From Flavobacteriales bacterium (lineage in GTDB: Bacteria; Bacteroidota; Bacteroidia; Flavobacteriales_C; GCA-002722245), in contig JAHEZM010000021.1 of the NCBI GenBank assembly GCA_023251075.1, forward strand, positions 1 to 57,331: DNA of 57,331 nt, given 5' to 3'. The notes beneath the pieces were generated by a model. The model had not been told where the DNA came from. It saw only the letters and a program-made list of their open reading frames with translations, and made no database searches. The translations under genes and the position numbers were made by a program. Every line of letters begins with the position of its first letter. Within the stretch, counting starts at the first letter, position 1. This document shows positions 1 to 57,331 of this stretch, one piece after another.

Positions 1-726
1 TGCTTTGGTTTTACTTAAGGCATCTTTATTTTGTCCGTGTAACGACCAAATTCTCAACTGCTCATAAATAGCTTTATTATCAAAGGGAGCCGGAAGGTTT
101 AATGCTATGGCTCCACCTTCGGCAGTAGTTAAATTCTTCACTGCATGAAAAGAAAAAACAGAAATATCGGTCAATGTTCCAGCTTTAGTTCCGTAATATT
201 GAGCGCCAAAAGAATGTGCAGAATCGCTCAAAACCAAAATTCTTCCGAGTTGTTTTTGCTCTTCTGAATTGACTTTAAACAAAGAAACAATGTTTGATTT
301 TTTCACCAAATTATTAATCTCATCATAATCACATGGAAGTCCGGCAAAATCAACGGGCATAATTACTTTTGTTTTTGAAGTAATAGCCGCTTCAATATTT
401 TTTATATTGATATTAAAATCAGAAGCATTAACATCTACCAAAACAGGGTTTGCCCCACAGTGCATCACCACATTGGCTGTAGCACAATAGGTATAGGCGG
501 GCACAATTACTTCATCACCTTCCCCTACACCAAACCAACGCAATACCAACTCCAATCCAGCAGTTGCTGAATTCAAACACAGAGTAGAAGCATTACCGCA
601 ATAATCAGATAACTTATTTTCAAACTCTTTGGTTTTTGGTCCGCTGGTAATCCATCCCGACAGCAACACTTCAGTCACCGCATCGGTGGTTTTTTTATCT
701 ACTCTGGGAGGCGAAAAAGGAATCAT
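1..726 (-). CDS. DegT/DnrJ/EryC1/StrS family sugar aminotransferase (partial)
   Basis: PLP-dependent aminotransferase of the family that aminates keto-sugar nucleotides for surface polysaccharides. The ATG lies at 726 and 242 codons are visible before the window edge, so the C-terminal third or so is missing. Translation from the sequence shows the N-terminal pattern SGPKTKEFE, the segment SDSAHSFGAQYYG, and the cofactor lysine motif SFHAVKNLTTAEGGA (Lys before N-L-T-T). It starts 3 bp after the wecB stop codon and ends the visible part of a same-strand polysaccharide operon. The exact sugar substrate cannot be read from the sequence. Confidence 0.93.
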   Translation of the reverse strand, partial: MIPFSPPRVDKKTTDAVTEVLLSGWITSGPKTKEFENKLSDYCGNASTLCLNSATAGLELVLRWFGVGEGDEVIVPAYTYCATANVVMHCGANPVLVDVNASDFNINIKNIEAAITSKTKVIMPVDFAGLPCDYDEINNLVKKSNIVSLFKVNSEEQKQLGRILVLSDSAHSFGAQYYGTKAGTLTDISVFSFHAVKNLTTAEGGAIALNLPAPFDNKAIYEQLRIWSLHGQNKDALSKTKA

Positions 727-729
727 AAA

Positions 730-1803
730 CTAATTTTTTAAAAGATGATCGGCAATTGTTTTTCCTGCATTACCATTGCCATACAAATTAACATCAAAAT
801 TACTTTTTGCATTACTCATCTTCATAAAAGCATCGACAATAGACTGTTCATTAGCACCGCTTAAAATATTAAATCCGCCTTGCACCAACTCCACCCATTC
901 GGTTTGTTCACGAAGCGTAACACAATGCTTGGCAAAGAAAAAAGCTTCTTTTTGCAAGCCTCCTGAATCGGTCATCACCAAAGAACAATTTTTAAGCAAC
1001 TGTATCATATCGAAATATCCTACAGGATCAATAACAGTGGCATTGAGTGAAAGATTGAGATTTGCAATAATTTTTCGGGTACGAGGATGAATAGGCAATA
1101 CTACTCTTGTTTGCTCATGAATTTTATTGAATGCTTTTACAATAGATTTTAAATTCTCGGGATTGTCGGTATTTTCCTGACGATGAATGGTAGCCAATAC
1201 ATAATCACCTTTTAGTAAATCTTTTGAAAGTGTTGATTTTTCTTCGGCTCTTTGCGCATAAAACAAAGCTGCATCTTGCATTACATCTCCCGACAAAACA
1301 ATTTTAGAGGGGAAATTATCGAAACCTTCACGCTTCAAATTATCTATTGCAGTTTGTGTGGGTGCATACAGCACATCACTAATTCTATCCGTTAAAATTC
1401 TATTGATCTCTTCGGGCATTTGCATGTTGAAACTACGTAAACCAGCTTCAACATGAGCTACCTTAGTATGAATTTTTTTAGCCGCCAAAGCACCTGCCAA
1501 AGTAGAATTGGTATCACCATACACCAATACCCAATTGGGTTTTTCCTTAATAATTAAACTCTCAATGCCCTCTAACATCCGCCCGGTCATTGCACCATGC
1601 CCCAAACTATTAATCTCCAAATTATAATGCGGAGTAGGAATCTCCATTTCATCGAAAAATATTTGCGACATTTTATCATCAAAATGCTGCCCGGTATGCA
1701 CCAAAAGCTCTTGTACCCCCTCCATTTTAGAGAACACACGACTCAATACTGCCGCTTTAACGAATTGCGGACGGGCGCCGATGATGGTGAGTATTTTAAT
1801 CAT
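730..1803 (-). CDS. wecB: UDP-N-acetylglucosamine 2-epimerase (non-hydrolysing)
   Basis: Interconverts UDP-GlcNAc and UDP-ManNAc in the cytoplasm, supplying ManNAc-type sugars to the polysaccharide made by this operon. At 357 aa it is of usual family length. It shows the N-terminal GARPQFVKAA motif (about residues 9-18), GDTNST (96-101), HVEAGLRSF (117-125) and PEEINRILTD (130-139), all hallmarks of the non-hydrolysing family. ATG start at 1803; the first 8 bp overlap the 3' end of the upstream O-antigen ligase gene, so the two are probably translationally coupled. A related UDP-sugar 2-epimerase specificity cannot be excluded. Confidence 0.94.
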   Translation of the reverse strand: MIKILTIIGARPQFVKAAVLSRVFSKMEGVQELLVHTGQHFDDKMSQIFFDEMEIPTPHYNLEINSLGHGAMTGRMLEGIESLIIKEKPNWVLVYGDTNSTLAGALAAKKIHTKVAHVEAGLRSFNMQMPEEINRILTDRISDVLYAPTQTAIDNLKREGFDNFPSKIVLSGDVMQDAALFYAQRAEEKSTLSKDLLKGDYVLATIHRQENTDNPENLKSIVKAFNKIHEQTRVVLPIHPRTRKIIANLNLSLNATVIDPVGYFDMIQLLKNCSLVMTDSGGLQKEAFFFAKHCVTLREQTEWVELVQGGFNILSGANEQSIVDAFMKMSNAKSNFDVNLYGNGNAGKTIADHLLKN

Positions 1804-3001
1804 TTGTAGATTTTTTAGAAATCGTAAAAAAACAATAGAAAAAACAAAAATAAAGTATTCCTGCTTCTGTTTCTAAATAAGATTCGGTAGCAAAGCCAAC
1901 AAACACACAAATCATGAATGCTATCCACAGCATATCTTTTGCTTTAAAGGCTTGTATTATAGAGAAAATCAAGATGAGAATGAGAATGGAAAAACCTGCT
2001 ATTCCTAACTCTAAAAATATCTGTAAAAACTCACTATGGGCATTCAGCTGGTGATCGTATTCTACCAACATATCATTTCTAAAATAACTGTAGGATAACT
2101 CTTGATTTGCAGCATTACCATATCCGGTAAGCGGACGATCTTTGATTAACTCAAGGGCTCTTTGCCAAACCATTTCCCTGGAAGAAGTAGTATCGGCATC
2201 TTTGGGATTTTCCTTCAACGAACTAATAAAGGAGTCAACTCGATAGGTGAAATAATCTAAAGTTTTATAGGCAATGAACAAAGCCAAAATAAATACTCCC
2301 GCAATAACAACAACCAACTTCCATTTCTTAGTATCCCTTACGTATTTGAATAAATAAAAAGTGAAAATCAGTATCAAAGCAATCAAAGGAGCTTTTGAAC
2401 TCAACAAAATAATACCCACTACCAAAAAAGAAACAGCAAGTGCAAGCAATACTTTTCGAGTCGCGCTACTTCCTTCGCCAAACAAAAGGAAATACAACAA
2501 CATGGAAACACCTAAACATAAATGAAAAGAGAAATATCCGGCATGCATAAAAATGGAAAGGTTGGTGTAGAAAAACGCATCAATGATATTCGTCTCTATA
2601 TAACCCTGAACGGCAACAACAAAACAAACAAGCAAGGCCACTAAACAACCGACAGCGTAAACATTAAAGGCCTTATTTTTGATTTTAAGCCAATCGATAT
2701 TTGAACCTAAAAAAAGTAATGGAAAAACAACAAAGGAAAGCTTTTGTTCTATTTCATAAAACACACCATCTCTAAAACTTTGAAAAAAATAAAGCAGGTA
2801 TAAAAGAGGTAAAAAAAGCAATATTTTAGATTCCCTTAATCGCTCTTTAAATAATTTAAAACTGAAATTAAAAATGAATGTGAACCCTAAAACATATAAT
2901 GTAAATAAAGCAAATTGCTTATGAATGGGCATTAAAAACATGAATAACAATAACGATATTTCATGTGCTTGTTTTAAATAGTATTTAATTTTTTGTTTCA
3001 A
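1796..3001 (-). CDS. O-antigen ligase / Wzy_C family membrane protein
   Basis: Polytopic inner-membrane protein of 401 aa with about ten to eleven hydrophobic segments. A large extracytoplasmic loop around residues 265-330 contains TGYGNA and the segment DHQLNAHSEFLQIFLELG, matching the Wzy_C pattern of O-antigen ligases and polymerases. The likely role is transfer of the finished polysaccharide to lipid A core or another acceptor on the periplasmic side. The start is TTG at 3001; no ATG in frame precedes the first membrane segment. It sits between a GT4 gene and wecB in the operon. Because another polymerase-like protein lies upstream (5884-7356), ligase is preferred over polymerase here, but the two are hard to tell apart by sequence. 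Confidence 0.85.
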   Translation of the reverse strand: MKQKIKYYLKQAHEISLLLFMFLMPIHKQFALFTLYVLGFTFIFNFSFKLFKERLRESKILLFLPLLYLLYFFQSFRDGVFYEIEQKLSFVVFPLLFLGSNIDWLKIKNKAFNVYAVGCLVALLVCFVVAVQGYIETNIIDAFFYTNLSIFMHAGYFSFHLCLGVSMLLYFLLFGEGSSATRKVLLALAVSFLVVGIILLSSKAPLIALILIFTFYLFKYVRDTKKWKLVVVIAGVFILALFIAYKTLDYFTYRVDSFISSLKENPKDADTTSSREMVWQRALELIKDRPLTGYGNAANQELSYSYFRNDMLVEYDHQLNAHSEFLQIFLELGIAGFSILILILIFSIIQAFKAKDMLWIAFMICVFVGFATESYLETEAGILYFCFFYCFFTISKKSTND

Positions 3002-3025
3002 TACAGTAGAAAATCTAAACGACTT

Positions 3026-4267
3026 TTATTTTTTATTTATGTTAGTTCTTATAAAGTTCATATAATCTTTAGCGAGGATATTACGATTGAATTTTTGCGA
3101 CACGAAAGCTCTACCATTTTTCCCCAAATAATTTAAATCAACTTCTTTATTGGCTATTGTATGAATAACATTAAATAAATCATTTGCATTTTCAGGTTCA
3201 AAATACAAAGCGCAATTCCCTTGATTCACAAACAACTCTCTTGCTTCTCCATCAACACCTAAAATAATAGGTTTTTCCATTGCCAAACTTTCAAATATTT
3301 TAGATGGTATAGCTCCCAAAAACAGATCCATTTTCTTCAATGGAACAACCGCTGCATTGGCAGATTTAATGATATAGGCCATTTGGTTTTTAGGAACAGG
3401 ATCAAAAAACAAGACATTTTTTACTCCTGTTTTATTCTTTAATTCCTGTAGCTTTTCCTTTTCCGGTCCAGCTCCTAACAATATAAAATACACGTTAGAG
3501 AATTCTTTTTCTACCCATTGAGAAGCATTAATTAACACTTCCAAGCCTTGAGCATGCCCTAAAATTCCGGCATAAAGCAGAAGAATATCATCTTCCTTAA
3601 AGCCATTGTTTAAACGCCAATGAGTATCTACACTTGTATTGTTGTACATTTCTACATCTACTCCATTGGGTAGCCAATACACTTGTTTATGAGGAAAACG
3701 ATTTTGTATATTTTTTACAATACCTTGTGTTTGTCCTGTTACAAACACCGATTTTTTATACAAAAACTCTTCCAGCCATGTAGCCGATTTAAGCATTGTT
3801 TTATTGGTAACCAAGCCCAGTTTTTCCGCACTTTCAGGCCACAAATCAGAAACATTCAAATTAAATTTAGCTCCTTTAAATTTAGCCAGCATATAACCCG
3901 ATATCCCCAAAAACAAAGGTGGAGATTCAGTAATAACCAAATCAAATTTACCTCTCAATCTAAATGTTCCTACTATCAAACTAGAAAACACAAAAGAGAA
4001 ATAATTGAGCAATCGCTTGAAAATTCCTTTTGACTTTGACACATATATCCACGAACGGTAAACCGTTAGATTATCCATTTTTTCCTTCTTGAAAAACTTT
4101 CGTTTATACTCGGGAAATATTTCCATTTTTGGATAATTGGGCATAGCTGTTAGCACAGAAATCTGTACATCCTCCTGTTGGGCCATTCTAATAGCTAATT
4201 CGAACAACCTGTTTTGTGGAGCACCTATTTCTGGAGGGAAATACTGTGTTAGAATTAATATTTTCAC
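3026..4267 (-). CDS. GT4 family glycosyltransferase (WbuB-like)
   Basis: Retaining GT-B glycosyltransferase, 413 aa, cytoplasmic or membrane associated. The N-terminus LILTQYFPPEIGAPQNRLFE and the C-terminal donor-site region GAIPSKIFESLAMEKPII fit the WbuB-like branch of GT4, which often adds FucNAc or a related amino sugar. Translation starts at GTG (4265-4267), which overlaps the TGA of the upstream pglD-like gene as GTGA; lysine follows directly as in relatives, so this start looks correct. Part of the polysaccharide operon. Donor and acceptor sugars are not deducible. Confidence 0.92.
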   Translation of the reverse strand: MKILILTQYFPPEIGAPQNRLFELAIRMAQQEDVQISVLTAMPNYPKMEIFPEYKRKFFKKEKMDNLTVYRSWIYVSKSKGIFKRLLNYFSFVFSSLIVGTFRLRGKFDLVITESPPLFLGISGYMLAKFKGAKFNLNVSDLWPESAEKLGLVTNKTMLKSATWLEEFLYKKSVFVTGQTQGIVKNIQNRFPHKQVYWLPNGVDVEMYNNTSVDTHWRLNNGFKEDDILLLYAGILGHAQGLEVLINASQWVEKEFSNVYFILLGAGPEKEKLQELKNKTGVKNVLFFDPVPKNQMAYIIKSANAAVVPLKKMDLFLGAIPSKIFESLAMEKPIILGVDGEARELFVNQGNCALYFEPENANDLFNVIHTIANKEVDLNYLGKNGRAFVSQKFNRNILAKDYMNFIRTNINKK

Positions 4268-4803
4268 AATCCAATATTTTTAGGTGACTTGATGACTTCC
4301 CCGATTTCTGAAGTAAAAAATGAATCTATTTTCGATTTACTGGAAACCAATGTACCTATAGATAAATGAACATGATCACTTATCACAGAATCATGATCTA
4401 CTACTACCCCTGAATTAATAATGCAATTACAGCCAACCTCACCATTTTCATTCACCACAGAATTTGCTAATAAAATACTGCCCTTCCCTATTTTGGTATT
4501 TGCAGATAAAATTGCAGAAGGATGAACAATAATTGCGGGAGTAAATTTAGTCAAAGCATTTTCATAAAATTTTTGTCGGTGCTTATTGTCGCCCATCGCC
4601 ACAATAAAATAAACCGACGAATCACCTCTTAAATTACTCAACATCGCATCTCCTAAAACAGGATATTCACCCAAAACAAAATCGCCCACAACAATTCCAT
4701 CCACACAAAATCCTTTCACCTCAAATTCACCTTGTTTCAAAATAGTATCCAATAAAACCCCTGCAAAACTTCCGGCTCCTATTACAATGATTTTCTTTTT
4801 CAT
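4264..4803 (-). CDS. PglD/NeuD-like sugar O-acyltransferase, C-terminally short
   Basis: Left-handed beta-helix acyltransferase of the PglD/NeuD family. The N-terminal nucleotide-sugar-binding Rossmann part begins KKKIIVIGAGSFAG. Hexapeptide repeats follow (SANTKIGKGSILLANSVV) and the catalytic-histidine region is GVVVDHDSVISDHVHLS. I start it at ATG 4803, 4 bp after the preceding gene; the longer frame to 4827 would overlap that gene and adds a non-family MRIQKSKK. At 179 aa it lacks the last two or three hexapeptide coils that normally help bind acetyl-CoA; after SKSKID it ends in a non-repeat tail and reaches the GTGA overlap with the next GT. No other frame restores the missing coils. Family is clear, activity doubtful. 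Confidence 0.85.
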   Translation of the reverse strand: MKKKIIVIGAGSFAGVLLDTILKQGEFEVKGFCVDGIVVGDFVLGEYPVLGDAMLSNLRGDSSVYFIVAMGDNKHRQKFYENALTKFTPAIIVHPSAILSANTKIGKGSILLANSVVNENGEVGCNCIINSGVVVDHDSVISDHVHLSIGTLVSSKSKIDSFFTSEIGEVIKSPKNIGL

Positions 4804-4807
4804 TTTC

Positions 4808-5887
4808 TTACTTTTTTGTATTCTCAAAAGTATCGAAATATAAGTTTACCATTTGATCTACATTCTTTTTCCAGTCGTATCTTTCTTCCACTTTTAATCT
4901 TCCATTTTTCCCCATTTCATTTCTCAATTCGGCATTAGAAATTAATCTTTCTAAAGCATTAGCGGTCTCTTCAACATTACGAGGAGAAACTATAATACCA
5001 GAAGATTCATTATCTATAACCTCAGGCAATCCTCCTACTTTTGTAGCAATAACAGGAATAGCACAGGCAGATGCTTCTACGGCAGCCACACCAAAGGTCT
5101 CTGAATCAAGAACTGATAAAATAGCAAAAATATCGAAATGAGAAAGTAAGGAAATATATTTATCAAACTCAGCATTCTGATTTACATAGCCATAAAAAAC
5201 AACCTTATCGCTGATTTCTAATTCTATACATAAATTTTTTAGGAATTCCTTCAGCGGACCATCACCCACAATATCCAACTGAAGATTCGAATATTTTTGA
5301 GAGACCTTTGCGAATGCCCTAATTAGATATTCAACTCCATACTTTTCTGATAAAGTTCTAATGGTACCAATTCTGATTTTATCGTTGTTTTTATTTGTGG
5401 CTGGCGCAAACTTTTGAATATCCACACCAAATGGAATTTCGTGAACAAATTTACCGGTGTATTGAGTAAGATACTTTTGTGAAAATAGGGAATTCACAGC
5501 TATAGCATCGGTTCTCTTGTAAGAATAATGCAAAATTTTATTCATGACAAAACTATCCGGACTATCAAAAATATCGGCTCCCCAGGCAGTAATAATATAA
5601 GGTCTGAATCCTGAAAAAGCACCTAAAAAACCGTAGCTGGTTGCATAATGAGCGTGAACTAAATCGGGAGCAATTTCATGAATATACTTGCGTACCCTGA
5701 ATGCATTAAGAAAAAAATCAAATCGTGTATTGGAGTAATTTTTAATGTAGTGGTATTTTACATTATCAAACTGAACTCCCTTATTAAAAGTAATAACATG
5801 TATTTCGAGTTCTTTCTTTTCAGCCAAGGCCTTTATCCATTTCTGAATATGAACACTACTATTATCGCCTAGTACACAAAGTTTCAT
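4808..5887 (-). CDS. GT4 family glycosyltransferase
   Basis: GT-B fold glycosyltransferase of 359 aa. It shows the N-terminal acceptor domain with DLVHAHYATSYGF, and the C-terminal donor domain with IVGDGPLKEFL and the EX7E-type motif ETFGVAAVEASACAIPVIAT. It ends in the usual GT4 C-terminal helix (ERYDWKKNVDQMVNLY). The ATG at 5887 overlaps the polymerase stop by 4 bp (ATGA), so it is translationally coupled. It adds one sugar of the repeat unit on the cytoplasmic face; the linkage is unknown. Confidence 0.93.
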   Translation of the reverse strand: MKLCVLGDNSSVHIQKWIKALAEKKELEIHVITFNKGVQFDNVKYHYIKNYSNTRFDFFLNAFRVRKYIHEIAPDLVHAHYATSYGFLGAFSGFRPYIITAWGADIFDSPDSFVMNKILHYSYKRTDAIAVNSLFSQKYLTQYTGKFVHEIPFGVDIQKFAPATNKNNDKIRIGTIRTLSEKYGVEYLIRAFAKVSQKYSNLQLDIVGDGPLKEFLKNLCIELEISDKVVFYGYVNQNAEFDKYISLLSHFDIFAILSVLDSETFGVAAVEASACAIPVIATKVGGLPEVIDNESSGIIVSPRNVEETANALERLISNAELRNEMGKNGRLKVEERYDWKKNVDQMVNLYFDTFENTKK

Positions 5888-7356
5888 TTTATTATTTCAT
5901 CCGCTTTTGATTTCCTAAAACAAATCATCATTAATAATATTGGAATAACTACCCCTTCCAGCACCAGTGATTTATAACCTTCCGGACCCGCAGTAATAAA
6001 TGTAACGATTTGAGCACACAATAAAAAGGGTAATAAATATTTAAGCAACATAAAAAAAGTACTGTTCTTTTTAAAGGCTGAAATACCTATATAATAAGCA
6101 AACAAAAATACAGACGACAATACTATAGCACCGAGAAATAGTCCGAAAACACCAAAATTAAGATACCATGCTGCTGCATGATGGATAGTATAAATCTGTC
6201 CTTTTTTTGCTTTTACCTCAATTGCGTAATAATTATAAATATCTAAAGGTCTATTGGGATATATGGCTCTGGGCACCACAGATGTTGCTAAATTCACGAA
6301 ACTAGAACCGTAGGTTATCGGTACTTTTTGATGAACTACACCATACATAGAAAAATGAGCATAAAACAATTCATTACTCCATATAAATGAACTTAAAACG
6401 TGCTTCCCCTTATCTGCAATAGAGAATTTATCGGAAGTAAAAAACTCATCCTCATCTTTCCAATTCAAGACCTGATCTCCCTTTACATGAAATACTTTAT
6501 TTAGCTGACGGGGTATAATCGTAGAGCGAAGAAAATCATTTGATAAAAACAAAACCATCACCATTAAAAACAAATACACAAATCGCTTATAATGGATATT
6601 TTTGTAGTTATTAACACTGATTAAAATACAAACTACAATACCCGATAAAATCTCTCTCCTGTTGCCTAGCATTGCGATATACAAAGAAGATATACTGCAA
6701 ATAATGAAGAGCAAAATAACAGTTGATTTTTTATCCACTACTTTAATTCCAAATCTATTCGATTTAACAATGGCAAATGAAAAAGCTATGTAAGGAATCA
6801 AAACACTGAATTCATTCGCCAATTGATGAAGTGTGTAATATTTATTGCTTGTAGCTCTGGTAATAACATAAATAGATTTTCCATGAGAGATAGCATACAA
6901 TATTTCATCTCTTAAAATATACGCACTCATCAGAATAAAAAAGAAAGAAATAGCAAGTACTACCCACGGTCGGATAGTAACATTAAAATCCGTTGTGATA
7001 TTTTCCTGAAGTTGCTTTGGTATTATGTATTTCTTTACTGCGATTAAATAGAAATACTGAAAAACCAGTATAAAAAAAACATAAAAAGCAACCGACAATA
7101 CATAATCGCCATCAAAAGAAACAGGGAACAAACGTTTAAACATATGCAAATAATGCAATCCTATAGCCTCTCCCTTAAACCCCAAATAAGCATCCAATGG
7201 AAAAATATAAGCCCCTGCAATAGTAAAATAAAACATGAAAAAGGTAATGATAGGCAAAGTGAAATCTTTATTTATTTGCCACATCTTGTAGGCATTTCTA
7301 ACCATCAATACGGTAGAAAAAATCAAAAACACATAATACAAAATCAACATCATCAT
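5884..7356 (-). CDS. Wzy-like oligosaccharide repeat unit polymerase
   Basis: Very hydrophobic 490-aa membrane protein with around a dozen predicted membrane segments and a long polar loop at about residues 285-345. No cytoplasmic enzyme motif is visible. Position between the flippase and glycosyltransferases, length and topology fit O-antigen/repeat-unit polymerases (Wzy), which are poorly conserved in sequence. Three successive ATG codons occur at 7356, 7353 and 7350; the first overlaps the flippase stop by 4 bp (ATGA) and any could be used. Call rests on topology and context more than on motif. Confidence 0.75.
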   Translation of the reverse strand: MMMLILYYVFLIFSTVLMVRNAYKMWQINKDFTLPIITFFMFYFTIAGAYIFPLDAYLGFKGEAIGLHYLHMFKRLFPVSFDGDYVLSVAFYVFFILVFQYFYLIAVKKYIIPKQLQENITTDFNVTIRPWVVLAISFFFILMSAYILRDEILYAISHGKSIYVITRATSNKYYTLHQLANEFSVLIPYIAFSFAIVKSNRFGIKVVDKKSTVILLFIICSISSLYIAMLGNRREILSGIVVCILISVNNYKNIHYKRFVYLFLMVMVLFLSNDFLRSTIIPRQLNKVFHVKGDQVLNWKDEDEFFTSDKFSIADKGKHVLSSFIWSNELFYAHFSMYGVVHQKVPITYGSSFVNLATSVVPRAIYPNRPLDIYNYYAIEVKAKKGQIYTIHHAAAWYLNFGVFGLFLGAIVLSSVFLFAYYIGISAFKKNSTFFMLLKYLLPFLLCAQIVTFITAGPEGYKSLVLEGVVIPILLMMICFRKSKADEIIK

Positions 7357-8627
7357 ATTTTCTGCAATTTATAAATCTTAAAAAGTGATAAGCAAGTAAG
7401 TAATCCTAAAATATTAACGCTCAATGAAAATACTCTCAATGTGTTATTAATAGTAAACACATTAAAAAGCTGTAAAGCAAAAAGAAACAAAAGGAAAGAG
7501 CAAAATGCAAAAATGATATTAAAACTCACTTTTGCTGTTTCGTAGTAGGCATCTACAATACTTCTTATTACACTAAATACACTATAACCTATTACTCCAA
7601 AAAACACAATCATAAGCATAAGAGAAACTTCCTTCACATTTGTTACACTAAACAGCTCCAAAATAAAATCTCCAAACAGAAATATCACTAAAAATGAAAA
7701 TACTCCCAGGCCCAACGACAATACCAATAGCTTAGTACTAATACTCTTCAACAAAGAAAAATTCTTCTCACTTACAATTTTAGATGCTTCGGGAAGGAGA
7801 ATAATATTTACTGGCGACATTAATGCTATAATGATATTGAACAAGCTTATGCAAAAGGCAATATTTCCCGCTATTATCAACGAAAAATAATTGGAAGCAA
7901 TAAATGTAGGCAAAGCAAAAAAGAGTCCTAAAACCACATCTCCCGGCATTCGCTGAATGCCATAAGTCATTAGTTTTTTAAAACTCGACTTAAAATCTTC
8001 AACACTTAATTTCAATAAAGGAATCCAAAGTAAATTAACCACTATCAATAGCGTCAACGTAAAAACAGATAAATACAAGAAATAATGATAAATATCATCA
8101 GCAAAAAAATAAGTAATTAAAGGAAGAACACCGATATTAAGCAACTGAAGAAAACTCGATGTTTTAAACTTAAATTTTCCCCTGAAGTAATTGTAAACAC
8201 AGGCGTGAATCATTAAGCTGAACACATAAAACAATATCACCAAACACATTTTTTCATGATGCACATCTCCAAAAACCATTTGAGAGAATTGTTCACTCAA
8301 TCCAAATCCTAACAGAAGAGAAAATAAAAACAAAACACTTACTATTACAATGGCAGAATAATGAATTTCGAGTTGTTTCTTTTCACTTTCTATCGATAAA
8401 AATTTAGGCAAAGAAACGCCCATTCCCATCATGAGCAATGGCATTAAAAAAGAAACCAAACGCTTATTTACAGTGTATTCTGAAAAACCAATTTCCAGAA
8501 ATTTCAGGTTGATTATTTTAAATAAAATAACACTGATAATCATAATTAAAAACTCGAAACCAAAGGTGAAGGCGTAATTAATTAATCTATCACGACTCAA
8601 TGATTTTATTGTAGTTTTTAATGTCAT
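7353..8627 (-). CDS. Wzx-like polysaccharide flippase (MOP superfamily)
   Basis: Polytopic membrane protein of 424 aa with 12 or so hydrophobic segments evenly spaced along its length, as in polysaccharide-type transporters that flip undecaprenyl-linked repeat units. The N-terminal FGFEFLIMIISVILFKIINL followed by a conserved-looking KRLVSFLMPLLMMGMGVSL fits the family. I start it at ATG 8627; the frame opens one codon earlier with TTG. It is the first gene of the polysaccharide operon and begins 25 bp after the rny stop codon with no terminator between, so it may be co-transcribed with rny. Confidence 0.85.
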   Translation of the reverse strand: MTLKTTIKSLSRDRLINYAFTFGFEFLIMIISVILFKIINLKFLEIGFSEYTVNKRLVSFLMPLLMMGMGVSLPKFLSIESEKKQLEIHYSAIVIVSVLFLFSLLLGFGLSEQFSQMVFGDVHHEKMCLVILFYVFSLMIHACVYNYFRGKFKFKTSSFLQLLNIGVLPLITYFFADDIYHYFLYLSVFTLTLLIVVNLLWIPLLKLSVEDFKSSFKKLMTYGIQRMPGDVVLGLFFALPTFIASNYFSLIIAGNIAFCISLFNIIIALMSPVNIILLPEASKIVSEKNFSLLKSISTKLLVLSLGLGVFSFLVIFLFGDFILELFSVTNVKEVSLMLMIVFFGVIGYSVFSVIRSIVDAYYETAKVSFNIIFAFCSFLLFLFALQLFNVFTINNTLRVFSLSVNILGLLTCLSLFKIYKLQKI

Positions 8628-8651
8628 CAAAAAGTTGAGGAGAAAGTAACA

Positions 8652-10190
8652 TTACTTAGCGTACCCCACTGCTCTCACCTCTCTAATCACCGTAACTTTT
8701 ACCTGACCAGGATAAGTCATATCGGTTTGAATTTTTTGAGAGATGTCAAAAGCCAGTTTTTCAGCATCTTTATCGCTTACTTTTTCACTTTCAACTACCA
8801 CACGTAATTCTCTACCTGCTTGAATAGCGTAGGTTTTTTGAACACCAGGGTAGGAAAGCGCCAAGCCTTCCAACTCATGAATACGTTTAATGTATGATTC
8901 TAAAATTTCGCGACGGGCACCCGGACGGGCACCTGAAATAGCATCACAAACCTGGATGATTGGAGCTATCATGGTATTCATTTCAATTTCGTCGTGGTGA
9001 GCACCAATAGCATTGCATATTTCTGGTCGCTCTTTAAATTTTGTAGCGATGTTCATCCCCAAAATAGCATGTGGTAATTCTGGTTCTTCATCAGGTACCT
9101 TACCTATATCGTGCAACAAACCGGCTCTCTTCGCCAACTTAGGATCCAATCCTAACTCCGCTGCCATAATTGCACACATATTGGCTACTTCTCTCGAGTG
9201 TTGTAATAAATTTTGTCCGTAAGAAGATCTGTATTTCATTCTACCCACCATTCTGATTAACTCAGGGTGCAAACCATGAATACCTAAATCAATAGCGGTT
9301 CTTTTTCCTATCTCTATAATTTCATCTTCCAGGCTTTTTTTCACTTTCGATACCACTTCCTCAATACGGGCAGGGTGAATTCTACCATCGGTTACCAACT
9401 GGTGTAAAGCCAATCGGGCCAACTCTCTTCTCACCGGATCGAAGCAAGAAAGAATAATGGCCTCCGGGGTATCATCTACAATAATTTCCACGCCAGTAGC
9501 TGCTTCCAAAGCACGAATATTTCTACCTTCTCTACCAATGATTCTACCTTTAATTTCATCTGATTCGATATGGAAAACAGAAACTGCATTATCGATCGCT
9601 GCTTCCGTAGCCACACGTTGAATAGTTTGAATAATGATTTTTTTAGCTTCTTTATTAGCGGTGATTTTAGCTTCTTCAATGCTGGTTTGAATAAACTCCA
9701 TCGCATTGGTTTTAGCTTCAGCTTTTAGCGCTTCTACCAATTGTTCTTTCGCTTTTTCAGCAGTAATACCAGCCATTGCTTCCAACTGATCTACTTGGCG
9801 CTTGTGCAATTTCTCTACTTCAGTTTCCTTTCTTTTTACCAACTCCAACTGAGTGGTTAATTTTTCTTTTCCAGTTTCAACATCTTTCTCTAGTTTCTTC
9901 AAATCGTTTTGTTTCTGATTTAAAGTATTTTCCTTTTGGTTTAAAGAATTCTCTTTTTGTTGAGTTTTTTGATTCCTTTCATTGATTGCCTTTTCGTGCT
10001 CGGTTTTCAATTGAAAGAACTTCTCTTTGGCCTGAAGAATTTTATCATTCTTAATTCTTTCGCCTTCTTTTTCGGCTCCTTCTACAATCGCTTTTGCTTT
10101 ATTGTTGGCTCCTTTACTGAGTATGATCCAACTCGTTGCAGCACCTACGGCCACACCCGAAACTCCTAATATTATACCTAACGCTTCCAT
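8652..10190 (-). CDS. rny: Ribonuclease Y
   Basis: Membrane-anchored endoribonuclease that initiates mRNA decay. The 512-aa protein has the full architecture: N-terminal membrane anchor (about residues 3-25), a long charged coiled coil (about 35-200), KH domain with [15 protein letters not shown] (215-229) and HD phosphohydrolase domain with AGLLHDIGK (356-364, metal-binding His-Asp at 360-361). Length and motifs match functional family members. It is preceded by a minus-strand hairpin plus U-run 12 bp upstream of the ATG, implying either its own promoter inside that short gap or read-through of an attenuator. Downstream, the polysaccharide operon follows after 24 bp. Confidence 0.97.
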
Positions 10191-10201
10191 TTTACTTATT
10201 T

Positions 10202-10252
10202 AAAAAAAATGCACCAATCTTCATTCCGTTAACTTACGGTTAAGATGGGTGC
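10202..10252 (-). terminator. Rho-independent terminator or attenuator just upstream of rny
   Basis: On the minus strand a hairpin with outer arms GCACC/GGTGC and ATCTT/AAGAT (one mismatch between them) and an inner CCGT/ACGG stem (10211-10252) is followed by eight U residues (10202-10209). This is a strong intrinsic terminator geometry. It ends transcripts coming from zapA, and it lies so close to the rny ATG (10190) that it could also act as an attenuator of rny. Confidence 0.75.
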
Positions 10253-10272
10253 GAATATATTTATAATTGTTT

Positions 10273-10336
10273 AAAGTTTAAGGTTTAATGTTCAAAGTGG
10301 ACTAACACCAATCTTTGAACGTTCAACATTGAACTT
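10273..10336. repeat. Imperfect inverted repeat between zapA and rny
   Basis: Two 24-bp arms (10273-10296 and about 10313-10336) match at 20 of 24 positions when one is reverse-complemented. The inner 8 bp, GTTCAAAG and CTTTGAAC, match perfectly around a 15-base loop. It lies in the untranslated gap after zapA. It could be a transcript-end hairpin without a U-run or a small repeat; no homologous copy with both arms was seen elsewhere in the window. Confidence 0.5.
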
Positions 10337-10345
10337 ATTCTTGTC

Positions 10346-10639
10346 TTACTTGTCTTTCAGGTAATCGGACACAAACTTCTCTAACTCTTCTAACTTCTCT
10401 ACTACCGATTCATCTTCAACAATAGGTTTTTTTTCCAGCTTCAGCTTTTCAACCACAAATTGCAGGGCACACATAGAAAGCACATCCTGCTTATCTTTCA
10501 CCGCATAAGCCTGTTCGAACTCCTTTATCTTTTGGTCGATTAATTTCGCCGCCTTACGCACCAACTCCTCCTCTTCCCATGCAATAGTCATAGGATAAGT
10601 TCTGTTCGCGATATTTACCTTAATTGATAAAGTTGACAT
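10346..10639 (-). CDS. zapA: Cell division protein ZapA
   Basis: Small FtsZ-ring-stabilising protein; ZapA dimers crosslink FtsZ filaments at midcell. From ATG 10639 it is 97 aa, the usual family size, starting MSTLSIKVNIANRTYPM and continuing with the family pattern EEELVRKAAKLIDQKIKEFE and a C-terminal coiled coil with DVLSMCALQFVVEKL. A longer GTG start at 10666 would overlap the upstream gene and adds no family sequence, so ATG 10639, two bases after that stop, is preferred. Operon with the coiled-coil gene 10642-10935. Confidence 0.92.
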   Translation of the reverse strand: MSTLSIKVNIANRTYPMTIAWEEEELVRKAAKLIDQKIKEFEQAYAVKDKQDVLSMCALQFVVEKLKLEKKPIVEDESVVEKLEELEKFVSDYLKDK

Positions 10640-10641
10640 AT

Positions 10642-10935
10642 TTAACCATTTGTAAGAGCAATACACTTATCTATTTCACGCACCAATTCATTTATCTTTA
10701 ATTTCAGCTCGTTTCTTCCTATTTCATTATCGGTAAGAATCTTCGCCAAACCTAAAACCTTATTTTTTTCTTCAAGCTCCGTGGATTTTTTCGACAAAGA
10801 TTTCATTTCAGCCTTCAACTCTTCGTTCTCCTCCTTCAGCTTTTTTAAATCCTCCACACACTTTTTATTTAAGATAATAAGCTTCTCTACTTTCGAATGC
10901 AAACTTGCTATGGTTAAAGAGAGATTTTTTGCCAT
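10642..10935 (-). CDS. Small coiled-coil protein, probable ZapA partner
   Basis: 97-aa protein that is almost entirely charged heptad-like sequence (KVEKLIILNKKCVEDLKKLK, then a Glu/Lys-rich stretch), so it should form a long coiled coil. It has no signal peptide or membrane segment. It lies immediately upstream of zapA (2 bp from the zapA ATG), the arrangement seen in other Bacteroidota, and may play a ZapB-like or divisome-bridging role; that is inference from position and shape only. A good promoter lies 19 bp upstream. Confidence 0.75.
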   Translation of the reverse strand: MAKNLSLTIASLHSKVEKLIILNKKCVEDLKKLKEENEELKAEMKSLSKKSTELEEKNKVLGLAKILTDNEIGRNELKLKINELVREIDKCIALTNG

Positions 10936-10954
10936 TATCTTATGCTTGATTACG

Positions 10955-10986
10955 CAAATCTAAACTTAGCTTACAAATTAAACAAA
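10955..10986 (-). promoter_or_regulatory. Promoter of the coiled-coil/zapA operon
   Basis: On the minus strand a TTTG element (10983-10986) stands 20 bp before a perfect -7 box TAGATTTG (10955-10962), matching the Bacteroidota consensus TTTG-N19/21-TAnnTTTG. Transcription would begin near 10951, about 15 nt before the ATG at 10935. Confidence 0.7.
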
Positions 10987-11077
10987 TAATTATAGAATTA
11001 ATAATTAAAATTCTATATATCAGCTATTTATTTAGATTAAAAAGAATGATTACCTGTTGTTTTAATACCAGTATAAT

Positions 11078-11296
11078 TTTAACCGCAGAGGACACAGAGT
11101 CACTGAGTTTCGTAGAGGTCAATTTTAGAACACGAAGTCGCTTTGCTTCACTGAGTTCACAGAGGATAGCTCCCAAAACACTTTTTGTTTTAAGTCCTGC
11201 TCTCTGTGAACTCAGCAAAGCAAAGCGACTCAGTGAGCACAATAAAAAAGTTTATTCCCTGTGAAACTCAGCAACTCTGTGTCCTCTGTGGTTAAA
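11078..11296. repeat. 219-bp nested palindromic repeat element
   Basis: Terminal inverted repeats of 23 bp with a single mismatch (11078-11100, TTTAACCGCAGAGGACACAG and on; 11274-11296 is the reverse complement) enclose a second, inner palindrome built from CTGAGTTCACAGAG and its complement with GTCGCTTTGCTT/AAGCAAAGCGAC-like segments. The whole unit could fold into a cruciform or a long RNA hairpin. Similar CACAGAGGACACAGAG units are scattered in many bacterial genomes, so this looks like a non-autonomous (MITE-like) intergenic repeat. It fills most of the 394-bp gap between zapA's partner gene and the deacetylase. The open frames across it on both strands are artefacts of the symmetry. Confidence 0.85.
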
Positions 11297-11329
11297 GAAG
11301 ATCTTTGATTTATTATTCTGGTAAATAGC

Positions 11330-12247
11330 CTATTTAAAAAAGCCCTGCAGATTTTTTTCAAATTCATCCACCTTCCAGTCGCGAACAATAAACCTTGGAA
11401 AACAAAGCGGATTACTTTTTTTATTGGCGAGATCAGCAATATTGGCTGCTACCAATTTTAATCCCAATTCCTTACAAACCTTTATAGTGTTTGAATTAAA
11501 ATCGTTAGCGGTTCCAAACGGAAAAGAAAAATGTGTTATTTGTTTGGCCAACAAACCCTCTAAAGTACTTACCGATGTATTGATTTCATCCATCTGCTCG
11601 GAATAGCTAAGTGCCGCAAGCGAAGGATGCCCATGAGTGTGCGCTCCAACCACCGCAGAAGGAGATTTACTTAATTTCTTTAGTTCATAAAATGTAAGTG
11701 CTCGGTGCGTTTCTCTTCCCCCTGTACTTCCCAACTCCTGGGCCCACTGTAAAATCAGCTTATCTCTATCTTTTGCATTCATCGATCTCAATGTTGGCAA
11801 AAGCTCTCTGTATTTTTTTTCATCTTTTTTGGTGAGTAACAAAATTCTCTCCACTGCATCCCACCAATACTCATTAGAGGTATTTAGCGTAGCTGTGGCA
11901 ATATAAAACAGAGCTTGTATTTTATGTTTTTCTAAAACTGGAAGAGCTTCCAGTAAATTATCGGCATAGCCGTCATCGAAAGTAATAAGCACTGAATTTT
12001 TAGGAAACCTCTTTTTATTCAACAAACAATGACTAAACTGCTCTACCGTTAAAACATTATACTCTTCCTTTAGCCATTTTAACTGAGCATTGAAATTTGC
12101 CGGACTCACACTCAATAACTGAGGATCACTCTCTAATGTCGTTACTCTATGGTACAATAAAACTGCACAAGAACCATGTAAAACAGTTTTAATTCTTTTC
12201 ACACCTTTTCGAAGCTTAGATTTTATTTTGGATTTTACAGGTGACAT
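11330..12247 (-). CDS. Polysaccharide deacetylase family protein (NodB homology, CE4)
   Basis: Removes acetyl groups from N-acetylated glycans. The 305-aa protein has the CE4 motif 1 VLITFDDGYADNLLE (catalytic and metal Asp pair), motif 2 HTHGHPSL (H-T-x-x-H metal site) and a later FSFPFGT segment that corresponds to motif 3/4. I start it at ATG 12247; the frame extends only to a TTG at 12259. No classical signal peptide is seen; the N-terminus is strongly basic (KSKIKSKLRKGVKR). Typical relatives occur in capsule and exopolysaccharide loci, which fits the polysaccharide operon 3 kb away. Confidence 0.9.
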   Translation of the reverse strand: MSPVKSKIKSKLRKGVKRIKTVLHGSCAVLLYHRVTTLESDPQLLSVSPANFNAQLKWLKEEYNVLTVEQFSHCLLNKKRFPKNSVLITFDDGYADNLLEALPVLEKHKIQALFYIATATLNTSNEYWWDAVERILLLTKKDEKKYRELLPTLRSMNAKDRDKLILQWAQELGSTGGRETHRALTFYELKKLSKSPSAVVGAHTHGHPSLAALSYSEQMDEINTSVSTLEGLLAKQITHFSFPFGTANDFNSNTIKVCKELGLKLVAANIADLANKKSNPLCFPRFIVRDWKVDEFEKNLQGFFK

Positions 12248-12319
12248 ATTAAAAATCAAAAGATCTTAGAAATCTTTTACTTGGTGTGTTTATTGTTTTA
12301 GGTAAACTAGTGATTCTAG

Positions 12320-12351
12320 CAAATCTACGTGCCTCGAACTAATTTAGCAAA
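12320..12351 (-). promoter_or_regulatory. Promoter of the polysaccharide deacetylase gene
   Basis: Minus-strand TTTG (12348-12351), 20-bp spacer, then a perfect -7 box TAGATTTG (12320-12327). The predicted start near 12316 leaves a leader of about 70 nt before ATG 12247. Confidence 0.65.
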
Positions 12352-12433
12352 TTAAACTAAAAACATTTCTCAACGTATTACAAATCAAATAATTAAAACT
12401 CCTTTTAAACAATGTGCTGTTGATATTATTTCC

Positions 12434-12464
12434 TCTGAAATCCGCGCTAATGTAAGTAAATTTG
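12434..12464 (+). promoter_or_regulatory. Promoter of the M23 peptidase gene, near-leaderless
   Basis: Perfect -7 box TAAATTTG at 12457-12464 with a TCTG (one mismatch to TTTG) exactly 19 bp upstream at 12434-12437. Only 8 nt separate the box from ATG 12473, so the mRNA would have a leader of about 4 nt or none. Confidence 0.65.
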
Positions 12465-12472
12465 GACTTGTG

Positions 12473-14317
12473 ATGAAAAAAATCAAACTATCAATATTAC
12501 TGGCTTGCGGTATTTTATCTTTCCTTTCGGGCTTTGCACAAGACGAAATTAAAAAAGACACTTTTGAATTTCCTTACGACAAAAATTATTTTGGATCACC
12601 CGTTGACGGTCCGGTTCGGTTAGCGGGCAACTTTGGCGAACTTAGAAACAATCATTTTCATGGGGGAATAGATGTTAAAGTGGAAGGACAAATTGGAAGA
12701 AAAATTTATTCTTGCGCAGAAGGCTATGTCTCTAAAGTGTCCTTAAACTCTGTTTGGGGATATGGTAAAACTTTATACATCACGCATCCCAATGGATTAA
12801 CAACTTTATATGCTCACTTAAATGGTTTTGCTCCCGATTTAGATTCGGCGATCAACCGCCGGCGCTACCTTTTAATGGAAAACAAACACGACATTGTTTT
12901 TGAACCCGATTCTTTCAAAGTAAAAAAAGGACAATTTGTTGCTTATTCAGGAACTACAGGAGCGAGTAAAATTCCGCATCTGCATTTAGAAGTAAGAAAA
13001 GGAGAAGTGCAAATTAATCCGCTTTTATTCGACTTTAAAGTACCTGATAAAATAAAACCCGACATTAGAGGTATTCGCATTTATCCACTTTCCGATTCCT
13101 CAGCTGTAAATGGATTGCGCACTGCTCAATACTTTCACACCCCTAAGGCTGCAACTACATACAAATTTTACACAGAGAAAGATTCTCTCCCTTTTAAAGA
13201 TACCATAAGTGTTTACGGTGCTTTTGGTGTGGGTATTAATGCAATCGATCAACTTAGTGGTTTTCCAAATGTATGTGGTGTGTATAAAGTATGTTTATCA
13301 CTCGATAGTCAGTTGGTTTACCAACACACCATGCACTCTGTAGAATTTCACGATTCACGTTACATTAATAGTCATACCGATTATAACTTCCGAAAAGAAA
13401 ACAAAAGATGGGTTCAAAAAAGTTTTCTCGACCAAAACAACTTGCTGGAAATATACGATAGCCTTCAAAACAGAGGAAGAATGTTGATTAACGATACTCT
13501 TGTACATCAAATTACTTACGATGTTTACGACGTTCATAACAACAAAAACAGTTTTACTTTTCCAATAGTAATGGGCGAAAAAGTAGCGTGGACTCCTAAA
13601 AAAGGAATTGATAGCACTAAAATGATTTTACACAATGAAGAATTCAATTATCAGGATACTAATTTTCACTTTATTCTTCCGGCTTACTCTGTATATAACG
13701 ATGTAAAACTACGCTACAAAAAAAGCAAAAAAGCAGGGAAATGCTTGAGTGATATGCACACCATTTGCAATGAGGGAATTCCATTGCAGAACAAGGCAAT
13801 GGTTTGCTTTTTAATTGATAGTAGCCTATACTGCTACAAGGAAAAATTTACTATCGGATTGGTAGATGCCAATAACGTAATTGTTCAGCATTACGGAACA
13901 GAAATGAACAATGACACCGCAAAAGGAAGAGTAAAATATTTTGGTAAATATTGTTTAAGTCTGGATACTCTTGCGCCGTATATTACCGCTCAAAACATCA
14001 AAAACAAACAAAAAATTGATGGGGTTAAAGAAGTTAAATTCACTATTGAAGACTGGCAAACTGGCTTGGGCAGATTCGATGGATATTTAGATGATAAATG
14101 GGAATTACTGGAGTACGATCCTAAAACCAAAACGATTGCACTTAGCATCCCTTCTAACCTGGCCAACGGAGAGCACTGTATTAGAATAGTGGTGATCGAC
14201 GGCAATTTGAATAAACGAGAAGTGAATTACACCGTTTACAAAGGTGAAATACCAGCACCTCAAGTAATGAATACTACTCCTATTACCACAGAATTAAACA
14301 ACACAATAATTAAATAG
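12473..14317 (+). CDS. Secreted M23 family metallopeptidase
   Basis: Zinc endopeptidase (LytM/M23) expected to cleave peptidoglycan cross-bridges in the periplasm. It has an N-terminal signal peptide (KKIKLSILLACGILSFLSGF, ending before AQDE) and then the M23 domain at about residues 50-190: HFHGGIDV supplies the H-x3-D zinc ligands, with YAHLNG and HLHLEVRKG (the H-x-H motif) completing the site. The following 400 residues have no motif I recognise and are probably beta-rich. I start it at ATG 12473 rather than the GTG one codon earlier. The next gene starts 27 bp downstream but has its own -7 box. Confidence 0.9.
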   Translation: MKKIKLSILLACGILSFLSGFAQDEIKKDTFEFPYDKNYFGSPVDGPVRLAGNFGELRNNHFHGGIDVKVEGQIGRKIYSCAEGYVSKVSLNSVWGYGKTLYITHPNGLTTLYAHLNGFAPDLDSAINRRRYLLMENKHDIVFEPDSFKVKKGQFVAYSGTTGASKIPHLHLEVRKGEVQINPLLFDFKVPDKIKPDIRGIRIYPLSDSSAVNGLRTAQYFHTPKAATTYKFYTEKDSLPFKDTISVYGAFGVGINAIDQLSGFPNVCGVYKVCLSLDSQLVYQHTMHSVEFHDSRYINSHTDYNFRKENKRWVQKSFLDQNNLLEIYDSLQNRGRMLINDTLVHQITYDVYDVHNNKNSFTFPIVMGEKVAWTPKKGIDSTKMILHNEEFNYQDTNFHFILPAYSVYNDVKLRYKKSKKAGKCLSDMHTICNEGIPLQNKAMVCFLIDSSLYCYKEKFTIGLVDANNVIVQHYGTEMNNDTAKGRVKYFGKYCLSLDTLAPYITAQNIKNKQKIDGVKEVKFTIEDWQTGLGRFDGYLDDKWELLEYDPKTKTIALSIPSNLANGEHCIRIVVIDGNLNKREVNYTVYKGEIPAPQVMNTTPITTELNNTIIK

Positions 14318-14332
14318 TGCCTTCGTTTTTTG

Positions 14333-14340
14333 TAGCTTTA
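14333..14340 (+). promoter_or_regulatory. Candidate -7 box TAGCTTTA, 4 nt before a start codon
   Basis: TAGCTTTA matches TAnnTTTG except for the last base. It ends 4 nt before ATG 14345, which would make the transcript leaderless. The upstream -33 element is poor (TTAA at the right spacing), so the call is tentative. Confidence 0.4.
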
Positions 14341-14344
14341 CAGA

Positions 14345-14974
14345 ATGCGAAATAAAATTAACTTATTGCTATTGCTTTTTTTATCCTTGAGCAGCTTAAT
14401 GCTCGCTCAAAATGAAAAGCAAAAAAGAATCATTCAACTTACGGGAATTGTAATTTCTACCGATAGCATGCAAGCGGTTTCATACGCCAGTGTTCTGATT
14501 ACAGGAACATACCGGGGAACTATGTGTGATGCCACAGGGTATTTCTCATTGGTAATCAATGCAGGCGACACCTTGAAATTTTCTTCCGTAGGATTTCAAT
14601 CTGATTATTTTATTGTTTCCGATACCTGTAAACAATCTTCTTATTCATTAATTCAAACTTTAAAAAGAGATACATTAATGTTGCCCACTGTTTATTCCAG
14701 ATGGCCATCGTATCAACAATTCAAATATGCCTTTGAACACCAGGGAGTACCTGAAGGAGATCACGAATTTGCACAAAAAAACCTAGACCGTATTGAAGTA
14801 GGAACAACTCAATACGCCCCTGATGCCAGCTTAAATAATTCATGGAAAAATGATCAACTAAAATCTCAACTTTATTCATCAGGACAAATACCACAAAACA
14901 ACTTATTGAATCCATTAGCATGGGCTGCATTTTTAAAAGCATGGAAAGCCGGACAATTGAAAATTGAAAAATAG
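14345..14974 (+). CDS. Secreted carboxypeptidase-regulatory-like domain protein
   Basis: 209-aa protein with a signal peptide (NKINLLLLLFLSLSSLMLAQ) and one CarboxypepD_reg-like beta-sandwich domain: LTGIVISTDSMQAVSYASVL, then GTYRGTMCDATGYFSLVI and DTLKFSSVGFQS. The same fold forms the N-terminal extension of the TonB receptor encoded next, whose start lies 11 bp inside this gene's end. That overlap indicates one translation unit. Likely a periplasmic or outer-membrane accessory of the receptor; substrate unknown. Confidence 0.8.
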   Translation: MRNKINLLLLLFLSLSSLMLAQNEKQKRIIQLTGIVISTDSMQAVSYASVLITGTYRGTMCDATGYFSLVINAGDTLKFSSVGFQSDYFIVSDTCKQSSYSLIQTLKRDTLMLPTVYSRWPSYQQFKYAFEHQGVPEGDHEFAQKNLDRIEVGTTQYAPDASLNNSWKNDQLKSQLYSSGQIPQNNLLNPLAWAAFLKAWKAGQLKIEK

Positions 14975-17498
14975 AATTACATATTGTTTGTTTTTTATTC
15001 TCTTTGGCGCTACTGGTTTCGCTCAGGAAACAGGAACGTTATTCGGCAGAATAACCGACACTAACCATCGCGCCATTGCCCGTCCAACTGTTTATATCGT
15101 TGAATTAAGAGAATCGGTTTCTGCCGATGATTCAGGCTATTTTAAAATTGAATTACCGGCCAATAAAAAACTAACCATTGAAATTAATCACGTTAGCTTC
15201 AATAGTAAAAGTGCTGTAGTTAAACTGGAAACCGGTGAAAAAAAAGAATTGAATTTTTCTCTTAAAAACAAAGTTCTTACCACCACTACCGTTGTAATTG
15301 AGGGGGATAAAAGAAATCGCGGAGAAACTAAAATAAACGCAAAGCATCTTAAGAATTTTATTTCAGCGGGAGGTGATGCAACAGATATCATAAAAACTCT
15401 TCCGGGTGTAAGTGGCAACAACGAATTAAGCAGCCAGTATTCTGTTCGCGGTGGAAATTTCGACGAAAATCTAATTTACGTAAATGGAATAGAAGTATTT
15501 CGTCCGATGCTGGTGCGCGCTGGTGAACAAGAAGGATTAAGCTTTGTAAATGGAGATATGGTTGACAATCTGAATTTTTATGCCGGTGGTTTTGAAGCTC
15601 GTTTTGGCGATAAAATGTCGAGTGTGTTAGATATCACTTACAAAAAACCAGATTCTGCAGCGAGTTCCTTGAACTTAAGTTTATTGGGATTTAGAGCGCA
15701 CACCGAAGGCACTTTCAAAAATAAAGGTTCTTATCTTTTTGGTATTCGTCAGAAAGCCAACTCCTACCTTTTAAACACTACAGAAACCAAAGGAGCATAC
15801 AAACCCATGTTTGTAGATTTTCAAAGCTACATCACCTACCCTCTTTCTAAAAATTGGGAAATTTCATTTTTGGGAAATGCCGCTTACAATCAATTCATTT
15901 CTATTCCTCAAAAAAGAGAAACCCGCTTTGGTGGAATTAACGATGCTTTTCAAATGACAGTTGATTTTGATGGAAAAGAGAATGATGTTTTTCAAAGTTA
16001 TTTCGGCGCTGTATCTCTTGAGTTTAAACCCAATTACCGATACAAATCGAAATTTACCCTTTCTGCATTTAACTCTTACGAGCAAGTGTCGTTCGACATA
16101 TTGGGATACTACGCCTTAAACTCATTGGAAACAGATTTGGGAAGTACCGATTTCGGACAAGTTGCTTTTAATCTTGGTGTAGGTGGATTTCACAATCACA
16201 CCAGAAGCAAACTCAATTCAACCATTGTGAATGCCGAATGGAATACAGAATACAAAGTATCGAATGGGGCATGGCTTACTGGATTAAAAGTGCAAAACGA
16301 AATGGTAGATGCCTCTTACAAAGAATGGCAACGCATAGATTCCGCAGGGTTCAATATTCAGCAATCGGCCACCGATATTATTTTTCCGGTATTAATTCAA
16401 TCTAATAATTCACTAAACACTATACGTTATAGCGGTTTCTTACAACGAAACTGGAATGTTATCAATAACAAAAAAACAGGAAGGGAATTAAATATTTATA
16501 GTGGTGTTCGCGCCAATTACTGGGATTACAATCAGCAACTAGTGGTGAGTCCACGCTTAAGTGTTTCATTCACCCCCTCTAACAAACTCAATGATAGCTT
16601 GCGTTTTTCCTATCGCGCTTATGTGGGTGTTTACCAACAACCACCTTTCTACAAAGAACTTAGAAATTTACAATTTCAGTTGCAAAGCGGTGTGATGGCA
16701 CAAACCTCTGTTCAATACGGCTTATCGATGAACACTTATTTTTATATGTGGAAACGTCCGTTTAAATTAAGTACTGAAGCCTATTATAAGGATTTGTATA
16801 ATCTTATTCCTTACAATGTGGATCAGGTGCAAATTACTTATTATGGAAAAAATGATGCACGAGGATACGCCACCGGATTAGAGGCCAGATTGAATGGTGA
16901 ATTTGTAAAAGGACTAGAATCGTGGCTGAGTGTTACCTATATGAAAGCAATGGAAAATTTAAATAGTGATTATTATTATCGTTATTTCAATAACAATGGC
17001 GAAGAATTATATACAGGATACGCAACCAATAATGTTGCTACAGATAGCTTAAAAGTAAATCCGGGATACATGCCCCGTCCTACCGATCAACGTGTTGCCG
17101 TAAATGTTTTCTTTCAAGATGAAATTCCTCGTTTTCCTGCTTTCAAATTACACCTCACTTTGAGTTACGGAACAGGATATCCTTTTGGAGTTCCTAACTC
17201 AGTTCGCTTTAGAAACACCTTGAGGATTCCAGACTACCGAAGAGTGGATATTGGTTTTTCTTACGAAATGATTAAAGACAACAAACTGCGTAAAGGAAAA
17301 AAACTGGTAGATATCAGTGAAACCAGTTTCCTGAGATTTTTTAATGATTTGGCTTTCCGCGCCGAAGTTTTTAATCTATTAGATATCGACAATACAGTAA
17401 GCTATACCTGGATAAAAGATGTATCCAATACCAGCTACGCAGTACCCAATCACCTTACAAAACTGCTTTTGAATTTTAGAATATTGGCGAGGTTTTAA
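14964..17498 (+). CDS. TonB-dependent receptor with carboxypeptidase-regulatory N-terminal domain
   Basis: Outer-membrane active transporter, 844 aa. Order: signal peptide (KNRITYCLFFILFGATGFAQ), CarboxypepD_reg-like domain (TGTLFGRITDTNHRAIARP, to about residue 95), plug domain with LPGVSGNNELSSQYSVRGGN and YVNGIEVFRPML, then a 22-strand-type barrel ending in an aromatic residue (LLNFRILARF). The start is TTG at 14964: a TGA in the same frame lies two codons upstream and no ATG precedes the signal peptide, so TTG is nearly forced. It overlaps the upstream gene by 11 bp. No SusD partner is present, so import of a polymeric glycan is not implied; the ligand is unknown. Confidence 0.92.
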   Translation: MKNRITYCLFFILFGATGFAQETGTLFGRITDTNHRAIARPTVYIVELRESVSADDSGYFKIELPANKKLTIEINHVSFNSKSAVVKLETGEKKELNFSLKNKVLTTTTVVIEGDKRNRGETKINAKHLKNFISAGGDATDIIKTLPGVSGNNELSSQYSVRGGNFDENLIYVNGIEVFRPMLVRAGEQEGLSFVNGDMVDNLNFYAGGFEARFGDKMSSVLDITYKKPDSAASSLNLSLLGFRAHTEGTFKNKGSYLFGIRQKANSYLLNTTETKGAYKPMFVDFQSYITYPLSKNWEISFLGNAAYNQFISIPQKRETRFGGINDAFQMTVDFDGKENDVFQSYFGAVSLEFKPNYRYKSKFTLSAFNSYEQVSFDILGYYALNSLETDLGSTDFGQVAFNLGVGGFHNHTRSKLNSTIVNAEWNTEYKVSNGAWLTGLKVQNEMVDASYKEWQRIDSAGFNIQQSATDIIFPVLIQSNNSLNTIRYSGFLQRNWNVINNKKTGRELNIYSGVRANYWDYNQQLVVSPRLSVSFTPSNKLNDSLRFSYRAYVGVYQQPPFYKELRNLQFQLQSGVMAQTSVQYGLSMNTYFYMWKRPFKLSTEAYYKDLYNLIPYNVDQVQITYYGKNDARGYATGLEARLNGEFVKGLESWLSVTYMKAMENLNSDYYYRYFNNNGEELYTGYATNNVATDSLKVNPGYMPRPTDQRVAVNVFFQDEIPRFPAFKLHLTLSYGTGYPFGVPNSVRFRNTLRIPDYRRVDIGFSYEMIKDNKLRKGKKLVDISETSFLRFFNDLAFRAEVFNLLDIDNTVSYTWIKDVSNTSYAVPNHLTKLLLNFRILARF

Positions 17499-17518
17499 TT
17501 CTTTCGTTTAACCATCAA

Positions 17519-20341
17519 CTACAACTTATTCAAAAATTCATTGATGGCTCCCGTTTCGGTGAGTCCGAATTTTTCTTTCAAACGATACTTTCTTTTTTCA
17601 ACTCCACTTAAAGATATATTGAGCAAGTCGGCAATCTCTTTATTCGATTTCCCCATTTTAATATAAGAGCACATCAATAAAGTGGACTCATTCATTCTTG
17701 GATCGAATTCTTTTAGTTTTTGAAAGAAGTTATTATTATCCTGATCGAAATGAATTTGAAATTTCTGCCAGCTTTCCTCTTCCCTATCATCCATACTAAC
17801 ATTACGAATAAGAGAACGCAATTCGGCTTGTTGATTATCGTCTTTTATTTTTCGTGAAAATTGATTGAACTGATCTTTTAAATCAGAGAGGAATTGTTTT
17901 TTCTGCGCAAAGTGCAAAGCCATAAAACCCATCTCTTCATTTTTTTTGTGCAACTCTATCGCTAACAATTCCGCTTTATGCATAGACTCACTTTTCTGTA
18001 AATCCTTCAATCTTTTTTCTTCTAAAAGATGTGCTTGTCTTTCTAAACGCTGACGCATATTTTTTCTAACAAACACTATTACAGCAACAAGTATCAACAA
18101 ATAAAAAAAGTAGGCAACCCAAGAGCGATACCAAGGTGCCGATACCGAAAAATAACTTAGTACAGCTTTATTTTCTCTACCATTAATATTCACCCAAACT
18201 TTAAAAACATAATCACCTTCACGAAGGTTGGTGTATTCTTTAAAAGAGTTTAGCGAGGCATCTTTAAATAAAATCTCTCCATCATCATCCAATAATTCGG
18301 TGTGGTATAAAACATTATTGTGGTAGGAACCAAAGTAGGGTAATGAAAAATGAAAGGCCACACTATTTTGAAAATAAGAAAGTCGTAAAGGAATATTTTT
18401 ACCCATTAGCAAAACAGAGTCTTCTTCGGCCTCTATCGCGAACACCTTTCTTATTAAACAAGTGGGCAGTAATTCTTCCTCTTGTCGGTTACTATAATAA
18501 ACTGCAAAACCTTGCTGCGTAGCAATTAAATAAACATCGGTATTCACCTTATAAATAAATTCAGCACTTCCCACCAATTTATCTTTTAAGGTAGCCGGTG
18601 AAGATTTTTTTACTTTGTATTTTCCATTTACCAATTCAATAAAAACAGGGCGTTCATCGCGAATAAAATACAACTCATCCAACGAGCCCTCAATAAAACG
18701 TAAACGAGTGATTAGCTCTTTAACCTCACTAAACTGTTCATCTTTTATAAGCTCATCTTTACCATTTAAAACATATACCCCACCATCAGAACTGATTTTT
18801 ATTTTACCCTTTACTTTAACAATATCATTGAAATAATCGGCTGCATATTTGTACTTTTCCACATAATTCTCCACCGATAAAACCTTTCGGAAATCTTTAT
18901 CTATTTTTATTTTAAACAAACCCGATATACCTTGTACTAACCACAGTACTCCATGCTCATCAAATTCAAACATACGGGCCGATTCTTTAAATCCCTGTAA
19001 AGTATTTCTATACACCCAATGTCCTTTACGATAAGCATAGATTCGAAAATCATGGTAAGTTCCGCAAATGATTAAAGTATCATTGCCCGGTATTTTTTTT
19101 AAATTCCAAACACTAGCCCAATCGTTTTTAGAAATTAGTCTGGCTGAACTTCCGTTTACTTCATAAAACTCGGCAATATCGGCACACAACAATTTGTCCT
19201 TCATCAGTTTCATATCGTAATTCACCCTGCCTATTCCTTCCACCGAAGAAAAATATTGGTCTTTATTTTTTAACCATGAAGGCATAAAATATAAACCTTG
19301 TGAAGTTCCTAAATAAAGGGTGTCACCTTTTAACTGTGCGGAATACCCCATCCCATCTACACCTTGAATATCGTTTAAATAAGCAATGGCCGAATTGATT
19401 TTAAGCAAGGAAATACCATTGTTCATAGCAGCCCAAACATTGCCCTTTTTGTCTTCATACAAAAAGTTTACATTATTGCTTGCCAATCCTTTTTTCTTGT
19501 TGAAGGTTTTTACAATATTTCCGTTCATATCACTCAACAGAACACCTTGTTCTGTTGCTAAGGCAAACAATCCATTTTTCAATTTAATCGCGTGATAAAT
19601 ACTTAACTCAACAGCATTTCCATTCTGATAAAAAGAGTGTGTAGAAAATACTCCGTTTTCAAATACAGTAATAGAGTGGCTTTCAATTAAAGTATATTTA
19701 TTATTACCCTCCGTAAAAGCGCTCACCACCCAATGCGACTCAGGTACCATCGATGCATTAATATATATTGCTTTCCCATTTACTATTTTACCTAAACCTT
19801 TAAAATTGTCGAAAAACACCAACTCATCAGCTATTTTTCCAAGAAAAGAAAACACACCCGATTTTCCATTTTTCTGAGAAGGTAAAATGGTAGTAATTGA
19901 TTTTCCATCATATATATAGATAGCACTTTGTGCACAGTAGTAAACCTTGTCTCCAAAAACAGCAACATGATAAATTTTAGGAAAAATAAGATCCTTGCTT
20001 TTCACTTTTTCTTTGAGTGACACAAAAAAAGTTTTTCCTTTTTCATCCTTATCCAGATAACCCAGATCAGAAAAAAGACCGACATACACTGTTCCTTTTT
20101 TATCGCTTGCAAAGGCGCACGGACTAACATGATTATTTGTAGGTATAGATCGCCAATTCATACCATCAAATTCTAAAATAGAATAAGCATTGGCAAAAAG
20201 CATAACCCCAGAAGTATCTTCAGTGATGGAAAAATTAAGTGAATGCCCAGGGTAATCATCGGTAGAATAGTTGGTGATTTCGGGTAAGGCACCCAAAACT
20301 ACCATAGGAATTACAAATAATAAAAGGAATAAATTTCTCAT
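17519..20341 (-). CDS. Membrane-bound sensor with Reg_prop propeller, Y_Y_Y domain and LuxR-type HTH
   Basis: 940-aa one-component regulator. Order: signal peptide (RNLFLLLFVIPMVVLG), a large periplasmic beta-propeller with Reg_prop-like repeats (NNVNFLYEDKKGNVWAAMNN is the clearest), a Y_Y_Y-type domain at about 655-735, a transmembrane helix at about 740-760 (WVAYFFYLLILVAVIVFVRK), a coiled coil (about 765-830) and a C-terminal LuxR-like HTH at about 879-940 (SNKEIADLLNISLSGVEKRK). There is no histidine kinase, receiver or phosphotransfer domain, so signal passes from propeller to HTH across the membrane. It is divergent from the giant T9SS type B gene and convergent with the TonB receptor, both plausible targets. 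Confidence 0.88.
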   Translation of the reverse strand: MRNLFLLLFVIPMVVLGALPEITNYSTDDYPGHSLNFSITEDTSGVMLFANAYSILEFDGMNWRSIPTNNHVSPCAFASDKKGTVYVGLFSDLGYLDKDEKGKTFFVSLKEKVKSKDLIFPKIYHVAVFGDKVYYCAQSAIYIYDGKSITTILPSQKNGKSGVFSFLGKIADELVFFDNFKGLGKIVNGKAIYINASMVPESHWVVSAFTEGNNKYTLIESHSITVFENGVFSTHSFYQNGNAVELSIYHAIKLKNGLFALATEQGVLLSDMNGNIVKTFNKKKGLASNNVNFLYEDKKGNVWAAMNNGISLLKINSAIAYLNDIQGVDGMGYSAQLKGDTLYLGTSQGLYFMPSWLKNKDQYFSSVEGIGRVNYDMKLMKDKLLCADIAEFYEVNGSSARLISKNDWASVWNLKKIPGNDTLIICGTYHDFRIYAYRKGHWVYRNTLQGFKESARMFEFDEHGVLWLVQGISGLFKIKIDKDFRKVLSVENYVEKYKYAADYFNDIVKVKGKIKISSDGGVYVLNGKDELIKDEQFSEVKELITRLRFIEGSLDELYFIRDERPVFIELVNGKYKVKKSSPATLKDKLVGSAEFIYKVNTDVYLIATQQGFAVYYSNRQEEELLPTCLIRKVFAIEAEEDSVLLMGKNIPLRLSYFQNSVAFHFSLPYFGSYHNNVLYHTELLDDDGEILFKDASLNSFKEYTNLREGDYVFKVWVNINGRENKAVLSYFSVSAPWYRSWVAYFFYLLILVAVIVFVRKNMRQRLERQAHLLEEKRLKDLQKSESMHKAELLAIELHKKNEEMGFMALHFAQKKQFLSDLKDQFNQFSRKIKDDNQQAELRSLIRNVSMDDREEESWQKFQIHFDQDNNNFFQKLKEFDPRMNESTLLMCSYIKMGKSNKEIADLLNISLSGVEKRKYRLKEKFGLTETGAINEFLNKL

Positions 20342-20351
20342 AACACTTTAC

Positions 20352-20359
20352 CCAATATA
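20352..20359 (-). promoter_or_regulatory. Candidate -7 box of the sensor/regulator gene
   Basis: On the minus strand TATATTGG lies 10 nt before ATG 20341. It deviates from TAnnTTTG at one position. The same octamer occurs before the expansin gene (37359-37366), which slightly supports use. Confidence 0.35.
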
Positions 20360-20365
20360 ACTAAA

Positions 20366-20446
20366 TTACTTATCGATGTAAACAAGCTCTTCGTCAAACT
20401 CTGATATTAATTCATCAGAACACGAAACAACAATTTTTTTCTTCAT
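20366..20446 (-). CDS. Possible small ORF upstream of the regulator
   Basis: 26-codon frame MKKKIVVSCSDELISEFDEE and on, ATG at 20446, TAA at 20366-20368, ending 25 bp before the regulator ATG on the same strand. The initiator is preceded by an A-rich stretch. It is too short to judge by composition alone; it could be a leader peptide or chance. Confidence 0.25.
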   Translation of the reverse strand: MKKKIVVSCSDELISEFDEELVYIDK

Positions 20447-20465
20447 TTTCAAATTAAAAAGACAA

Positions 20466-20515
20466 GTAGTTATTTTCTCAAAAATTTGATATTCAGATAT
20501 ATAAAAAATAACTAC
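20466..20515. promoter_or_regulatory. 10-bp inverted repeat, operator candidate
   Basis: GTAGTTATTT (20466-20475) and its exact complement AAATAACTAC (20506-20515) are separated by 30 bp of AT-rich DNA between the divergent regulator and surface-protein genes. Spacing of one arm start to the other is 40 bp, close to four helical turns, which suits a dimeric DNA-binding protein, but no binding data exist. Confidence 0.3.
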
Positions 20516-20622
20516 GGTGTTTGTCCAGTGCTAAAATCAAATCTATTGACGAGTCTGTCCGGCAAAAAATGAATCAAAGCTTATTTCCTGAAATAGTTTT
20601 ACCTCACAACAAAAAAACAACT

Positions 20623-20667
20623 ATGAAAAAACTATTATTCATTTTGAACCTTTTTAGTGCATACTGA
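20623..20667 (+). pseudogene. Signal-peptide-like remnant or upstream ORF
   Basis: ATG at 20623 opens MKKLLFILNLFSAY and stops at TGA 20665-20667. It has the basic start and hydrophobic core of a signal peptide but is cut off where a mature protein should follow, and no frame downstream resumes one. It may be the remnant of a lost secreted-protein gene or a short uORF in the leader of the surface-protein gene. A -7-like box TAGTTTTA lies 21 nt upstream. Confidence 0.35.
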
Positions 20668-20787
20668 TGAATTTAAGTACAGAAACAGAAAGTACTTATT
20701 TGAATATTATACATCGCTAAAAATTTTATTAGTCGTTCTTCTCGGTAGTTAACAAGTAGTAAAAGGTAAATTTTCCCAATTTATCAA

Positions 20788-20814
20788 TGCTCCGTTTGGT
20801 TCTCAAACGGAGCA
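20788..20814 (+). terminator. Perfect 11-bp hairpin in the surface-protein leader
   Basis: TGCTCCGTTTG (20788-20798) pairs exactly with CAAACGGAGCA (20804-20814) around a 5-base loop. It is not followed by a clear U-run (CTCTATCTG), so it may be a structured leader element rather than a terminator. Confidence 0.45.
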
Positions 20815-20911
20815 CTCTATCTGTACTATCGATATAAAAAACTATTAACACTACGGCACTACTTTAACCCTAGTTCACAACAGGAATACTCCCTAAAGTA
20901 AGCTGTTGTTC

Positions 20912-20940
20912 AACCCCACTCCCGAGAAGCGAGTGGGGTT
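20912..20940 (+). terminator. GC-rich hairpin before the T9SS type B gene (terminator/attenuator)
   Basis: AACCCCACTC (20912-20921) pairs perfectly with GAGTGGGGTT (20931-20940), loop of 9, then TTTCTT if counted from the arm end. It resembles an intrinsic terminator and lies 33 bp before the first possible start codon of the surface-protein gene, so it may terminate an upstream leader transcript or attenuate the gene. Confidence 0.55.
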
Positions 20941-21014
20941 TCTTAAAAAAGTAAGTTTAAAAATGTAAAACAATGAAAAGTAATTTTTCCACCTTAACCA
21001 CAAAAAAATACTGC

Positions 21015-24000
21015 ATGAAAAAAGCAATGCTTTGCATCGCGGTGGGTTTTTTATACTCTTTCTTAAATACATTGCATGCGCAAGGTTGCGCATCAACCTC
21101 CAGAAACCCTTGGCAATGGCCCGGTCAACGCAATTGGGTGGTAGCAACAAATATGTATACCGGACAAATTGTAAATACACAAACTAATGCCGCTACCGAT
21201 ATTGGTGATGCATGGAATCCTGTTGCTGCTTATGAAGGCTGCGCTACAATAAGCAACGATCAAGGAAATCTCCTCTTCTTTTCTACAGGAAGAAGTATTC
21301 AACGACCTGATGCAACTACTATTTACAGCGGACTTCTTCAGGGAAATGAAAATGGTAGTGTAGGTAATAAAGGAAGTGCTTCGCAAGGTATTATTGCAAT
21401 AAAACATCCACTTACTCCCGACCGATATTATTTTTTCACTACAGATGATGCTTTAAGTGGTACAGCGGGTTTTAACTATGCAATTATTGGTACCAATGGA
21501 AGCTTGATTCAAAACAGTACACGCTTGGGAAATTACAGAACTACCGAAGGTGTATCTGCTACTTTTCATAATAATGGAATTGATATTTGGGTGGCCGTTT
21601 GCGAGTCGGGTTCGGGCAATATCAGAACTTATCTTATTACCTGCGCAGGAGTAAATGCTGCTTCTGTAACTTCCAATGTAGGTATTGCCGCAACAGGCGA
21701 TGAAGAAAGAGGTGGTATTGCTTTTTCATGGGATGGAACTAAACTCGCTTCCGGATTTGGGAATACTTCAGGTGCCGATAGAGTTCGCGTGTATAATTTC
21801 AACAACACAACCGGTGCTCTCACCTTTTCAAATGGTATTGGAAATCCGATGTCGAACAATGGTGAGTTTGCTTATGATATTACTTTTTCTCCTGATAATT
21901 CTCGTGTTTTAGTTTCTACCAATCAAGGTACTGTGTACTCATTGAATGCTACAAATGGCTCAGGGAATATAGTATCTGCAGGGGCTGGAAGTCACTCGGC
22001 AATTGAAATTGGTGCCAGCGGAAATTTATATCGCGCCACTTTAGGTTCTCCTTTACAACGCTTAACCGGAAATTTAAATACGGGTGCAGCATTAACAGGA
22101 GTGAACGTTAATGGAACATCTTGTTCAAGAGGATTGAATACTATGTTTATACCTCCCACTGAAGAACCCGACATACAAGAAGTTGGTCCGTTTTGCAACA
22201 CCGATCCAGCAGTAAATTTAAACACCACTTGGATATGCAGCGGATTAAATGCAGAAGATGCAACGAATTATCCTAATGCTTATTCGGGACCAGGAATTAC
22301 CAATGCAGGAACCGGACAATTCAATCCTGCTACGGCAGGTGCCGGAACACATCGAATTATTTTCAAGAGATGTAATGTGGATGATACCATTTTTATTACT
22401 GTAAATCTTTGTCAGGCTTGTCCTGATACTACTCTTCAAAATGGCGGACCAATTTGCGCGGGAGCTACATTGAATCTTAACACCATGAAAATAACCACTG
22501 CTGCTGGAACATGGACTATTTCTAACGCTCCGGCAGGAACTCCAGCAACTATTACAGGTACTACTTTTACAACTACTGTGAATACAACTCCGGGAAATTA
22601 TACCGTGCGTTATACTTTAAATCCTGATCCGGGAGGAACATGTCCGAAATTCGCAGAAAGAATCATTCGCGTGAATGCTTTACCTATAGTCACCATGGCG
22701 AACAAAAGTGTGTGCACAGGAAATACTACCACTTTCAATGCAGGAAATTTTTCTACTTATGCATGGACCGGACCGAATAATTTTACTTCTACAGCAAATC
22801 CAATTACAGCTGCCAATGCCGGAACATATAACGTAACAGTAACCAACACCAATGGTTGTCAGGGAACAGGAAGTGCTACACTTACTGTAAATGCTTTGCC
22901 TACTCCTACTTTAACCAATCAAAGCTCTTGTCCGGGTGGTAATGCCACATTCAACGCTGGAAATTTTTCTTCCTACGCATGGACTGGGCCGAGCGGATAT
23001 ACCAGTACTCAGAATCCAATTACCGTTAACAACGCAGGAACTTACAGTGTAACTGTAACCGATGCCAATGGATGTACAGGAAGTACTAGTGCTACTTATA
23101 ACATCAATACCCAAATTACTTTCACAGTAGCAAATCAAACGATTTGTGCAGGAGCATCAACTACTTTCAATGCAGGTAATTATTCTACTTATTCATGGAC
23201 AGGGCCGAATGGATTTACCTCTGTTCAAAATCCTATTACAGTTAATAATGCCGGAACTTACAATATAAGTGTTACCGATGCTAATGGATGTTCGGGCACA
23301 GCAAACACAATACTTTCTGTGAATGCCTCACCAGTGGTAATTATCGCTAATCAATCGGTTTGCACAGGAGCATCAGCTACTTTCAATGCAGGGAATTTTA
23401 CCACTTATTCATGGACGGGACCAAATGGATTTACTTCTACTCAAAATCCTATTAACACTAACAATGGAGGAACATATAATGTAAATGTTACCGATGCTAA
23501 TGGATGCAATGGAACAGGAAGCGCTACCCTTACTATTAATGCATTACCGGTAGTAACATTAAATAATCAAAGTGCTTGTAGTGGTGGAAGTGCTACTTTT
23601 AATGCAGGTAATTTTGCCTCGTATATATGGGACGGACCGAATGCATTTACTTCTACCCAAAACCCTATTATAACTACCAACGCAGGAACATATTCTGTAA
23701 ATGTTGTTGATGCTAATGGTTGTCAGGGTTCAGGTTCTGCTGATTTTACAATCACTACACAAGTAACCATTACTATTGCCAATCAAACCATTTGTGCCGA
23801 TACCAATGCCAGTTTCAACGCAGGTAATTATGCTTCTTATGCGTGGACAGGTCCTAACGGATTTACCTCTACTCAAAATCCTATAACGGTGAATGAAAGT
23901 GGAACATATTCTGTAAATATTATTGACAATAACAACTGTACGGGAAGCGGCAGCGCCACGCTTACAGTAAATGCTTTGCCTACACCAAACATTAATGACG

Positions 24001-25121
24001 CGGCTATATGTAAAGATAAAAGCCATGTCTTCGACGCAGGAAATTATGCTACTTATATTTGGAGCAGTGGTGAAAGTACCAGAACTGTTGAGAAAAATTC
24101 TGCGGGCATTTATTCAGTAACTGTTACCGATCAGAATGGCTGCAGCAATAGCGATGATGCTGAACTTGTAGTAAACAGCAATCCTGTTATAAATATTGGC
24201 GATGATATACGCGCTTGTGAAGGAACCTCATTTGTTATTGACGCAGGCCCTAACGGAACAATTTATCAATGGAGTAATGGCGACAATACACAAAGCATCA
24301 GCATTAGTCAAAGTGGAAATTATTCTGTAGTGGTAAGCGACATAAACGGCTGTAAAGGCAGAGATGAAATGATAGCTGAATTTATTCAACAACCTACCAT
24401 TGATTTAGGCAATGATATTGATTTATGTCCGGGTGGATCAGCACAAATCACTGCTCATTATACTCCATCAGGTGCAGATGTTATTTGGAGCACTAAAGTA
24501 ATAGCGCCATTCATCGTTGTAAATACAACACAAACTGTAGTAGCAACAGCAGTGAATGACGACTTTTGTTTTGCGGTTGATTCCATTGAAGTAGTTGTAC
24601 ATGAAAATCCTATTATAGAAAACATACATGACACTACTGTTTGCTTTTTGCAATTGCCGGAAGGATTAAATATTGATGCTGGTAACAACGGAGTTTACTA
24701 TCAGTGGAATAACGGATTGAATGGCCAAAGCATTAACATTAATAAAGGAGGAACCTATTCAGTAGAGGTAATCAGTGATTTCGAATGTAGATCTACTGAT
24801 TCTGTTGTGATCACAGAAGATTGTCCTTCCTCTATTTTTATTCCGAATGCTTTGAGTCCAAACGATGACGGACTAAATGATGTATTTACTATAAAAGGAG
24901 AAAATATTTACGACTATGAATTGTGGGTTTTCGACAGATGGGGAGAAATGATTTTTTATTCTGCCGACATGAATAATTCATGGAATGGAAAAAAATTCAA
25001 CAACATGCGTGAAGCACAAATAGATGTATATGTGTGGAAGGTGAATTACAAAACATGGGCCGACAGATATTATAAAAATAAGATTCAAGAAAAGGTAGGT
25101 ACAGTAACTATCATTAAATAA
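21015..25121 (+). CDS. Giant repetitive surface protein with T9SS type B (CHU_C) sorting domain
   Basis: 1368 aa from ATG 21015, chosen because a signal peptide begins there (KKAMLCIAVGFLYSFLNTLH, cut after AQ); the frame extends to an ATG at 20973 that adds 14 non-signal residues. Order: an N-terminal propeller-like domain (about residues 20-390) with GNLLFFSTGRSI and FSPDNSRVLVSTNQG, a linker, about ten Ig/PKD-like repeats of about 72 aa, then the gliding-motility-associated C-terminal domain (IFIPNALSPNDDGLNDVF, VFDRWGEMIF) that targets export by T9SS and surface attachment. Probably an adhesin or gliding-related surface fibre. The N-terminal domain is shared with the protein at 46403-49039. 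Confidence 0.9.
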   Translation: MKKAMLCIAVGFLYSFLNTLHAQGCASTSRNPWQWPGQRNWVVATNMYTGQIVNTQTNAATDIGDAWNPVAAYEGCATISNDQGNLLFFSTGRSIQRPDATTIYSGLLQGNENGSVGNKGSASQGIIAIKHPLTPDRYYFFTTDDALSGTAGFNYAIIGTNGSLIQNSTRLGNYRTTEGVSATFHNNGIDIWVAVCESGSGNIRTYLITCAGVNAASVTSNVGIAATGDEERGGIAFSWDGTKLASGFGNTSGADRVRVYNFNNTTGALTFSNGIGNPMSNNGEFAYDITFSPDNSRVLVSTNQGTVYSLNATNGSGNIVSAGAGSHSAIEIGASGNLYRATLGSPLQRLTGNLNTGAALTGVNVNGTSCSRGLNTMFIPPTEEPDIQEVGPFCNTDPAVNLNTTWICSGLNAEDATNYPNAYSGPGITNAGTGQFNPATAGAGTHRIIFKRCNVDDTIFITVNLCQACPDTTLQNGGPICAGATLNLNTMKITTAAGTWTISNAPAGTPATITGTTFTTTVNTTPGNYTVRYTLNPDPGGTCPKFAERIIRVNALPIVTMANKSVCTGNTTTFNAGNFSTYAWTGPNNFTSTANPITAANAGTYNVTVTNTNGCQGTGSATLTVNALPTPTLTNQSSCPGGNATFNAGNFSSYAWTGPSGYTSTQNPITVNNAGTYSVTVTDANGCTGSTSATYNINTQITFTVANQTICAGASTTFNAGNYSTYSWTGPNGFTSVQNPITVNNAGTYNISVTDANGCSGTANTILSVNASPVVIIANQSVCTGASATFNAGNFTTYSWTGPNGFTSTQNPINTNNGGTYNVNVTDANGCNGTGSATLTINALPVVTLNNQSACSGGSATFNAGNFASYIWDGPNAFTSTQNPIITTNAGTYSVNVVDANGCQGSGSADFTITTQVTITIANQTICADTNASFNAGNYASYAWTGPNGFTSTQNPITVNESGTYSVNIIDNNNCTGSGSATLTVNALPTPNINDAAICKDKSHVFDAGNYATYIWSSGESTRTVEKNSAGIYSVTVTDQNGCSNSDDAELVVNSNPVINIGDDIRACEGTSFVIDAGPNGTIYQWSNGDNTQSISISQSGNYSVVVSDINGCKGRDEMIAEFIQQPTIDLGNDIDLCPGGSAQITAHYTPSGADVIWSTKVIAPFIVVNTTQTVVATAVNDDFCFAVDSIEVVVHENPIIENIHDTTVCFLQLPEGLNIDAGNNGVYYQWNNGLNGQSININKGGTYSVEVISDFECRSTDSVVITEDCPSSIFIPNALSPNDDGLNDVFTIKGENIYDYELWVFDRWGEMIFYSADMNNSWNGKKFNNMREAQIDVYVWKVNYKTWADRYYKNKIQEKVGTVTIIK
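22681..24827 (+). repeat. About ten tandem 216-bp in-frame repeats in the surface-protein gene
   Basis: Units begin near 22681, 22900, 23116, 23333, 23551, 23763, 23981, 24185, 24397 and 24610. Each encodes about 72 aa with the pattern (V/T)C.G..(A/T)FNAGN(F/Y).(S/T)Y.WTGP(N)GFTSTQNPI, then AGTYSVTVTDANGC. The first six are closely similar; units 7-10 diverge (WSSGE, WSNGD, WNNGL in place of WTGP), suggesting recent expansion at the N-terminal side of the array. Confidence 0.9.
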
Positions 25122-25142
25122 AAGTTTTCTATCCATAACTGC

Positions 25143-25180
25143 AAGAAGAGTAAGCTAACCCCAAGGTTTACTCTTCTTTT
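25143..25180 (+). terminator. Rho-independent terminator of the surface-protein gene
   Basis: AAGAAGAGTAA (25143-25153) pairs exactly with TTACTCTTCTT (25168-25178) and is followed by further T residues, 22 bp after the stop codon. Confidence 0.8.
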
Positions 25181-25312
25181 AATTCCAGCTGGTGAATGAT
25201 GTAAGCATCTTGGCAACTACACATTTCACTGATTTAACATTATTTATCTGCACAGTAATATCTTAATATTGTACTTTAACACACAGCGAAAATCACAATT
25301 AAAATACACACT

Positions 25313-26137
25313 GTGCAAAGAAACTGGTTTAAATTAATTCAAAAGGTATTCCTGTTGTTCTTAATTACTTTGGCATCTTCATGTACCATTAATAAGAAGC
25401 ATTATTCTGCCGGATACAATATTCAATTAAATAATTACGAGCAAAATATTTCGCAAAAAAATAGCTTGAATGAAATGAGAACAAAGAGGGATTTAGAAAA
25501 TAAAACGAACAGTATTACTATTTCTCATAAAAGAAATTACAACAGCTTTATTTCAAGCACAGAAAATAATTCAGTGGTATTTGTATGTGATACTATTGAA
25601 TTAAAAGGTGGATTCAAATTATATGGTCATATTATTGAAATCAACTCTAATACTATTAAATACAAAGATTGTGATGATCAAAGCAGCTCTGTAAAAGTGA
25701 TTGATAAAACAAGAGTGAGCGTGGTAGCTTTTGCTGGCGGAACCCGACAAGCAATTGCAAAAAGTAGTAGAAAAAAATATTCCTCTTATTCGTCCACTCC
25801 ATCATCATACACCACTATTTCTTCTACACCTTCAAGCAATTATTCTTCAGGGTATGGTACGATTAATTATCCTAGTGTTGAAACCGTAACACCCAATCCA
25901 TCGGCCGATACAACAATATCTTCTCCTTCATCAACATCAACCTATTCTTCGTCGCCCAGCTACAGTTCATCATCACCCAGCACTACACAATCTTCCGACT
26001 ATTCATCTTCTTCTTCCCCAAACAATGTTACAACAAGTGATGGTGAAAAGGTGTTAAAAGGATTTTTAAAAGCGGTTTGGTTTGTGGTTAAAATAATTTT
26101 AATAATAACTATGTTGGCCTTTTTATCAACGATTTAG
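25313..26137 (+). CDS. Ser/Thr-rich lipoprotein with C-terminal membrane segment
   Basis: 274-aa protein starting with GTG (no in-frame ATG precedes the signal). It has a lipoprotein signal peptide (VFLLFLITLASSC, lipid Cys at about 24), then a charged region. A small domain with CDTIELKGGFKLYGHIIEIN and NTIKYKDC resembles the Bacteroidota domain that usually reads as a kxGxexxakVxEixxxeIkYKkcD pattern. A low-complexity Ser/Thr/Pro/Tyr tract follows (about 145-240), and a hydrophobic helix ends the protein (FVVKIILIITMLAFL). A lipobox and a C-terminal helix together are unusual. Function unknown. Confidence 0.75.
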   Translation: MQRNWFKLIQKVFLLFLITLASSCTINKKHYSAGYNIQLNNYEQNISQKNSLNEMRTKRDLENKTNSITISHKRNYNSFISSTENNSVVFVCDTIELKGGFKLYGHIIEINSNTIKYKDCDDQSSSVKVIDKTRVSVVAFAGGTRQAIAKSSRKKYSSYSSTPSSYTTISSTPSSNYSSGYGTINYPSVETVTPNPSADTTISSPSSTSTYSSSPSYSSSSPSTTQSSDYSSSSSPNNVTTSDGEKVLKGFLKAVWFVVKIILIITMLAFLSTI

Positions 26138-26164
26138 AATCTTGAAGGAAAAGAAAAAAACATA

Positions 26165-27805
26165 TTATTCCACCGCCTTACTCACAATCACTTTTGCTTC
26201 ATCCTGAATACTTCTCAAGTGACTTTCGCCCATGAAACTTTCGGCATAAATTTTATAGATATTTTCTGTACCACTCGGACGAGCAGCGAACCATCCGTTT
26301 TTAGAAACTACTTTTAATCCACCTATAGATGCGCCATTTCCTGGGGCTGATGTTAGCATTAAATTGATTTCATCTCCTGCTAAATGTGTTGATTTCACTT
26401 GCTCAGGGGATAGTTTTGCTAAAGCCGTTTTTTGTTCTGGTGTTGCCGGAGCATCAATTCTATCGTAAACCGGGGCGCCAAATTCCTGCGTGAATTCGTT
26501 GTAAATTTCCTGAGGATCTTTTCCGGTACGTGCAGTAATTTCTGCAGAAAGCAAAGCAGGAATTAATCCATCTTTATCGGTAGTCCACACCGATCCGTCT
26601 TTTCTCAAAAAAGAAGCACCCGCACTTTCTTCACCCACAAATCCTAAAGATCCATCCATCAATCCATCTACAAACCATTTAAAACCAACAGGAACTTCTA
26701 CTACTTTTCTACCTATTTTATTTGCTATTAAATCAATCATATTACTACTCACTAATGTTTTACCAATAGCTGCATTGGCACTCCACTGCGGACGGTTTCT
26801 AAACAAATAATCAATCATTACCGCGATGTAATGATTGGGCTGCATTAAGCCACCACTTTGGGTTACAATGCCATGACGATCATGATCGGTATCACAAGCA
26901 AATGCAATATCGAATTTATCTTTCAACTCAATTAAACTCTTCATCGCATAGGGTGATGACGGATCCATACGCACTTTTCCATCCCAATCCTGAGTCATAA
27001 AACAAAAAGTAAAATCTACTTCTTCGCTCATCACCGTTAAATCTAAATTGTATTTCTCTGCAATTCTACCCCAATACTTCACTCCTGCCCCACCTAGCGG
27101 ATGAACACCCATTTTAATTTTTGAAGAACGCAATAAATCGGTATCCAATACATTCGATAAATCATTCACATAAGCAGTGATATAATCGTAACGTAAGGTT
27201 GTAGCAACTTTTAAAGCTTTCTCATATGGAATTCTTTTTACTTCTTTCAAATTCCCTTCTAATATTTCATTGGCTTTTTTCTCTATCCATGAAGTAGCAT
27301 CAGAACCCGCTGGTCCGCCATGCGGAGGATTGTATTTAAATCCACCATCTTCCGGCGGATTGTGAGAAGGAGTAATAACTATACCATCAGCAAAACCCTC
27401 TTTTCTTCCTTTATTGTAAGTGAGTATCGCATGAGAAACCGCAGGGGTTGGGGTATATTCATCATCTTTTGAAATGAAGATTTGAACTTCATTTGCTGCC
27501 ATAACCTCCAGTGTACTTCTGAAGGCTGGTGTAGATAAAGCATGAGTATCAATACCTATAAAAAGTGGACCATCGATTTTAAAATGTTTGCGGTATAAAA
27601 CCACCGCCTGACTCACCGCCAAAATATGATTTTCATTAAAGCTATTGTGCACCGATGAACCACGATGTCCTGATGTTCCAAAAGCAATTCGCTGATCTCT
27701 ATTGGTAGGATCAGGAATTCCGCTATAATAAGAAGAAATTAACTTAGGAATATTTACCAAACGACGATGTGATGGAAATTTTCCTGCGTTGGGATGTAAA
27801 CTCAT
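26165..27805 (-). CDS. pgm: Phosphoglucomutase (alpha-D-glucose phosphate-specific)
   Basis: Interconverts glucose 1-phosphate and glucose 6-phosphate, linking glycolysis to the glucan operon upstream and to nucleotide-sugar synthesis. The 546-aa protein has all four active-site loops: ITPSHNPPEDGG with the phosphoserine (about residue 147), metal loop FACDTDHDRHG (about 302-312), sugar-binding GEESAGASF, and phosphate loop RPSGTENIYK near the C-terminus. The N-terminal AFGTSGHRG is typical. Length is that of the PgmA-like bacterial family. It begins 5 bp after the nucleotidyltransferase gene on the same strand. Confidence 0.96.
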   Translation of the reverse strand: MSLHPNAGKFPSHRRLVNIPKLISSYYSGIPDPTNRDQRIAFGTSGHRGSSVHNSFNENHILAVSQAVVLYRKHFKIDGPLFIGIDTHALSTPAFRSTLEVMAANEVQIFISKDDEYTPTPAVSHAILTYNKGRKEGFADGIVITPSHNPPEDGGFKYNPPHGGPAGSDATSWIEKKANEILEGNLKEVKRIPYEKALKVATTLRYDYITAYVNDLSNVLDTDLLRSSKIKMGVHPLGGAGVKYWGRIAEKYNLDLTVMSEEVDFTFCFMTQDWDGKVRMDPSSPYAMKSLIELKDKFDIAFACDTDHDRHGIVTQSGGLMQPNHYIAVMIDYLFRNRPQWSANAAIGKTLVSSNMIDLIANKIGRKVVEVPVGFKWFVDGLMDGSLGFVGEESAGASFLRKDGSVWTTDKDGLIPALLSAEITARTGKDPQEIYNEFTQEFGAPVYDRIDAPATPEQKTALAKLSPEQVKSTHLAGDEINLMLTSAPGNGASIGGLKVVSKNGWFAARPSGTENIYKIYAESFMGESHLRSIQDEAKVIVSKAVE

Positions 27806-27810
27806 AAGAT

Positions 27811-28284
27811 TTATTTTTTAGATAAATTTTGTATTCTTTGCAGTTCTTCTACGTCTTGTTTGTCTTTTAATCTGTCATTTGAAATTTTTGATAATACTAA
27901 ATGATTCAAATGCAAAACAGGAATTTGAAATTCTCCTAAAGGAAGAAACACCTTATCTTTCCATGCGTCATTAAACTTAACACCAGAGATAATGGTAAGA
28001 AAATCTACTCTTAATGGAGCCTCTCCAAAATAAAATGAAGTGGGCAATTCAAAATTCAAATCATTTACCTGATCTATAGTATCTTCCGTAAACCCCTCTC
28101 CTTTCAAAAGATTAACAAACTTAGTTTTATTGTTGTTATCAGGCCTTAACCATATGTCCATATCACCAGTAGCTCTGTTGTACCCGTGAAAATTCACAGC
28201 GTAGCCCCCAATCAAAATAAAATCAATATCGTTGACTATTAATTTTTTTAAAAACTCTTTATGTGGCTCATAGAAAATGTACAT
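27811..28284 (-). CDS. Nucleotidyltransferase-fold protein (DUF6036/AbiEii-like), second gene of a two-gene cassette
   Basis: 157-aa protein with a minimal nucleotidyltransferase site: FILIGGYAVNFHGYNRATGD gives the GG..A..HG loop, GDMDIWLRP the D-x-D metal pair, and LRVDFLTII the third acidic residue. Such proteins are often toxin or modifier components next to a small partner. The ATG at 28284 lies 2 bp after the stop of the 80-aa gene upstream, so the two are an operon. It separates pgm from the glucan operon and does not look metabolic. A toxin-antitoxin role is inference. Confidence 0.8.
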   Translation of the reverse strand: MYIFYEPHKEFLKKLIVNDIDFILIGGYAVNFHGYNRATGDMDIWLRPDNNNKTKFVNLLKGEGFTEDTIDQVNDLNFELPTSFYFGEAPLRVDFLTIISGVKFNDAWKDKVFLPLGEFQIPVLHLNHLVLSKISNDRLKDKQDVEELQRIQNLSKK

Positions 28285-28286
28285 TC

Positions 28287-28529
28287 TTACTTTTTTATAT
28301 GTATCACTTTAGTCCACAATTTAGAGAATGATTTTTCGATCTCACCAAAAGCAATTTTATTTAATTCTTGTAAATACTGTAAACGCTCAATGGGGGTTAG
28401 CTTGGCAGAATACAACCTTCTCTCCTGCTCCATCTCTTCGAAAGAGGCAACTTTAAATGTTTTAAAAGAATCACTCAATCGATAACTCGCTGAAGGTTCA
28501 TTCAATTTGTTTTCATCTGCGCTTTCCAT
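28287..28529 (-). CDS. Small acidic/charged protein paired with the nucleotidyltransferase
   Basis: 80 aa, no signal peptide. The central part KTFKVASFEEMEQERRLYSA and the segment LTPIERLQYLQELNKIAFG look like a conserved helical module; I recall similar short proteins (F..FeeM..e......LTP.eRL..L..L) directly before DUF6036-type nucleotidyltransferases in other bacteria. That recollection needs a search. The stop is 2 bp from the partner's ATG. Candidate antitoxin, adaptor or substrate of the partner; function unknown. Confidence 0.7.
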   Translation of the reverse strand: MESADENKLNEPSASYRLSDSFKTFKVASFEEMEQERRLYSAKLTPIERLQYLQELNKIAFGEIEKSFSKLWTKVIHIKK

Positions 28530-28586
28530 AATAACAATTTACAAAAAAAATGCAACCCATTCACTGGCTTAGATAGTTATTCGACT

Positions 28587-30056
28587 TTACTTCTTTTTCT
28601 TAACTACTTTTTTTGCCACTGGTTTCACTTTTTTCGCCACCACTTTTTTCTTAGATGCTGCTTTAACGGCTACCTTCTTTTTGGCAACTTCTGCTTTTTT
28701 CTTAATCGGAGTTGCTTTTTTAACTACTACTTTTTTCTTTGCTTCCGTTTTCTTTTTAGCAGGAGCTTTTTTAGCTACTGATTTTTTAGAAGCAACTACT
28801 TTCATTTCTTTTGAAGTTTTTACTTTAGCAGGCAACGCTTTGTTTTTTGGTGCCGCATCCAACTTCGCAATATGTTGATTTACGCGCTCTTCAAAATCGG
28901 TTAACACATTCATATAATTGATGAATGCCTCGTAGGGTGTGTTGTAGTGATTGAAATATTTGTGTACATCACCATCGTTAAAAAACTTGGTACACATATA
29001 ATAAAAGTGGTCACTCGTTTGTAAATAGCGCCAATCTTTTTGAATACCTGCATCTTTAATTCTCTTCACCTTATCTTCTAAACGATACAAACTTTCAAAA
29101 GCGTCATCCTGAATATGATTTCCTAACCATGCTGATAAATCTCGTTCTTCATCAGCCCAGGAAATAGGATTATCAATACTCAATGCACCACGAACATCCA
29201 ATTCTGCAACTGCTTCTGAAGGAGTGCAAAAACGAAATTCAGAACGACTCAATACCAATCGTGGTAAGTGATACATGAAATCAAAAATTCCACTTTCTTT
29301 CCATTGATGCTCACCAAAAGTTTCATAATCCATAAACAAATTCACTATCTCTTCAGTCCATGAAATTGAATTCAACCAATCCACATATTTATCGGCAGTT
29401 AACGGATAAGCATCCCAAGAAGATTGAGAAAAGCGAAAAGCGATATCATCACTTAATTTGTAATTTTTCAATAACAATTTCAAATCAGGAACATGTGCAT
29501 TTCTGTACACATAATTCGGACTTTGCCAGCCACCCAACACTTTATCGGCCCCTTCGGTAACCATGGTTTTGTATCCCATTTGATTCACCATCCAACCAAT
29601 ATGATTAGAATAAATCAACTCTGTATTTCTGAATACTTTCGGTTTTTGTCCGAACAACTCTTCTATTTTTTTTGCTTGTTTTTCAACCTGCTTCGTGAAC
29701 TCCTCCTGGCTTACCAAAGCAGAGAGTGAGTGCGAGTAAGTTTCAGCCAAGAACTCAACACAACCTGTTTCAGCCAAACGTTTAAAGCTTTCCAAAACAT
29801 CTTGTGCATACATTTCAAACTGATCTAAAGCAGTACCCGAAATAGAGAAACTCACTTTAAATTGTCCGTTGAATTCTTTAATTAAATTCAGCAAAAGATT
29901 ATTCATAGGCAAGTAGCATTTGTCGGCTACTTTACGCATGATACCCCAGTTTGCTTCATCATCGTAATAATGATGATTTTTACTGATATCGAAAAAACGG
30001 TAATATCTCAACCTCATAGGTTGATGTACCTGAAAATAAAAACACAACTTCTTCAT
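28587..30056 (-). CDS. GH57 family alpha-amylase-like enzyme with lysine-rich histone-H1-like tail
   Basis: Retaining alpha-glucan hydrolase or transglycosylase of family GH57, cytoplasmic (no signal peptide). Family motifs: HQP (11-13), EFLAETYSHS (101-110), nucleophile motif FRNTELIYS (Glu about 146) and acid/base motif FMDYETFGEH (Asp about 243). The catalytic part ends near residue 400. The last 85-90 residues are almost only Lys, Ala, Val and Pro (KKAPAKKKTEAKKKVV and similar), as in histone H1-like or HU C-terminal tails, and are not part of GH57. The ATG overlaps the glycogen-synthase-like stop as TAATG. Last gene of the glucan operon. Confidence 0.9.
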   Translation of the reverse strand: MKKLCFYFQVHQPMRLRYYRFFDISKNHHYYDDEANWGIMRKVADKCYLPMNNLLLNLIKEFNGQFKVSFSISGTALDQFEMYAQDVLESFKRLAETGCVEFLAETYSHSLSALVSQEEFTKQVEKQAKKIEELFGQKPKVFRNTELIYSNHIGWMVNQMGYKTMVTEGADKVLGGWQSPNYVYRNAHVPDLKLLLKNYKLSDDIAFRFSQSSWDAYPLTADKYVDWLNSISWTEEIVNLFMDYETFGEHQWKESGIFDFMYHLPRLVLSRSEFRFCTPSEAVAELDVRGALSIDNPISWADEERDLSAWLGNHIQDDAFESLYRLEDKVKRIKDAGIQKDWRYLQTSDHFYYMCTKFFNDGDVHKYFNHYNTPYEAFINYMNVLTDFEERVNQHIAKLDAAPKNKALPAKVKTSKEMKVVASKKSVAKKAPAKKKTEAKKKVVVKKATPIKKKAEVAKKKVAVKAASKKKVVAKKVKPVAKKVVKKKK

Positions 30057-31339
30057 TATCTAACCTGCTTTAATGTTTCAACATAAACTTCCTTAACCCT
30101 TAATGCTGCATATTCCCACTTCATTCCATCCACCTCTTTCCAACCTTCTTCAGCTAATATTTTTGCAATTTCAGGATACGACAATAAACCGATAATTGAA
30201 TCGGCTAACTTATTGATATTCCAAAAATCGACTTTGATCACATACCTTAATACCTCCGCAACACCCGATTGGTTCGATATAATAACAGGAACACCCGAAC
30301 GCATTGCTTCTAATGGTGTAATTCCAAAAGGTTCAGAAACCGATGGCATTACATAAACATTACTCATACCGTACATCTTATCGGTTTCAGCAGAGTTCAA
30401 AAATCCTGTAAAGTGAAAGCGGGAACTCATTCTAAGTTCAGCTACTCTTTCCACCAATTTGATGTACATATCGCCATGACCCGCCATTACAAAATGAACA
30501 TCGGGCATTACATCCAATACTTTTTTGGCAGCTTCTACAAAATAATCCGGACCTTTTTGAAAAGTGATTCTTCCTAAAAAAGTCACAATTTTTTTATCTA
30601 ATAAGTTCTCTTTTTTGTAAATCGTTTTTTCTCTGTTGATTACTGCATTATGCACCACCACTACCTTGTGCGGAGGAACACCATACCTGTCAATCAAAAT
30701 CCTTCTGGTTAAACGACTCACCGCAATGATATTATCGGCAGCATGAAAACCAGCTCTTTCTATTTCGTAAACTGTTTGGTTAACGTGTTCTCCCGATCTG
30801 TCGAATTCAGTAGCATGAACATGCACTACCAATGGTTTTCCACTAATTTGTTTCGCAGCAATACCTGCCTGATACGTTAGCCAATCATGCGCATGAATAA
30901 TATCGAAATCATTATTTTTTGCAATTTGCATGGCTACCAAAGCATATTGCTCTACTTCTCTAATTAAGTCTCTTCCGTATTTTCCGGTGAAAGCATATTT
31001 CACTTTTTGCCCCTCTAGCTGTTGCACTGAAGATGAATTTTCATCCTGAGAAAGAATAAAATCTTCGGGAGAAACATAAGGAACAATAGGAGAATTTATT
31101 TGGAAATAATTTAATCGTTTTAAATTTTCAATAATCGTTTGATCCCCATAATCCACCACTACTTCATTCGCATCAACAAAACGAAATTTACTTTTATCTT
31201 CTTCTCCATACAACTTCGGAACAACAAAAAGCACGTCGGTTTTTTGATGTAACAAGCCACTTACCAAGCCATAGCAAGCAGTACCTAAACCTCCCGAAAT
31301 GTGAGGTGGAAATTCCCAACCGAACATTAATACACGCAT
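30056..31339 (-). CDS. GT4 family glycogen-synthase-like glycosyltransferase
   Basis: 427-aa GT-B enzyme. The N-terminus MFGWEFPPHISGGLGTACYG carries the G-G-L-G-T nucleotide-sugar loop of glycogen/starch synthases. DIIHAHDWLTYQAGIAAK and the donor-site motif EPFGITPLEAMRSGVPVI (E-x7-E) complete the site. It lacks the typical glgA N-terminal KTGGL, so it belongs to the GT4 rather than GT5 type, as in the GH133-GT4-GH57 clusters of other Bacteroidota. Expected to elongate alpha-1,4-glucan from a nucleotide glucose. Coupled to the GH57 gene by a 1-bp stop/start overlap and 25 bp after the debranching enzyme. Confidence 0.88.
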   Translation of the reverse strand: MRVLMFGWEFPPHISGGLGTACYGLVSGLLHQKTDVLFVVPKLYGEEDKSKFRFVDANEVVVDYGDQTIIENLKRLNYFQINSPIVPYVSPEDFILSQDENSSSVQQLEGQKVKYAFTGKYGRDLIREVEQYALVAMQIAKNNDFDIIHAHDWLTYQAGIAAKQISGKPLVVHVHATEFDRSGEHVNQTVYEIERAGFHAADNIIAVSRLTRRILIDRYGVPPHKVVVVHNAVINREKTIYKKENLLDKKIVTFLGRITFQKGPDYFVEAAKKVLDVMPDVHFVMAGHGDMYIKLVERVAELRMSSRFHFTGFLNSAETDKMYGMSNVYVMPSVSEPFGITPLEAMRSGVPVIISNQSGVAEVLRYVIKVDFWNINKLADSIIGLLSYPEIAKILAEEGWKEVDGMKWEYAALRVKEVYVETLKQVR

Positions 31340-31364
31340 CTCTCTCTTTTTTTAAAATACGAAT

Positions 31365-33317
31365 CTAAACTTTTTTCTTCACCTTTTGATCAATTATCTC
31401 TTTGATTCTCAGCAGTTCAGCTACACTCCACGCTTGTGAAATGGTACCCACGGCCTTATGTGGAGCCTCTCCATCGTATATTTCAGCAACAGAGCCAACT
31501 CCATATTCAAAGATTGCATCTTCAAAACCTTTGTAAATTTTCTTCACCAGCGATAAACCTTTATCACCGTGTATTTTTACTATGGCTTCGCAGAAGTGTC
31601 CTAACAACCAAGGCCAAACAATACCTTGGTGATACATATAGTCTCTTTCTTTTTGATCTCCTCTGTATATTCCTTTGTAATTCGAATCTGTTTGAGCCAA
31701 TGTGCGCAAACCTCTTGGGGTTAACAAATATTCTTTTACTACTTCCAATACCGATTTAGCAGCACTGCCTTCAATCAAAGGATAAGGAAGTGAAATTGCA
31801 AAAACCTGATTCGGACGAATAGACCAATCTACCTTTTGTTCATTGATAAAATCGGCTAAATATCCTTTTTCTTTGGAGTAGAATAATTCTTTAAAAGTTG
31901 ATTTTATTTTAACCGGAATAGCTTTCCATTCTTTCACAAAATCTTTATCGTTTGCTTCTTTCGCCAATTCCAACGAAAAGCAAATTGCATTGTACCATAA
32001 GGCGTTTAAATCCACTGCATGACCAGCGCGTGGTGTAACCGGTTTTCCATCCACCATTGCATCCATCCATGTTAGTGCCACATCTTCTTGTCCGCCCCAC
32101 AACAATCCATTCTCTTTCATATGGATATTGTAATGTGTTCCTTCTTTGTAGCACGATAAAATTTCTTTCATTTTATCGCCATAGCTCAACCACAATTCAC
32201 TTGATTTACCAGTATGTTCAGCATATTCCTGAAGAGCCCAAAAAAACCAAAGAGAAGCATCAGCCGAATTGTATCGTGCTTCTTCGCCTACTCCAATATT
32301 GGTTAGTAAGCCATCTTGCAAATCTTGCAGCATGGTATCAAAGGCATCTTTACACACTTCTGGTTGATTTCTGCTTAATGTTAATCCGGGCAAAGAAATA
32401 AAAGTATCTCTACCCCATCTTCCAAACCAATGAAAACCAGCCGTAATTTCTGTTCCTTTTTTTGTTTTCGATATGAATTGCTCAGCAGCAATATCTAAAG
32501 AAGATTCAAAATTTTTAATCGTTTTTCTATTCTTGAATTCAGTATTGAAAAATTTTGCTAATTCGTGTGGTTCAGTTTCAGAAGTACCTACAGAAAATAT
32601 AATTTCTTCGCCAGGAGTCATATTCAAAGAAAATATTCCGGGTTGAAACAAATCTTCTTTGTATTCATAACCTCGCTCCATCTCTCTTAAATACTCATTA
32701 TCGAAATACCATTCGTAAGTTTCTTTAAAATCAATTTCTTTGGAACACTGCATATGCAAAGCATCAAAATCGCGATACATTTGATAACTCATTCCATTAT
32801 TAATAGAGTCGCAATTGCGATGAACTCTATTGTTTTTGGCTAAATCATGATAATTTCTAAAAGAAGTAAAAGGCTCTAGTTTCAAGCGAATATTTTCTTT
32901 TCCTTTTAAATAAGAATAACGAATCAACAGTCGATTTTCATTTTGCACCAAAAGTAATTCTTTTTTCAGCGTTACATTTCCCAACTGATAAATCCACGTT
33001 GGAATTTTATCCATATGAAATTGAGTAAGCAATGAAAAACCTTGTGGGTGAAGAACTCCAGGATATTGATGTGTAGCTAAATGGAAAGTATGTTTTTCAT
33101 GAATTACCGTTTCATCTAAACAAGCCAACATTACATAGCAAAAATCACTGCTGATATAAGGTTGCCTTAACACCAGCATACCATGATATTTTCTGGTATT
33201 GCATAATGAAATACTAGAACTTGAAAAAGCTCCTGTTTCATTCGCTTCTAAAAATTCCCGATGAAAAGAAAAATTCGAATCGACTAATTGCTCTTTATTA
33301 AAAGAAAGGTAACTCAC
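31365..33317 (-). CDS. Glycogen debranching enzyme (GH133 amylo-alpha-1,6-glucosidase)
   Basis: 650 aa. The N-terminal bacterial/archaeal GDE domain includes NTRKYHGMLV and RLLIRYSYLKGKENIRLKLE. The C-terminal (alpha/alpha)6 barrel has AGFHWFGRWGRDTFISLPGL, DASLWFFWALQEY, WMDAMVDGKPVTPRAGHAVD and YHQGIVWPWLLGHF, the usual signature of GH133. It hydrolyses alpha-1,6 branches of glycogen in the cytoplasm. The start is GTG (33315-33317), overlapping the stop of the upstream small gene by one base; the product begins SYLSFNKEQLVDSNFS. Relatives start at a comparable point. Confidence 0.93.
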   Translation of the reverse strand: MSYLSFNKEQLVDSNFSFHREFLEANETGAFSSSSISLCNTRKYHGMLVLRQPYISSDFCYVMLACLDETVIHEKHTFHLATHQYPGVLHPQGFSLLTQFHMDKIPTWIYQLGNVTLKKELLLVQNENRLLIRYSYLKGKENIRLKLEPFTSFRNYHDLAKNNRVHRNCDSINNGMSYQMYRDFDALHMQCSKEIDFKETYEWYFDNEYLREMERGYEYKEDLFQPGIFSLNMTPGEEIIFSVGTSETEPHELAKFFNTEFKNRKTIKNFESSLDIAAEQFISKTKKGTEITAGFHWFGRWGRDTFISLPGLTLSRNQPEVCKDAFDTMLQDLQDGLLTNIGVGEEARYNSADASLWFFWALQEYAEHTGKSSELWLSYGDKMKEILSCYKEGTHYNIHMKENGLLWGGQEDVALTWMDAMVDGKPVTPRAGHAVDLNALWYNAICFSLELAKEANDKDFVKEWKAIPVKIKSTFKELFYSKEKGYLADFINEQKVDWSIRPNQVFAISLPYPLIEGSAAKSVLEVVKEYLLTPRGLRTLAQTDSNYKGIYRGDQKERDYMYHQGIVWPWLLGHFCEAIVKIHGDKGLSLVKKIYKGFEDAIFEYGVGSVAEIYDGEAPHKAVGTISQAWSVAELLRIKEIIDQKVKKKV

Positions 33318-33511
33318 TAGTTAGCCAATTCTTTTTCAGCTTGTGCCCAGTTTTCTTCTGCAGATGTTGAACCACCGTTGCTTACAAAAATTTCAAAAGC
33401 ACGTTTTTGAATGTCTTCAAAAGAAACCAATGTTTGTTGTTTCTTCGTTGTTTTTTTTGCTGCTGGTTTAGCAGTCTCTTTTTTCTTTGTTGTTGTACCT
33501 TTAGTTGCCAT
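33317..33511 (-). CDS. Small DUF2934-like protein with Lys/Ala-rich N-terminus
   Basis: 64 aa from ATG 33511 (the frame reaches a TTG at 33520). The first 28 residues are Lys, Thr, Ala rich (KKKETAKPAAKKTTKKQQ). The rest, FEDIQKRAFEIFVSNGGSTS and NWAQAEKELAN, matches the DUF2934 pattern (I..rAYelye..G...g...dWl.AE.el). It sits between the GH63-like and GH133 genes with a 1-bp overlap with the latter. The basic tract echoes the tail of the GH57 enzyme at the end of this operon. Role unknown. Confidence 0.75.
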   Translation of the reverse strand: MATKGTTTKKKETAKPAAKKTTKKQQTLVSFEDIQKRAFEIFVSNGGSTSAEENWAQAEKELAN

Positions 33512-33537
33512 TTTTCCCAATATTAATATAGTTAATG

Positions 33538-36171
33538 TTAATGATACTTATTAATTAATTTGGCTACGATACCCGTCCAGCCTGTTTGGTGACTTGCCCC
33601 AATTCCTCTCGAATTATCACCATGGAAGTACTCGTAAAATAAAACCAAATCTTTAAAATGTTCGTCCTGATATAATTTTTCCTGATTATTTACCGGTCGG
33701 TTTCCATTCTCATCTATAGTAAAAATAGAAATAATACGTTTGAATAATTCATTAGCAATATCATCGAGATTCATCATTACGCCAGATCCTGTTGGAAACT
33801 CTAATTGCAATGTATTGCCGTAATACTTATAATACTCACGCAATGATTCAATCAATAAATAATTGGTAGGCATCCAAACCGGACCTCTCCAGTTAGAGTT
33901 GCCGCCAAACAAATTACTGGTTGATTCACCCGGTTGGTAATCGATACAATATTGTCCGCCTTCGATATTTATACAATAAGCATTTTTGTGTCGTTTCGAT
34001 AGAGATCGAATTCCACCAGGTGCCAAAAATTCATTTTCATCAATCATAGCCTGAATCAACTTCACCATTCTGTCTTTAGGAATCAAAGAGAAAAGAATAT
34101 CTTCCCCTTCTTTAAAATTTTCAATGGCTAAATATTTATTCTCGGTTATTCTGTCTTTCACAAACCACTGCAAACGCTTCACAAATCCAGGGATATCTTT
34201 TAAAGTTTCTTTGTGAATAAGTGCTGCGGCATATAATGGCGACAAGCCTACCAAGGAATGAATTTTCAACTGAACAAATTTTCTGCCCGGCAATCTCAAT
34301 ACATCGTAATAAAAACCTTCTTCTTCATCCCAGGCACCAATCCAATCTTTACTGGCTTTATTCAATGATTCGGAAATATAAACGAAATGCTCAAAAAATT
34401 TAGTAGCCACATCTTCAAAAGCTGAATCGTACTCACAAATTTTAATGGCCATCTTCATCATGTTCAAAGAGTACATCGCCATCCAGCTGGTACCATCGGC
34501 TTGTTCCAAAGTGCCACCACCCGGTAGCTGACTACTTCTATCGAACACCCCAATATTATCTAAACCTAAGAACCCACCTTCAAAAACATTTTTTCCTTTG
34601 GCATCTTTCCTGTTCACCCACCATGTAAAGTTGATCATGAGTTTATGAAAAATTCTTTTCAAAAATCTAATATCTGCTCTGCCGTAATGTTTCTTTTCTG
34701 TTTCGTAAATTTTCAACGCGGCCCAGGCTTGTACAGGAGGGTTCACATCACCAAATGCCCATTCGTAAGCAGGTATTTGTCCGTTAGGCGCCATATACCA
34801 CTCGCGCGTAATAATAATCAGTTGCTTTTTGGCAAATTCCGGATCCAGCATTGCCAGAGGCACACAGTGAAAAGCTAAATCCCACGCGGCATACCAAGGA
34901 TACTCCCATTTATCGGGCATTGAAATGATATCCTGATTCTGTAGCGTTTTCCACTCTTTATTTCTTCCTTTTTTTCTCGATTCAGGAGGAACCGGATGGC
35001 CAGGATCACCTTGTAACCAACGCTCCACATCATAGCAATAATATTGCTTAGTCCACAGCATTCCGGCAAAACCCTGACGTTGAATATTTTTTAAATCATC
35101 GCTAGCTGAGGATGGAACAAACTTTTCGTAAAATGCATCTGCTTCCTGTAAACGCTTAGCAAAAACATCACCGAAAGTACTATCGAAAGGATTTGATTCT
35201 ACTTCAGTTTTAGTAAGCTTCAATAAAATTACTTCTTTGCCACCCGCTTCAATAGTACGTTTGAATAACGGAGAAAATTTGGTGCCTTTATGATGATTTT
35301 CAAAAATGCCAAAGTCATTACTCACCACTGCATTATTAATTGCATCTTTCACGTAAGGGGAAGTATTCTCCGTATGGAAAATACGTTCCATATTGGTTTC
35401 GTTCTCGGTAAATAAATAGCGATCGGGCGTTTCGAAATAAAGAAAATAATCGCCTATGATATGATGATGTGCTTTAACTCCGCCAAAACCATTCAAACCC
35501 TTTATCTTTTCAATACTAGGTTTTTCGGGCCACACACCAAAGCTCCACAAATTACGAAACCAGAAAGTAGGCAATACCGAAAGATCATGGGCTTCTTTTC
35601 CTCTATTGAAAGCAGTGATTTTTACTAAAATGTCGAAAGGACCTTCTTTGGCGTATTCTACCTGAACATCGAAATATTTATTATCATCAAAAATACCTGT
35701 ATCTGTAATTTCAAATTCAGGTTCTTCTTTTGATCGGTTGCGATTAACATGCAATAATTCGCTGTACGGAAATTTCCCTTGCGGATATTTATACAAATAT
35801 TTCATGTAGGCATGAGAAGGAGTATTATCAAGGTAGTAATACAATTCTTTACAATCCTCCCCGTGGTTACCTAAAGTACCACTTAAACCATACAAGCGTT
35901 CTTTTATAATAGCATCATTACCATTATAAAGAGCCAAACTAAAACATAAATTTTGGTAATTGTCGGATATCCCCGCTATTCCATCTTCACCCCATCTATA
36001 AACCCTTGATCGGGCATGATCATGTGGAAAATAATCCCAAGCCGATCCATCTGCACTATAATCTTCACGTACCGTACCCCACTGACGCTCGCTTAAATAC
36101 GGCCCCCATCTTTTCCAAGGCTTAACCTTCGATTTGGCTTCTTCTAAGCGTATTTCTTCAGCGGTTTTCAT
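33538..36171 (-). CDS. GH63-like (MGH1-type) glucosidase
   Basis: 877-aa cytoplasmic glycoside hydrolase with an (alpha/alpha)6 barrel. Recognisable stretches: WGPYLSERQWGTVREDYSAD at the N-terminus, DKWEYPWYAAWDLAFHCVPL, GGFLGLDNIGVFDRSSQLPG, EQADGTSWMAMYSLNMM and SNWRGPVWMPTNYLLIESL, all as in bacterial GH63/mannosylglycerate-hydrolase-like proteins. It is expected to release glucose from alpha-glucosides; the precise linkage is not deducible. First gene of the glucan operon; a -7 box TAGTTTTG lies 59 nt upstream. Confidence 0.88.
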   Translation of the reverse strand: MKTAEEIRLEEAKSKVKPWKRWGPYLSERQWGTVREDYSADGSAWDYFPHDHARSRVYRWGEDGIAGISDNYQNLCFSLALYNGNDAIIKERLYGLSGTLGNHGEDCKELYYYLDNTPSHAYMKYLYKYPQGKFPYSELLHVNRNRSKEEPEFEITDTGIFDDNKYFDVQVEYAKEGPFDILVKITAFNRGKEAHDLSVLPTFWFRNLWSFGVWPEKPSIEKIKGLNGFGGVKAHHHIIGDYFLYFETPDRYLFTENETNMERIFHTENTSPYVKDAINNAVVSNDFGIFENHHKGTKFSPLFKRTIEAGGKEVILLKLTKTEVESNPFDSTFGDVFAKRLQEADAFYEKFVPSSASDDLKNIQRQGFAGMLWTKQYYCYDVERWLQGDPGHPVPPESRKKGRNKEWKTLQNQDIISMPDKWEYPWYAAWDLAFHCVPLAMLDPEFAKKQLIIITREWYMAPNGQIPAYEWAFGDVNPPVQAWAALKIYETEKKHYGRADIRFLKRIFHKLMINFTWWVNRKDAKGKNVFEGGFLGLDNIGVFDRSSQLPGGGTLEQADGTSWMAMYSLNMMKMAIKICEYDSAFEDVATKFFEHFVYISESLNKASKDWIGAWDEEEGFYYDVLRLPGRKFVQLKIHSLVGLSPLYAAALIHKETLKDIPGFVKRLQWFVKDRITENKYLAIENFKEGEDILFSLIPKDRMVKLIQAMIDENEFLAPGGIRSLSKRHKNAYCINIEGGQYCIDYQPGESTSNLFGGNSNWRGPVWMPTNYLLIESLREYYKYYGNTLQLEFPTGSGVMMNLDDIANELFKRIISIFTIDENGNRPVNNQEKLYQDEHFKDLVLFYEYFHGDNSRGIGASHQTGWTGIVAKLINKYH

Positions 36172-36230
36172 GGTAAATCTGTAAATTTAGCCCCCCCAGC
36201 GTCGTTCCTAATAGCGTCTCGTTTCGAGTG

Positions 36231-36238
36231 CAAAACTA
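36231..36238 (-). promoter_or_regulatory. -7 box of the alpha-glucan operon
   Basis: TAGTTTTG on the minus strand, a perfect TAnnTTTG. The predicted start near 36227 gives a leader of about 56 nt before ATG 36171. No clean TTTG is seen at the usual -33 spacing. Confidence 0.5.
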
Positions 36239-36283
36239 AGGTTTTTACAAGAGAAAACAGCATATAAATATTAATTTATTATT

Positions 36284-36316
36284 AAAGAAAAAGGCATCCG
36301 TCAGTTGACGGATGCC
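36284..36316 (-). terminator. Rho-independent terminator of the expansin gene
   Basis: Minus strand: GGCATCCGTC (36307-36316) pairs perfectly with GACGGATGCC (36293-36302) around a 4-base loop, followed by UUUUUCUUU. It lies 27 bp after the stop codon. Confidence 0.9.
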
Positions 36317-36342
36317 TCTACCTTAAAAGGGAAACTATAATT

Positions 36343-37314
36343 TTACATTTTCACCAATACATTACTGAAAACAACTTGTGAGTTGGTTGACAAACGAAAT
36401 GTATAACTGCCTTGAGCAAGAGAGTTGGTGTTCAATTGAATTTTAGAAGCTGTACCAATGTATTTTTGAGTATAAACCAATTCACCTAAAATAGAATATA
36501 CTTCAATTTTGTTCACTCCTACTACATCATCAAAAGTCACCAGATCTGTGGCCGGATTTGGAAAATAAGAAACAGTACGATATTGCTCATAATTAGGAAC
36601 ATTGGTAGTTAAACAACCTTTGAAATTTGATGTTCCTGTAAAATCCTTATCCTGTCCAGATGCAATTTCAACATTATTTACTGTAATCATCTCACCAAAA
36701 ACATCCGTAATTCTTACCTGCGTGTTTCCTGGAATATTAGCACTACCCGTCCATCCATTATCTACTGTTCGGGTTAAATTAACCCAATTCGATCCATTCA
36801 AAATCTCCACTTTATTGATTTTGTTTTTGTGTTTACCAATAACCAATTTCACATACCACTGATTACAACCTCTGGTTGAAACAGTAACAGGATTGTTAGC
36901 ATAAGGACAAGCCACTACAAACCAACTGATATTACCCGTTCCTGTTGGTCCGTTATGATCGGCAACAATAGCATCAAAAGCCTCAGGACTTAAATCGATA
37001 TCGTTAGAATTTGCCAAACAATGGCCATCTTGTGCAGGAGGGCATTCATCAGCGATAGTAATAATTTGAGTTCCACCAGGCCCGGTAACTTCCAAGCATT
37101 CACCGCACTCTGCAGAACTGTAAGTAGAAATGGCACCATACATTACCCCAACACTACTGTTCTTGAAGGAACAATGTCCATCAATACCATTGTCTTGAGG
37201 AAAGCCTGCGTACCAGGTAGCTCCACCATTCTTTACAGGAGAACTACAATTCGATTGAGAATAAGAGATGCCGGACAATAAAATAGCCGACAGTAATAGT
37301 AACTGTTTTTTCAT
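36343..37314 (-). CDS. Secreted expansin-like protein with T9SS type A sorting domain
   Basis: 323 aa. Signal peptide (KKQLLLLSAILLSGISYSQ); double-psi beta-barrel domain (about 25-140) with NGGATWYAGF, CGECLEVTGP, ADECPPAQDGHC and NDIDLSPEAFDAI, the expansin D1/RlpA-like pattern of bacterial EXLX proteins; a second beta-sandwich (about 145-230) with GCNQWYVKLVI and NGSNWVNLTR like the CBM63 D2 domain; and a C-terminal T9SS type A domain (SYFPNPATDLVTF, YSILGELVYTQ). Expansins loosen cellulose or peptidoglycan without hydrolysis. Carries its own terminator and upstream gap, so it is monocistronic. Confidence 0.9.
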   Translation of the reverse strand: MKKQLLLLSAILLSGISYSQSNCSSPVKNGGATWYAGFPQDNGIDGHCSFKNSSVGVMYGAISTYSSAECGECLEVTGPGGTQIITIADECPPAQDGHCLANSNDIDLSPEAFDAIVADHNGPTGTGNISWFVVACPYANNPVTVSTRGCNQWYVKLVIGKHKNKINKVEILNGSNWVNLTRTVDNGWTGSANIPGNTQVRITDVFGEMITVNNVEIASGQDKDFTGTSNFKGCLTTNVPNYEQYRTVSYFPNPATDLVTFDDVVGVNKIEVYSILGELVYTQKYIGTASKIQLNTNSLAQGSYTFRLSTNSQVVFSNVLVKM

Positions 37315-37358
37315 AAGAAAATTGAATTAAGTAAATAGTAATTAGGATACCCGAAAAA

Positions 37359-37366
37359 CCAATATA
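37359..37366 (-). promoter_or_regulatory. Candidate -7 box of the expansin gene
   Basis: TATATTGG on the minus strand, one mismatch to TAnnTTTG, about 44 nt before ATG 37314 and just downstream of the sucD terminator. Confidence 0.3.
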
Positions 37367-37391
37367 GAAAAATCTTTCCGATGTAAAAAAT

Positions 37392-37430
37392 AAAAAAGCG
37401 GGTAAAGACAACTCTCTACCCGCTTTTTTT
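37392..37430 (-). terminator. Terminator of sucD (bidirectional shape)
   Basis: AAAAAAGCGGGTA (37392-37404) and TACCCGCTTTTTT (37417-37429) form a 13-bp perfect stem with a 12-base loop; A- and T-runs flank both sides so it can work on either strand. It lies 15 bp after the sucD stop codon. Confidence 0.9.
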
Positions 37431-37444
37431 TATATGATTTGCTG

Positions 37445-38326
37445 TTACGCAGTAACTTTAGCAAGCAATTCAGCCATTGCTTTTCCAATCTCAGCCGGAG
37501 AATCAACCACTTTAATTCCGCACTCTCTTAATATTCTTTTTTTAGCTGCAGCAGTATCATTTTCACCACCCACAATTGCACCTGCGTGCCCCATTGTTCT
37601 TCCTACCGGAGCAGTTTCACCAGCAATAAAACCAACTACTGGTTTAGTACCGTTGGCTTTGATCCATTCAGCAGCTTGTGCTTCCAAATTTCCACCAATC
37701 TCACCAATCATTACAATACCTTGTGTTTCTTTATCGGCCATTAATAATTTAACCGCGGCCAAAGTGGTGGTTCCAATAATTGGATCTCCACCAATACCAA
37801 TTGCTGTAGTGATACCCAAACCTGCTTTCACAATTTGATCAGCAGCCTCATAAGTTAAAGTTCCCGATTTAGAAACGATACCAATATTTCCTTTTTTGAA
37901 AATGAAACCAGGCATGATACCTACTTTAGCTTCACCTGCGGTGATAACACCCGGACAGTTCGGTCCAACCAGTGTTACGTTTTTATCGCTGATATAAGAT
38001 TTCACTTTCACCATGTCGGCAACCGGAATACCTTCAGTGATGGTAACAATTACTTTAACACCAGCAGCAGCAGCTTCCATGATAGCATCGGCAGCAAAAG
38101 CAGGTGGAACGAAAATAATAGTAACATCGGCACCCGTAGTTTTAACAGCATCGGCAACGGTATTGAAAACCGGACGATCTAAATGTTTTTGTCCGCCTTT
38201 ACCTGGAGTTACTCCACCCACTACGTTGGTACCATATTCAATCATTTGGCTAGCATGGAAAGTTCCTTCACTTCCCGTAAAACCTTGCACTATTACTTTC
38301 GAGTTTTTGTTAACTAATACTGACAT
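37445..38326 (-). CDS. sucD: Succinyl-CoA synthetase (ADP-forming) subunit alpha
   Basis: TCA-cycle enzyme subunit that carries the phosphohistidine and the CoA site. The 293-aa length is standard. Visible: KVIVQGFTGSEGTFHASQMI (CoA-binding domain), GVTPGKGGQKHLDRPVF, GPNCPGVITAGEAKVGIMPG, and GETAPVGRTMGHAGAIVGGE containing the active His (GHAGAI). sucC is not in the window, so the two subunit genes are not adjacent here. The YceI-like lipoprotein gene ends 29 bp upstream on the same strand and they may be co-transcribed. Confidence 0.97.
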   Translation of the reverse strand: MSVLVNKNSKVIVQGFTGSEGTFHASQMIEYGTNVVGGVTPGKGGQKHLDRPVFNTVADAVKTTGADVTIIFVPPAFAADAIMEAAAAGVKVIVTITEGIPVADMVKVKSYISDKNVTLVGPNCPGVITAGEAKVGIMPGFIFKKGNIGIVSKSGTLTYEAADQIVKAGLGITTAIGIGGDPIIGTTTLAAVKLLMADKETQGIVMIGEIGGNLEAQAAEWIKANGTKPVVGFIAGETAPVGRTMGHAGAIVGGENDTAAAKKRILRECGIKVVDSPAEIGKAMAELLAKVTA

Positions 38327-38355
38327 ATTCCTAATTTTTAATTCTTACTTTTTAA

Positions 38356-39027
38356 TTATTTACAGTTCTTTTTTAATGTAGTGCTTACATATATATTCAC
38401 CTCAGGCCATGTTAGCGATTTACCATCGGCACCCCTGTGCAGGTCTAAACATTGTTTATTTAATGAAGCTAAAGCTTTTTGGGCTTTGAAATCGTTGAGG
38501 TTAATGCTACCATCCAAAGTTAATTCTTCGCCATTTAAAGAAAGTTGTAAAGTGTCGTCTTTTTCGATATTATTCATCTTGATAGAAACTATAACCGGAA
38601 CAGTTGTTGCCTTGTACTGAGGCATTGTTGAGACAAGCTCATAAAGAAGTTTTTTGATTTTTCCTGTTATAAAAGCAGTGCTATCCATTTTCGCGAAAAA
38701 TGAAGACTTAACATTAAAATCCCTGCTGGGATCTTTTGTATTTAAACCCTCAATATCAATTTTAAAAGTGGCACCATCCACAACATTATAAGCAATGGTA
38801 TCTTCTTTAGTGCTTCCTACTGTAAACTTCAAAAACCCACCTTTCACCTCTTTCTTTTCTGTAAACTTAAAAGCACCAAAGCCAATAGTGGTAGCAGAAG
38901 CATCGAAGGAATAAGTACAAACCTGAGGTTTAATAGTATCTTGAGAAGGTTTAACTTCTGTTGAAGCATCGCCACCGCAACCGGCAAGCAATAAAACACT
39001 TGAAAAAGCTAGAAGTATTCTTTTCAT
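38356..39027 (-). CDS. YceI-like domain lipoprotein
   Basis: 223 aa. Lipoprotein signal KRILLAFSSVLLLAGC (lipid Cys at about 17), then a YceI-type lipocalin-like beta-barrel: YSFDASATTIGFGAFKFTEK, VKGGFLKFTV, and later TVPVIVSIKMNN and SLNGEELTLDGSINLNDF, which follow the strand order of that family. YceI proteins bind isoprenoid-like lipids in the periplasm. A perfect -7 box lies 18 nt upstream. Lead gene of a possible two-gene unit with sucD. Confidence 0.8.
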   Translation of the reverse strand: MKRILLAFSSVLLLAGCGGDASTEVKPSQDTIKPQVCTYSFDASATTIGFGAFKFTEKKEVKGGFLKFTVGSTKEDTIAYNVVDGATFKIDIEGLNTKDPSRDFNVKSSFFAKMDSTAFITGKIKKLLYELVSTMPQYKATTVPVIVSIKMNNIEKDDTLQLSLNGEELTLDGSINLNDFKAQKALASLNKQCLDLHRGADGKSLTWPEVNIYVSTTLKKNCK

Positions 39028-39044
39028 AAAATTTTAATGAAGCA

Positions 39045-39052
39045 CAAAACTA
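39045..39052 (-). promoter_or_regulatory. -7 box of the YceI-like lipoprotein gene
   Basis: Minus-strand TAGTTTTG, perfect TAnnTTTG, 17 nt before ATG 39027. It overlaps the divergent promoter region of the plus-strand lipoprotein gene (39059-39091). Confidence 0.5.
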
Positions 39053-39058
39053 ATAAAT

Positions 39059-39091
39059 TTTGAGCAGGCAATGGCCTTTTTTATAACTTTA
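39059..39091 (+). promoter_or_regulatory. Promoter of the plus-strand lipoprotein/sugar-transferase operon, near-leaderless
   Basis: TTTG at 39059-39062, 21-bp spacer, then TAACTTTA (39084-39091; last base differs from consensus). ATG 39098 follows after 6 nt, leaving little or no leader. Confidence 0.5.
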
Positions 39092-39097
39092 CTTTCA

Positions 39098-39937
39098 ATG
39101 ATCAAAGTGATAAGTATAATTACCGCATTATTCCTGGGATTCAGCTCATGCTCCACCTTAGAAGCCGATCAACCAACGGTAATTAAGATAAATGCTATCG
39201 ACTTAAAAACCAACTACAATTTAGAAGGATCTAGCAGCCATAAAATTAGTGATGCCTGGATTTACATTGATGATCAGCTACAAGGTGCATTTGAGCTGCC
39301 TTGCGCAATTCCTTTTTCTCAAAATGGAAATGTAAAAATAACAGTGGTACCAGGAATTAAATCATCGGGACAAACCGCCATTCGAGAAAAATACCCCTAC
39401 TACAAATGGTGCGATTCATTAGTAAATATGAGCGGAAGCACTATCACCTTATACCCTACTACTCAATACATTGATTCTACTTCCTTCTTGTATAAAGATG
39501 ATTTTGAAAGCAATGCGATAGTATTTACCAAAGACAATAATTCCGACACCTCCATGTATATAGTAAGCGGAGGGGCGAACATTTTTGAAGGAAATAACAT
39601 TGCTGAAATATGCGTAAACAATAATAATCCTTACGCTCTGGTGAAATCGATGTTGAATTTATCTACTCCTTCCTCTTCCAAAAAAACTTACTTAGAAATG
39701 GACTATGCCAATGATGCTCCCTTGATTGTAGGCATAAAAAGCGGAGGAAATTTTGTGCCTATTATTATTTTAAATTCTACTGCCTTAGCATGGAATAAGA
39801 TATATATTGATTTGAGCCAAACTCTCGCCAACAACAATTCTCAAAGTAAATTTGAAATTTACTTTGAAATTCAGCAAATTAGCGGAGAAGAAAACAGGAC
39901 ACGTTTTGATAATTTGAAGATCGTTACCAGGAAATGA
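39098..39937 (+). CDS. Lipoprotein of unknown function, coupled to a sugar transferase
   Basis: 279 aa from ATG 39098. I choose this start because the lipoprotein signal peptide begins there (IKVISIITALFLGFSSC, lipid Cys at about 18); the frame is open to 39071 but the extra nine residues add a second hydrophobic stretch. Beta-rich, with ISDAWIYIDDQLQGAFELP like a PEGA/carboxypeptidase-type sandwich near residues 45-85, and a C-terminal half (about 135-279) resembling a jelly-roll carbohydrate-binding module (DFESNAIVF, NRTRFDNLKIVTR). It overlaps the next gene by 4 bp (ATGA). Function unknown; context suggests surface polysaccharide. Confidence 0.75.
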   Translation: MIKVISIITALFLGFSSCSTLEADQPTVIKINAIDLKTNYNLEGSSSHKISDAWIYIDDQLQGAFELPCAIPFSQNGNVKITVVPGIKSSGQTAIREKYPYYKWCDSLVNMSGSTITLYPTTQYIDSTSFLYKDDFESNAIVFTKDNNSDTSMYIVSGGANIFEGNNIAEICVNNNNPYALVKSMLNLSTPSSSKKTYLEMDYANDAPLIVGIKSGGNFVPIIILNSTALAWNKIYIDLSQTLANNNSQSKFEIYFEIQQISGEENRTRFDNLKIVTRK

Positions 39938-41349
39938 ACAGAGTTAAGCAGTCGTTAAAGTATATTGTAGTGGATTGGTCGGTGGCTGCTTTAGCGTGGG
40001 CAACGTTCTTTGTTTACAGAAAAAGCAGAATCGATAGGAATTACTCTGATTTATTAGATATTATTCATGATCCCAAGCTACACTTAGGCATTCTTGTAAT
40101 TCCGTTTTTCTGGTTTTGTTTGTATTTATTACAAGGACAATACAGCAATGTTTTTAGAAAATCGCGATTAAAAGAAACTGTTCAAACCTTATATGCTGCA
40201 GCTTTTGGAACTATCATTATTTTCTTCACCTTATTAATTAACGATTATAATCCCTCCTACTCTACTTATTACAAATCTATTTCGGCGTTATTTCTTATTC
40301 ATTTTTCGTTAACTGCCATTTGTAGATTTATTATTTCTTCTCAAACTGCTCATAAAATCCACGATAGAGTTTACGGATACAATACTATCTTGATTGGTAG
40401 TGGAAATAAAGCACTTCAAATCTTTTTAGAATTGGAGGGAATGAAAAAATCGATGGGTAATAAATTCGTTGGTTATGCTGGTGTAAATGGAAAAGATGAT
40501 GCTTCTGTTTTATCGAAATACTTACCCTACTTAGGGCACATCGAGAATTTAAGAACTTACATAGAAGAAAAACAAGTAGAAGAAGTAATCATAGCCATTG
40601 AAGAAAAAGAACAAGAAAAAATACGATCGGTAATAGCGAAACTGGAAGGAAGAAATGTGATCATTAAAACCATTCCGGAGATGGAAGATATTTTGGCGGG
40701 ATCGGTAAAAATGAATTCCATTTTAGGTGCCGCCTTAATTGAAATATCAGCCGACCCAATGCCTGAATGGCAAAAAAGCTTCAAAAGAGTATTCGATATT
40801 TTTTTCTCGCTATTTGCTTTAATTCTAGGATCTCCAATTTATACTGCCCTCGCTATAGCCGTAAGAACCAGTTCTAAAGGCCCCATATTTTTTACTCAGG
40901 AAAGAATAGGAATTCACGGTGAACCATTCAATATTATTAAGTTCAGAACAATGTGTATTGATGCAGAAAAAACTGGTCCGGCATTAAGTAAAGACGATGA
41001 TCCTCGTATTACCAAAGTGGGTAAATTTTTACGCAAAAGTCGTTTAGATGAATTACCACAGTTTTGGAATGTATTAAAAGGAGAAATGAGTGTGGTGGGT
41101 CCCCGACCAGAGCGCCAATTCTTCATTAAACAAATTGTGGAGAGAGCTCCGCAGTATTACTATTTACAAAAAGTAAAACCAGGAGTTACTTCATGGGGAC
41201 AAGTAAAATACGGCTATGCCGAAAATGTAGATCAAATGATTCAGCGCTTGAAATTCGATTTGATTTATATGGAAAATAGATCTCTACTGGTGGATTTCAA
41301 AATCATTATCCACACCATCTTAATTGTGTTTCAGGGAAGAGGGAAATAA
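39934..41349 (+). CDS. Polyprenyl-phosphate sugar phosphotransferase (WbaP/WcaJ type)
   Basis: Initiating enzyme that moves a sugar 1-phosphate onto undecaprenyl phosphate. 471 aa: N-terminal membrane helices (about residues 10-135), CoA-binding/Rossmann-like domain (NTILIGSGNKALQIFLE), a further membrane segment (FDIFFSLFALILGSP) and the C-terminal catalytic bacterial sugar transferase domain with FTQERIGIHGEPFNIIKFRT, KVGKFLRKSRLDELPQF and MSVVGPRPERQFF. The polysaccharide operon at the left of the window shows no such enzyme in view, so this gene could serve it. Confidence 0.94.
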   Translation: MNRVKQSLKYIVVDWSVAALAWATFFVYRKSRIDRNYSDLLDIIHDPKLHLGILVIPFFWFCLYLLQGQYSNVFRKSRLKETVQTLYAAAFGTIIIFFTLLINDYNPSYSTYYKSISALFLIHFSLTAICRFIISSQTAHKIHDRVYGYNTILIGSGNKALQIFLELEGMKKSMGNKFVGYAGVNGKDDASVLSKYLPYLGHIENLRTYIEEKQVEEVIIAIEEKEQEKIRSVIAKLEGRNVIIKTIPEMEDILAGSVKMNSILGAALIEISADPMPEWQKSFKRVFDIFFSLFALILGSPIYTALAIAVRTSSKGPIFFTQERIGIHGEPFNIIKFRTMCIDAEKTGPALSKDDDPRITKVGKFLRKSRLDELPQFWNVLKGEMSVVGPRPERQFFIKQIVERAPQYYYLQKVKPGVTSWGQVKYGYAENVDQMIQRLKFDLIYMENRSLLVDFKIIIHTILIVFQGRGK

Positions 41350-41356
41350 ATTCGAA

Positions 41357-41860
41357 TTACTTCGCTCTCAACGTTTCAGCAAAAGTTAAATTATTCAACA
41401 TTCCATGAATTGTTTTGGCAATTCTATTGGCTTTCGTGGGAGAAGTTTTAGCGCTTTCAATCCATTTAGAATAATAATTCTGATGTGATTTAGGCATGGC
41501 ATAGAAAGCTTTTGCTGCAAAAGGTTCTTCCTCTAAACAAACTACTAAATCAACATCTAATTGATATTCACTTTTATCTCTTTCAACTTTCAGGTGAATC
41601 GTATTTCCTTCTTTTTTACCAATAGCTTTTCTAATATCCGCTTTCAATGGTAATATAAATTCCCCCTCTCCCATAGGAAGTAAAGCAAGAGCTGAAAATT
41701 CAATTCCATCAATAGTTCCTTTTATCCGAAAGCTTTTTTTATTACCTGGAAAAAGTATTTGGGCAAACTCAGCAGGAAACACAATATAAGTCCAGCCCGT
41801 CTTCTCTCCCATTTTTTTAAACTTTTCAATCAGCGCCGAAAATTCAACATTTTTTTTCAT
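41357..41860 (-). CDS. YdeI/OmpD-associated family protein (DUF1905 domain)
   Basis: 167-aa cytoplasmic protein. The N-terminal half fits DUF1905 (GWTYIVFPAEFAQILF, GTIDGIEFSALALLPMGEGE, LPLKADIRKAIGKKEGNTIH). The C-terminal part fits the bacteriocin-protection/OmdA-like segment (HQNYYSKWIESAKTSPTKAN). Biochemical role unknown; the family was named from a weak link to bacteriocin resistance. Convergent with the sugar transferase gene (7 bp apart). A small-RNA candidate is divergent from it. Confidence 0.85.
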   Translation of the reverse strand: MKKNVEFSALIEKFKKMGEKTGWTYIVFPAEFAQILFPGNKKSFRIKGTIDGIEFSALALLPMGEGEFILPLKADIRKAIGKKEGNTIHLKVERDKSEYQLDVDLVVCLEEEPFAAKAFYAMPKSHQNYYSKWIESAKTSPTKANRIAKTIHGMLNNLTFAETLRAK

Positions 41861-41952
41861 GACTAAGGTTACCTTTTAAAAAATTTGCCATTAAGATATT
41901 GTAACAGATTTAAAAAACAGTATTGATACATTATGAAAATAATACTTAAAGA

Positions 41953-42074
41953 AATTTTTGATGGATGCAGGTTTTTCGCCATGTGGATAAGAATGGTGAT
42001 TTGCAGAGAGTTTTACTCGTAAAGCTCTCCTCTCTTACAGCGTTCCAATTCCCCATTGGAACGCTGTTTTTTTT
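41953..42074 (+). ncRNA. Candidate small structured RNA with intrinsic terminator
   Basis: A -7-like box AATTTTTG (41953-41960, one mismatch) is followed by three predicted stems: 5' stem CGCCAT/ATGGTG with flanking GCA/TGC pairing (about 41967-42005), a compact hairpin GAGAG-TTTTACTCGTAAAG-CTCTC (42006-42029), and a perfect 13-bp terminator stem ACAGCGTTCCAAT/ATTGGAACGCTGT (42037-42067) with eight T residues. The transcript would be about 105-110 nt. The T-run overlaps the stop codon of the convergent lipoprotein gene. It does not resemble SRP RNA, tmRNA, RNase P RNA or a riboswitch I know. Confidence 0.5.
42037..42074 (+). terminator. Strong plus-strand terminator
   Basis: Perfect 13-bp stem (42037-42049 with 42055-42067), 5-base loop TCCCC and an 8-base T-run. 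There is no plus-strand protein gene upstream within 700 bp (that one ends at 41349, with an opposite-strand gene between), so it should end a separate short transcript. Confidence 0.85.
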
Positions 42075-42846
42075 AATTCACTCCCACAATACCATAGGTG
42101 GTTTTTCCATTCTTCACTACTTTCCTAAACATCATTTGCAGTTTAATTTTTCTTCCATCTGATGCAGAAGTAATTTTAAACGTTGCCACTTTTTCATCCA
42201 TCAAAATATCGAAACCCGTAAATTCAATATCTCCAATATCATTAAAATCTAAACACGCTTTTGTTTTTCCTTCTCCATCTTTTGAAATAAGTACACCACA
42301 AAATTGTTCATTCATACATTTTGCGGTATCATTTTCCAGCGCTTCAATACATCTGCGTTGGTAATAAATAGAATCGTAGAAATAAGTTAATTCATAAATA
42401 TTTCCATTTTGCACATAGGCAGCAAATGTTTTAAAGAAATTATTGGTATCAATTTTCGAAAAAGGAAGTACCGTGGTAGGAATGTCATCTACTGATTTTT
42501 TAATGTCTTTTTTCGACTTCAACACATACTTCGAATACAAAATAGTTTTGTACATCAAGGTATCTCCATTCAACACAAAAGGTTGATTTTTTTTAAAATA
42601 GTGACCAGTAAATTCAATAGCATAACCTTCTTTCCTGAGAGAATCAGGCATTTTTAAACTATCGCTTTCCGGAAGAATTTCAATTTGCTGTCCATTCTCT
42701 TCATTCACCCACTGCAAATTTCCATCGCCATCCTTGTATCCCGTAATAGTTACAACCGTTTCCTTTTCTTCGAGATTTTCATTGATTTCAGAACAGCTCA
42801 TTAAACCAATAGACAACAATGCTAAAATGAATTTCACCTTATTCAT
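42073..42846 (-). CDS. Lipoprotein of unknown function
   Basis: 257 aa with a lipoprotein signal (NKVKFILALLSIGLMSC, lipid Cys at about 18). No domain recognised. The mature part contains TVVTITGYKDGDGNLQWVNE and a central charged region, then CIEALENDTAKCMNEQFCG and a C-terminal segment MMFRKVVKNGKTTYGIVGVN, with a few cysteines. The ATG overlaps the truA stop by 4 bp, so it is expressed with truA. Its stop codon overlaps the T-run of a convergent small-RNA terminator. Confidence 0.7.
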   Translation of the reverse strand: MNKVKFILALLSIGLMSCSEINENLEEKETVVTITGYKDGDGNLQWVNEENGQQIEILPESDSLKMPDSLRKEGYAIEFTGHYFKKNQPFVLNGDTLMYKTILYSKYVLKSKKDIKKSVDDIPTTVLPFSKIDTNNFFKTFAAYVQNGNIYELTYFYDSIYYQRRCIEALENDTAKCMNEQFCGVLISKDGEGKTKACLDFNDIGDIEFTGFDILMDEKVATFKITSASDGRKIKLQMMFRKVVKNGKTTYGIVGVN

Positions 42847-43592
42847 AAATATGTATCCTTAAAATTATATTCCACTTTTGTAAGATGCAATCCTTTTGCA
42901 TCAATTGATGTTCCTGCTTCTTTGCGATCTTTCGATTCTATCACTTTACGGAAATCAGACAATGTTAAATTCTCTTTACCTACTTCCATTAATGTTCCTA
43001 CAATAGCTCTAACCATATTTCTTAGAAAACGATTGGCACGAATTTTAAAAACCAAGACCTCTTCTCTTAGTTCAAATTCAGCCAAATGAATTTTACATCT
43101 GAAATTATTTACTTCGGTATGCACTTTTGAAAAGCATTGAAAATCCTCATACTCCAAAAGAATTTCGGCAGCTTCTTTCATTGCCTGTATATTCAATTTA
43201 GTATTGAGATGAAGGGTTCTATCGGCTAAAAAAACATTTTTATTGAAAGTCATCCAGTATTCATACTCACGCCACTGCGCATCAAATCGCGCATGAAAAT
43301 CATCGGCCACTTTAATTATTTTTTTCACAACTATATCGTTGGGAAGAAAACGATTTAGTCGAAATTTTAAATCCTCCAAATTTTCTATCTCACTATCGCC
43401 ATCGAAATGCGCAAAGAAATCCGTTGCGTGTACCCCTGTATCAGTTCTACCACAGCCCAAAGTTTCTATTTCTTTTCCTAATAATTTACTTAAACAGAAA
43501 TCGAGTTTTTCTTGCACCGTAATTCCATTGGGTTGCTTTTGCCAACCATGATAATTTGTTCCATTATATGCCAATTGAATAAAATAGCGCAT
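42843..43592 (-). CDS. truA: tRNA pseudouridine synthase A
   Basis: Converts U38-U40 of tRNA anticodon stems to pseudouridine. 249 aa from ATG 43592 (a GTG lies one codon earlier). Family motifs: LAYNGTNYHGWQKQPNGITV near the N-terminus, catalytic GCGRTDTGVHATDF (Asp about 51), DFHARFDAQWREYEY and FLRNMVRAIVGTLMEVG. Length is standard. A perfect -7 box TACTTTTG lies only 4 nt before ATG, so the transcript is probably leaderless. Confidence 0.96.
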   Translation of the reverse strand: MRYFIQLAYNGTNYHGWQKQPNGITVQEKLDFCLSKLLGKEIETLGCGRTDTGVHATDFFAHFDGDSEIENLEDLKFRLNRFLPNDIVVKKIIKVADDFHARFDAQWREYEYWMTFNKNVFLADRTLHLNTKLNIQAMKEAAEILLEYEDFQCFSKVHTEVNNFRCKIHLAEFELREEVLVFKIRANRFLRNMVRAIVGTLMEVGKENLTLSDFRKVIESKDRKEAGTSIDAKGLHLTKVEYNFKDTYL

Positions 43593-43596
43593 CACT

Positions 43597-43604
43597 CAAA
43601 AGTA
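43597..43604 (-). promoter_or_regulatory. -7 box 4 nt before truA
   Basis: Minus-strand TACTTTTG, perfect TAnnTTTG; four bases (AGTG) separate it from ATG 43592. A TTG-containing -33 element lies at about 20 bp spacing. Predicted start at or within 1-2 nt of the initiation codon. Confidence 0.6.
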
Positions 43605-43663
43605 AATAGTAAATAGCGAATGAACAATAGTATCGGGCAATCCAATTCTTTTCCATTTTTCTA

Positions 43664-43694
43664 TTGGCTATTCGATCTTCGCTCACTATCTTCG
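43664..43694 (+). promoter_or_regulatory. Promoter 4 nt before the EamA transporter gene
   Basis: TTGG (43664-43667), exactly 19 bp, then TATCTTCG (43687-43694; one mismatch to TAnnTTTG, same C variant as before tRNA-Arg). ATG 43699 follows after 4 nt. Confidence 0.55.
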
Positions 43695-43698
43695 TTCA

Positions 43699-44559
43699 AT
43701 GTACTTCTACCTCATTATTGGCATATTGTGTTCATCGTCGCTGTTTGTAGCATTTAAGCTGTTTAACAAATTTGAAATCAATTCTTTCAATGCTATTGTG
43801 ATTAACTACATCACCGCATTTTTATTGGCATTTATGATGAGTAACGGAACTCTTATTTCTGTCTTTTTACATGCCGATTGGATGTGGCATGCTGTTGCTT
43901 TAGGTTTGATTTTTATTATACTTTTCAATGTAATGGCTAAGTCTTCACAAGAGGCAGGTGTTGCTATCACCAGTGTGGCGAATAAAATGTCGTTTATAGG
44001 CCCCATTCTTTTTGGTATATTTTATTTAGAAGAAGATTTTTCTATCTGGCAAAAAGTGGGAGTTACTCTTGCTATTGGCGCTGTTTTTCTTAGTTCATAT
44101 TCTAAAAGTTCTGAAAAATCAAAAGCCAAAATTTTCTTACCTATTGTGTTATTCTTTGGAGGAGTTTTACTGGATACTATTTTGGGCGCAACACAAACCA
44201 CCTATGTGAAAGAAGGAGAAACACTATTGTTTACTGGTAGTATTTTTGGTGTAGCTGCCGTTTTGGGATTAACATGGCTCGTGATCAATAGTTTTAAAAG
44301 CAAAGACATTCCCAAAACAAAAGATTTAGTAGCAGGCATCATTTTAGGAATCCCCAATTTCTTATCGATATTCTTATTTCTATCGGCGTTGGAAATTACT
44401 ACCTGGGATAGCGCACAACTCTTCCCTACTTTCAATTTAAGTGTAATTGTAGTAAATGCCATTGTTGGATTTTTCTTTTTTAAAGAAAAACTAAACCTGA
44501 TAAATTACATTGGAATTACACTGGCAACAACCGCTATTGCATTAATCATTTTTGGTTAA
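43699..44559 (+). CDS. EamA/DMT family transporter
   Basis: 286-aa inner-membrane protein made of ten hydrophobic helices in two homologous halves, as in drug/metabolite transporters. The first half ends with FGIFYLEEDFSIWQKVGVTL, the second with FFFKEKLNLINYIGITLATT; both carry the family's typical glutamate between helices 4-5 and 9-10. Substrate unknown. Last codons overlap the first codon of the metallopeptidase frame, so the two genes may be co-translated. Confidence 0.88.
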   Translation: MYFYLIIGILCSSSLFVAFKLFNKFEINSFNAIVINYITAFLLAFMMSNGTLISVFLHADWMWHAVALGLIFIILFNVMAKSSQEAGVAITSVANKMSFIGPILFGIFYLEEDFSIWQKVGVTLAIGAVFLSSYSKSSEKSKAKIFLPIVLFFGGVLLDTILGATQTTYVKEGETLLFTGSIFGVAAVLGLTWLVINSFKSKDIPKTKDLVAGIILGIPNFLSIFLFLSALEITTWDSAQLFPTFNLSVIVVNAIVGFFFFKEKLNLINYIGITLATTAIALIIFG

Positions 44560-46312
44560 TGGAACAACTAGAAAGCATTTCAAACGTCTTGGTGAAAAAC
44601 ATAAAATATTGAGATTTTTAATTTTCATATTGATTGGTCAATGTTGTTTTGCTCAAAAATGGGGCAATGATTTAAACCCCTATCCTATTGATACCTTCAG
44701 TAGTAAAGCTTATTATTTCAACACCACAAACTTCCCTTCAAACGATCGTGAAATCAATGAGTATTTAAGTTCTTATTTCTCTATTGATTTACAATTCAAT
44801 TATAGCAGAACCAGCATAGGGGGAACACATTATCAGTACTCTCAAATTATTAACGAAGTTCCTGTATATCGCTCTTTCGTTAAAGTAAATATTCTGAAAA
44901 ACAAGCAGCAGGTCCAGGTTATTGCTTTGCTGTACGACCCATTTTCTATTTCACAAATAGCAGAAAAATCAAATTCTATTTACTTTCCTGTTGAAAAAAA
45001 TTCTTTGGTTCCTGCTATTTTAAATCAAAGCAATGAATACGACAAAGTTTATGCATATGATAACTCTTTGTTGTATGAATCAGATCACCGATCCTACGTA
45101 AAAAAGGATACTGTAGCTGTATTTAAAGTTTTTAATCCCGACCCATTAACCAGTGCGCAAGTAGGATATGGAGGTGCTTACGTTGATAACAATGATGCTA
45201 GTTGTGCTGAACTCTATGCAGAACAAAAATACCTAACCTGCTCCTTAAAAATTAGCAACGATTCTTTTTTGCTGGAAAATGATTATTACTTCATCAAAGA
45301 TCTTGATATACCCAACACCGCACAGGCTGTTTGTTTGAATGACACCATTGATTTCGATCGATCGATGTTTGAGTTTGAGGACGCCAATACCTATTATCAC
45401 CTGGAAAAACGCAGAGCCCATGTTTCTTCTTTAGGATTTAGCAACCTGGTAAATATTCCTTTAGATATTGATGCTCATGCCTACAACGATGCTGAGAATT
45501 CAAGCTTCAATGAATTTGCCTCTCCGGCACAATTGCTATTTGGAGAGGGAGGTATTGACGATGCTGAAGATGCCGATGTTTTAGTTCATGAATTTGGACA
45601 TTTCATGTCGGCCAATGCATCTCCTTCAAGCAATACAGGTTTATACAGAAAAGCTATTGATGAAGGATTTGGAGACTATTGTGCCGCCAGTTATTCCAGA
45701 ACAATTAGCGATTACAACTGGCAAAAAGTTTTCAATTGGGATGGAAATAATGGTTCATGGCAAGGTAGAGTTGCCAACACCACGAAACATTATCCGGAAG
45801 ATATAGGCAAAGGAATACATAAGGACGGAGAATTATGGTCGTCAACACTCATGCAATTATGGGATGATTTAGGAAGTAGTATTTGCGACAGTTTGGTTTT
45901 TCAAATGCTATACGCCCAAGTAGCAAATACCAGTATGGTAGATGCAGCTGTTCAGTTTCTGGATGCTGATAGTGCACTCTTCAATGGTGCTCATCACGAT
46001 ATCATTTACCAACGCATGTCGGAAAGAGGATTTTTTCCTGTAATAGATTCTACAAAATATCTTACCAATGACGATATTTCTTTAATTAATTCTCAAGAAT
46101 TTGCAATGGGTGGAGAAATGATTATTGCCTTTAAATCAAAAAGTACAGGAACTGCAAAAATATTCGACTGCAATGGCAAATTAGTAGAAGAATTGAGTTT
46201 TGAAAATCAGAGTCAATTGAATTATTCTAACTCCAATTTATCTGCAACATTTTACCTATTAAAGGTTTCAATAGCAAGCTCCTCAAAGACATTCAAAATA
46301 TTGAAATACTAA
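44552..46312 (+). CDS. Secreted M36-like zinc metallopeptidase with T9SS type A sorting domain
   Basis: 586 aa in this frame. An uncleaved-looking N-terminal extension precedes the signal peptide (RFLIFILIGQCCFAQ). An FTP-like propeptide follows (TSIGGTHYQYSQIINEVPVY), then the catalytic domain with ADVLVHEFGHFMS (HEFGH at about 346-350) and AIDEGFGDYCAASY (third zinc ligand Glu at about 371), a gluzincin arrangement as in M36 fungalysins. The C-terminus (about 505-586) is a T9SS type A domain (SKSTGTAKIFDCNGKLVEE). The start is uncertain: TTG 44552 opens the frame, TTG 44609 would place the initiator right at the signal peptide, and ATG 44559 opens a different frame that dies after 17 codons. 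Confidence 0.85.
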   Translation: MVNGTTRKHFKRLGEKHKILRFLIFILIGQCCFAQKWGNDLNPYPIDTFSSKAYYFNTTNFPSNDREINEYLSSYFSIDLQFNYSRTSIGGTHYQYSQIINEVPVYRSFVKVNILKNKQQVQVIALLYDPFSISQIAEKSNSIYFPVEKNSLVPAILNQSNEYDKVYAYDNSLLYESDHRSYVKKDTVAVFKVFNPDPLTSAQVGYGGAYVDNNDASCAELYAEQKYLTCSLKISNDSFLLENDYYFIKDLDIPNTAQAVCLNDTIDFDRSMFEFEDANTYYHLEKRRAHVSSLGFSNLVNIPLDIDAHAYNDAENSSFNEFASPAQLLFGEGGIDDAEDADVLVHEFGHFMSANASPSSNTGLYRKAIDEGFGDYCAASYSRTISDYNWQKVFNWDGNNGSWQGRVANTTKHYPEDIGKGIHKDGELWSSTLMQLWDDLGSSICDSLVFQMLYAQVANTSMVDAAVQFLDADSALFNGAHHDIIYQRMSERGFFPVIDSTKYLTNDDISLINSQEFAMGGEMIIAFKSKSTGTAKIFDCNGKLVEELSFENQSQLNYSNSNLSATFYLLKVSIASSSKTFKILKY

Positions 46313-46332
46313 TTTTTCTACGTTAAAAACCG

Positions 46333-46340
46333 TATGTTTG
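46333..46340 (+). promoter_or_regulatory. -7 box of the second T9SS type B gene
   Basis: TATGTTTG, perfect TAnnTTTG, about 62 nt before ATG 46403. No good -33 element at 19 bp. Confidence 0.4.
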
Positions 46341-46402
46341 CTATTCACTCAATTTTAATTATCTTGCATTCTCTATAACTAAGGGGTTATAATTATTTGA
46401 TT

Positions 46403-49039
46403 ATGAAAAAACAGCTGTCTATTGTGGCATTAGCGTGCCTAATTTTTTCCTTCCATTTTGTTAATGCCCAAGATGAACTCTGGTACTTTGGAGGTTGGCC
46501 AGCAAAAGGTGGAGGAGTTTATTTTAACGGAGGTTCTTTTACACAGAGAAATAACGAATCAACAATATTTTATTACGAAGCAGCAACAACCGTTTCCGAC
46601 GGAAGTGGCAATCCATTATTTTACAGCAACGGTACAACTGTTTACGATAAAACACATGCTATCATGACCAATGGATCAGGATTGATGGGCAGTCTTGAAC
46701 CAGCTGGTGCCGAAGGTAGTGGCGCACAAGGTGTATTGGCAATCAATGCTCCAGGTAATCCAAATCTATATTACTTAATCACTACAGGTTCGGTAGAACA
46801 ATGTCAATCATGGGGTGGAACCAATAACGGATTACGTTATCATACTATTGATATGACTTCAGGCGCCAACGGTGCTGTAACAGCAAAAAATCAGATTATG
46901 TTGGATGGAACTCCTACTCCTGTTGCTGAACAAATGACCGCTATTCAAGCCAATTGTGATACCACATGGGTTATTGCTCACGGTGCAGCAAACAATAATT
47001 TTTATGCTTTTGCTATAACTTCTGCTGGAGTGAATACTACTCCCATAGTTTCTTCAGTTGGACCAGCACTTTCTTCAAGCAATTGGAACTGGGCACGAGG
47101 AACAATGGATGTTTCACCTCATGGCGACCGCTTGGCTTTTGCAAGTGGATTTGGTGTTCACCTTTTTGATTTCAATATACAAACTGGTGTGGTGAGTAAT
47201 GCATTAGCTATTGCTACTTCCGTTCCTTATTATGGAACTGAGTTTTCTCCCGACGGACAAAAACTATACTACACTCAATATGTTTTAGGAGAATTATATC
47301 AATATGATATTTGTGCTGCTAATATTAATACCGTTGATTTATCACCCACTTTTTATGGTGAACTGGTAACTGCTCCTAACGGAAAAATATATGCTACTTA
47401 TAATGGGTCAAATGCTTTCTCTGGAACATGGCTGGCTGAAATAGGCAATCCAAACGGAAATTCCGGTACCTGGAATTTTACCGCAAATAAATACAACTCA
47501 GGAGTAGGTATCGGTCCGGGCTTACCTCAAACCTATTTTGATGCTGCATTTTACAATGGCGGCCCCGTAACGGCAGATGTAGTCAAAACACTTCCCGATA
47601 CTATTTGTAATGATGTGAATCCAACCTGTTTAGGACTTTCTGTTACTCCGGCTGTTGCTGGAGTTTGGAGATCAGAACCTACTGGATTCGTTAATTCACA
47701 TGGTGTATTTAATCCTGGCGCTCCATCTGCTACAGATACTACTGTTGTTAAAGTGTTTTTTGGAATGGAGCCTTGTGTAGTAGAAGATTCTGTTAGCATT
47801 GTTGTGGTAAAATGTTGTTTGCCTTTCAACACCAATCCCCCACTCGCGCCTTTGTGTCCGGGTGATGATTTAAACTTAGCTACTTTAGTTACTCAAGGTG
47901 TTGGAACATGGACTATAGGAACCAATCCTCCAGCTTCACCGGGTAAAGTTAATGCTACTATTACTAATCCGAATTTCATCACAAACAACAATACTAATCC
48001 TGGAAATTACACAGTGATTTTCACCTTAAACAACGCATTAGGAAGTTGTCCTGATACCACCCACGAAACAGTTACAGTTAAGGCTGGTCCTAATCTTCCA
48101 AACATCCCAGACACTTCAGTTTGTGTAGGCGGAACCGTTACTATTTCCCCTGGTTCGTTTACTTCTTATACCTGGGATGACAACACTACTACTGCAACAC
48201 ACAATTACTCAGCAGCTGGCTCACACTATGTTGTTTTAGGGAATAATGTAAATTGTAGTGACACCGTTTTCTTCGATGTTAATGCTGGTGCTCCATTAAG
48301 CGTTTCATTAAATACTCCTTCTGCAATATGCGCTGGTGATTCAGCTACATTAACGGCAACGGTAACAGGCATTAAAACATCTCCTTTAATATATGTATGG
48401 GATGGGAATTCAGGAAGCAATAATTCAAAAACTTATTATACTGGCGGATCACATACCGTGGTGGTGAATGATGCCAGAAATTGCACCGGATCGGCAACCA
48501 AAGTGTTGGTATACGGAGGTAAGCCATCGGTTACTTTACCGGCAAATACTGAAAAATGTTTTCCTGAGGGACAAACCTTTACAGCATCTGTTCAAGATAC
48601 CTTTGCTACCATTAAATGGAATGGAACTTTAAGTACCGATACTTTCCACACTATCAATTCAGCACAAAGCATTCAAGTCATTGTTTCCAATGCAGTAGGG
48701 TGTGCAGATACAGCATCAACTACAATCACCAACAAATGTATTTCCGTGAAATGGAAATTTCCCAATGTATTTACACCCAATGGTGATGGTGAGAATGAAC
48801 ATTTTTACCCTTTCTGGGTAGATGAAAATACGTTGAGTAAACTAACTAAAGTTCATTTTGAAGTATATGACAGATGGGGAATTTTAATGTATAGAAATGA
48901 TGATGTCGCAATACCTGAATGGAAAGGTACATTTAACGGAAGTAAGGTGTCTCCGGGAGTTTATTACTGGATAGTTCGCTGGACTGATACATCAAACACA
49001 AGTGGAGAAGAAACCGGTTGGGTTGAAGTGGTATATTAA
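46403..49039 (+). CDS. T9SS type B (CHU_C) surface protein with propeller-like N-terminal domain
   Basis: 878 aa from ATG 46403 (the frame opens with TTG two codons earlier). Signal peptide KKQLSIVALACLIFSFHFVN. The N-terminal about 370 residues form a propeller-like domain (GNPLFYSNGTTVYDKTHAIM, SPDGQKLYYTQYVLGELYQY) paralogous to that of the protein at 21015-25121. Ig/PKD-like domains follow (SVCVGGTVTISPGSFTSYTW, DTVFFDVNAG). The C-terminus is the gliding-motility-associated sorting domain (NVFTPNGDGENEHFYPF, YDRWGILMYRND, SPGVYYWIVRW). Exported by T9SS. The large repeat array of its paralogue is absent. Confidence 0.9.
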   Translation: MKKQLSIVALACLIFSFHFVNAQDELWYFGGWPAKGGGVYFNGGSFTQRNNESTIFYYEAATTVSDGSGNPLFYSNGTTVYDKTHAIMTNGSGLMGSLEPAGAEGSGAQGVLAINAPGNPNLYYLITTGSVEQCQSWGGTNNGLRYHTIDMTSGANGAVTAKNQIMLDGTPTPVAEQMTAIQANCDTTWVIAHGAANNNFYAFAITSAGVNTTPIVSSVGPALSSSNWNWARGTMDVSPHGDRLAFASGFGVHLFDFNIQTGVVSNALAIATSVPYYGTEFSPDGQKLYYTQYVLGELYQYDICAANINTVDLSPTFYGELVTAPNGKIYATYNGSNAFSGTWLAEIGNPNGNSGTWNFTANKYNSGVGIGPGLPQTYFDAAFYNGGPVTADVVKTLPDTICNDVNPTCLGLSVTPAVAGVWRSEPTGFVNSHGVFNPGAPSATDTTVVKVFFGMEPCVVEDSVSIVVVKCCLPFNTNPPLAPLCPGDDLNLATLVTQGVGTWTIGTNPPASPGKVNATITNPNFITNNNTNPGNYTVIFTLNNALGSCPDTTHETVTVKAGPNLPNIPDTSVCVGGTVTISPGSFTSYTWDDNTTTATHNYSAAGSHYVVLGNNVNCSDTVFFDVNAGAPLSVSLNTPSAICAGDSATLTATVTGIKTSPLIYVWDGNSGSNNSKTYYTGGSHTVVVNDARNCTGSATKVLVYGGKPSVTLPANTEKCFPEGQTFTASVQDTFATIKWNGTLSTDTFHTINSAQSIQVIVSNAVGCADTASTTITNKCISVKWKFPNVFTPNGDGENEHFYPFWVDENTLSKLTKVHFEVYDRWGILMYRNDDVAIPEWKGTFNGSKVSPGVYYWIVRWTDTSNTSGEETGWVEVVY

Positions 49040-49055
49040 TTCATTCTAAATACAC

Positions 49056-49091
49056 AAAAAATGGCTGCTCAAAAGGCAGCCATTTTTTTTT
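49056..49091 (+). terminator. Rho-independent terminator of the T9SS type B gene
   Basis: AAAAAATGGCTGC (49056-49068) pairs with GCAGCCATTTTTT (from 49076), followed by more T residues; 17 bp after the stop codon. Confidence 0.9.
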
Positions 49092-49105
49092 AACTATTAT
49101 AAAAC

Positions 49106-49135
49106 AAAAAAGCCGAGCGGGCGCCCGACTTTTTT
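49106..49135. terminator. Second terminator-like hairpin, AAAAAAG/CTTTTTT with GC-rich tip
   Basis: AAAAAAG (49106-49112) pairs with CTTTTTT (49129-49135); inside are CG/CG and GC/GC pairs with two mismatches and a GGGC tip. It can act on either strand. It stands alone between the previous terminator and the tRNA promoter, so a minus-strand or short plus-strand RNA may end here. Confidence 0.5.
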
Positions 49136-49152
49136 CTAACCTAACTAAACTA

Positions 49153-49170
49153 ATCAGTTTGAAAACTGAT
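49153..49170. repeat. Perfect 8-bp inverted repeat
   Basis: ATCAGTTT, a 2-base centre, then AAACTGAT. It follows the second terminator-like hairpin after the A/C-rich stretch CTAACCTAACTAAAC. The role is unknown. Confidence 0.4.
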
Positions 49171-49256
49171 CGCTGCAAATATATATCGTTTATCGTCCTT
49201 TGTCAATTATTCATCGAGAAAAATTTACAATTTCTCTAAAACATCAAGCCAGTTGC

Positions 49257-49287
49257 TTTGTTCCTTGAACATATTTCAATATATTCG
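49257..49287 (+). promoter_or_regulatory. Promoter of tRNA-Arg
   Basis: TTTG (49257-49260), exactly 19 bp, then TATATTCG (49280-49287; one mismatch). Predicted start near 49291, 38 nt upstream of the tRNA, leaving a 5' leader for RNase P. Confidence 0.7.
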
Positions 49288-49328
49288 CACTCGCAAAAAA
49301 TTCATAATTATGAATTCTTTGATGTAAT

Positions 49329-49404
<76 letters not shown>

Positions 49405-49405
<1 letters not shown>

Positions 49406-49439
49406 AAAGCCTGAAGCTAAAAAAAGCTTCAGGCTTTTT
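49405..49439 (+). terminator. Terminator of tRNA-Arg
   Basis: AAAAGCCTGAAGCT (49405-49418) pairs with AGCTTCAGGCTTTT (49425-49438), then T. The stem begins at the last base of the tRNA. Confidence 0.9.
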
Positions 49440-49458
49440 AATAACTAAAAGCTATCCC

Positions 49459-50073
49459 ATGAAAATCATTTGTATTGGAAAAAATTATCTTAAACATGTT
49501 AAAGAATTCGACGGTAAAATTCCCGATGAATTGTGCTTCTTCATGAAACCCGATACTTCTCTTTTAAAAGACAATGAACCTTTTTATCATCCTGATTTCA
49601 GTAAAGAAATTCATCATGAAGTAGAAATCGTGGTGAAAATTGATAAGGTTGGAAAGAATATTCAAAAGGAATTTGCTCACAAATATTATTCTGAGATAGG
49701 TATTGGTATCGATTTCACTGCACGCGATTTACAATGGAAATTGAAAGATGCAGGATTGCCTTGGGAGAAAGCCAAAGCATTTGATAATGCAGCACCAGTA
49801 AGCAAAAAATTTATTTCTGTAAAAGATATTAAAGACGTTAACAATATTAATTTCTGCCTCAATATCAATGGTGCTCAAAAACAAGCAGGAAACACAAGTG
49901 ATATGATTTTTAAAATTGATGATATTATTACTGAAGTTTCTAAATACATTACACTTAAAACTGGAGATCTTATTTACACAGGTACGCCCGAAGGTGTATC
50001 GGCGGTAAAAATTGGAGATCGATTACAATGTTTTATTGAAGATGAATGTTTGCTAGACTTTGAAGTGAAGTGA
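49459..50073 (+). CDS. Fumarylacetoacetate hydrolase (FAH) family protein
   Basis: 204 aa, the length of the FAHD1/YcgM type, which includes acylpyruvate hydrolases and oxaloacetate decarboxylases. MKIICIGKNYLKHVKE begins the fold; metal ligands sit in EIHHEVEIVVKI (Glu-x-Glu) and GIDFTARDLQ (Asp). Later TGDLIYTGTPEGV is a family signature. Cytoplasmic. The tRNA terminator lies 20 bp upstream, so its promoter must be in that short gap or it reads through from the tRNA. Exact substrate unknown. Confidence 0.92.
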   Translation: MKIICIGKNYLKHVKEFDGKIPDELCFFMKPDTSLLKDNEPFYHPDFSKEIHHEVEIVVKIDKVGKNIQKEFAHKYYSEIGIGIDFTARDLQWKLKDAGLPWEKAKAFDNAAPVSKKFISVKDIKDVNNINFCLNINGAQKQAGNTSDMIFKIDDIITEVSKYITLKTGDLIYTGTPEGVSAVKIGDRLQCFIEDECLLDFEVK

Positions 50074-50088
50074 TAAAGTGATGTTAAG

Positions 50089-50175
50089 GACGATAGTTCC
50101 TTCGTTCCTCAGGATGACAACCAGAACGTGGATGAGCATTGTTTGTCCATCCTGAGGAACGAAGGAACTATCGTC
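50089..50175. repeat. Palindromic repeat with perfect 28-bp arms
   Basis: Arm GACGATAGTTCCTTCGTTCC and on (50089-50116) is the exact reverse complement of 50148-50175; the spacer is 31 bp. It fills the gap between the convergent FAH and metX genes. CCTGAGGAACGAAGGA-type units are common intergenic repeats in many bacterial genomes, so this is probably a repeat-family member that can also end transcription from both sides. Confidence 0.85.
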
Positions 50176-50184
50176 GTACTCTAA

Positions 50185-51210
50185 TTATGAAATAAAATCA
50201 AATCGATTTCTAATAGCAATACTGATTTCTTCATTCTCAATCAAGAAGCCATCGTGCCCAAAAAGTGATTCAATCTCCTGGTATTCACAATCAGGAATAT
50301 GCTCATTCATATGCTCCTGCTCGGAAATAGGACACAACAAATCAGAATGAATTCCAATAATCAACGTTTTTTGCTTCATGGAAGCCAGAGCTTCTTCCAT
50401 AGTATCAAATCTTCCACGGGCAATATTGTGTGTATCTAAAACCTTAGTGAGTTTATGATAGGCAATAGCGTTAAATCTTTTGGCCAATTTCTCTCCTTGA
50501 TATTTTAAATATGAACTTACTTTAAAATTATCAATGATATCTTCTGATTCTTCTTTCTGACGAATGTTGTAAGCCTCATGGTTTCTGTAAAATAGCAAAC
50601 CAATTTGTCGCGCACGCTTCATCCCTTCCAAACCAGCATGAGCACTTTCAATTCCCCAGGTTGGATCTAACTCAATCGATGAACGATGGGCAGTATGAAT
50701 AGCAACACCCCAAGGGGCTTCCTTGGGAGAAGAACACAAAATACATTGATTTTCTATTACCTGAGGTTCCATTATCGCCCACTCCATTACCTGATAACCA
50801 CCACAGGAACCACCAATGGCCAAACTAATTTTTTTGATGCCTAAATATTCACGCAACAAAGTAAAGCTCTTCACTACATCTCTGATAGTTACATCGGGAA
50901 ATGAGTAATAATAAGGTTTTCCGGTTTCAGGATTAACCGATAAAGGTCCTGTAGTTCCATAGCAAGAGCCCAATATATTTGCACAAACAATAAAATATTT
51001 ATCAGGATCAAAAAGCTTCCCCTTTCCTACCAAACCGTCCCACCACACTGCCGGATCGCTATTTGCTGTAAGAGCGTGACAGACCCAAACCACATTTGAT
51101 TGGTTGGCATTCATTTTACCGTAGGTATGATAAGCGATGGTTAACTCTGGTAAGTAACTACCTAACTCTAAATCAAACCGGCCGAAACTATGAAACTGTT
51201 TTTCTGACAC
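50185..51210 (-). CDS. metX: Homoserine O-acetyltransferase
   Basis: Alpha/beta-hydrolase that acylates homoserine in methionine synthesis. Motifs: nucleophile elbow LAIGGSCGGYQVMEWA (Ser), Asp in IGIHSDLLCPISEQEHMNEH, His in LFGHDGFLIENEE, and the N-terminal LPELTIAYHTYGKMN and VVWVCHALTANSDP. I start it at GTG 51210 (341 aa): the frame runs to a TTG at 51237, but that codon overlaps the predicted -7 box. Acetyl versus succinyl donor cannot be settled by eye, although the family in this phylum is usually acetyl-type. Confidence 0.9.
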   Translation of the reverse strand: MSEKQFHSFGRFDLELGSYLPELTIAYHTYGKMNANQSNVVWVCHALTANSDPAVWWDGLVGKGKLFDPDKYFIVCANILGSCYGTTGPLSVNPETGKPYYYSFPDVTIRDVVKSFTLLREYLGIKKISLAIGGSCGGYQVMEWAIMEPQVIENQCILCSSPKEAPWGVAIHTAHRSSIELDPTWGIESAHAGLEGMKRARQIGLLFYRNHEAYNIRQKEESEDIIDNFKVSSYLKYQGEKLAKRFNAIAYHKLTKVLDTHNIARGRFDTMEEALASMKQKTLIIGIHSDLLCPISEQEHMNEHIPDCEYQEIESLFGHDGFLIENEEISIAIRNRFDFIS

Positions 51211-51234
51211 GTTGCTTAAATTTTTACAAGTGGG

Positions 51235-51242
51235 CAAAAATA
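51235..51242 (-). promoter_or_regulatory. -7 box of metX
   Basis: Minus-strand TATTTTTG, perfect TAnnTTTG. The predicted start near 51231 gives about 20 nt before GTG 51210, and it argues against the TTG at 51237 as the start codon. Confidence 0.45.
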
Positions 51243-51282
51243 AGTAAAGATGTGGAAAGTAAAAACTATGAAGCGCTTTTAC

Positions 51283-51290
51283 TACTTTTG
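51283..51290 (+). promoter_or_regulatory. -7 box of rocD
   Basis: TACTTTTG, perfect TAnnTTTG, 16 nt before ATG 51307; leader of about 12 nt. Confidence 0.5.
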
Positions 51291-51306
51291 CTAAAATTTT
51301 TCAATT

Positions 51307-52539
51307 ATGGCAAAAACGGCAAATTACACCAGCGAATACATCATCGAAGAGGAAAGCAAATACAGTGCACACAACTACCATCCCTTACCAGTTGTGCTAA
51401 GCAAAGGTGAAGGTGTTTTTGTTTGGGATGTAGAAGGAAAAAGATATTACGATTTTCTTTCGGCATATTCCGCTGTAAATCAGGGGCACTCTCACCCTAA
51501 AATTGTTGCGGCTTTAGTGGAACAAGCACAAAAATTGTCGCTTACCTCACGTGCTTTTCACAATGATGTATTTTGGGAATTCTCCAAATTCATTACTGAA
51601 TATTTTGGTTTCGATAAGGTATTACCTATGAATACCGGTGCTGAAGCAGTAGAAACAGCATTGAAATTATCGAGAAAATGGGGATATGAGAAAAAAGGAA
51701 TTCCAACCAATAAAGCAAGAATAATTTTCTGTGAAAATAATTTTCACGGAAGAACCATTACTATTATTAGTGCATCTAATGATCTAGATGCCACTCGTAA
51801 TTTCGGTCCTTTTACTCCGGGCATCAGCTCTATTCCCTACAATGATATTGCTGCTATAGAGAAAGAACTACAAGACCCTAATGTTGCCGCGTTCATTGTA
51901 GAACCTATTCAGGGGGAAGCTGGAGTTTATGTTCCGGGTGACGGTTTTTTAGCAAAAGCTTACGCTTTATGTAAAGCTAAAAATGTGTTGTTTGTTGCTG
52001 ATGAAGTTCAAACAGGAATTGCCCGCACCGGGAAAATGATTGCTTGTGAACACGAAGGTATTAAACCTGATATTTTAATTTTAGGTAAAGCGGTGAGCGG
52101 TGGTGTTTATCCGGTTTCTTGTGTTTTAGCAAATAATGATATTATGGATGTTATTCATCCTGGTGAACATGGTTCTACCTTCGGTGGAAATCCATTGGCT
52201 TGTAAAGTAGCCATGGCAGCATTAACAGTGGTGAAAGAAGAAAAATTAGCCGAGCGATCAGAAATATTGGGTGAGTTGTTGAGAAAAGAATTGAAAGCTA
52301 TTCAATCAGATATGATCACTTTAGTGCGCGGTAAAGGATTATTGAATGCTATCGTTATCAAACCTAAAAATGGTAAAGAAGCATGGGATGTTTGTTTGAA
52401 AATGCGCGACAATGGTTTATTGGCTAAACCAACTCATGGAGATATTATTCGTTTTGCGCCACCTTTAATTATTACAGAAGAGCAAATTATGGAATGCGTT
52501 CAGATCATTAAAAAATCACTTGCTGAGATTGAAGCGTAG
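51307..52539 (+). CDS. rocD: Ornithine aminotransferase
   Basis: PLP enzyme that converts ornithine and 2-oxoglutarate to glutamate semialdehyde and glutamate. 410 aa, standard length. Motifs: [46 protein letters not shown] and the cofactor lysine in [15 protein letters not shown]; substrate pocket [16 protein letters not shown]. The N-terminal [20 protein letters not shown] is the usual ornithine-type start. Its stop codon lies inside a palindromic repeat. Confidence 0.95.
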
Positions 52540-52626
52540 AGTCGAAATGCTTTCGACTTAAAACAGAAAATATTCCTTTGATTTTATAGGAAATAATCTT
52601 TTTGAAGACGAAAGCATTTCGTCTCT
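52538..52626. repeat. Nested palindromic repeat starting at the rocD stop codon
   Basis: Outer arms 52538-52559 and 52605-52626 match at 20 of 22 positions (core CGAAATGCTTTCG). An inner palindrome ATTCCT/AGGAAT lies in the spacer. The first arm begins with the last two bases of the rocD TAG. GACGAAAGCATTTCGTC-type units are a familiar kind of intergenic repeat. Confidence 0.8.
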
Positions 52627-52637
52627 ACCAAAACAAA

Positions 52638-52667
52638 AAGGCTGTTCGTCAATTGACGAACAGCCTT
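52638..52667. terminator. Bidirectional terminator between rocD and the OmpA-like gene
   Basis: AAGGCTGTTCGTC (52638-52650) pairs exactly with GACGAACAGCCTT (52655-52667), loop AATT, with A-run before and T-run after, so it serves both convergent genes. Confidence 0.9.
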
Positions 52668-52687
52668 TTGTTTTTAAACTACACAAC

Positions 52688-53878
52688 TTAGTTTGCAAAC
52701 GCATCTGGAAAGAAGGTAAACTTCTTAGCCAACTTGCCATCTTTACATACTTTTTGTTTCGATTTAGATTTTATTTTTGAGGATGAAGTATAATCTAAAC
52801 GAACTTGTTTGCCCGCTTTATCTACACCATATACTTCGAAATAAACATCACCCTTAGCACAAGGTAAAGTGAATTTCATTTTTTTCACGGCAGTTGCTGA
52901 TTGATGAATATACACACCCATTCCACAATCATAAGAAACACGGATCTCTGTGAATTTCAATCCTTTTTTTGCTTTAAAAGTGTACATTGGATTTACATCA
53001 GTATCAGAAGCAAAGTTTACAGAAACTGAACTGAATGTTTCAAACACATAGTATTCTTTTCCGTCAACAGTTTCTTTTTTAGCTGCCTCTCCTCTGTTCT
53101 GCCACATCATTTTGGAGTAGCCTTTCCATAAATCAATTGGTTTAGTACTTAAGCAAGCACCCCCTGTTGGGATATAAATTTTCATTGCTGTTTTCAAATT
53201 GGTATCAGCACATAATTTCACATCTACAATAGCTACTGTTTCTAAATTGATCATTTGCGGACCATTCGTTGAATACCCCGATTTTCTCAGCATAGTTGAA
53301 GTATTGTAAACATTCAACAACATACAAGATTGAATTTTTTCAAATTCACAACGTCCCATTTTTAAAATCACACCATTTGGCAAATTCACTGTGGTATCTC
53401 TGCTACAACGCATTTTTTCATTTGCCGCATTGATAGAATCCTGATTTATTACGACAGTAACTATTTTAGCACCTTTTTTAGTAGAAATTATTTCAACCAA
53501 AACTCTTCTATTCAATTTTCTTCCTTCCTCTGTAGCATTAGTTGCTGTTGGATTTTCAGAACCGTGATTCACTACCGTAATGTTTTTAGATTTTACTTTA
53601 TTGGAAGTAAAAAATCGTTGTACATTATTTCCTCTCGAACCACCTAAACCCACATTATAATCTGGTCCACCAACGCTATCGCAATAAGCATCAATTTTAA
53701 TAGTTACTGAATCGGGATTAAAAGCAGCCAAGGTACTTTTTAACTGAGCATCATGCTCGGCTGTTAAAGCACTTGTTTTGTAATCAAAAAGGAGTGTGAA
53801 ATTTTGTTTTTGCGCCTTTAATGCACTAAATACAAAGGCAACACAGACCAAAGTCAAAGTAAAAGTTTTTTTCATCAT
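52688..53878 (-). CDS. Secreted protein with N-terminal OmpA-like domain and novel C-terminal region
   Basis: 396 aa. Signal peptide (KKTFTLTLVCVAFVFSALKA). OmpA-like peptidoglycan-binding domain at about 25-135: FTLLFDYKTSALTAEHDAQL, IDAYCDSVGGPDYNVGLGGS, then EEGRKLNRRVLVEI with the paired Arg residues. The OmpA domain is at the N-terminus instead of the usual C-terminal place. The remaining 260 residues are beta-rich with many Cys and no recognised domain. It follows purC after 41 bp. Probably periplasmic and peptidoglycan bound; role unknown. Confidence 0.8.
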   Translation of the reverse strand: MMKKTFTLTLVCVAFVFSALKAQKQNFTLLFDYKTSALTAEHDAQLKSTLAAFNPDSVTIKIDAYCDSVGGPDYNVGLGGSRGNNVQRFFTSNKVKSKNITVVNHGSENPTATNATEEGRKLNRRVLVEIISTKKGAKIVTVVINQDSINAANEKMRCSRDTTVNLPNGVILKMGRCEFEKIQSCMLLNVYNTSTMLRKSGYSTNGPQMINLETVAIVDVKLCADTNLKTAMKIYIPTGGACLSTKPIDLWKGYSKMMWQNRGEAAKKETVDGKEYYVFETFSSVSVNFASDTDVNPMYTFKAKKGLKFTEIRVSYDCGMGVYIHQSATAVKKMKFTLPCAKGDVYFEVYGVDKAGKQVRLDYTSSSKIKSKSKQKVCKDGKLAKKFTFFPDAFAN

Positions 53879-53919
53879 TCTAGGTTTTAGGTGTTGTAAA
53901 GTTTTCTAAGATATAAAAA

Positions 53920-54867
53920 TCATTTATTTTTTTGCAGCCATTCCTTAACATTTCTTTCAATTCGACTTTCGATATTGTTAACATCTTCTTTTACAAACTT
54001 ATTTCCTGTGATGTTTTCAAAAAGTTCAATGTATCGATCCGAAACCAGTTTCACGAAGTCGGCAGGCATATCTGGTATCTTTTGTCCTTCCTTCCCTTGA
54101 AAGTTATTTGCAATTAACCACTGACGAACAAATTCTTTCGATAATTGTTTTTGCTCCTCCCCTTTTGCTTGTCGCTCAACATATCCTTCTGCGTAGAAGT
54201 ACCTAGAGGAATCAGGGGTGTGGATCTCATCAATCAAAATAATTTTTCCATTCACATCTTTTCCGAATTCATATTTAGTATCCACCAATATCAATCCTTT
54301 ATCACGAGCCATTTCTGTTCCTCTTTTGAAAAGAGCTCTGGTATATGCTTCTATTTGTTCGTAATCACTTTTAGAAACTATTCCTTTGGCTAAAATATCT
54401 TCACGGGAAATATCTTCATCATGCCCTTCAGAAGCTTTGGTTGTTGGGGTGATGATAGGTTCTGGGAATTTATCATTCTCTTTTAATCCTTCTGGCATTT
54501 GCACACCGCAAAGTGTTTTAATTCCAGCTTTATATGTTCTGGCAGCATGACCAGATAAATATCCTCTGATTACCATTTCCACCTTAAAAGGTTCACATCT
54601 CACACCCACAGAAACCTGCGGATCGGGTGATGCTACCAACCAATTGGGAACTATATCAGAAGTTGCATTTAAAAAGTGTGATGCAATTTGATTCAACACT
54701 TGTCCTTTATATGGAATACCTTCCGGCAAGATCACATCGAATGCTGAAATTCTGTCTGACGCCACCATTACCAATAACTCACCTACAGAGTAAACATCAC
54801 GTACTTTGCCTTTGTACACTGCTGTTTGTCCGGGAAATTTGTAATCTGTTTTTACTAATGCATTCAT
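53920..54867 (-). CDS. purC: Phosphoribosylaminoimidazole-succinocarboxamide synthase (SAICAR synthetase)
   Basis: ATP-dependent purine pathway enzyme joining aspartate to CAIR. From ATG 54867 (315 aa), which begins [20 protein letters not shown]; the upstream extension to 54894 adds nine non-family residues. Signatures: [55 protein letters not shown], and [13 protein letters not shown] with [12 protein letters not shown]. Length fits the larger bacterial form. Confidence 0.96.
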
Positions 54868-54936
54868 AAAATACAATTCAATTTTTATGTTCAAAGTTCA
54901 ATAACTAGCTTTCTTTCAGTAACTAAACACTCAGTT

Positions 54937-55026
54937 CGTCCTTGCGATATTTTTGTACCCAAAAATGAAGCAATCTCCTTTTGATGATGAGATTGCTTCG
55001 TCGTGAGTACACTCCTCGCAATGACG
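54937..55026. repeat. REP-like nested palindrome upstream of purC
   Basis: Outer arms CGTCCTTGCGA (54937-54947) and TCGCAATGACG (55016-55026) pair with one mismatch; inner arms GAAGCAATCTC (54967-54977) and GAGATTGCTTC (54989-54999) pair perfectly. CGTCATTGCGAG...GAAGCAATC units are a widespread bacterial intergenic repeat. It occupies about half of the 219-bp gap between purC and phoH. Confidence 0.8.
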
Positions 55027-55086
55027 TACTGTATGTAAAAGTAGTACTTGATAAAATGCACTATTATTTCTGTTATTATTCAAAAT

Positions 55087-56028
55087 TTAATTTTTCACTT
55101 TATCATAAGCCCCAATAATATCACGCACCAATTTGTGTCGGATAACATCCTGGCCATCCAAATAGATAAATGAAATACCTTCCACCCCTTTCAAAATCGA
55201 AGCAGCCTGAGGTAATCCTGATCGCTGATTTTTATATAAATCTATTTGTGTTAAATCTCCTGTAACAATGAATTTTGCTGATTGTCCCATACGCGTAAGG
55301 AACATTTTAAACTGACCTTCAGTAGCATTTTGCGCTTCATCTAAAATCACAAAAGCATTGTCGAGAGTTCTTCCCCTCATAAAAGCCAAAGGCGCAATTT
55401 CAATTGTTTTTTTCTCTAAATATTCAGCCAGCTTTGCATGCGGTATCATATCACGCAAAGCATCATACAAAGGCTGCATGTAAGGATCTAATTTCTCTTT
55501 TAAATCACCTGGAAGAAAACCAAGATTTTCACCTGATTCTACAGCCGGACGGGTTAAAACAATTCTTTTTACTTCCCTGTTTTTTAAAGCACGAACTGCT
55601 AAAGCCACTGCTGTATAGGTTTTTCCGGTACCTGCTGGTCCGATTGCAAAAACCAAATCATTGGTATTGGCAGCAGCTACTAAACGACGTTGATTCATGG
55701 TTTTGGCTTTCACCATCAAACCACCATTACCATAAACAATTACTCCTTCCCCATCTTTACCAGCAATTACATCATCCCCTTCATTTCCCAACAACATATC
55801 AATATTGGCTTCGGTTAGTTTGCCATATTTATCTACATGAGCTAGAAACAACTCCAATTTTTTTTCGAAGAAAATAATATCGGTTCTACTTCCCGCCAAT
55901 TTAATTTCATCACCTCTCGCCATAATTTTCAACTTCGGAAAATTCTTCTTGATGTGATTCAACTTAATGTTGTTAACCCCCAGCAAATGCATGGGATCAA
56001 TATGTTCTATTTTAATGACTTTATCCAA
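55087..56028 (-). CDS. phoH: PhoH family ATPase
   Basis: 313-aa cytoplasmic P-loop protein linked to RNA metabolism and ribosome maturation (YbeZ type). N-terminal KH-like segment (NFPKLKIMARGDEIKLAG), Walker A AIGPAGTGKTYTAVALA, ENLGFLPGDLKEKLDPYMQP, Walker B FVILDEAQNATEGQFKMFLT, and FIVTGDLTQIDLYKNQRSGL. The start is TTG at 56028: relatives begin about this far ahead of the DP..L.GVNN segment, and the next Met would cut it. Confidence 0.93.
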   Translation of the reverse strand: MDKVIKIEHIDPMHLLGVNNIKLNHIKKNFPKLKIMARGDEIKLAGSRTDIIFFEKKLELFLAHVDKYGKLTEANIDMLLGNEGDDVIAGKDGEGVIVYGNGGLMVKAKTMNQRRLVAAANTNDLVFAIGPAGTGKTYTAVALAVRALKNREVKRIVLTRPAVESGENLGFLPGDLKEKLDPYMQPLYDALRDMIPHAKLAEYLEKKTIEIAPLAFMRGRTLDNAFVILDEAQNATEGQFKMFLTRMGQSAKFIVTGDLTQIDLYKNQRSGLPQAASILKGVEGISFIYLDGQDVIRHKLVRDIIGAYDKVKN

Positions 56029-56171
56029 GTTTTATTTTTTACGTGCGCTAAAATAGGAAATCGAAATAAGGTTTTTGCATCCTGTTAATTTTTAGTGAAA
56101 ACCTAAAGTAATACACAAGCCAATGTTGTTAATTGTAGCGATTTTCCGTTGAAAAAAGATCACTCTCTAGC

Positions 56172-56179
56172 TATATTTG
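56172..56179 (+). promoter_or_regulatory. -7 box of the SAM hydrolase/ABM operon
   Basis: TATATTTG, perfect TAnnTTTG, 15 nt before ATG 56195. A TTG lies near the expected -33 distance. Confidence 0.55.
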
Positions 56180-56194
56180 CTTAACAGATAAAGC

Positions 56195-56974
56195 ATGGCG
56201 GTTATTACACTTACAACCGATTTGGGATTAAAGGACTACTATGTAGGCTCCATCAAAGGTGCTATACTGAAGGATATTCCTAACGCCAACATCATTGATA
56301 TTAGTCATGATATTCCTGCTTTCGATATTTCTGTTGCAGCCTTTTGCTTGAAAAATGTTTACAAGGATTTCCCCGTGGGAAGTATTCATATTATTGGCGT
56401 TGCACCCAGTGCCGACGAATATACTTTGCATTTAGTGATTGAAAAAGATGGTCATTATTTCATTGGTGCCGACAATGGTATTTTTTCACTCTTATTTGAT
56501 ACTCCTGCCGATAAGATTTACAGCATTTTAAGTGGTGATAAAAAAGTATCAAAAACCTTTCCTACCAAAGATTTATTTATCACTGCAGCAGCGCATATTG
56601 CCAAGGGAAATAAGATTGAAGAATTAGGAAATCCTATTGAAAAAGTTCGTGAACGTATTAATTTCCGTGCTATTACCGAAGGTAATATCATCAAGGGAAT
56701 GGTGACTTATATTGATTCATACGGAAATGCGATCACTAATATTTCTAAAAAATTATTCATCGAATTCTCACAAAAACGCCATTTCGCTATTATTTTCAGA
56801 AGAGCCGATTATACCATTGATGAAATCAATTTCAATTACAATGAAGTTCCTGAAGGAGAAAAATTAGCTTTATTCAGTCATTCCGGATTTCTGGAAATAG
56901 CCATTAATAAAGGAAATGCATCGAATTTGTTTGGCTTAAAATTAAACGACACCATTAGAGTTGAATTTCTATGA
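56195..56974 (+). CDS. SAM hydroxide adenosyltransferase (DUF62/chlorinase-fluorinase family)
   Basis: 259 aa, family length. ITLTTDLGLKDYYVGSIKGA and DIPAFDISVAAFCLKN form the N-terminal SAM-binding part; HYFIGADNGIFSLLFD and MVTYIDSYGNAITNIS lie before the C-terminal beta domain. Non-halogenating members hydrolyse S-adenosylmethionine to adenosine and methionine. No evidence for halide use. The next gene starts within its last codons (ATGA overlap). Confidence 0.92.
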   Translation: MAVITLTTDLGLKDYYVGSIKGAILKDIPNANIIDISHDIPAFDISVAAFCLKNVYKDFPVGSIHIIGVAPSADEYTLHLVIEKDGHYFIGADNGIFSLLFDTPADKIYSILSGDKKVSKTFPTKDLFITAAAHIAKGNKIEELGNPIEKVRERINFRAITEGNIIKGMVTYIDSYGNAITNISKKLFIEFSQKRHFAIIFRRADYTIDEINFNYNEVPEGEKLALFSHSGFLEIAINKGNASNLFGLKLNDTIRVEFL

Positions 56975-57255
56975 TCGTTAGAATTGTAAAACTTACTTTT
57001 CAGGAAGATAAAATCAATGACTTCTTGTTGCTTTTTGATAAGTACAAACAAGCAATTCAATCCTCTCAGGGCTGCATAAAAGTAGAAGGATTACAAAACC
57101 TTTCTTCTTCCAATATTTTCTTCACTTACAGTTATTGGGATAGTGAAGATGACCTGAATAACTATAGAAATTCACCTTTGTTCAGGGAAGTGTGGCCACA
57201 GGTAAAAATTTGGTTTTCTGAGAGTCCAGAAACTTGGAGCAACAGAAAATTATAG
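56971..57255 (+). CDS. Antibiotic biosynthesis monooxygenase (ABM) domain protein
   Basis: 94-aa dimeric alpha+beta barrel (ferredoxin-like) protein. IVKLTFQEDKINDFLLLFDK, QSSQGCIKVEGLQN, FFTYSYWDSEDDLNNYRNS and FREVWPQVKIWFSESPETW follow the usual strand-helix order of the family, which includes quinol oxygenases and heme-degrading enzymes. The 4-bp overlap with the SAM hydrolase gene means co-translation. Biochemical role unknown. Confidence 0.85.
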   Translation: MIVRIVKLTFQEDKINDFLLLFDKYKQAIQSSQGCIKVEGLQNLSSSNIFFTYSYWDSEDDLNNYRNSPLFREVWPQVKIWFSESPETWSNRKL

Positions 57256-57281
57256 TATTGATCCATCTCCCTGACTGCGCG

Positions 57282-57316
57282 CATTCCCTCGCACCCCTCT
57301 CCTCCGAGAGGGAATG
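57282..57316. repeat. Inverted repeat after the ABM gene
   Basis: CATTCCCTC (57282-57290) pairs with GAGGGAATG (57308-57316) around a pyrimidine-rich loop, 27 bp after the stop codon. No clear T-run follows within the window; it may be part of another palindromic repeat. Confidence 0.5.
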
Positions 57317-57331
57317 TACGCTGCTTAAAGT

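Follow-up and report, generated by a model that had tools for sequence, protein, structure and literature searches.

Does the 212-bp gap at positions 41861-42072 of the window (the whole 57,331-nt stretch of Flavobacteriales DNA analyzed here) harbor a small RNA gene of its own, or does the intrinsic terminator within it mark the end of some other transcript? An earlier sequence-only reading had proposed an independent trans-acting or antisense RNA of roughly 105 nt, preceded by a near-consensus promoter element and folding into two stems ahead of a terminator. Here we report an analysis of the structure, promoter, genomic context and distribution of this candidate. Our preferred reading, to which we assign a probability of slightly under one half (0.48), is a structured RNA of about 110 nt, specific to this lineage and either independent or processed, that ends at the terminator. 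Overall, it is plausible that the locus represents either such a small RNA, lineage-specific and of candidate rank only, or the end of a readthrough transcript.

Flanking genes and predicted RNA structure of the gap

The gap, the extent of which was confirmed as previously delimited, is flanked by two minus-strand genes, one encoding a DUF1905/OmdA protein and the other a lipoprotein-like protein, with truA, also on the minus strand, ahead of the latter gene (Table 1). Because both flanking genes are located on the minus strand, the gap may lie inside a minus-strand transcript or form part of its 3' UTR, and such a transcript could span the gap since a terminator scan detected no minus-strand terminator-like site within 41861-42072. 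The nearest upstream gene on the plus strand, which had been described as ending about 600 bp earlier, indeed has its stop at 41349, and the scan detected no plus-strand terminator-like site from this stop to 42037. The convergent stops of the sugar-transferase and DUF1905 genes (41349-41357) are separated by 8 bp with no intrinsic terminator between them, thus making antisense readthrough past this point likely. The only open frame, 41965-42162, was considered as a coding relic and rejected, since it matched no Pfam family and gave no relative with an E value under 0.49, and a search for a phage, plasmid or viral origin of the gap yielded only short AT-rich matches.

Table 1. Coordinates of the genes, promoter element and RNA features considered in this work (numbering of the window)
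Feature	Position	Strand	Description
Sugar-transferase gene (Bac_transf)	39934-41349	+	Nearest upstream plus-strand gene
DUF1905/OmdA (YdeI-like) gene	41357-41860	-	Would lie under an antisense readthrough RNA
Proposed -7 box	41953-41960	+	AATTTTTG, one mismatch to TAnnTTTG
Hairpin 1	41966-42005	+	13 pairs, 10-nt loop GUGGAUAAGA, three G-U pairs
Hairpin 2	42006-42029	+	10 pairs, tetraloop CUCG, one G-U pair
Unpaired linker preceding terminator	42030-42036	+	Possible pairing segment
Intrinsic terminator	42037-42074	+	Perfect 13-bp stem ACAGCGTTCCAAT/ATTGGAACGCTGT, 5-nt loop, eight T
Lipoprotein-like gene	42073-42846	-	No Pfam family; stop codon overlaps T-run
Small RNA gene (positive control)	49101-49215	-	Exact promoter, hairpin, linker, terminator

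The perfect stem and the eight-T run claimed for the plus strand are both present, with the first T paired in the stem, and the T-run shares two bases with the stop codon of the lipoprotein-like gene (42073-42075), as had also been observed. Folded alone, the terminator deviates strongly from shuffled sequences (z = -9.7). Its score of 19 in a strict scan of the window is far above chance expectation, as the scores in ten Markov-simulated windows used as background peak at 10-16. Other high-scoring terminator-like sites in the window are located nearly all after a gene or the tRNA. At 52637-52668, two convergent genes are separated by a bidirectional terminator with a perfect 14-bp stem, which provides a good yardstick for real terminators in this DNA. 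Since the intrinsic terminator in the gap is oriented on the plus strand, a plus-strand transcript of some kind most likely ends at about 42074.

Two consecutive stems ahead of the terminator were recovered where the sequence-only reading had placed them. Together with the terminator they fold with a free energy of -42.4 kcal/mol (z = -6.4; 0 of 200 shuffles as stable), most of this stability coming from the terminator. Without the terminator, hairpins 1 and 2 reach -22.9 kcal/mol on the plus strand (z about -2.7 to -3.0) and -13.5 kcal/mol on the minus strand (z = -1.0); 23 of 4582 tiles covering both strands of the whole window equal the plus-strand fold in stability and in distance from their shuffles. 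Of the 36 pairs on the plus strand, 4 are G-U and would become A-C on the minus strand. About 1.3% of simulated gaps contain a stem comparable to hairpin 2. These observations are moderate evidence that the two hairpins belong to a structured plus-strand RNA; the statistics are somewhat flattered, as the structure was chosen for its good looks. As for the features that characterize intergenic small RNAs of Bacteroidota, the locus possesses a 3' intrinsic terminator at 42037-42074 and a stable structure (z = -6.4 for the whole, about -3 without the terminator).

Promoter search, relatives and a positive control

A further such feature, an own promoter composed of TTG, a spacer of about 20 nt and TAnnTTTG, was not found. 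The -7 box proposed earlier, AATTTTTG, departs from TAnnTTTG at the first T and is one of three sites in the gap that miss this motif by a single base on the plus strand, none of which has a TTG 17-23 nt ahead of it. The promoter claim is at chance level because 96% of simulated gaps contain at least one one-mismatch box and no spaced TTG is present; the own promoter of an independent transcript of about 105 nt is thereby left unsupported.

Rfam searches at gathering and permissive thresholds gave nothing credible for the candidate, the best sub-threshold match being VrrA (14.5 bits versus a cut-off of 50), and the earlier statement that it resembles no known RNA family is upheld. For 6S-Flavo and other Rfam families, no covariance-model match exceeded the cut-off in several searches, one of them run without a positive control. 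By blastn against 60 relatives, the candidate matched itself only. A covariance model built from its single sequence and structure, which in combination with the prefilter would miss strongly diverged copies, recovered no homologue beyond the candidate itself in 10 genomes of the family and order, and no homologue, only weak matches, in 395 genomes of the class. The best of the weak matches (38.8 bits, in G191) lacks hairpin 2 and comprises two hairpins directly downstream of, and on the same strand as, a ribBA-like gene; it is a chance likeness of terminators, namely a tandem terminator behind that gene.

Each of the four genus relatives (G001-G004) has the DUF1905 gene, the sugar-transferase gene and the lipoprotein-truA pair, but at separate locations, and no orthologous gap was found beside any of them. 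The gap sequence is unrelated to the sequences of these relatives, in which the sugar-transferase gene is followed by different genes and lacks any such element. When GTDB contigs were scanned with an alignment of the lipoprotein, only the same four relatives were returned. Since the flanking genes are apart and the gap is missing in all four, these comparisons point to the gap as a junction particular to this lineage.

As a positive control, the same approach was applied to another orphan terminator, 49107-49134 on the minus strand. The associated RNA of about 70 nt, at 49101-49172, has an exact promoter (TTG-N20-TATATTTG) and consists of a hairpin followed by single-stranded UUAGUUUAGUUAGGUUAG and the terminator. 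It occurs in two copies in its own genome, with the second at G000:C20:48554-48605, and as an 84% identical copy in G001; strong matches (70-84 bits) were obtained in all five species of the genus. TAnnTTTG is found upstream of the strong copies, and 5 of the 12 pairs of the terminator stem show compensatory changes. With no Rfam match at the gathering threshold, this RNA appears to represent a multicopy family of small RNAs that is as yet undescribed and whose layout resembles that of FopS. The family gives a picture of a better-supported small RNA in this genome, and none of these supports (exact promoter, copies, compensatory changes) was found for the candidate in the gap. A related group of three loci in G002 and G003 (L072, L073 and L077) carries ACAATATTCTTATCCAACATCCAGAATTTTGTTTAGTTAGGCG with small variants and a G+C-rich terminator, within regions running from about 80 bases before the match (1501-1551) to its end; TATATTTG is located upstream in two of the three. 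These loci probably form a further small RNA family that shares the GUUUAGUUAGG motif.

Origin of the transcript predicted to end in the gap

According to the preferred reading, a plus-strand RNA of about 110 nt would end at the terminator. It would either have started within the gap, from a promoter that is weak or atypical, or have been cut from a longer 3' UTR. Such an RNA would be complementary over its full length to the sequence that separates the minus-strand lipoprotein and DUF1905 genes, which makes cis-antisense action on the lipoprotein-DUF1905 transcript the simplest and most likely function, if it has any; trans pairing, through either the hairpin 1 loop or the unpaired linker at 42030-42036, would be a possible alternative. 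We infer the transcription, start site, size and every function of this RNA. The small RNA is supported by a terminator beyond chance, of a kind that in the window mostly follows genes. Counting against it are the lack of an above-chance promoter and of homologues in the genus, in the family and order and in 395 class genomes, as well as the recovery of the control RNA in all five genus species by the same approach. The lack of homologues is nevertheless compatible with a small RNA, since many small RNAs of B. thetaiotaomicron are strain-specific (27 of 49 high-confidence intergenic ones, PMC7366714). A more elaborate version, in which a species-specific antisense RNA over the lipoprotein/DUF1905 join was born at a recent rearrangement junction and sets the expression of both genes, seems unlikely.

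The terminator may instead stop the plus-strand sugar-transferase operon, whose long 3' UTR would run antisense past the DUF1905 gene, with no separate small RNA gene; we regard this as a serious, if doubtful, possibility that accounts for the terminator nearly as well and without an orphan gene. The unterminated convergent stops and the terminator-free stretch from 41349 to 42037 would permit such a transcript, and antisense RNAs in F. psychrophilum arise mostly from imperfect termination and non-canonical initiation (PMC9723704). Published transcript maps of Bacteroidota contain RNAs of both kinds, independent small RNAs (PMC7366714) as well as antisense RNAs produced where termination is imperfect (PMC9723704). 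However, readthrough would have to extend about 690 nt past the stop, it leaves unexplained why two hairpins with G-U pairs on the plus strand should stand right ahead of the terminator, and the different surroundings of the sugar-transferase gene in the genus relatives also argue against it. That the gap is a mere rearrangement junction, with the terminator and stems left over from a lost gene or the 3' end of another transcript, would fit the separation of the neighbouring genes in 4 of 4 relatives and the unrelated gap sequence, but the 13-bp stem is perfect, the fold is intact and the only open frame has no relative, which renders such a relic quite improbable. Finally, both neighbours are minus-strand genes and a few bases separate the lipoprotein stop codon from the start of the 13-bp stem, as might be expected if the stems belonged to the lipoprotein mRNA, at its 3' end, or to a DUF1905 leader; yet the minus strand has no T-run here, in contrast to the other minus-strand terminators of the window, and hairpins 1 and 2 are weak on it, so that this assignment is highly improbable. 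If transcribed, the lineage-specific small RNA would extend by one the small or antisense RNAs of a Bacteroidota lineage that has been little studied; the candidate alone settles no open question.

Comparison with known small RNAs

The 6S layout is a single long hairpin with a central bubble. Like the candidate, 6S-Flavo (RF01685) is found in Bacteroidota and has a similar length (108 positions), whereas the candidate forms three hairpins in series, which 6S-Flavo does not, and gave no Rfam match to it. The intergenic small RNAs of B. thetaiotaomicron (e.g., GibS; PMC7366714) share with the candidate a short length, an intergenic location, an intrinsic terminator and a Bacteroidota host; no sequence relation between them was found, and their starts are mapped, most with a sigma-ABfr promoter, whereas the candidate is known from its sequence alone. 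The independent transcripts of F. psychrophilum (Rfp RNAs, e.g., Rfp18; PMC9723704) were observed as transcripts, whereas the candidate is a prediction likened to them by description; like it, they are structured, short and located outside genes, and many of them are antisense, as the candidate would be.
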